A DNA stretch of 64,000 nt from Amphiura filiformis (taxonomy: Eukaryota; Echinodermata; Ophiuroidea; Amphilepidida; Amphiuridae): NCBI RefSeq assembly GCF_039555335.1, contig NC_092644.1, positions 49,551,281 to 49,615,280 on the forward strand, given 5' to 3'. The notes below the pieces were generated by a model. That model was not told the origin of the DNA. It saw only the letters and a program-made list of their open reading frames with translations, and did no database searches. Shown in pieces: positions 1-64,000 of the stretch (positions are counted from its first letter, which is position 1; every line of letters begins with the position of its first letter). A program made the position numbers and the translations under genes.

Positions 1-254
1 AAAAATGTATCCTCCCCCCATTTAACCCTCCAACCAGGGCTCATAATTATTGTACAGCCCCTAACTTTCCGCTCCGTTGACTTGCCAAATATTTCTTGCA
101 TTTTTCCAATTTTATCCTCCCCAGGGCTCATAATTATTGCATATCTCATCACCGGTTTAGATAAAACAAATGTTGGGCCCAAATTGAGCCTCCCCTAGCT
201 ACTTTTGTGGGTACCTATTCCTATAGTAATTTTTTGACACTATTAATTTCTTAC

Positions 255-1316
255 CTCAAAATTTTCTTCCGATTCTTCAGGACTTCCGGTTACTTTCGCG
301 GCTCCCTGAGGTGTAGTGTTTGAACTTGACTTCTGGCTTGGAAATTTCATTTGGACAAGTTCAGTCAGTTGGCGTTTTTCGTCTTTTTGAAACCCCCACG
401 AGCTCGGTATTTCCAGTGATAGCTTGCTTGTTGATTCCGTATGTGCGCCATAACTATTAATTATACGCGGGATTACAGCATCCTGAACAGTTTGCACGGT
501 AATTTTATTCTTATTCACCGATTCTTTTGCGTCTATAAGTTCGTCAATATCGTCGTATAATTTACCAAAGTAAGCGACCACCATAAGCCAATGAAGTTGC
601 TGCAAACTCCAAAGAACCACAATACCCGTTTGCTTGACGTAAGGAATGGACCATTCCGTTAGGTCTTTTCCACTTAGTGATGCTAGTTTATCACGAAGTA
701 TCTCCAAATAAAGCACGTCTAATTTTATGTAGTGTTCTCCGATTTCGTTGTTGGAGAAAAGAGCACCATACGCAGTCGCTAAAAATGCAATAACTGTGTC
801 TTGATTATTAGCTGTTGAATAAATATAGAATTGTCTATCGGCCCAGTCTTGAATAAACTTCATTTGATGTGGCGCGAAATCATCTGTCCGATGTTGCCAC
901 ATATGTTCAAAATCACTTAACAATATTTGAAGGGAGTTCCCGTCTTTTGATAAATTTTTCACCAAAACCTGCAGATAATGATGAACACCCAGAAGTATTA
1001 CATTTGAATCTGATGTCAGGCTATAGCCAGGATAAGTAGTAAGAATGTCACAAATATGTCTGTTCTGTGGTGTAAATGATCTGTAATAGTGTTCCGCAAC
1101 GTGTACCAAATTACCGTTACTCTGCTGAATATCAAACTCATACACATACCAAAGCTTTTGACACGAAGATAAACCGGCTGCTGTGACTTGCCAAATATTT
1201 TTATCATGATTGAGGCTGCATGGAAGAGATATCTTTTCGTCATTCTCATTCTGTTGGAATATCGTCACAGAGAGTTTAGTTATCGGCAGCTTCCCGGTCC
1301 ATAGGTTGAAATAAAC
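255..1316 (-). CDS. Internal exon of a large unrecognised gene (354 codons)
   Basis: One 1062-nt exon, phase 0 at both ends. On the minus strand it follows a pyrimidine-rich acceptor (ctttcag, ending at 1317) and ends at a GAG|GTAAGA donor at 254/255. The reading frame starts VYFNLWTGK and runs to the donor without a stop. There is no convincing start codon inside: a GTG near 1268 is mid-exon. The product is mixed alpha/beta in composition, with a helical-looking stretch around DWADRQFYIYST and a Ser/Pro/Glu-rich C-terminal tail (SQKSSSNTTPQG) that looks like a linker. No signal peptide or membrane segment is visible. I do not recognise the family. A weak overall resemblance to the N-terminal part of very large RNF213-type ATPase/E3 proteins, which are expanded in marine invertebrates, is only a suggestion. 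The next downstream exon would lie before base 1 and the upstream one beyond 1316. Confidence 0.7.
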
Positions 1317-1780
1317 CTGAAAGAAAAATTAAACAAAAGAAAAAGAAACATTTGAAATATATTTTTAAAGGGCACGATATCCATTGAAAGACGCAAGGCA
1401 GTCCATTTTGTCTTTGCACAAACAATAATGCTACACTGGGTGAACGTTTCATTTGAATTTTTGTGTGACATTTCACTAAGAGAAGTATTTTTTTATTTAA
1501 AAAAAATTATATTGAAGTTTTTTAAAAAGTAAATTTATGCAAAAGACATTCGTCCGAAAATCATACATATACTAGGGTACCTAAGTTTTGCTGTTCGTGT
1601 TTTACCTTGAATAAAGCTAGCGCTGTATTTCTTGTGGTATTATAACCATTTATAACATTTTTTTATATATTGTTAATTAATTAAATAATTAATATTTGCT
1701 TCTATCAAACAGATGGAGCAATTCAAAACTAGACATACTGTTGCTCACGAGCCACGAATATCAGACGGCGGCTTCTGAGT

Positions 1781-2023
1781 GACCTCATTTGACCTTTGAC
1801 CTCGGATAAACTCGGGTTGGCTACTCATGCTCCCTCGAATCAAGGATAATTTGCAACACATTTAAGCCCAATGGAGCCCATGTTAACATTTGATCTTTCC
1901 TGATGTTTGACCTCGTATGACCTTTACGGTTTCATACTCCCCAAGTGTCAGGGATCATTTTCCCCGAGTTACAGTCCAACTTTAAGATTTGGCCTTTGAC
2001 CTTGGATGACCTCAGATGCTTTT
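1781..2023. repeat. Dispersed repeat rich in DR1-like TGACCT half-sites
   Basis: TGACCTTTGACCT occurs at 1790-1802, which on the other strand is a perfect AGGTCA-n-AGGTCA direct repeat with 1-bp spacing (DR1). A near match GGCCTTTGACCTT lies at 1991-2003, and isolated TGACCT sites lie around 1780, 1906 and 2007. A further perfect DR1 (TGACCTTTGACCC) is at 2775-2787. DR1 is the known site type for RXR/HNF4/PPAR-class nuclear receptors. The repeat origin is inferred from the recurrent block structure. Confidence 0.4.
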
Positions 2024-2270
2024 TTCATGATCCCCACATATCAAAGGTTATTTGTACTAGGTTTTAGCCCAATCGGACATATTTCAAAATTTTACACCAT
2101 TTTGCACCATCAGTAGAAACCATTATATAGCATTTACCACATAGCCTTAGTGTGTATGTATCGATTTTCATAAATGCATCATGGGAAGGCATGATTTCCT
2201 GTGATTTAAATACCAGTAAAGTAACCGCAAAATGGGCTATTCCAGATGATAGCCATGCACCCCCTCCGGA

Positions 2271-2381
2271 AGACATGACCTTAATCTCCCACACAGGGAG
2301 TGTTGATTCAAATGGGCCGGGGTGAGTGGGTGACTCCATTTGAAATATACACTCCCTGTGTGGAAGATTCAAGTCATCTCT
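2271..2381. repeat. Short inverted-repeat element (MITE-like)
   Basis: Arms of about 32 bp, containing CACACAGGGAGTGT near 2292 and its complement ACACTCCCTGTGTG near 2350, are flanked by matching ATGACCTTAATC / GATTCAAGTCAT sequence. They face each other across roughly 50 bp. No target duplication could be assigned. Confidence 0.5.
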
Positions 2382-2857
2382 CGCATAAAGGGTGTATGGA
2401 ATTCAGTTGGAAATGCCCACTAGACAAAAAATGACGAAAAATGACGAAACCTAACGAATCTTAAATATAGACAGTAGAGCTATTGTCTTTACTTCTCTCT
2501 TGTTATCAAGTAGCAGACTAGCTGTCTCCCTGCCCAGGTTATCTGCCAAATCACTGCCTCTATTAATTGACAGCTGCTTTATCACATTTTACACAAATAT
2601 TTTCTCAAAATTATCCCTATTAAGCCTTACGTGAAGATTGACCCCATTGTGTGGTACAACTTATTTGAAGCTTGGGTCATCGGTTCTTCTTCTGTTTGGT
2701 GGTCATAACATGTTATTTAAAGGAGGAGTAGCATTTTTAAATTTTTCACAAGATGACCCCTAATAACCCTTTCGTGACCTTTGACCCCTATCAGTGCAAG
2801 CGTCTGGCACTAGTAGCAATTTGCGGTTCTACTAAAGAAGAAAGAAGATTCACAGTA

Positions 2858-5365
2858 TATCAGGCGGAAACCAGTAGCGTAGCCAGTGGGGTGGCAAAGG
2901 GGGCAGAGTGCCCCCCCCCCCCGAACAAAAAACGAAAGAAAAAAGTGCCCCTCTGTCAAAAAATGAAAGGGAAAATATGAAGGGCAAAGGAAAAGAAAAG
3001 GGGCAAGGAGCCCCTTTTCCACCAAAATTCACCCGATCATGGGCCAAAATAGTGTAAAATAATTGTCACAATAAAGCCCTTTCAATCCCGATCATGGGCA
3101 AAAATCTGGCGAAAATAGTGTAAAATACGCATATCGTCCCAATAAAGCCTCTCTAAAATCAAAACCGGTATATGTACGAGTATGATGCAACTGCAATTTT
3201 TTTCGTCTGTGCCCCCAAATTTTATTTTGCCCCTCCTGACCAAGAAAGCTGGCTACGCCCCTGGCGGAAACCGCCTGATATAATTTATGGCGTGCGTCAT
3301 CTCAAGCTGAGAGTAACGCTATGAGTAATGCTAACCCAATCTCGGGGGACGTATACATACGGCGATTTTTCCATACGCTGGCGACGAAACCGCGTAAACG
3401 CAATCTGCCACTGCGAAATCCAACATGTTGTTACCCTGAAGTTCAGACGAGACACACTATAAATAATGGACGTCTTTTAAATAATGCTAAATGTTTAAAT
3501 CAATAAAGATAAAGATACGTAATATTAGATAATATTAAGACTTACCTCTCTAGCAGAAGTATCTGAAGCCATGTTTCCTCATAAATTTACACCACAATAG
3601 AGATAGTTTATAGAGGACACAAAATTAATCAATATTTAGGTTTGCTAACTGTTGTTCGTATTTCCATTAACGCTCATGTTTCCTGCACAATGGTCTGTAT
3701 TAGTCTACGTGTCGTCCTCTTTATATATACAGACAACGTTGATTATATTACTAATTTCGGGAGTCTGTAGTGATCATCAAAAACAACTAACAGAAATGGA
3801 TGTGTGTTACTGTGTTACAACATTGCACAAGGATATTTTGATTTCCTTAAACATTACCCGCTACATATAGTATCACTGTGTAGGTAAACAACCTAAGAAG
3901 ATGTGATTTTGTCTACCAAACTACAAACGAAATCACCGATTTGAAAATGGAATAAGCGTTTTCCATACAATGCTATAATTTATGAATAAACTTGAACCCT
4001 GGAAATCTAGGGCCTGTGTACGTCACATGATCATGCCATGTCTGTAAAGGGTTCATTAGTGTATCGATCACGCTTATCCAAAGTTCATTGATTTTGAATT
4101 ATCATGAATACGGTGAATGGTGATTAACTGCTTTTACTCGGCGTTATTGCGACAACAAATGCTCATGTAACCGTTGTTATTTCTCTATGGGATATGTAAG
4201 TATATACTGTCAGATTTATTAACAACTTCCTTTAATAGTTAAAAGATGATATTCAGAAAGGACTCTAAACGGGATAATTGTGCGAGGTGTGCTCTAAAAT
4301 TAGTTAAATTATCTCATAATCACGTGTGGATTTTGGTGTTAAAGAGGCCAAAATAAAAGAAAGACATGTCAAATTTGGTCGTATTTCGGTCCAGCATTTT
4401 GTCATATTATGATATAATAGATCGAGCAAATTTGCTCGTTGAGACGACTCTAAGATTCTTATACGCTACGCGCAACTGGGTCAAGGTCATTCAATCCATG
4501 TTGAAAAATTTAATAGCATGTCATGAAATCGGACCACCCTCCTTTAAAGTAAAATAGTTGAAGAATATTAAGAGATTGATTTAGAATTAAATCAAATTGC
4601 ACACATTTTGCTTCATATACATGCTTTAAATACAAGCTCAATCTGAAATGTCACATAGATCTTGTCAAAATAGCGCCTAATTTAATGATCCATAATACGT
4701 TAACTGTGGTACCGTTGTATGCAATGCAATGTGCACTTTTAATATCATCTAATGAAAAATGCTAAAGATGTGAAAAGGAATTTCATGTTTAATTTATGAA
4801 TTAGGAATGCATTATATCCGAAAGCCAAAATAGGACATCCAAAACCATTCATTATACCCCAGCTCAAATAATAGAGACCTTGCGAACTGGTCTCTAATAT
4901 GTGAATGTCCCTTTAACGTGACATGTACGTGCAGCCTTTATCGATTGGCATTATTGCAACAACAAATGCTCATGCAATCGCGATATCGACAGTTACCGCT
5001 GTAGATTGTGCAGATGCTATGGAAAATCAGACCATATTAAAGCCATATTATAACATTTCTGTAAAAATTGATTAGTATTATTTTATTTTCCATAAAATGT
5101 CAGGTTTTACTGTCAGATATGTCTCCTTTTAATTCTGAGCCGAACAACTGAGGACGGTCTGAGGTATAGCAAAGAAAATTGGAATTTACTACTAGCACCA
5201 ATGCATGTTACTCCAGCGGTTATAATACGGTACGACCGACACTCTGATGGGGGTGGGTGTGTATGTGTGTACCGCAAGCCGTGTACGGGGTGTGTTTATG
5301 TGTTATGAATATCGCATACGTGTTCGACTAATATTTCCATCGTAATAATAAAACGAGAGTTCCTG
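2858..5365. repeat. Tandem segmental duplication, copy 1 (2.5 kb)
   Basis: From TATCAGGCGGAAAC to GAGAGTTCCTG this segment recurs almost base for base at 5374-8309. Only a handful of substitutions and 1-bp indels were noticed (for example near 3340, 3782, 4139, 4712, 5066). The short open frames in it are repeated at a fixed 2944-bp offset and look non-coding. It begins with a hAT-type MITE (2872-3263). Confidence 0.9.
2872..3263. mobile_element. hAT-type MITE with 8-bp target duplication
   Basis: Terminal inverted repeats CAGTAGCGTAGCCAG (left) and CTGGCTACGCCCCTG (right) are flanked on both sides by GCGGAAAC (2864-2871 and 3264-3271). An 8-bp duplication with CAG...CTG ends is the signature of the hAT superfamily. 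The 392-bp interior is non-coding, with a C-homopolymer and A/G-rich tract. The element sits in the middle of a palindromic target (ATCAGGCGGAAACCGCCTGAT). Confidence 0.85.
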
Positions 5366-5387
5366 CTTTACCGTATCAGGCGGAAAC

Positions 5388-6207
5388 CAGTAGCGTAGCC
5401 AGTGGGGTGGCAAAGGGGCAGAGTGCCCCCCCCCCCGACAAAAAACGAAAGAAAAAAGTGCCCCTCTGTCAAAAAATGAAAGGGAAAATATGAAGGGCAA
5501 AGGAAAAGAAAAGGGGCAAGGAGCCCCTTTTACATACATACATACATTAAATTCTTATAAGGCGCAATATCCATTATGATCAAGGCGCCATACAAAATAC
5601 AACAAATAATACCACATGAAATATAATACAAAGCAAAAATACAAATTCAGATTAAAACAAATGAGTTTTCAAGAGTTTTTGAAAACTGCAATTGAGCCGG
5701 CATTTCTTACATGCTGCGGAAGTGAGTTCAAAGTGATGGGCCTGCAACAGAGAAGGCTTGTTCACCTATACATTTCTTACTAAATGGTATTGCAAGAAGA
5801 GTCTTGTCTGTTGCAGACCGTGTAACCGGAGCCGTTGAAGGACGATTTATGTGAGCAAGTAAGTTGGCAAGATATTCAGGACCACAGTCATTGAGACATT
5901 TGTAAACATGAAGACATATCTTAAATTGAATACGTTTTGTGACCGGTAACCAGTGCAGTTTTTCCACCAAAATTCACCCGATCATGGGCCAAAATAGTGT
6001 AAAATAATTGTCACAATAAAGCCCTTTTCATCCCGATCATGGGCAAAAATCTGGCGAAAATAGTGTAAAATACGCATATCGTCCCAATAAAGCCTCTCTA
6101 AAATCAAAACCGGTATATGTACGAGTATGATGCAACTGCAATTTTTTTCGTCTGTGCCCCCAAATTTTATTTTGCCCTCCTGACCAAGAAAGCTGGCTAC
6201 GCCCCTG
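5388..6207. mobile_element. hAT-type MITE, second copy, split by a LINE
   Basis: Same element as at 2872-3263, with the same GCGGAAAC target duplication (5380-5387 and 6208-6215), so it was copied with the segment rather than inserted again. The interior is interrupted at 5532. Confidence 0.85.
5532..5959 (-). mobile_element. 5'-truncated non-LTR retrotransposon (reverse transcriptase C-terminus)
   Basis: Minus-strand frame reads LHWLPVTKRIQFKICLHVYK, then GEQAFSVAGP. After a frameshift near 5728-5735 it continues as NSLPQHVRNAGSIAVFKNS. This is the C-terminal thumb/tail region of CR1/L2/Jockey-type reverse transcriptases (LHWLPV..RI.FK, F.VAGP.LWNSLP). The 3' end has the TACATACATACA-type simple tail. 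The flanking TTTT (5528-5531 and 5960-5963) is a possible short target duplication. It is absent from the equivalent point in copy 1, near 3018. Confidence 0.85.
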
Positions 6208-8309
6208 GCGGAAACCGCCTGATATAATTTATGGCGTGCGTCATCTCAAGCTGAGAGTAACGCTATGAGTAATGCTAATCCAATCTCGGGGGACGTATAC
6301 ATACGGCGATTTTTCCATACGCTGGCGACGAAACCGCGTAAACGCAATCTGCCACTGCGAAATCCAACATGTTGTTACCCTGAAGTTCAGACGAGACACA
6401 CTATAAATAATGGACGTCTTTTAAATAATGCTAAATGTTTAAATCAATAAAGATAAAGATACGTAATATTAGATAATATTAAGACTTACCTCTCTAGCAG
6501 AAGTATCTGAAGCCATGTTTCCTCATAAATTTACACCACAATAGAGATAGTTTATAGAGGACACAAAATTAATCAATATTTAGGTTTGCTAACTGTTGTT
6601 CGTATTTCCATTAACGCTCATGTTTCCTGCACAATGGTCTGTATTAGTCTACGTGTCGTCCTCTTTATATATACAGACAACGTTGATTATATTACTAATT
6701 TCGGGAGTCTGTAGTGATCATCGAAAACAACTAACAGAAATGGATGTGTGTTACTGTGTTACAACATTGCACAAGGATATTTTGATTTCCTTAAACATTA
6801 CCCGCTACATATAGTATCACTGTGTAGGTAAACAACCTAAGAAGATGTGATTTTGTCTACCAAACTACAAACGAAATCACCGATTTGAAAATGGAATAAC
6901 CGTTTTCCATACAATGCTATAATTTATGAATAAACTTGAACCCTGGAAATCTAGGGCCTGTGTACGTCACATGATCATGCCATGTCTGTAAAGGGTTCAT
7001 TAGTGTATCGATCACGCTTATCCAAAGTTCATTGATTTTGAATTATCATGAATACGGTGAATGGTGATTAACTGCTTTTACCCGGCGTTATTGCGACAAC
7101 AAATGCTCATGTAACCGTTGTTATTTCTCTATGGGATATGTAAGTATATACTGTCAGATTTATTAACAACTTCCTTTAATAGTTAAAAGATGATATTCAG
7201 AAAGGACTCTAAACGGGATAATTGTGCGAGGTGTGCTCTAAAATTAGTTAAATTATCTCATAATCACGTGTGGATTTTGGTGTTAAAGAGGCCAAAATAA
7301 AAGAAAGACATGTCAAATTTGGTCGTATTTCGGTCCAGCATTTTGTCATATTATGATATAATAGATCGAGCAAATTTGCTCGTTGAGACGACTCTAAGAT
7401 TCTTATACGCTACGCGCAACTGGGTCAAGGTCATTCAATCCATGTTGAAAAATTTAATAGCATGTCATGAAATCGGACCACCCTCCTTTAAAGTAAAATA
7501 GTTGAAGAATATTAAGAGATTGATTTAGAATTAAATCAAATTGCACACATTTTGCTTCATATACATGCTTTAAATACAAGCTCAATCTGAAATGTCACAT
7601 AGATCTTGTCAAAATAGCGCCTAATTTAATGATCCATAATACGTTAACTGTGGTACCCGTTGTATGCAATGCAATGTGCACTTTTAATATCATCTAATGA
7701 AAAATGCTAAAGATGTGAAAAGGAATTTCATGTTTAATTTATGAATTAGGAATGCATTATATCCGAAAGCCAAAATAGGACATCCAAAACCATTCATTAT
7801 ACCCCAGCTCAAATAATAGAGACCTTGCGAACTGGTCTCTAATATGTGAATGTCCCTTTAACGTGACATGTACGTGCAGCCTTTATCGATTGGCATTATT
7901 GCAACAACAAATGCTCATGCAATCGCGATATCGACAGTTACCGCTGTAGATTGTGCAGATGCTATGGAAAATCAGACCATATTAAAGCCATATTATAACA
8001 TTTCTGTAAAATTGATTAGTATTATTTTATTTTCCATAAAATGTCAGGTTTTACTGTCAGATATGTCTCCTTTTAATTCTGAGCCGAACAACTGAGGACG
8101 GTCTGAGGTATAGCAAAGAAAATTGGAATTTACTACTAGCACCAATGCATGTTACTCCAGCGGTTATAATACGGTACGACCGACACTCTGATGGGGGTGT
8201 GTGTGTATGTGTGTACCGCAAGCCGTGTACGGGGTGTGTTTATGTGTTATGAATATCGCATACGTGTTCGACTAATATTTCCATCGTAATAATAAAACGA
8301 GAGTTCCTG

Positions 8310-8961
8310 GTTTTTATTCAAAATCTCGGATTTTGAAAAAACTACAGCACCTAAAGTCTTGATTTTTGCAGAGTATCAGAATTTAAAAAGAATTGAGGGC
8401 GTTATAATATGGCTTTAAGTACTGCATTAGTCCGGGGGGTGTCTTCAAAACATTTTGTACGGGGATGTGCCACGTAGACTCTCGGATGCTGAATTTCTCG
8501 ACACCTACTTTTTCCTGTTTTTGCCACCCATCAGTACACCATTTTTTCACCAAGAACACCCAAATTTGCCTTAATTGGGCGCCTTTAACAGCACTTCTGC
8601 CCAAATACAGTTATATTGACTGTAAATGTTTGTTTTGTAACACATATCAAAAATAACTAAATAAAAATTGATTGGTTCGGTTATATTGATAATAATGTTT
8701 TATTTCAATGTCATAGAGAACGGCTGTATGCAATGAAATACAACGTTCATTTTCTACATGTAGCCTGGATTGTTTTGGCAACAATTCAAGCCCCTGGGAA
8801 GAACCAGGCACTACCAGGTGTTATCATAACCATGACAGCCTGAAATGTTCTATTTACGGTTGCACGTTTGCCGTGACGTAATGGTGAACATTATTTCGCA
8901 TTACATTATTTAATACATAGGTTTATGTTTATGATTCCGTTTAAGACATTTATCTACCATC
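8310..8961. other. 5' flank of the TerD-domain gene
   Basis: AT-rich. It contains a low-copy repeat fragment (about 8320-8370) whose core (GCACCTAAAGTCTTGATTTT) recurs in inverse orientation near 45980. No coding signal and no obvious TATA box close to 8962 were recognised, so the promoter is not placed. Confidence 0.4.
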
Positions 8962-9060
8962 ATGGAATGTTTGAAATGTCGAAAGAAGAAGCTGTCCAAA
9001 GAGTTTCCTTCATTTACGCTCAATGAAGATTGTGACCACGCTCCACTTCATTGCTTAAGG
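8962..9060 (+). CDS. Exon 1 of the RING-UBL-TerD gene (first half of the zinc-ligand cluster)
   Basis: Codes for 33 residues: MECLKC, a basic stretch, then CDHAPLHCLR. The donor GTAAGT follows at 9061. The pattern C-x2-C ... C-x-H-x4-C-x2-C is completed across the intron by Cys34. Confidence 0.85.
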
Positions 9061-11907
9061 GTAAGTTGCTATACCAAGCTGTCAGATTTTCAAATTTTTG
9101 TATTGATTTCGTTGATGGTCACGGTATGTAAAGAACTAAGAGATGGTGCAAAAATAGCCCTGAGTCAATATTACACCATGTTTGCAAAGAAAATTAAATA
9201 TAAAAAATCTCACAATGACTTCAAATTGCTATTAAAATGCCATTATAAGGGATTCTGGCGGCTATTTTGAAAAAAGGAGCCCTCACCGCTTGACCCAGTG
9301 TTGACATTTTTGCAGACAACCTGATTCCAATTTCCATATGGGTAAGGTTAACAAAACAAAAAGTTGTCTCCCAGAGGGGGAGGGTTTCGGTTTGTATCCC
9401 AGGGCCTAAATATCATGGTATAAAATATATAAATTGCAACAAAGTTTATTTTTGTTTCCTTTTCTAGTGTGTAACCGCTCATGCTGAAAGCTTTGCCAAG
9501 GAAACCAAACGCAAATGTTCATTTACCTCATGTGACAAAGAAATCGATGAATCCAAGTTACGCATGTGCTATATAGAGTTGGATGCGCTATTTCCTGAAG
9601 TACATCCGTCTTCTTCAGTTACCATACCTGACGCTGCCCATCTTATTATTAAACGATTAGATGGAGTGACTATTAACATCCCATACCAACATGCCTTGTT
9701 GACTGTACATCAAGTGAAATGTGAAATTGAAAAGCAAATGAAACTAGACATCAAGAAGCAGTGCCTGGTTTTCAAAGGGCAAGAAATAAAGGTCAGTTTA
9801 AAATTATAGTAAATGCAACATGTACACGCAGATTAAGATCATTTCAGGAAGTTGAAGTGTCTTTTTTCCCACTTGGTGTTTGCGACAAGTTTGCAGTATA
9901 ATGTTGGTGTCAGTGGAACGCGGAAAATACCAATATACAGCGTAATTTACAGCGATATAGAGGCAACTCCGACAGTATTCACGCCGTATTCGATTCCAAA
10001 TTCGGCACCCTAAGTTTGGTTTTAACTTCGTTGAGACTGCTGTTTTCTTCAAAAATACCAAATGACAATTTGAATGACTTATCCTTCACTTTTAGGCAAT
10101 TTATAAACAATTTTTTTTCACTTGCGCTGGGATCACTGAATGGTTCTTTAAGTAATCGAGAGAGTAGCTGGGGCATTACAATAATCTATGAAGTAATGAA
10201 AATCTTTTAAAATTTTGTAAAATCAGCGAGTACACACGATTTTGCGTTTGTCTACTGAACTAAACATCTCAAAAAAGTAACTAACCCCCTTAAATAATAG
10301 CCATTATTTTAAAAGGGGCTATATGTATTACAAATCTGTAAAATGCGTTGGATGCAGAATTTATTTCTGCGCATTTTGACACCTCATTTGATACGATAGC
10401 CCAGAAAACAATAAAACACCGGTCAATTTAATGTAGTGAGGTCCAGATTTGACAGTTGCACTTACATACAAATTATTACAAAACAAAAACACTCAGGTAT
10501 CTTACACGATTTCGATCCATTACACTGAATGCAAAATCAATAGAATTTACTGCAACTTTCAAATTTTGGGCTACACTGATTTAAATGTACGCTGTGACGT
10601 CAATATTTAGTCAATTGCTACAAATGAGGTGTCAAAAAGTGCAGAAATAAATTCTGCTTCCAACGCATTTTACAGATCTGTAATACAATCACCCGTTTTT
10701 GAATAATGGTCATTATTTAAGGGGGGTTAGTTACTTTTTTTGAGATGTTTATATTCCCATCATCATGATAATAAGCAGTTCTACTCAAACAAAATTTATA
10801 TGACGTCATAAAATTAATATGCACATGGAACTACGATATCCATGGTTAAAACCATACGTAACACGTCATGAAATATATTTGCATATCACTCTCGGCCCTG
10901 GAGGATACTGTGAACATCAGTTTCCAGCGCAACATGAAATTAAACATAACCGGCAAATACTAGTTATTACTACGGGGAATTCCGGCTCTAAGTGCGTTAC
11001 AGATGATTTTAAAACTACCCCTTTTCGTGAAAAGCAGCGTTTTTTGCCTCCTTAACGCGTCACGCGCGTGACGTGCTCAACAAAAAAAAACATTTTAACG
11101 CGTTTTGAGTGCCCCTCCCCCAGCCGAAAGTAGTGATATCATGACGACGTGTTTTACAATGATCGTCCACAACTTGATACTTTTGCCGGGTAGAGCCTAC
11201 AACCATGTGAATGTGCCGACAACAATATGTGTCCTGAATGCACTTTCTATACCATGCATAAATCAAACCATATTTTATTCATTTTGTTTCCTTTCCAGGA
11301 TTCTCTTCAAGGTAAACCAAACATTCTCTCCGAGTGTGGCGTACGACCTGGTGATACTATATTTCTGATGATCCTCCTTTACGCAATACCACCAAATCTT
11401 ACCAAAGTCGTATTTGAACTTTTCTTCGGATGGCCTGATGCTGGAAAAGACTATCTTGATGCCAGTGCTTTGATCTTCAGTAACAAAGAGTACCAAGGCG
11501 TTGCCGATTACAAGAGTCTCGGGTTTGCTGGTAAAGCAGTGTATCATTCCGGTGATCGACAAGATAGAGTCCGAAAAGAAGGAAAACATCGCATAAAGGT
11601 GGATTTATCGATACTTCCAGAAGAAATCACGCATATCTTCTTTACACTGAGTTCGTACAAATCACCAGATATATCTCATTTTAAAAAACCTACTTTGCGC
11701 TTCTTTGACGAATCAAAACCCGACAAAATGCTTTGTCCTGATCAGATCAAAAAGGCCGGAAAGAGTCAAGCAATTGTGATGTGTAGTTTAACCAAGATGT
11801 TTGACCAGTGGTATGTTCACGACAATGGAGCGACATCAAAGGGAAACGTGAAAGATTACGAACCATTAAAGACTACCATAATTGCAATTATGGATAGCAC
11901 CGTGTAA
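8962..11907 (+). CDS. RING-like + ubiquitin-like + TerD domain fusion protein (343 aa, 3 exons)
   Basis: Exons 8962-9060, 9468-9791 and 11299-11907 (stop TAA), all joined in phase 0. Donors are AGG|GTAAGT and AAG|GTCAGT; acceptors are TTCTAG and TTCCAG. The start ATG has A at -3 and G at +4. Residues 1-55 hold Cys3, Cys6, Cys24, His26, His30, Cys31, Cys34, Cys50 and Cys55, a RING-like zinc-ligand order. Residues about 92-168 match ubiquitin (IKRLDGVTINI, CLVFKGQEIKDSL, GVRPGDTIFLMI) but have no terminal Gly-Gly, because the chain runs on. Residues about 176-343 are a TerD domain: LTKVVFEL, then DYLDASALIF, VYHSGDR, KVDLSILPEEITHIFFTLSS and LRFFDES follow the bacterial pattern, including the acidic LDAS and HSGD calcium-site segments. 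TerD is best known from bacterial tellurite/stress operons. The RING-UBL half suggests a ubiquitin-pathway role (inference). Domain calls are strong; the function is unknown. Confidence 0.88.
9137..9366. repeat. Dispersed repeat fragment in intron 1 of the TerD gene
   Basis: The block from GTAAAGAACTAAG through CAATATTACACCATG to CATATGGGTAAGG matches, in inverse order, a foldback element at about 30640-32090 (shared landmarks: TTTGCAGACAA, the Ala/Pro-poor ATTGCTATTAAAATGCCAT region, GGCGGC). It is an old insertion in the intron. Confidence 0.6.
9468..9791 (+). CDS. Exon 2 of the RING-UBL-TerD gene (second half of Cys cluster and most of the UBL)
   Basis: 108 codons from CVTAHAESF to FKGQEIK. 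It contains Cys50 and Cys55 of the RING-like cluster, a short linker with Pro and Ser, then ubiquitin beta1-beta2, the long helix (HQVKCEIEKQM) and beta3. The following intron cuts the UBL fold at the same phase (0) as the first intron. Confidence 0.87.
10060..10150. repeat. Fragment of the GGGATCACTGAATGG foldback family
   Basis: The sequence CGCTGGGATCACTGAATGG and the preceding T-tract match the terminal repeat of the long foldback element at 56699-59886. A second diverged fragment of similar extent lies at about 46600-46690. Confidence 0.6.
10263..10749. mobile_element. Inverted-repeat MITE with TA target site, in intron 2 of the TerD gene
   Basis: Left end AACATCTCAAAAAAGTAACT and right end AGTTACTTTTTTTGAGATGTT are inverted copies, with about 170 bp of paired sequence on each side. 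Both ends abut TA (10261-10262, 10750-10751), as expected for Tc1/mariner-derived MITEs. The interior is non-coding. Confidence 0.8.
11299..11907 (+). CDS. Exon 3 of the RING-UBL-TerD gene (end of UBL and the whole TerD domain)
   Basis: 202 codons plus stop. It begins DSLQGKPNILSECGV, completing the ubiquitin fold, and then encodes the entire TerD domain without further introns. That TerD occupies one uninterrupted exon fits a domain gained as a unit, whether by fusion or old transfer. Confidence 0.9.
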   Translation, partial: DSLQGKPNILSECGVRPGDTIFLMILLYAIPPNLTKVVFELFFGWPDAGKDYLDASALIFSNKEYQGVADYKSLGFAGKAVYHSGDRQDRVRKEGKHRIKVDLSILPEEITHIFFTLSSYKSPDISHFKKPTLRFFDESKPDKMLCPDQIKKAGKSQAIVMCSLTKMFDQWYVHDNGATSKGNVKDYEPLKTTIIAIMDSTV

Positions 11908-12084
11908 TGTCACCCTTTTTGACTATGCTTGAATATTGCCATCAGACATCATAATGAATCAGTAAACAAAGTATCTCTACACTTGTAAAGAGACCACATT
12001 TCTAAACAAAGGAATAATTTATGTTCTCGAATGTAAGTTCTTATGTGCTGGTGATAAACAGATAAACACATTCTAAACGTTTAA

Positions 12085-12596
12085 ATTCATTTACAGCACA
12101 ACAAACTCAACTAACCTTAAATGTGTGACCTTTTGATGTGTGACACACATCTTCATTAAAAAAATTCCTATGACGTTGTGTTGGACTTGCCCTTTTGTTG
12201 ACCATTGGTGACTTTTGGTCAAATAAAGGTGTTGTATAACTTTTAGTTGTGGCGATTTTTTCTTCTTAATTTGGATGGTCTCCCTCATTAAACGGGGGTA
12301 CTCTTTATCATCCTTGTCTAAAACCTTTGTGGGTTTGCGGCTGGAGCAGTTGACTTTTAGCTGCTTTTACCTTTCAAGTCTATATTCGAGCTGTTTACTT
12401 GTCTGGCCGAATTAAAATGTGCTCAGGAACCTTGTAAACCAAAACTGATTTTTTTTCTCTGTTGCCGTTTGATCCTTAAGTGAGACCAACGCGTATTGTG
12501 TTTCCTCGGCGTATTGTGTGGTCTGAAGCTTTTACATGTAGCAACACCGTAGGTCTTAAAATAGGCTAGAGTTTCTGAGACAACCACTCCATATTA
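12085..12596 (-). mobile_element. Decayed Penelope-like element fragment, copy 1
   Basis: This segment is a diverged copy of 14936-15470 in the same orientation: shared blocks include CAGCACAAC.AA.TCAACTAACCTT, TTGGTGACTTTTGG and CTAAAACCTTTGTGG. The minus strand shows a broken GIY-YIG-like stretch (FGQTSKQLEYRLER) near 12370-12415, equivalent to YIGQTGRKVGDRLKE in copy 2. It directly follows the TerD gene. Confidence 0.6.
12222..12227 (+). terminator. Candidate polyadenylation signal for the TerD gene
   Basis: AATAAA about 315 bp after the stop codon, lying inside a Penelope-like repeat remnant, so real use is uncertain. Confidence 0.3.
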
Positions 12597-12825
12597 GGGG
12601 CGCACCATTTGATTTCCAGGGGATCATTGGAGTTTTTGAAAAAATAAAATTTGCCCCCTGATCAGGAAAAAAACCCATTCCCCCACCCAACTCTGCATTC
12701 TGCATAAAGATATACATTAAAATTGAAAAAATAAACATTTCGCCTCCGAAGGAAAACAAAACAAACAAACAAAATTCGGCCCATCCAAACTACCATGCTC
12801 CCATGGAAATCAAATGGTACGTCCC
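12597..12825. mobile_element. PIF/Harbinger-type MITE
   Basis: Ends GGGGCGCACCATTTGATTTC and GAAATCAAATGGTACGTCCC are inverted repeats, each flanked by TTA (12594-12596 and 12826-12828). A 3-bp TTA duplication with GGG ends is typical of PIF/Harbinger. It lies at the edge of the Penelope remnant. A one-ended relative starts at about 13190 (GGGACGCACCATTTGATTC). Confidence 0.75.
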
Positions 12826-13189
12826 TTAATCCGACGAGTTACAAGGCGGTGACTACACTTAATCTTCGTTCGCTCAAGAAAGCGTAACCTCGAAAGTCCA
12901 CTAACCACACCGCCCTAAAGGATTTTCTTCAGCATTGTCTTCAAATTATAAAACTCTGATACAGCGGTACCTGGTGTTGCCAGTCCTTTCCTCGCTTTGT
13001 AGCGGAAGATTGTACAATACCGATGGCCATACAAAAATACTCATTTAATAAGGGTAAATATGAACTGTAACAAAACGTTCAGAATCAAAAATTGCATCTC
13101 AAAATATACCAATTTATTGTGAAAATCTCTATGGTGTTACGAGTCATTGATGGAATATACACACATAATCTCGCTTAGGGTCAAGTTTT

Positions 13190-13440
13190 TAGGGACGCAC
13201 CATTTGATTCTCAGGGGGGCATGGGAGTTTGGGTCAAATGGAATTTTTTTCGCCATACATTTCCCCAGACCAGGTACATTTCCACAAATTAGGTGCACCT
13301 CCACCGACTGTCTGAAAAACTGGGGGGGGTGTAAATCTCCCCCGACTATATGCATTTCCCAAGACTGGTTCCGCTTTCCCCCGAATGAATGACGAAAGTG
13401 GGGGAGTTGGTCACCCCCTTTACGCATGCTAATGACACGA
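13190..13440. mobile_element. Partial PIF/Harbinger-type MITE relative
   Basis: Left end TTTAGGGACGCACCATTTG matches the MITE at 12597-12825. The interior is G- and C-tract rich (about 13320-13420). No matching right end was found, so it is truncated or diverged. Confidence 0.45.
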
Positions 13441-14220
13441 CCCCACTCTTGACGAGAAGCAGACGACTTACCCTGGATATGAACAGTTTTAGGTGTGGTT
13501 AATAAAAAAATACAAATGACGTTGTTTGACAAACTCCAATACCAAGTTTATTGATTGCTACATTACATTATGGTTGATCCTGTTGAAGGCCTTAGTGAAC
13601 TCGACAGGACACAAAGAGGCATTTCAAATTATCAAATTTAAAGTACATTTCAAAATTTAAAACTATTTTTAAATAATACTTGCATATAAGGTTCTGCATA
13701 TTCATTTTTTTAAAGCCTTCCCTCTCGTGTTAATTTGCTCCCTTTGTACTTGTACTATAAAAGTTTTTTAAAAAGCAAAAAAGACAAGTTTGTTTCTTAC
13801 AGGTCGGCACATTTCGTTGGTTGAGAGCATATTTGGGTATTTTGATGTTGTTGTTGAGATATTCAGAAAAGATTGTATGTTTAAGCAAAACAATAATGAA
13901 AAAATTTACTTGAAAATTGTTTTTGTTACATATTATTTACAAGCTATATGATATCAATAAAATCCTACAAAAATGAATTGATAATTTCCCTAAAAGTGTT
14001 CATATCTAACCTACTCTGCTCAGATTAATGAATTTTTGTAATTTAGGCACATGTTATCATAAATTCTGTCTGTAAAAATAACATAAAAACATAAAACTGT
14101 GTTTTGCATTTTAGGTTTTCACTCCACCTACAGGAAACAATATGCGCATTAATAAAGGGCCCTATGACCATTATTTTCTCCCGAGGATAAAATATATCCC
14201 AATGCTTGCATATATAAGTT
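13441..14220. other. AT-rich spacer, nothing recognised
   Basis: Low-complexity AT-rich DNA without splice-bounded coding sequence or clear repeats, leading into the minisatellite. Confidence 0.4.
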
Positions 14221-14232
14221 CTGTATAATTAT

Positions 14233-14643
14233 CTATACTTGCATATAAGTTCTGTATATCTATACTTGCATATAAATTCTGTATATCTATACTTGCATAT
14301 AAGTTCTGTATATCTATACTTGCATATAAGTTCTGTATATCTATACTTGCATATAAGTTCTGTATATCTATACTTGCATATAAGTTCTGTATATCTATAC
14401 TTGCATATAAGTTCTGTATATCTATACTTGCATATAAGTTCTGTATATCTATACTTGCATATAAGTTCTGTATATCTATACTTGCATATAAGTTCTGTAT
14501 ATCTATACTTGCATATAAGTTCTGTATATCTATACTTGCATATAAGTTCTGTATATCTATACTTGCATATAAGTTCTGTATATCTATACTTGCATATAAG
14601 TTCTGTATATCTATACTTGCATATAAGTTCTGTATATCTATCA
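14233..14643. repeat. 27-bp minisatellite, about 15 near-identical copies
   Basis: Unit ATATCTATACTTGCATATAA plus GTTCTGT (27 bp) repeated about 15 times with almost no variation; edge units are degenerate. Because 27 is a multiple of three and the unit lacks stops, it is open on both strands as 9-residue repeats (DIQNLYASI on minus, YLYLHISSV on plus). This is a property of the unit and not evidence of a gene. Confidence 0.95.
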
Positions 14644-14935
14644 TGTATAGAGGCCTACCCATGCTAATTGTTCCTTATGTACTTAATTGCACATGTCACT
14701 TTTAAATATAATCTTAATGTACTTAACTGTATATGTTACTTTTGAATGCATTGCTAATTCAAATTCAGTTATTATGCATATGTACATTTTAAAGCTTTTG
14801 CCCTAACCTTTTATAGTGCTTATAAAATTATGTGAATATCACAACTCATTACAGTAAATACGTTTCCAAGTTTTGAAAACAATTGTTTTACATGAAGTAC
14901 TAGTGATGAACAATCTCTTAAAGTTTAAAGTGACT

Positions 14936-15790
14936 TTCAGCACAACGAATTCAACTAACCTTGAATCTTTATCAGAAGAAGTCCTATGATTTTGTTATGG
15001 ACTTGCCTTTTGTTTGCCCTTGGTGACTTTTGGAGGAATGAGGGCGTTGTATAAGGTTCGCAATTGCAGTCCATGATCGCGATTTAGTTCTGGCGATTTT
15101 TTCTTGATATGAACTATAAAACTAAATTCTATTAATCATCCTTGCTTAAAACCTTTGTGGATTCCCATTCTATGTTGTGGCGAGATTATGTTTTATACTC
15201 TGCAACAGCAGAGAGTTTGCGACTGGGGGCATTTGACTTTTGCTCCTTCAGTCTATCACCGACTTTTCTACCTGTCTGGCCGATGTACGGACTTCGGGAC
15301 GGACTTGTACACTCGCCACAGGGGATCTCATAATCCACGCCTGATTATTGAGGCTCATTAGGTGAGAATAACAGACTCAGTTTCCGCAGCGTATTGTGGG
15401 GTCTGAAGCTTGTAGCAACACCATAGGATTTAAAAATGTGTTGGGAGTTTCTGCGACAATCCCTCTATATACGAGGTCGAGGGAAGTTGGCGATTTCTTA
15501 CCCTCTACATGGTTGGCGTTTCTAGTAGGAGGGTCAGGAATGTTCTTATGCTTGTCCTTGGCTTTGGCTAGACTGAAAGTCTAATTGTGATATCCGCAAT
15601 GTCCTAAAGCAGACTTATACTCAACTTCCTTCCTCTGGGTCTGTCACCGCGATTTCAGGTCTTTGAAATAATGTCCCGATAACATTTAGTTTGTGAGCGA
15701 TTGGATGGTGTGACTGTTGCAGAGCATAAAACAGAATCTCGCCTAACACTGACTGGGAATCCACAAAGGTTTTAGTTAAGGATGTTGAAA
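14936..15790 (-). mobile_element. Penelope-like element remnant with GIY-YIG endonuclease fragment
   Basis: Minus-strand frame at about 15213-15328 reads IPCGECTSPSRSPYIGQTGR and continues KVGDRLKEQKSNA, the hallmark C-terminal GIY-YIG region of Penelope-like retroelements (IPC..C...YIG.TGR....R..EH). Flanking frames are broken. About 72 bp at 15137-15208 recur inverted at 15718-15790 (ATCCTTGCTTAAAACC... versus its complement), so the fragment is bracketed by an inverted repeat, an arrangement known from Penelope insertions. Confidence 0.75.
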
Positions 15791-16130
15791 CGTTTAAAAA
15801 TTCTTTTACAACTTATACTTGTATACGTAGTTTTAAATATCTATAACCATCAAGTACAATGATGTTCTTCAAACGTTTATTTAAAACGTTTTAATAACAT
15901 TTAAATGTCGGGTTATACATGTATAAAGATTATGAATACGTTTTTAGAAGGTTCTTGTAAAATATTTTAGGCAAATTTTCGTTGCAAAATATGTTAAATA
16001 ACATTATAAGTTAACTAACATTTTGTTAGAATGTTTTGCATCACGTTTCAAAAATGTTTTATTAATATTATTAAAACGTTTTCATACCCTTTGTTTAACC
16101 CAACATTTAAACCTTTTCCCTAAAACGCTA
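15791..16130. repeat. AACGTTT-rich dispersed repeat, copy 1
   Basis: Repeated short blocks such as AACGTTT, AATGTCGGGTTAT and AACATTTTG. The same blocks, in both orientations, make up 28605-29265. The family is not identified. Confidence 0.6.
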
Positions 16131-17045
16131 TGTGTTCCCATATCAAAATATAATAGGTATCGGGATAGTATCTGATACTAATACCGGAATAGTACCCGCT
16201 ACCTAGTGGGATATTAGTATCGGTATAGTATCCGGATATGTTTCACATGCAAATTTTTTGTCCATATATGGACATATAGTATCGGGATAGTATCCGATAC
16301 TGTTACTGGGAGACACTGATAAATAGTATCTCATAGAGTAAAGTTACCACAGGACCCAAAAAAATTGCAACAGAAGGATTTTTGGTATTTTCTTGCAGTA
16401 TAAGGTCTAATAAATAACATATCAAAAGTTTACAAAAATTCAACTTGGGCGAGGGGTCCAACTGTGACGTAATCAAAATGGCCGCCAAAAGCTGGAAAAT
16501 ACCCATTAATCAACTAATTGTATCCATTGTTCACTCGTTATTGTGGGTTCCACTGGTAACAACCTTGTTCAGAAGTACATTACTAGATGTAGTAATGAAT
16601 CTTTAAATTGTGGTATTCAGATGGAGCAATTTGACAGCCATAATTAATTTCAAAATGGCTGCCATTTTGGTATTTTGGCTTATGAAGTGAAATCATACAC
16701 GTAATTGTAAGGCAAAACTTAAGGCGTTAGATTTTCTAAAATAGCCAATATCCTTTGCACATATATTCCCATTCAAATTTATATAGAGGTAGGCATACAA
16801 ACCAAATTGGCAGCAAGAGTGAATTTCAAAATGGCCGCCATTTTGGTATGTTGGCTTATTGAGTTAAATTATGCACGTATTGTAACTTGAAACTTAAAGC
16901 GACAGAAATTCTGAAATAACCAACATTAATATTATACTTTAAGTAGGCATATGTACCAATTTGGGAGCCATATTTACCACGATGCGATTCCTTTGTTTGC
17001 AGTAGTATTCATCGACCACATTGTATGTATGTTGGAATTAGTTGT

Positions 17046-17071
17046 CATCATCATCATCATCATCATCATCC

Positions 17072-17147
<76 letters not shown>

Positions 17148-17165
17148 CATCATTATCATCATCAT
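17046..17165. repeat. (ATC)n microsatellite
   Basis: About 120 bp of TCA/ATC repeats with few interruptions, inside the 16.2-21.0 kb transposon. It yields poly-Ile, poly-His and poly-Met frames that are not genes. Confidence 0.97.
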
Positions 17166-17359
17166 CTCAGAAAAGTTCTTGATCCATATTCTTACATATA
17201 TAGCCTATGTGTCCACATACTTCAGTGTAATTGGGTCCATTCTTTCTGCAGCTACATTTCTTTGTGATGCATCCTGTAGAACAATTGCATGGAGTCATCT
17301 TCAGCAATGATTCTCGTGCTGGAATTCTTTCTAACATGAATGGAACAAATGTGTCACCT

Positions 17360-18290
17360 TAAACGATCCATCCCCAGTCAGATATAGATGTACGTTCTCC
17401 AAGAGTTAAGCATTGCAGCAGAGGCTGTGGGTGGAAGTCTTTCAGGTTTAACAAAGTTCTCTGCTGGGCAAACTTTTTTGGAAAGAAACCTGCAGCATAA
17501 GGATTCCAAAGACTCTGATTGCTGACCATTAAACAAGGACACCGTTGCTTTGCAGCCTTCACTTTCTATATATTCTTGATCCATACAGGATCACCATTGA
17601 TAATGTTGTGCACTACAGACTTCATGCCTACCCCAAATATTCTTGAAGTAGTGTTGTAACCTGAAAACGCATGGGCAAACAACACATCCGAACAAATGTC
17701 ATCACTGAGTAAGCGCTTCGGAACATATGCATATCCTTCAGCGTGGATCACATGGCATCCTTTCTGTTGCATACGCACCCCAGTTAGTTTAATGAGTGTC
17801 TGTTTGTTCAGATCATTTTTTTTGCCAGCAAATTGCCAGCATCTGATATGTCTACCTTATTTGCAACCCGACTCTTTGCAGCGCTGATTCGTGTTATCCT
17901 TTGTGTTTTGTCCACCAGTGTATCTCTCAAAGACAACCGTGGCCTTGCCATAGTGATCAAAATTAATGTGAAAGATGTATTAATTATATCAGCAAGGGAA
18001 CTATAGGTGCTTCCTTCTGTCCACTTCAAGCGATGCAGAAGAGAATCTCCATCAAGAACATAGTGATCAGTCCTTAGAACTACCTCAGGGCCATCAGCCT
18101 CTGATGAGGACACATGATCCTGTATGACTTGTAGTAGTGGTGCTTTATCTGGAAACCAGAAACTTTTGAAACAACAGAGCTGGATCAATGGTTTGGTCAT
18201 CAGTGACCTTGACAGTCCGTGCAGATGCAAGGGTCTTGACTCTAGCCTTCCGTTTGTAGCTATATGAAAAGTCAGCATGTCCTTCCATTT
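17360..18290 (-). pseudogene. Decayed transposon gene, inverted copy
   Basis: Minus-strand fragments GCHVIHAEG, LLSDDICSDVLFAHAFSGYN and CKATVSLFNGQQSESLES match the plus-strand copy at 18480-19290, in which the Tyr-Asn pair is Cys-Asp. The frames are broken. It is the mirror half of the same element-encoded protein. Confidence 0.7.
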
Positions 18291-18479
18291 TGTTTACCTA
18301 CTTTGAACTGGTTTTGCATGTGACTCACTTATCAGAGGGTGATGCCCCTGAGACAGTTCCAAGGACTGAGTGATCACTATGTTCTTGATGGAGTTCTCTT
18401 CTGATAATTATGCATCTTTCACATTTGATCACTATGGCAAGGCCACGGTTGTCTTTGATTGATACATTGGGGACTGTAT

Positions 18480-19287
18480 GGAACAGAAAGGATGTCATCT
18501 GATCCACGCTGATGGAGATGCCGATATTGATACAGTGAAAGCAACAGTCGCAATGGCATCATTTAAGTTAACAACCCTAATTGGAGAAGACACATCTGTT
18601 GGTATTACTTCTTCATTATGCAGAAAAGGACTGTAAGGACTTGTACTTTCGGTCTGACAATGATAAACTATATGTATATGATATCAAGGTTCCGAACCGC
18701 TTACTCAGTTATGACATATGTTCGGATTTGTTGTTGGCCCATGCGTTTTCAGGTTGTGACACTACTTCAAGAATATTTGTGGTAGGCAAGTCTGTATTTA
18801 ACAAAACCATCAATGGTCATCCTGTATTACAAGTTTGTTCCAAGGCATTTCGCACTCCCAATATGGATCAAGAATATGTATTAAGTGAAGGCTGCAAAGC
18901 AATGGTGTCCCTGTTTAATGGTCAGCAATCAGAGTCTTTGGAATCCTTACGCTGCCGGTTTCTTTTCAACAAAAAAAATGCACAGCAAAGAGCTTCGTTT
19001 AACCTGAAAGACTTCCACCCACAACCTCTGCTGCCAAGCATCACTCCAGGAATATGTATCTATAGGTCATGCAGTGGATGTGTAAAAGTGATGGTATGCA
19101 TCCAATTGACTGGGGATGGATTCTTCAAGGTGACAAATTTGTTCCATTCATGATGAAAAGAAGTCCAGCGCCAGAATCATTACTGAAGATGATTCGATGC
19201 AATTGTTCTACAGAATGCATCACAATGAAATGTAGCTGCAGAAAGAATGGACTCAATTGCACTGGAGCATGTGCACACATAGGCTAA
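18480..19287 (+). pseudogene. Decayed transposon gene: PIN-like nuclease motif and Cys-rich (CXC-like) tail
   Basis: The frame from about 18489 reads GCHLIHADGDADIDTVKATV, then LTTLIGEDT, and is then shifted near 18597 into LLVLLLHYAEKDCKDL and LLAHAFSGCDTTSRIF. The HADGDAD and GEDT(D)LLVLL acidic motifs resemble PIN/FEN-type nuclease sites. After a further shift near 19060-19170 the tail IRCNCSTECITMKCSCRKNG is a Cys-rich tesmin/CXC-like segment. Proteins with GCDTTSR motifs are common as uncharacterised multi-copy genes in marine invertebrates. Here the repeat context and frameshifts mark it as a dead transposon gene. Confidence 0.6.
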
Positions 19288-21078
19288 TGTGAGGACATGG
19301 ATCAGGAACTATTCTCAGATGATGATGATAACTAATTACAACATACATGTGGTCGATGTATACCACTGTAAACAAAGGCATCGCATCGTGGAATAGCAAG
19401 ATGAATTTTGTTTACTTCAAGAATATACTGTAAGCAACATATTGATTTTTATAATGGTGATTATAGCTGACAGCCATTTTGAAATGCTATATGGCTCCAA
19501 ATTGGTACATACAATGTATGCCTACTTAAAAGTATAATTTTAATGGTACTATTGGTACATAGGATGTTGGTTATTTTAGAATTTATGTCGCTTTAAGTTT
19601 CAAGTTGCAATATGTGCATAATTTAAGTCAATAAGCTAACATACCAAAATGGCGGCCATTTTGAAATTCGCTGTTGCTGCTAATTTGGTTCGTATGTCTA
19701 CCTCTATAGAAAATTTAATGGGAATATGGGTGCAAAGGATATTGGCTATTTTAGAAAATCCAACGCTTTAAGTTTCGCCTTACAATTACGTGCATGATTT
19801 GATTTCATATGCCAAAATACCAAACTGGCGGCCATTTTGAAATTCATTATGGCTGTAAAATCGATCAATCTGAATACCACAATATAAAGATTCATTACTA
19901 AATCCAGTAATGTACATCTGAACAAGGTTGTCAGCAGTGGAACCCACAAAAACGAGTGAAAAATGGATGAAATCAGTAGATTAATGGGTATTTTTCCAGC
20001 TTTTGGCGGCCATTTTGATTACGTCACTGTTGGACCTCTCGCCCAAGTTGAATTTTTGTAAACTTTTGATATGTTATTCATTAGACCTTATACTGCAAGA
20101 AAATACCAAAAAAGCTTCTGTTGCAATTTTTTTGGGGTTAGGGGTAGCTGTGTCATATTTTGATCCTACTGAATAGTGTCCGATACTAGTAACGGGATAG
20201 TACCTGATACTAGTATCGGGATAGTGTCTGATACTATTTGTTTCGCATGTAAATTGTTTTGCCCAAATATGGTCATAGAGATATGTCCAGAGATTTACAT
20301 GGTATATGGACAAGGTCACTGGAAAATTTCAAATGATTATAGTTGTACATACATTAAATGTGAAATGTGTAGCAATTGATTATTGTACATACATGCAGCA
20401 TTGAAATTTGTGGCACAAAGCAATTGAAAATGTACATTATGAATGCTCAATTGCATGCTAAAAAAATATAATATACACATTCACATTTATTGCATGCATT
20501 GAGCACCATTTTGTCTTGGGTGCAGAATTCAACATACTCCGTGGTTTGATATAGCCTACATTGTACGATGTTCTTAAGCTTATACTAAATTTAGATAAAA
20601 TATAAAGTTCTGTTCAAAAACTGTCACCCAATACAACCATACCTGTATTGTGAAGCCCAGAAATAGAACACACTGTACATTCCGTGTACAACAGTATATA
20701 TTATCCTTTGAATCAGAGGAACTCATTCCTTGCCTGTATAGCAATTTGGCTCCAACCGATATGGCAGTTATTCTAATTAGTCATGTGACATGGATTGGCG
20801 CCAGCTGAAAGCGGGTACTATTCCGATACTATATAGTATCAGATACTAGTATCGGAATAGTATCGGAATAGTACCACTATACCGATACTAGTATCCAACT
20901 AGTATCTGCTAGCAGATACTTTCGGATAGCTCCAGAATACCTACCGGATACTATCCCGTATAGTAGCCGCAACTATACCGATACCTTTTCTTTTTGCTAT
21001 GGGTTTGCTGGGTGAAGAGTGTTTTTATAATTTCATTCCCAGTTTAGATACAATAGGCTACCTAATTAATTAATTAAT

Positions 21079-21216
21079 TTGACTTGATACAGCTACATTG
21101 CTTTACAGAACTGTAAACAGGGCCTCACTCCTCAGAAGCACATAATGATATGGAGTGAGGCCCTGTGGCCTTACGAAACAGTTCTGTAAAGCAATGTAGC
21201 TGTATCAAGTCCAATC
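21079..21216. repeat. Near-perfect hairpin element (about 140 bp)
   Basis: TTGATACAGCTACATTGCTT (left) and its complement AAGCAATGTAGCTGTATCAA (right) form the outer stem; ACAGGGCCTCACTCC and GGAGTGAGGCCCTGT form a perfect inner stem. The loop is about 20 nt. It lies just past the 3' end of the PLAT gene. Confidence 0.85.
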
Positions 21217-21321
21217 AATTAATTATTTAGATCCTTTTTGGTTGAGCACTTTACCTTTGGATGATTTCAACCATCTTTGATGTATATCTTGGATTTATCT
21301 ATTTATAATAGGCTACCTTAA

Positions 21322-21327
21322 TTTATT
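21322..21327 (-). terminator. Candidate polyadenylation signal for the HYR-PLAT gene
   Basis: TTTATT on plus (AATAAA on minus) about 455 bp downstream of the stop codon at 21782. It is the first one noticed, and its use is unproven. Confidence 0.3.
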
Positions 21328-21781
21328 TGTCTTTGTTAGTTTTGAACATACACCATCTTTAGAGCTTATACTTTCCCTGTTTACTGCGAAGCTTACACCA
21401 TATAAAAGTAAAGCTATATACATAATAGAATTGTTACTGACATAATTACAATACATCATTTTAATTTCAATAGACTACAAAGGCACCTATGAATATGCAT
21501 TAATTCTCATGTTCTTTAATGGAACGTCTTCAAAAAGTTTTCATTACTTTTTGTTCGAAATTGATATTTCTTGAAAAAATACGTTCTTTTTTTAAACACT
21601 AGTTTAGGTTATGCTAGCGCGGTCAACACTCGAACTTTATGGTCCAGAATGCAGAATTTTTACAATTTGTGTCACCAAAATTTGATTTGAAGCAAATTAA
21701 CGATGCGTTGAATTATATTCATATGGAGTGGATAAAAGACAAACGTGTTTTTTTTGTAACTCATGACGTGAACACGCTACA

Positions 21782-45515
<23,734 letters not shown>

Positions 45516-46754
45516 TGTTACTCAGCTAGGACTGATGAGTGTTGACAATGTTTCTACTATGTAGTTAATCAAGCGTAACTATTAACCTCACCAATGCTTT
45601 CTCAGTAGTATACGACTTGTCTTGTGTCGACTCGTCCTTACAAAAACCTGGAATATTTGAGATAAAGGCCTTAAACATGTTCAAATATAAACCATAAAAT
45701 AAAGTGGCGTTAGATGGGATACCTATAATACTTATCAAAAAGTTTTTTAAATATTTATTAACAGGATAATTTACTCAATATTGCCCGTTGGCTTTGTATA
45801 TCTATATTCAGCATATTCAGTGCTGCCATATTTCTCAGATTTGCATATCTGAAGAACCCGTCACAAATTGTAAATTAAAGCTATACTGTAACATTTGCTG
45901 GGGAGAATGCCCTAGTAGTTTTTCAAACATTTTACAAGATTGTAATGTACTTTAGTAAACTAACATACCCTGCAAAAATCAAGGCTTTATTTAGGTGCTG
46001 TAGTTGCGACATCTGAGACAGTTAATAAAACGACGTGTTTTTAATTACGTCGTGTTTCGTCGTTTTATTCAAACGATCGAAATATCAGTCGAACGTGTAC
46101 GCAATGTTTCATAAAACTGTACGTCAATGGCGTGCGGGAAGGTCATAACACATCAAAAGGACCCGACCTTAGTCACGATCGACACAGTGATACGCATTAG
46201 CGACATATGCGCTGGAATTAAATAGCGATTTTCTTTTGTAGAAAAAGTTTTGTTGGAACGTGTAACATATGTTTTTCAAAAGGACATTCCTGTCAAAGCT
46301 GAAGATTAAAGGATATACAGCCATTTTGCCTGCAAGTTAGATTTCAATTTTGACATCCGTAAATGAAACCAAACTTTTAGCTTTTTATCCTAACGACAAA
46401 CGTCTTAGAAGTTCAATTTCAACAAGGAATTGCCTGTCGTGTCTATGAAGGCAGACATAAACGCACGACGTAAATGGCACACAATGTCGTTTATTCGAGG
46501 AATATTCTATTTTACTTAACTGATTGGATATCCCTTCGATTCATACTGTTTTACTACTGTTTTGTTTGTTTGTTTGTTTGTTGTTTTGTTTTGTTTTTTG
46601 AATGACTTATCCTTTACTTTTAAGCAATTTATAAACAATTTAATTTTTTTACACTTGCGCTGAGATCACTGAATAGGACTTTAAATATTTGTTGCCAGAC
46701 AAATACCAATAGTAACTTTAGTATATTGCTTACGATGATTTATTCAGTTTTAAT
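45516..46754. other. 5' flank of the HYR-PLAT gene, no gene seen
   Basis: AT-rich. It contains a diverged fragment of the ATCACTGAAT foldback family (about 46600-46690) and a CAAAAATCAAGGCTTTA repeat edge (about 45975). No promoter element could be assigned with confidence. Confidence 0.4.
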
Positions 46755-46758
46755 TTAA

Positions 46759-47088
46759 GGGGGTACTACACCCCTGCCCAATTTTGTGCCTATTTTTGCA
46801 TTTTTCTCAAAAATTATAGCGCATTGGGGACAAGTAAGATATGTATATTATAGGGGCAACGACTACAGCTACTGCACTGGAAATGTTATTTCAGCACAGA
46901 CAACAGTTGTGGTGTAACAGTCAAAAAAGAGGGAAAATCAATAACTACTTGCTTTGAGTTGCTGAATTTTCAGTACAGTAGTTATAGCCCTTGCCCCTAT
47001 AATATACATATCTTACTTGTCACCAATGTGTTATGATTTTTGAGAAAATGCAAAAAATAGGCACAAATTGGCCAGGGTGTAGTACCCC
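46759..47088. mobile_element. MITE with TTAA target duplication
   Basis: TTAA flanks both ends (46755-46758, 47089-47092). The ends GGGGGTACTACACCCCTGCC and GGCCAGGGTGTAGTACCCC are inverted, and arms of about 100 bp continue through AAGTAAGATATGTATATTAT. TTAA duplication is known for piggyBac and Kolobok superfamilies; the ends do not decide between them. Confidence 0.85.
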
Positions 47089-47092
47089 TTAA

Positions 47093-48237
47093 AGTTGCAT
47101 TTTTCCGAACATCGTCTGCTGAATATTCGCCTGTTTTCTCCAGTACAATGCTCAGCTTGCCTTAAAGTTGAGTTCAAGAAGGTACTAGTTTTGAAAACTA
47201 AATCGTACTTTTTATACAGTAAGTCTATGAGCAGCTACAGGCTGTATCAAATGACTGAATGATAATTTCATGGCATGTCATAACATTAATCTGCAAATGG
47301 CGGATCCTGTGTTGTAACATAACAAAGTATTCATAATCACTGGAACATGTTTGATGTTTGACAATAAGTTTGGTACAATCTATTCAATGTATAAATAAAA
47401 CAGTTTGAAACGTACATAAAATCTAGCCTGACAGTCATTTTACAACGCATCGTTTATATATTTCATATTCAAAAAGAGCGTTTGTACTTGTCTTTGGCAA
47501 ACTTTAAAGAAGAGTGACATATCTGCCTCTTACCTCACACAATAGCATGTCCTACGACACCTTCTGAACCACATACAGAACTTGGCTCTCCTACGACACC
47601 CTTTGAACCAAAGACAGAACGTTGCTGTCCTACACACAGAACCTTGTAGTATATATCTATAGAGTGGAAATGTAGCAGAGATCATATGATGAAGATCACT
47701 TTATCTTGCCTCTAATACTACCAAACTGCAATTGTTGGTTGGCATAAACGATAACTTGCAGAGTAAACTGCGTAATGCAAAGTGTGTCCACTTTAGCCTA
47801 TACAACTGAAATGAAAGTAGCATTTCTCGATTTACTTTACTTTCTGGAAAACAGTCACTTTGCGATTTATCAAGAATACATTATATGTTAGGTCAGGTAT
47901 GATATCCTTTTATTGTTATGGATCTGATGTCAAGGTTACCCATTCAAACCTAATTTGTATGAGAATGGTAGTTACACACTATATCTTAGGCGTCTACTTT
48001 CATTTTTATTGTTTGAACTTGTTTACCAAATGTCAAATCACCAGAGCCGGGTACGAGATCAGCAGAGCGTCACAACCATATTATTAAGATTAAACTTGGA
48101 AGGTACCTGGAAGGTAATGAAACATGTAATGCAAAGTGCATTAATACATTACTATACACTATAGAGTTTGCGAAATGCGGTTCAAAAGCACAAACTTCAA
48201 AGTCTAGGGATTTCTATTCGATTCTGCCATGAAAGCA
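47093..48237. other. Intergenic, nothing coding recognised
   Basis: Contains about three imperfect copies of a roughly 50-bp unit (CCTACGACACC.TTTGAACCA...ACAGAAC) at about 47545-47645. Small open frames here show no domains. Confidence 0.4.
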
Positions 48238-48556
48238 GGGGCGTAGCCAGATTTCTTGGTGGGGGTGGGGCAAAATAAAAATTTCCGGGGCAAAGGAAAA
48301 AATATTTACCGCTTGCATCATTTTAACCTGGTATTATCGGTGGAATATTATATATAGCGGGTTTTTAGAGACTGTACATGTATTGTAATGTCTTCAAGCT
48401 TCCAAAGAAGGCTCTATTGGGACATTGAGCGAGCGTAGAACGCCAACATTTGGTATTTTAACTATTTTGGTCCATAATCGGAGTGAATTCCCGATTTTCT
48501 CTTTTATTTTAGGTAGGCTCTGGCCCCTGACTTGCTCAGCCCCTTACGCTACTGTT
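48238..48556. mobile_element. Degenerate hAT-type MITE
   Basis: Starts CAGGGGCGTAGCCAG and ends CTTACGCTACTG, with CAGCCCC just inside, like the element at 2872. The 8-bp flanks do not match, so one end is altered or the insertion is old. Confidence 0.5.
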
Positions 48557-48994
48557 GCACAGCTGAAGAAAGTTTTTTTCATTTTTTGAAAGAATCAAAG
48601 CCAAAAAATATTGTCCAACCTTTTGAAGTGTTGGATAGTATAATGATTCCGTATTTGTTACATGGCCCTATACTATTTTTATATGAATACATTTTGACAA
48701 TGTTTATGTAATTAACCAAACAAGCTGCACTAATTCAAGTTCAATATACGTAAATACAAGCGAGGAAGTAATACGTGGTTAATTCGCCCTTGGTATACAC
48801 CTGGTAATGATATGGGGATCTGAATGAGTAAATCCATTGAATCCGTTTACTTGGAACCATCACACAACATATATAACTAATATTCCGGTATTTTATTTCG
48901 GCTCAAACATGTCTTACCTTTAAAAACATTTAAAGACACCGGGTGTCCCAAAAAAGGTTACATGTAGATTTTCGAAAATAATCTAAGTTAATGT

Positions 48995-49927
48995 TACTTA
49001 CTTTACTTACTTACTTTTGTCCTCCGCTTATTCCTCTCAGAGTCGCGGGAAATGATGGGACGTCTGTCTTGGGCTGCATGGGTAGCATCTGTCAGGTTGG
49101 TATTGTGCCTTGTCAGGATTTTCTTGACCCCTCAATCCATCTTCTTCTTGGCCTTCCGACAGGTTTGGTACCGGACAGTTTGCTGTTGTAGGACCGCAGG
49201 GCTGGTTGATTTGTGGGCATGCGCATAAGATGACCAAACCATTTGATGCGATGGCTTTCAATCTGGTCTAGCATAGGCTTGGTGCCAACCATGTCTCTGA
49301 TGACTTCATTCCTAATTTTGTCCCGTCGTGTCTTGTTTACAGCTTTTCGTAGGCATTTCATTTCACAGGTGGTGATCTTCTGTTCAGTCTTTTTGTTCAT
49401 AGCCCATGTTTGTGCCTGGTAGCAGAGAGTCGGGGTATAGATTGCGTTGATGATTGTTCTTTTTGCATCCATTGGCACAACTGGGTGGGAAAGTATAGGC
49501 CCAAGCATGAAGGTGATGTTGTTTGCTTTCTGGCATCTGGTTTCAATTTCTCGGTCTATCTTCCCGTCTTCAGTAAAGATGCTGCCCAGATACTTAAACT
49601 CCTTTGATTGCTGGAGGGTTGTGTTGTCAATCTTGATGTCCAAGGTCTTTTGGGATCGGCTGATCAGCATGGTTTCTGTCTTTGGGATGCTTATGCTCAT
49701 GCCATACTTTTGGCAGGTTGCGTGCAGTCTGTTGGTGTGGTTTTGTAAGCTAAGGCTGTCTTGGTGGATGAGACATTGATCATCTGCAAACAGTAGTTCA
49801 TTGAGAGCTTCTTCATCTAGATTTGCTTCTTGGGTGATCCTGTCCATAAAAATGAGGAACAGGAGAGGCGAGAGGACACATCCTTGTCGGACACCTGACT
49901 TCACAGGAAACCACTTGGTGAGTCCGG
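48995..49927 (-). mobile_element. 5'-truncated non-LTR retrotransposon: reverse transcriptase C-terminal half
   Basis: Minus strand, from LTKWFPVKSGVRQGCVLSPL through LLFADDQCLIHQ (the catalytic F/LADD box with both Asp), KYLGSIFTEDGKIDREI, and the typical tail IKWFGHLMRM ... GRPRRRWI. A frameshift near 49125 then leads to GVKKILTRHNTNLTDATHAA and a stop. The 3' end is a TAAG-type simple repeat. The N-terminal reverse transcriptase part and the endonuclease are missing. RTE/BovB-type affinity is likely from the C-terminal motif, but not certain. Confidence 0.9.
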
Positions 49928-49931
49928 TCCT

Positions 49932-50345
49932 TGTTCAGTTCAGTTCAGTTCTCTCCATATGGAGAGATTTTATTTCACAGTATATATAGGCCTTCGGCCT
50001 TACAATACAATAAAGTACAGTACAATATATTTACCCATCACCAGGGGGCAAAAGAGTTTGCCTGATTTTATGAGCATTAAAAATAAATTTTGATAATGAA
50101 ATTATAGTTTGTTGATTTCTAGACTGAAATAGAGTAATAAAATAATTGAAATTTGGAATACACTCTGGCAATAAGCGATTTGTCCTGACAGTACAGAGGC
50201 TGCCCCTGTATATGGCTCTCACACTGTCCAGCAGTTGCCCTTTTACACCGTAGTCTTCTAGCACAGTCCAGAGTAGATCTCTGTTTACTCGATCAATCCT
50301 TTTCATGACATAATCTATGTACCCTCTACTAGTACCCACGTGAAT
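49932..50345 (-). mobile_element. Second non-LTR retrotransposon fragment
   Basis: The minus-strand frame includes DRVNRDLLWTVLEDYGVKGQ and LLDSVRAIYRGSLCTVR, a reverse transcriptase palm segment (F/IDRV...LW..L...G). It then runs straight into 3'-like sequence and a GAACT-type simple tail (49932-49947), so an internal deletion is likely. It abuts the previous LINE. Confidence 0.75.
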
Positions 50346-52655
50346 GTCAAATTCACAACCTACTACTTAGACCACATTCCAGGCATTCTTGACCAAGCTC
50401 TTTACGTGACATTATGCAACACGAGGTTCATTATATCACCGTCACAGCCACCGTGCATTCGGCGGGGCACTTGGGTAGGCCCAGGCTCAGCCATAGCATG
50501 GCAGATGCAGTATTTTATTCTGATAAACAAAAAATAAAACTTGTTCAGTTTTATTTCAAGAGTTCAGTCAGAAATGTAAAAACAAACAGCAGCGACTTCA
50601 AATCAACAAAATCCAAGCAAGGCCTAAATGCAAAAGATTGTTATTCATGTCACTATGTTGATGACAGGAGATACAGCGTGCAGAACTACTTTCACCAAAA
50701 ACGAGTTCTTCTCTAGTGACCATCTTCCTTTATTTGTTACCATCTAAATCTTATTTATTTATTTTCAGTGTACAATATTAAATTTTTCGATATGTTTCTT
50801 TTGTGCAATAAGTTCAACAATGAAAAATAAGAGAAACACAAAAAGTAATAAAGAAAAAATCTCAAAACATAGTTGTGCTTGTGTTCAACTTTCGTTGTGC
50901 GATATTTTGATGTTTAGCCACTCTTGACATCCCTGTCATCTTGCGCTCATAAGTTAAGTTGCTTTTAAGATACGGTATTGAAACTTAGCAAAAAGTTACA
51001 AGCAAGGTATGGAGTACTGCTACCTGTCTATGATGGTAGGTCGAATCCACTACTTTATAAACAGCCACACATTGCCATTTTTCTGACCTGTTTAATAGTT
51101 TTGAGACTATGGCCTATTGACAACACTGACCTCTGTCAGTGATTGACAATAGACTGGTACGTTTCTTCCCCACTACGCATGCGCGGCAATCTCTCATCTT
51201 CTCGAAGGACGTATTTTTGTTCTGCGCACATGAAAATTGCATCAGGTTTTGATTTCAATACGTAAGTTTGGGTTTCAATCCGCAGATTGAAGATTACCAT
51301 GTTCTTTCAACACATATATTCAAGTGCAAGCCTTACAATTGGTTTTTATAGAAACCAAAAATAACGGGAGAAATTCATCATTTTCTACCCCAGTATTCAA
51401 AGATCTATCGTCTGAATATCAAATAGTTAGTTAGCCTAATTCCCCTAGCCCACCTAGAAAGGACAAGAGCGCGAACGGTCACTTCGAACATGGACATAAG
51501 GGATAAGAAGGACTCACAATGAACCATCATCAATGTTCCAAACACATTGCTGACATGTAAATTCACGTTTCTATACACTTCAACCGCTATTGTTCATATA
51601 CCTCGGGATTATATCCCAACACGATGGTCATCGGTGACGTAAAATTTCTATGACATAAGGCTTATGGACTAAATGAGGCCTTGTGGGCAGGAAAGGGCGG
51701 GAAATGTGAATGCATTATGGACAGATGGGACAACATAGCCAAAGATATTACCTTGTGGGAAGGATGTACTACCAAAATCGGAAGCAGAAAGTCATATATT
51801 TGAAACATTTAGGGGCAAATTTACCAATAAGAGCTGGGGCACATAATTATGCAGGCAATTTGATTCATTGATTTTCTATTTTTCTTATGATAGAACCTGT
51901 TCCCATTTTCCGGAAACAACCGGAACAACTTGTTGTATACCTTTACATTTTAATTAAATTTGGGGTCAGCGAAAATACGATTATCCTTACAAAATGTAAA
52001 ACTTTTTTAAAGTGCCTTTAGTCGAAAATACAACGTATTTTGATTAAATTTCCCAATATTTGTATTGTTTTGACTTATCTGCATCTGAAAATGCAGAGAC
52101 TTGTTGCAAATGTTTATAGAATCCAGTCTAAATGAAGGTTAAAAGTGCGCTGTATCAACCAAGGTCACAACAACCGAAGCAAAGATTTATCGCTATGAAT
52201 TTCCAGTTATGTTGCCAGATCACGCTGATGACGGCGATGTGAGTGTCTTCAAATGGGAATTTGTTGAGTCCTCTTTCTTTGTAATGAAGAATAGATAAGC
52301 GGATTATTCAGAGGCGATCGATTTTGTTGTAATTCCTCCTCATCTACTATTTCCATGCTTCGAATCATGTCATTGCAACAATGTGGTCAGAAATTCTATA
52401 GAGACAATGAGACACTGCTTATTTTATTGTCCCCCTCGCAATAGAATTTAATAGGTAGTTATCATTAATTAGGAGCGAATTGGAAAGGCAACTCCATTTT
52501 GAAACTGGCGATTTGTGGTGTGATAGCAGATACACGTGATTCGATGCAGGGGGTATTTCTATTGGTTAATTTCCCGCCTGTTCTAAAATCATTATTTACC
52601 TGGTGTTGATGCTGTGCGTCATTACTTTCTTTAGCCAAAGGTAACTATAACAGAA
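50346..52655. other. Intergenic, nothing recognised
   Basis: AT-rich sequence with no splice-bounded coding stretch, recognised domain or clear repeat pair found by eye. Confidence 0.35.
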
Positions 52656-52786
52656 CGGTCAACTACATATCCGTCAATACACGCTTTTTCAATGGGAAAT
52701 GAACTTTGCTGCTTGGATGATGTCACGATGAGGTTAGCATTTATTCCGTATTGAAAAGCGTGTACTGACGGTTATGCAGTCGACCG
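52656..52786. mobile_element. Short MITE
   Basis: GGTCAACTACATATCCGTCA and TGACGGTTATGCAGTCGACC are imperfect inverted ends. The arms continue with ATACACGCTTTTTCAAT / ATTGAAAAGCGTGTA. Confidence 0.7.
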
Positions 52787-53895
52787 GTCTCATAATCAAC
52801 CTAAATCCGAGCAATATGAGTCATACTAGTATACAGTGCACCCAAAATAAAAGACTTATATTTTTTTGGTGTTTGGGGAAAATTATTGTATATCTTCAAT
52901 ACGAAAGGTCAAAACTTTCAAACGATGTTCGTTTTTTCCTCCCATATGCATACACTTTAAGAACTCATACTATACACTCCTATATAAAAGCAGCCAATCA
53001 GAAATGCGGTTAGAAAATCAGCGGAGTGCATTGATTGTGTATAAATGGGTTCCGTGTACTACTCGCAGTGTTTTCGCACGCGTTCGTGTCGCGTAGGATT
53101 GATTCATATTTCGGGCGGGTGATGCATATATATTTGGTTCTATTTGCCAACGTTTTTTTGTTATCAAAACAGGAAATTATTTTTTACAGGAAATTTATTT
53201 ATTTATTTTAATTTTTCGTGTTTGAAATAGGTTACTACATGCGTATTACTTGTTGGGATGAAATTGTACAATGATGTACTTGTACTGAGATGTTGATGCG
53301 TTTAATACATAAGGCGCATCAACTTTTCAGTATGCATGCATTGTTTTGTATAATTTCACTCCCAACAAGTAATGCGTATTTATTAACCTATAAATCATTA
53401 CATTTATAAAGTTTACTTCGAGGACTGTGAAATGATTAGTAAAACTAAATAATTTGACATAAAATTTGTATTATATCACAAATTTCACAAATTCAAAATT
53501 ATTTCATAGGGCCTGCACTTTGGCTCGTTTTTTGCAGGTTTACATGGTCCAATAATCACAAGATGACTGACATGTGGTAACAAAGGAAGCAGTCACTGCA
53601 ATTTGATTATGTAAAAAAAATGATTGGCCATTCAAGACACCCCTGTGAATATACTATAGCGGCCTTTTCAAAATATAATACCTGTTTGCTTGACTGTATT
53701 GACAATACCCGGGAACAATACACACAGTATACGCTGGCGAAGTTACGTAATTAATCGGGTTAATTACCATAGCAATAGGTGAAAACAATTTTGAACATAT
53801 CGCGCTGCACTACAAGCAGGTTACACTCATCACCTGTGTATGTCTGCGATCATAGATTGAATACAATACTGGTCTTTTCAAAGACACTACTCATA

Positions 53896-55667
53896 GAGCG
53901 TGTTTATAGTGAGCCAGATTATCCGGTATTTAGCGTATAAGTACATCTTATACGGTATTGGTCGCCACTATAAACAGACCAATAGCGCTATTTGCCGCAC
54001 ATATTATACGGAACTGATATCCTTCGATATCGATGGATATTGCAGTATATTTATTCCGTATACGGCCACTATAAACAGACAGGATACCGTTATTCAAGGA
54101 AGTGGAGCAGGGTTATATAACCATAGATGAACTCCTGGATGGGGCAGCTTTAATTAGCATGAGGCCGCATTGATATGTAAATAGCGTATTGTTATTTAAA
54201 TTTGCGCCCAGACGTATTGAGGGCGACAGTCATGTTACCCAGACGGAGAATGGCTGCATATGCCGGGCATGTCAATTTGCTGAGTGAAGGCTGATAATCA
54301 CCTTTCTGTATAGGTAATAAGCTAGTATATTTCGTGTACCAGTTGGTTATAACAAAAAATTAGTATCATATTAAATATATTAAATGTATAAACTTTGAAA
54401 GTTACATGAATTTGAAGAGCAGAGCTTCGAAATCTAGCTAAGTCAGGTGATGTGAAATTCTGCTGCGTGAACCCCTCTGCGTGGTAGAATTATATTCATA
54501 AAACATTGAATTTAACAGATATCATGGGCAGCCAACCACGATTTATCAGCATTTAAAATATATGTTAATTAACAAAGATAAATAATAAAGAGTACAAATG
54601 GCAATTAACTAGTAAACAAGCCTGAAATCTTAAAATGTTGCCACGTGATTTCCCGAACACATGATATGTCACCATGTGACCACTATTCAGATTTACCGTA
54701 AATATTTGGACATCATGCACATACACTGTTCATTTCTTTATCTCTGTATAAAATCAATAATTCATGCTGGGAGCCAAGTAACATTGTCTGCTCAGCGCAG
54801 ATTGGTATTTTATTTTACTTGAGAGCATAATAGAAATACATAAAACGAATCATGGCGCCATGATGGAAGGTCAGGTCGGGTATCAAAGGTTATTATAACT
54901 TAAATACTACTTGTATTTCCCACCTTGCCTCTGTCACATATTTCCTTCATATTATTGACAGCAAGTCCGAATTTTGACTTTGCTACTGCAAAATGTCATT
55001 TCATATAAAATTAGTAGACTTTCTTTGAAAAAACATATCACTGGTGCCTGATGGGAATACCCGTCCGCCATTTCATTAAACTGGATCGTTTTCGCCTGGT
55101 TTGTGCCCAGATGTATTGGGGGCGTGCTATACTCTCATTGAACAGGCAAAGTTCGCAAAACTAACAACGTTGTTATTTGCCAAACTCAATTAACATGATC
55201 CAAGGGGTCGAACATGAATTATTCATAACGAGCTATAACGGATCGATAACTGGCCTCACTTTCTAGCTAGTAAACCAGCTGAATTTTTCATAGATTTTGC
55301 GTTGCTAATAGAACAACCGTGAATTTAGTGTCACCCCCTTGATATAACTCTCCGAGCTCAAATTTGTCACTGTAATAACACATCACCTACAAATATGGTA
55401 CGGTGCCCGGTGCTGTAGCAAAAATGTTTAAAAAAATAGGCCGGTATCGTTTCGACGGCAAACTGTTTGAAATTGGCACCATATTTGTGTCTCCCACATT
55501 GCATTGCGGTGACCTCGAACACGCTGAGTTCATCCACCTCGGATTCAGAATAGCGCTATTGGTTGCTACTATAAACAGCCGAGATAACGGATAAGTCACA
55601 TTCTATCCTAATCCCATATGCGTATAAGGATACCGTATAAATACCGTACACCACTATAAACACGCTC
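53896..55667. mobile_element. PIF/Harbinger-like MITE, tandem copy 1, split by 1.2 kb
   Basis: The ends GAGCGTGTTTATAGTG and CACTATAAACACGCTC are inverted. Compared with copy 2, it is interrupted from about 54118 to 55338 by a diverged dispersed repeat related to 39460-40030. Confidence 0.75.
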
Positions 55668-55670
55668 TTA

Positions 55671-56214
55671 GAGCGTGTTTATAGTGAGCCAGATTATCCG
55701 GTATTTAGCGTATAAGTACATCTTATACGGTATTGGTCGCCACTATAAACAGACCAATAGCGCTATTTGCCGCACATATTATACGGAACTGATATCCTTC
55801 GATATCGATGGATATTGCAGTATATTTATTCCGTATACGGCCACTATAAACAGACAGGGATTAACGATACCGTTATTCAAGGAAGTAGAGCAGGTGATAT
55901 AACTCTCCTAGCTCAAATTTGTCACTGTAATAACATATCACCTATAAAATATGGTACGGTACTGTGGCAAAAATGTTAAAAAATAGGCCGGCATCGTTTC
56001 GACGGCAAACTGTTTGAAATTGGCACCATATCCGTGTCTCCCACATTGCATTGCGGTGACCTCGAACACGCTGAGTTCAACCACCTCGGATTCAGAATAG
56101 CGCTATTGGTTGCCACTATAAACCGCCGAGATAACGGATAAGTCACATTCCATCCTAATCCCATATGCGTATAAGGATACCGTATAAATACCGTACACCA
56201 TTATAAACACGCTC
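55671..56214. mobile_element. PIF/Harbinger-like MITE, tandem copy 2, intact
   Basis: 544 bp with the same ends as copy 1. TTA lies on both sides (55668-55670, 56215-56217), the left TTA being shared with copy 1. Many TATACGGTATCC-type blocks are present inside. Confidence 0.8.
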
Positions 56215-56454
56215 TTACAGGTGCAAGTGATCAGCATGATATGGTTCAATGCAGAGGTACCGCGTGAAGGTATCAGTGCAGCGCGGTATATTAAAAATTG
56301 TTTTCACCTATTGCTATGGTAGTTAATCCGATTATTACGTAACTTCGCCAGCGTATATGCATTGGACAAACTTTTTACAATAAGCATGATAAGTGATGAT
56401 GTGACCTCCAGATTTATACATCGTTCGTCTCGCACACTGACATTTGATTGAATG

Positions 56455-56545
56455 GACTGTAGGCTACTGCGCCGTGATTACGGTGAAGGACACCGGTTCA
56501 AATCCTTTGTTTGGAGCCAATCGATAAAAGCATGCATGGCTTCTA
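56455..56545 (+). repeat. Repeated tRNA-like block (3 copies in the window)
   Basis: GACACCGGTTCAAATCCTTT contains a consensus B-box (GGTTCAAATCC). Copies lie near 60145-60225 and 61862-61925. No cloverleaf was drawn. Confidence 0.4.
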
Positions 56546-56563
56546 TACCCATGTACAGTTTAT

Positions 56564-56591
56564 CCATGGTAGGTATTAATACCTACCATGG
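56564..56591. repeat. Perfect 28-bp palindrome
   Basis: CCATGGTAGGTATT followed by AATACCTACCATGG. The paralogous copy near 61955 lacks it. Confidence 0.95.
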
Positions 56592-58666
56592 TTTATCCCT
56601 ACATAACCTATGTCTTGAATACGCTGGCAAAGTTATGTAATAATCGGATTAATACTATATAGCAGTAGGTAAAAACAAGTTTTGAATAATCCGCGCTATA
56701 AAGTCCCATTCAGTGATCCCAGCGAAAGTGAAAAAAAAAATCAAATTGTTACGTTTATAAAATTTTTTAATGAAAAACAAATGGCAAAAAAACAAAACAG
56801 GAAAACGACAGTATTGACGAAGTTGAAGCCCCATTCAAATACATGTAGCTAATTTATATACTGTCAGTACCGGTATATAAATTACAGACTCACGTAAATG
56901 CATTATTTTTTGTCTTAGACACACGGTTTTCGGCTGAACCACTGCACTAGAAAGCTATGTTAGCACATCTATGACAATGACGAAAGGTACAAAATCAGCC
57001 ATAGGCCTTTAGATAGCTGAAGACACAAAAGTGGTGTTTTATGACCTTTGACATTCTTTTGTGGCGAGTGACATGGTCTTTCAATTCACGCCGAGTGTCC
57101 TTGACAGGTTTGACTATGCTTCAGTGGTCATGAAAGAATTCAAAAGATAACCTCTGCCCCAATAATCCCAAGCAATTGTCTGAAACTGCTCCTCGGATCA
57201 TAAGAACTCAGTCCTCAAATGATAGTCATAATAATGTCAAAAATATAAAAATTACTGACTATCATTGAAGACTGAGTTCCGCAGTCTAGTATCCAAAATC
57301 TGAATTTTGATGATTTTTACGATCGTCGGGATGAAAAAATCAAAAAATCACTGAATGGGCCTTTAGTTCCCTCTCCTTACCCTGGCAATATAAATCAAAG
57401 AAAAATAAAGAAAGAAAACAAGAAAAGAAAATTAACCAAATTAAGGGATCTGGAATGAGCGTTTCGATAGTATTTTTTGTGGGACATGAGAGCACATCAG
57501 ACATATCGAATTGCATTCTGAATACGGAGAATGTCTTTCTGATATCAAATAAATTTCATTGTTTGAAATTCACGATATAATACAAATTTTATGACAAATT
57601 ATTAAAATTTGATATTTTTCACATTTTTGATAAATAACAGTCCTCGAAGTAAATATCATAAATATAATGTTATATTCTTAAACAGTCCCTGGCATGATAC
57701 CATACATGTATAGGCCTATGTATAGTAAATTTGTCTGCTTTATCTGTTTTGTGCTGTTTAAGCAAATAGTTAAACATAATTTCCATAAAATGTAAGCTTT
57801 TACTGTCAGCTAGATATGTCCCCTTTTAATTTTGAGCAGAACAAGTGAGGTAAAGCAAAGATAATTAAAATTTACTACTACTAGCGCCAATGAATGTTAT
57901 AAGATTGTAAAACGGCACGATCCTCTGGGTGGGGGTGTGTGCGTATGTGTGTCCTGCACGCGTATTTTTTTCTGCACCTATAACGGGACGCAATACGATA
58001 CCGGTATGTTATAAGAATCAAACTTACAAGAAAGATGGCTCTTGTCAAATCCTACAATTCTGTCAGAGAAAATATGCATATTTGCATTAAATTTTTAATT
58101 AATTGACATAATTGATTAATTAATAAATATTTTATTTAATGATTTACCATAATTCCAAATATGTCAAACAATATGTCAAATTAAAGCTAATGAAATGCTT
58201 TATAAATTGGTCAGAGCGCATTTTGCAGAATGCATTTAGTACTTTAGTTACATGATTCCAAACATTCTATTCCAATTTTTTGCTATACACGCATAGGAGC
58301 TGTACTTTTAAAATCCGCGCCTAATCAATAATAATAGTCTTTCACTCCATTGTCAAAGTACTGTGCTCCCTGTAGCTGTAGCATTATGGAGTGACCAGGT
58401 CCTAGAGTGTGATGGTTTTGTAGCAGATGACAGTGCCCATTCAAGCCTGTCAAGGTCAGTTAGTAGCCACTTGCTGAATGGATGGCCATGATCAGCTATC
58501 AAAGAGATGCCTTGTGCAGCTGCCAATCACAGTAGAGGTTTGATAACATTTTGTTAAAAACCCAAATGTGATATAAGGACAAAGCTGTGCATGTTGGTAC
58601 TTAATTGTTTGGATTCTTACGTTGAAATTCCCTTGTATTAGTATTTTTATGTGTAGTGTATAGTGG

Positions 58667-58925
58667 TCATAAATGTGATGCGATCAAGCAAAATCAGTCG
58701 GAACTCGGAAATATTGATTTTGAGATATTGCCAAACAAAGGAGATATTTCCTTTTGTTTCCTCTTGTTTTGGAAACTCTTTAATTGCTCATATCTTTGGA
58801 ACTGGTTGTTCAATTTTAGTGGAGTTTTCTGCAAAATTCAGCTTTGTAAATGCTGTTTACTATTCTATAAGAAACTGAAAATTTAATATTTCCGAGTTCC
58901 GACTGATTTTGCTTGATCGCGTCAC
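58667..58925. mobile_element. Short MITE inside the foldback element
   Basis: GATCAAGCAAAATCAGTCGG and CCGACTGATTTTGCTTGATC are inverted arms of about 45 bp that include GAACTCGGAAATATT. Nested in the core of 56699-59886. Confidence 0.85.
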
Positions 58926-59054
58926 AAATTATATAGTTTTTAAATTTTGGGCATGTTTGCTCTGTTGCACTGTACCATTATGGAATTTGAGCAAATCAAT
59001 TACCGACACAAGCAGGTATACAGTGTATTATTTTATTTTTATTTCGTATCTCAG

Positions 59055-59150
59055 GAGCACAGCTCACTTGGTAAGGCATCAGAATTTGGTACACTAGCGC
59101 TTCGAACTTTAAATCGGAAAGTGGTGAGTTCGAGCCTCATCACGGTCACA
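59055..59150 (+). repeat. tRNA-derived SINE-like block
   Basis: CAGCTCACTTGGTAAGGCA (A-box-like) and GAGTTCGAGCCTC (B-box-like), 40-50 nt apart. No complete cloverleaf. Confidence 0.45.
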
Positions 59151-60574
59151 TTAATTTTATAAACCAAATATTGTTCGAACTTTTCATATTTGTTTTTCTT
59201 TTATTGTTTCTTTTCTTTGTCTTTTTTTTCCTTGTTTTCTTTATTTTTTTCTTTATTTTTCTTGGATCCATATTGCCAGTGTAAGGAGTGGAGGGTACTA
59301 ACGGCCCATTCAGCGATTTTTTTTCATCCGGACGATCGTAAAAATCATCAAAATTCAGATTTTGTACAAGACTGCGGAACTCAGTCTTCAATGATATAGT
59401 CAGTAATAATCTTTTGGTCATTATGACTATCATCATTTGACGACTGAGTTCTTATGATACATCATCCGAAGAGCAGTTTCAGACAATTGCTTGGGATTGT
59501 TGGGGCAGAGGTTATCTTTTGAATTCTTTCATGACCACCGAAGCAGAGTTAAACCTGTCAAGGACACTCGGCGTGAATTGAACTGACCATGTCACTCGCC
59601 ACAAAAGAATGTCAAAGGTCATAAAACATCAACTTGGTGTCTTCTGCTAGTGGTTCAGCCCTAAGCCGTGTAGGCCTATTTAAGACAAAAATAATGCATT
59701 TACGTGAATCTGTAATTTATATACTGACAGTATATATAAATTAGCTACATGTATTTGAATGGGGCTTCAACTTCGTCAATACTGCCGTTTTCTTGGGTTT
59801 TGTGCCAATTTTTTCATTAAAATTTTTTATAAAAGTAACAATTTGATTTTTTTTTCACTTTCGCTGGGATCACTGAATGGGGCTTTGCAACGCGATATAT
59901 TCAAAACTTATATTCACCTACTGTTATAGCATTAATCTGATTATTACACAACCTCACCAGCGTATTCAAGATATCCAATGCAAATAATCACCTAGATTAT
60001 GACGTATCATACCGTAAATATGGCGGAGTACTCAAATTCATTCAACAAAAGCATGATTACAAGCTATTGCAATCTACCGCGACAGCTCGTCTCACACACA
60101 TAACAAATGCACAAATACGATCAAATAGGTTGACGACAACGTTTGATTGAATGCACTGCATTGTGCCATGATTACAGTGAAGGACACCGGTTCAATTCCT
60201 TTGTATGGAGCCAATCAATAATTTCACGCACATCCTCTATTATTGCCCAATTATTGCCCGGGATGATTGCACACTGTAAAAGAGCTATTGTTATAATGTT
60301 TGATGAAATCGTGTTTAACTACCGTATTTGCTTAAGAAGGGGCACAATACGGATAAAGCAGACAGATTGACTACATGTGGTACATGTATATGGTCAATTC
60401 CAGCGAAAGCAGGACAAAATTCTCTCTATGTTAACTTTCCACTTTAAAATGTCATTAATAAAGGAAATCACGTTATTGATGGAGCATATCATGTCACGTC
60501 TAATGTGCTCTCTTTGTGCATATAGGCCTTTACTAGCAAGTCATACCAGGGGACAAGTTATGATAGCTTAAATG

Positions 60575-61300
60575 AATTGGCGTTACCCACGAATTCAAAG
60601 ATAAAGCACCATATATGTCATTGAATGTCCTTCAATCAAAATGAAATTATTACCGTTAGAAAGACGTTTGCATGATCTCTCATCATGTGTAAAACGATTG
60701 AATTCCACCAAAGTTTGTGGACTCTAGAGGCCATTAAGTCAATTTGGCTAATAATTTTGTTACCCGCGTATCAAAAATAAAATGATCGTTCTGAAAAATG
60801 TTAAGTGAATATGCCATAAATGACTATATCATGAAACGAAGTTTCGTTCTATAATTCTGAGGTCCAAGTGATTATTTTATGCAAATACGTTTTACCCATA
60901 AAATTCCATAAAATCAAATTTGACGTTACCCACGTATCAACTGTTACCCACGAGTCCAGCAAATATAATTGCCATAACTTAAATTAACATTTAATGACTT
61001 TGGACACTGAATTTAGTTTGACAAGCGCTTAAAATTGTAAATCGTAAAAATACGTTCACCGCTTTAAAAAAGAATCTACGACGGCTTAAACTTTTGTTAC
61101 CCACGAATCCCGAATAGATGCTAACCTTGAAAAATAAGGAGATTGTTTATTTTAAGTTTAAATCAGCACATATTCAAGCCATGGGTATGCTATAATTTTG
61201 ACAGTACTTACAGTTTATACACCTAAGAAACGCAAACCCCAAACGGTACTATAGTACTTATAGCTTTACCCACGAATTCGGCGTTACCCACGAATCCAAG
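60575..61300. repeat. Cluster of a spaced TTACCCACGAATCC motif
   Basis: The motif (or one to three mismatches) occurs at about 60583, 60760, 60925, 60941, 61097, 61262 and 61279, spaced near 155-175 bp with two close pairs. The sequence between motifs is weakly similar, as in an old tandem array. Confidence 0.6.
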
Positions 61301-61539
61301 GATTTACTCGTAAATTATATGTTTCTTATGCATCTTAACATTTTGAAAACATGCGAAATAGGTTCCAAAACAGTCCTGTTTAATAGCGTCCTCTTGAAGG
61401 TATACTGAAGCTGTATCATGAAGTTTTGATTGATTATCCTAAATTACCATTTTTTGGGTAAATGCAATTGGTTAGAGAAACGGGAATCATTGAAACACAA
61501 TGGAGGAATAACCGCAAGGTGGTTTCCAACCTTCCATAG

Positions 61540-62068
61540 GGCCTGCACTTTGGCTCGTTTTTTGCAGGTTTACATGGTCCAATAATCACAAGATGACTGA
61601 CATGTGGTAACAAAGGAAGCAGTCACTGCAATTTGATTATGTCCCATATGATTGGCCATTCAAGACACCCCTGTGAATATACTATAGCGGCCTTTTCAAA
61701 ATATAATACCTGTTTGCTTGACTGCATTGACAATACCCGGGAACAATACACACAGTATATGCATTGGACAAACTTTTTACAATAAGCATGATTAGTGATG
61801 ATGTGACCTCCAGATTTATACATCGTTCGTCTCGCACACTGACGACATTTGATTGAATGGACTGCGCCGTGATTACGGTGAAGGACACCGGTTCAAATCC
61901 TTTGTTTGGAGCCAATCGATAAAAGCATGCAGAACCTCTATACCCTATACCCATGTACAGTTTATCCCTTACATAACCTATGTCTTGAATACGCTGGCAA
62001 AGTTATGTAATAATCGGATTAATACTATATAGCAGTAGGTAAAAACAAGTTTTGAATAATCCGCGCTA
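61540..62068. mobile_element. Composite DNA-transposon unit, copy B (empty site for the 2.6-kb insertion)
   Basis: Matches 53512-53731 joined directly to 56354-56698, with CACAGTATATGCATTGG across the junction. Continues, after the 62069-63274 insertion, with a short foldback copy at 63279-63858. Confidence 0.8.
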
Positions 62069-63274
62069 CAGTTAGCAACCTGGACAACCGATTCTTTAGA
62101 AATGCTTAGTCGCGCTGAAAGTCGATCGATACATGTTAAAATCAGCACAATTCAGAGATACAAATTTTTGCTATGAAATTAATTTTCTCGGTCAAATATA
62201 AAGCAATATTTTTTTTTTCTTCAGTAATGTCAGTTAAAAACTTGGTGCTTGGATATACATTTTTTTTACAAATCCTGGTGTTAAAATTAAGCATCAAATT
62301 GTGTCTTTTAGTGTGATATTTTTGATTTTATAGGCCTTCAGTTCGCCCGCGAGCTTTTTTACGGAATTCATTTTTAGCGTCTCAAACTAATATAGTTTGC
62401 TAAAGAAAGATATTTCCCACCTCTGTAAAGCACATCGTGTGGGTCTATATATTATAGTTTTGTTAGAATTTCCGTTTTTATTTTACCCTTTTTCACTTTA
62501 TGCTCCGAAAATGTCTAACTCAGTACTTTTATCTCGAGAGCAACCAGCAGAAATAGTCGATATTTCCTTTGTTGTTTATCCAGGTCAATTTTCCATTGAA
62601 AGCAAATTGCCCGACCAGCGATTTGGTAGCCCAAATCCCCAATTGAGTGTTCTGGTTAAACATGATTAGTAGGAGCGCTATAGGCCTGGGAATTTCTTTG
62701 CTATATTGAAGTTCTAGCAACACTGTAGCCATGCCGGTATTCCTATTAAACCCAGGGATATCGATCCACAATGCTAGTATTAGCCTTAGATTTCACTCGT
62801 TGATTTTGAAAAATGGTCAGCCGGCAGTAAAAATGGTGAAATGAAAACGCAAATTCTGACAAAAGTATGATATTTCGCTCACGGTGATGTGCGTTAGAAA
62901 GTTGGGAAAAATCCTTCATTAGCGAACTATCTTACTCTGAAAAGCTAAAAGGTTGATCCAAAAAAAGGCTCGCGGGCAGAGTTTAAGCCTATCAAAATCG
63001 AAAATCTTACACTAAATGACTAAATTTCACGCCTAAGTTTAAGCATAGAATTTGAAAAAAATACAGTATCAAGCACTACACTTTTGCCTGACATATACTG
63101 AAAAAAATGAAAATGATTGCTTTTCATTTGGCCGAGAAAATTAATTTTACATCGAAAAGGTGTAACTAAAAATTTAGCTCATTTCAACACCAAATTCGAT
63201 CGTTTGTATTGCCTCATTAAATGACTGAGTGAGCCTTGCCAAACAAAAGAATCGGTTGTCCAGGATGCTAACTG
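62069..63274. mobile_element. 1.2-kb foldback element with GCTA flanks
   Basis: The ends CAGTTAGCAACCTGGACAAC and GTTGTCCAGGATGCTAACTG are inverted. The arms continue for several hundred bp (AAATTAATTTTCTCGG; CCCGCGAGC / GCTCGCGGG). GCTA lies on both sides (62065-62068, 63275-63278). No transposase was seen. Confidence 0.85.
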
Positions 63275-63278
63275 GCTA

Positions 63279-63858
63279 CAAAGTCCCATTCAGTGATCCC
63301 AGCGAAAGTGAAAAAAAAATCAAATTGTTACGTGTATAAATTTTTAATGAGAAACAAATGGCAAAAAAACAAAACAGGAAAACGACAGTATTGACGAAGT
63401 TGAAGCCCCATTCAAATACATGTAGCTAATTTATATACTGTCAGTACCGGTATATAAATTACAGACTCGCGTAAATGCATTATTTTTTTTTGTCTTAGAC
63501 ACACGGCTTTCGGCTGAACCACTACACTAGCAAGCTATGTTAGCACATCTATGACAATGACGAAAGGTACAAAATCAGCCATAGGCCTTTTATGACCTTT
63601 GACATTCTTTTGTGGCGAGTGACATGGTCTTTCAATTCAATTCAAACCTGTCAAGGACACTCGGCGTGAATTGAACTGATTGAATTTATATACTGACAGT
63701 ATATATAAATTAGCTACATGTAGGCCTATTTGAAGGGGGCTTCAACTTCGTCGATACTGCCGTTTTCTTGGGTTTTTGCCATTTTTTTCATTAAAAAAAT
63801 TGATAAAAGTAACAATTTGATTTTTTTTTTCACTTTTGCTGGGATCACTGAATGGGGC
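63279..63858. mobile_element. Internally deleted copy of the long foldback family
   Basis: Same ends as 56699-59886 but only 580 bp; the arms are joined near 63590-63700 without the 2-kb core. It follows the same left flank (CGCGCTA) as the long copy. Confidence 0.85.
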
Positions 63859-64000
63859 TTTGCAACGAGATATGTGACCCGTTACAGCGAAAGGTACCTT
63901 ATGTCGGCTGCTACAAGTGTCTCTTTTTCCCCAATGTTGGCAGAAAATATCAAACAATAATGACAATCTGAAGTGGCGGTCATTTCAAATCATCTACAAG

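Follow-up and report, generated by a model that had tools for sequence, protein, structure and literature searches.

The brittle star Amphiura filiformis carries a gene whose product joins an N-terminal RING-like zinc cluster, a ubiquitin-like (UBL) domain and a C-terminal TerD domain in one polypeptide. The same RING-UBL-TerD order is found in cnidarians (corals), molluscs, echinoderms (starfish) and lancelets, and because the combination recurs in these groups we regard it as a real, old animal gene family, with next to no doubt about the family or the architecture of the brittle-star gene. TerD belongs to bacterial tellurite, phage and stress operons. As far as searched, the family is conserved and undescribed, and it represents a new combination of known domains, not a new kind of system. 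No description of an animal RING-UBL-TerD protein was found in the titles and abstract beginnings among the literature matches listed, which included few subscription papers. The pairing of ubiquitin and TerD is already visible in the precomputed Pfam annotation of public proteins, whose source names assign no function. In agreement with the original prediction, which knew of no named animal protein with this order, the source-named animal proteins among the matches listed are all called uncharacterized or hypothetical, or are named after a domain.

The gene and its surroundings

The gene lies on the plus strand of the window, the whole 64-kb stretch of DNA that was analysed. Exons 8962-9060, 9468-9791 and 11299-11907 are spliced into a product of 343 aa that is identical (100% identity, 343 aa) to P0001, an 'uncharacterized protein' of Amphiura filiformis in NCBI/UniRef. 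The three in-frame exons and their junctions had been proposed beforehand, and their coordinates, reading frame and GT-AG sites proved exact, both introns being of phase 0. The start codon at 8962 is the first ATG downstream of an in-frame TGA at 8932. The features of the locus are the following:

8962..9060, plus strand: coding exon 1, aa 1-33, first half of the RING-like domain (C3, C6, C24, H26, C31); defined by splicing, and tblastn of most homologues stops at 9060
9061..9467, plus strand: intron 1, 407 nt, phase 0, donor GTAAGT, acceptor TTTTCTAG; cuts the RING at R33/C34
9468..9791, plus strand: coding exon 2, aa 34-141, defined by splicing, homologue alignment and model; holds the remainder of the RING (C34, C50, C55, to about 9533), a helix (61-74), a linker and the start of the UBL from about 9636
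9792..11298, plus strand: intron 2, 1507 nt, phase 0; cuts the UBL at K141/D142
10261..10751, no strand: imperfect palindrome of about 490 bp in intron 2, 72% self-complementary (minus-strand match in a blastn of the window against itself), MITE-like by its look
11299..11907, plus strand: coding exon 3, aa 142-343 and stop; end of the UBL to about 11373, TerD at about 11389-11901
12155..12160, plus strand: ATTAAA, the first poly(A)-signal-like hexamer past the stop codon, with AATAAA next at 12222

Among the 120 TerD-profile matches listed, 27 are of full-length size (335-359 aa) and come from contigs no longer than 2.4 kb, as would be expected of spliced transcripts, which gives indirect support for the two junctions. 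The window holds a single copy of the family, the profile being significant for the three exon frames alone (next frame E 1.1).

The surroundings of the gene contain several other elements. A direct repeat of 2.36 kb (3015-5369 and 5960-8313, 99.5% identical), the second copy of which ends about 650 bp before the ATG of the gene, stems either from a very recent duplication in tandem or from a duplicate in the assembly. Nested inverted arms (16355-16973 with 19489-20136, 88%; 17153-17724 with 18689-19331, 77%) enclose two open reading frames, 17811-18293 on the minus strand and 18581-19150 on the plus strand; Pfam returned nothing convincing for the latter, and the region 16355-20136 looks like a mobile element. 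Three PLAT/LH2 reading frames on the minus strand between 22443 and 30231 (22443-22994, 24811-25233 and 29827-30231) are probably exons of PLAT-domain genes, and a reverse transcriptase fragment (49116-49934, minus strand; PF00078, E 3.5e-17) has the look of a non-LTR-type retroelement remnant. An open frame of 361 aa at 246-1328 (minus strand) resembles a genuine exon; it matched nothing in Pfam at E<=0.1 or in the PDB at E<=1. In the minisatellite array at 14202-14641, several frames of both strands are open and yield repeated peptides such as YASIDIQNL.

Distribution and origin of the family

Homologues were collected in sets of 21 (the product itself included) and 31 proteins, and a TerD profile gave 218 matches, 120 of them listed. 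All listed matches with an organism name are animal (echinoderms, cnidarians, lancelets, bivalves, abalone); no vertebrate or arthropod name occurs among the best 120 of the 218, from which we do not claim absence in these groups. A. filiformis has at least four members, its paralogues P0002, P0003 and P0006 being encoded on contigs that differ in length (53, 46 and 43% identical by BLASTP), and several copies per species also occur in Mercenaria, Potamilus, Sinanodonta, Mytilus and Haliotis. The domain had been expected to be sparse in animals; 'patchy' fits better, often with several copies per species where the family is present.

In a tree of 46 rows, hand-picked from the listed matches and rooted at the midpoint, lancelets (support 100/100), cnidarians (100/97), echinoderms (100/99) and molluscs (100/99) form separate groups, the branching order of which we do not claim because of the midpoint root. 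One clade (100/100) is made up of 13 bivalve-type rows, nine of them from named species; 12 of the 13 carry an N-terminal vWA-type segment with D-x-[ST]-x-S, P0014 starting inside this segment. Pfam vWA matches were found in proteins of the bivalve form, and the structure model of one vWA-form protein, P0022, is poor (mean pLDDT 69.8). Among database fragments starting with exon 3, 33 reach the column of K141 and 28 of these have Gln there, versus 6/46 full-length members, a difference that is less telling for oysters, where the full-length P0079, P0083 and P0085 carry Gln too. Judged from these sequences, the position of intron 2 is apparently conserved in other animals, the Gln being what a translated CAG acceptor would give. 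Together, the tree groups, the vWA clade and the intron 2 position fit inheritance from an ancestor shared by cnidarians and bilaterians.

The bacterial family MXAN_6230/SCO0854 (NF041916) is the sole NCBIfam match of P0001 (E 0.096). Two of its members, L089 and L090, combine a RING (Prok-RING_4, E 3.9e-20 in L090) with a divergent TerD-like domain that has a CDY..HSGD motif and is Pfam-silent in L090, all in one polypeptide. These proteins differ from the animal family in size (about 860 aa), and Pfam shows no UBL in L090. Their TerD-like domain is also farther from the animal TerD than ordinary bacterial TerDs are: hhalign gave 98, 89 and 84 against three ordinary groups (sorted by eye) versus 40 against SCO0854. 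A search of 296 actinobacterial genomes with the animal TerD profile retrieved ordinary bacterial TerD in 13 (best E 3.2e-15); no SCO0854 locus was among the matches of this search, which scored at most the best 11 candidates per genome and may have passed over such a locus. Applied directly to SCO0854-type loci, the profile gave a weak match to L090, at E 1.5e-3, and L089 was not among the matches listed. The animal RING barely beats the reversed control against the SCO0854 RING (probability 4.4 versus 2.2); its probability of 90 against PCGF is not independent, because the segments had been pre-selected as earlier profile matches. At E<=0.1, the animal RING profile gave weak, mostly partial matches in 6 of 100 actinobacterial genomes. 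Direct origin from the SCO0854 family is thus not supported, despite the NCBIfam match and the CDY..HSGD motif. From these sequence comparisons, it was probably in eukaryotes that the fusion came together, since its TerD is nearer to ordinary bacterial TerD than to SCO0854 and the best solved matches of its RING are nearly all eukaryotic; bacteria would probably have reached a RING and TerD-like pairing separately. Two metagenome proteins annotated as 'stress response protein SCP2' (P0051 and P0108) share 41% identity with the TerD exon of the animal gene and sort among the animal rows; their DNA is probably of animal origin, bearing a bacterial annotation.

The three domains

The RING-like domain has eight conserved ligands in C3HC4 order (C3, C6, C24, H26, C31, C34, C50, C55), all present in 44 of 46 aligned members; P0083 is without the region and P0138 has a different N-terminus. 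Nine Cys/His in RING-like order had been predicted, which holds for these eight and not for H30, H38 and C67 of the N-terminal part, which are not conserved. The Amphiura protein has an H26-x4-C31 spacing, one residue above the usual RING norm. Pfam matches to P0001 do not include a RING model, and among the 46 members they are weak (zf-RING_2 in 4, zf-C3HC4_2 in 3, zf-rbx1 and zf-C3HC4 in 2 each; best E 0.0084, among the best 25 of 48 families); a vWA-RING fragment, P0031, matches zf-RING_2 at E 0.0037 with 17.9 bits against a cut-off of 27.3. The DM domain (PF00751), considered for the zinc region, also stayed below its cut-off (E 0.32, 11.4 bits versus 27). A profile of the RING region compared with solved structures gave 17 PDB matches, 16 of them RING proteins and PCGF/BMI1 the best, most of the 17 being chains of BMI1 and other PCGFs and thus not independent proteins. 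We counted 8grm (named COMMD3) as RING because the match falls at BMI1's positions, and Tfb3 is a RING protein as well. In the AlphaFold model, the RING part has pLDDT blocks of 83-95 and a helix past the CxxC. The 50 rows of the Foldseek/VIA search were filled by TerD and ubiquitin chains, so that the lack of a RING chain for residues 1-60 among the matches listed does not count against a RING. The proposed RING-like cluster is supported by its ligands and the PDB matches, its Pfam scores staying below the curated cut-offs.

An active RING usually has an Arg/Lys linchpin after its last Cys and a hydrophobic E2 contact. In the residue table of the 46 homologues, the linchpin position after the eighth ligand is Lys in 1/45 and Arg in 0/45; the E2-contact position just ahead of the second Cys carries Ile, Leu, Val or Met in 16/44 and Lys in 15/44, and the proline of CPxC is kept in 34/45. 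The linchpin and E2-contact counts weaken the case for a classical RING E3. The nearest solved RINGs by profile, the Polycomb PCGFs (PCGF5, BMI1), have a RING followed by a ubiquitin-like RAWUL domain, an order similar to that of the animal RING-UBL. They differ in that the animal UBL matches ubiquitin itself (PF00240; RAWUL was not compared by name) and is followed by TerD.

The UBL scores 29.0 bits with Pfam ubiquitin (PF00240, cut-off 25.4), and the AlphaFold model of the product matches ubiquitin structures. The positions of ubiquitin's L8 and I44 are hydrophobic in 46/46 members and that of V70 in 43/46. No Gly-Gly occurs at the UBL-TerD junction in any of the 46 aligned rows, setting the domain apart from conjugated modifiers and confirming the expected ubiquitin-like fold without a Gly-Gly end. 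Parkin/HOIL-1-type ligases likewise have an integral, non-conjugated UBL beside zinc-binding ligase modules; in the animal protein, however, the UBL follows the RING, RBR modules are absent and TerD comes next.

A full TerD domain had also been predicted, and is recovered by Pfam (PF02342, 39.7 bits versus a cut-off of 25.3; matched by 46/46 homologues at E<=1) and by the AlphaFold model, which matches TerD structures and shows their beta-sandwich fold. In addition, the TerD part of P0001 matches phrog_5698 in PHROGs (E 1.8e-10, function not annotated); PADLOC gave no match. Fold, profile family and the L-D-A-S and H-[ST]-G-D motifs are shared with the solved bacterial TerDs 3ibz and 2kxt. The acidic loops of bacterial TerD bind calcium. 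Both solved domains have GWD, DFDLDAS and GDN..TGEG.GDDE, whereas the animal family, besides being fused to RING-UBL, has lost the Asp of GWD, is short of one Asp in DLD and carries G-H-H/Q in place of D-D-E (loop comparison with 10/14 animal rows and with 80 Streptomyces-type TerDs, which are close relatives and not independent). The acidic loops of the bacterial domain are thus altered in the animal one, which weakens the original prediction that TerD may sense calcium; ligand sensing and a role in stress or defence are possible. D192, D195, H224, G236, C287 and C303 are invariant in the 46 homologues, D211 is kept in 45/46, H237 in 44/46 and D227 in 33/46, P0001 itself having Lys at 237.

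Possible function and significance

Our preferred reading, held tentatively, is that of an intracellular stress or immune adaptor in invertebrates. The C-terminal TerD sandwich would recognise a ligand or partner, as sensor or docking module, and the N-terminal RING-UBL would couple this recognition to the ubiquitin machinery. The RING would most likely be dimerising or partner-dependent, PCGF-like, action through a partner RING being probable because the linchpin is missing, and the UBL may act as a non-cleavable docking surface that retains ubiquitin's hydrophobic patch.

A structural or cytoskeletal assembly protein, with TerD and UBL as protein-interaction modules outside any stress or ubiquitin signalling, is unlikely, yet we take it seriously because of the company that TerD keeps elsewhere: a TerD protein sits at the apex of Toxoplasma (PMC7951837), CapB appears in a centrosome proteome (PMC3188802), and a radial-spoke chain shares the TerD fold in the structure search. 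The retained ubiquitin patch speaks against it, and the multi-copy bivalve and brittle-star families, together with the vWA fusion, resemble a diversifying response family more than they do core structure. We find it decidedly improbable that the protein is a catalytic RING E3 ligase with a calcium-sensing TerD, despite its complete ligands, its CPxC proline, its clear TerD fold and the calcium-binding title of 2kxt: calcium sensing and plain E3 catalysis both lose support through the near-absent linchpin, the frequent Lys at the E2 contact and the replaced acids of GWD, DLD and GDN..GDDE. We give little credence to a TerD with a remodelled metal- or nucleotide-like site (D192, D195, D211, H224, H237) that might, on residue conservation, bind a transition metal or a nucleoside-like signal. 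These residues are nearly invariant, and Dictyostelium CapA/CapB, eukaryotic proteins in which a tellurium-resistance (TerD) subunit gave rise to the C-terminal half, are called cAMP-binding in a passage that does not mention RING-UBL (PMC3188802), but the Lys at 237 in P0001 itself argues against such a site. That the gene is a bacterial contaminant, or that unrelated exons were joined by chance, an idea to which only the mainly bacterial occurrence of TerD could point, is refuted by two GT-AG introns, four paralogues, four animal phyla and the apparently conserved intron 2 position.

The adaptor reading leaves room for a wider scenario, speculative and in our view rather unlikely, in which the cnidarian-bilaterian ancestor fused a bacterial-type TerD sensor to a eukaryotic RING-UBL module, giving invertebrates a stress or immune pathway that would read a Ter-like signal via ubiquitin, and bivalves later prefixed a MIDAS-type vWA. 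Bacterial Ter operons comprise TerB/C, PRTase/HAD genes and the vWA protein TerF, in contrast to the single animal gene, and vWA is the sole partner that recurs, as the bivalve fusion. If the scenario is true, the bivalve form would hold in one polypeptide the TerD and vWA components that are separate Ter proteins in bacteria. In bacterial and phage systems, it has been suggested that TerD may sense signals of a nucleotide-like kind (PMC7159879, PMC7824862). With TerD fixed to a RING and a UBL, animals offer a tractable eukaryotic setting in which to ask what TerD senses. The family is a candidate for connecting prokaryotic conflict systems with ubiquitin signalling in invertebrates, and it provides a common frame for functionally unnamed 'uncharacterized' genes that are present in multiple copies in mussels, clams, abalone and the brittle star.
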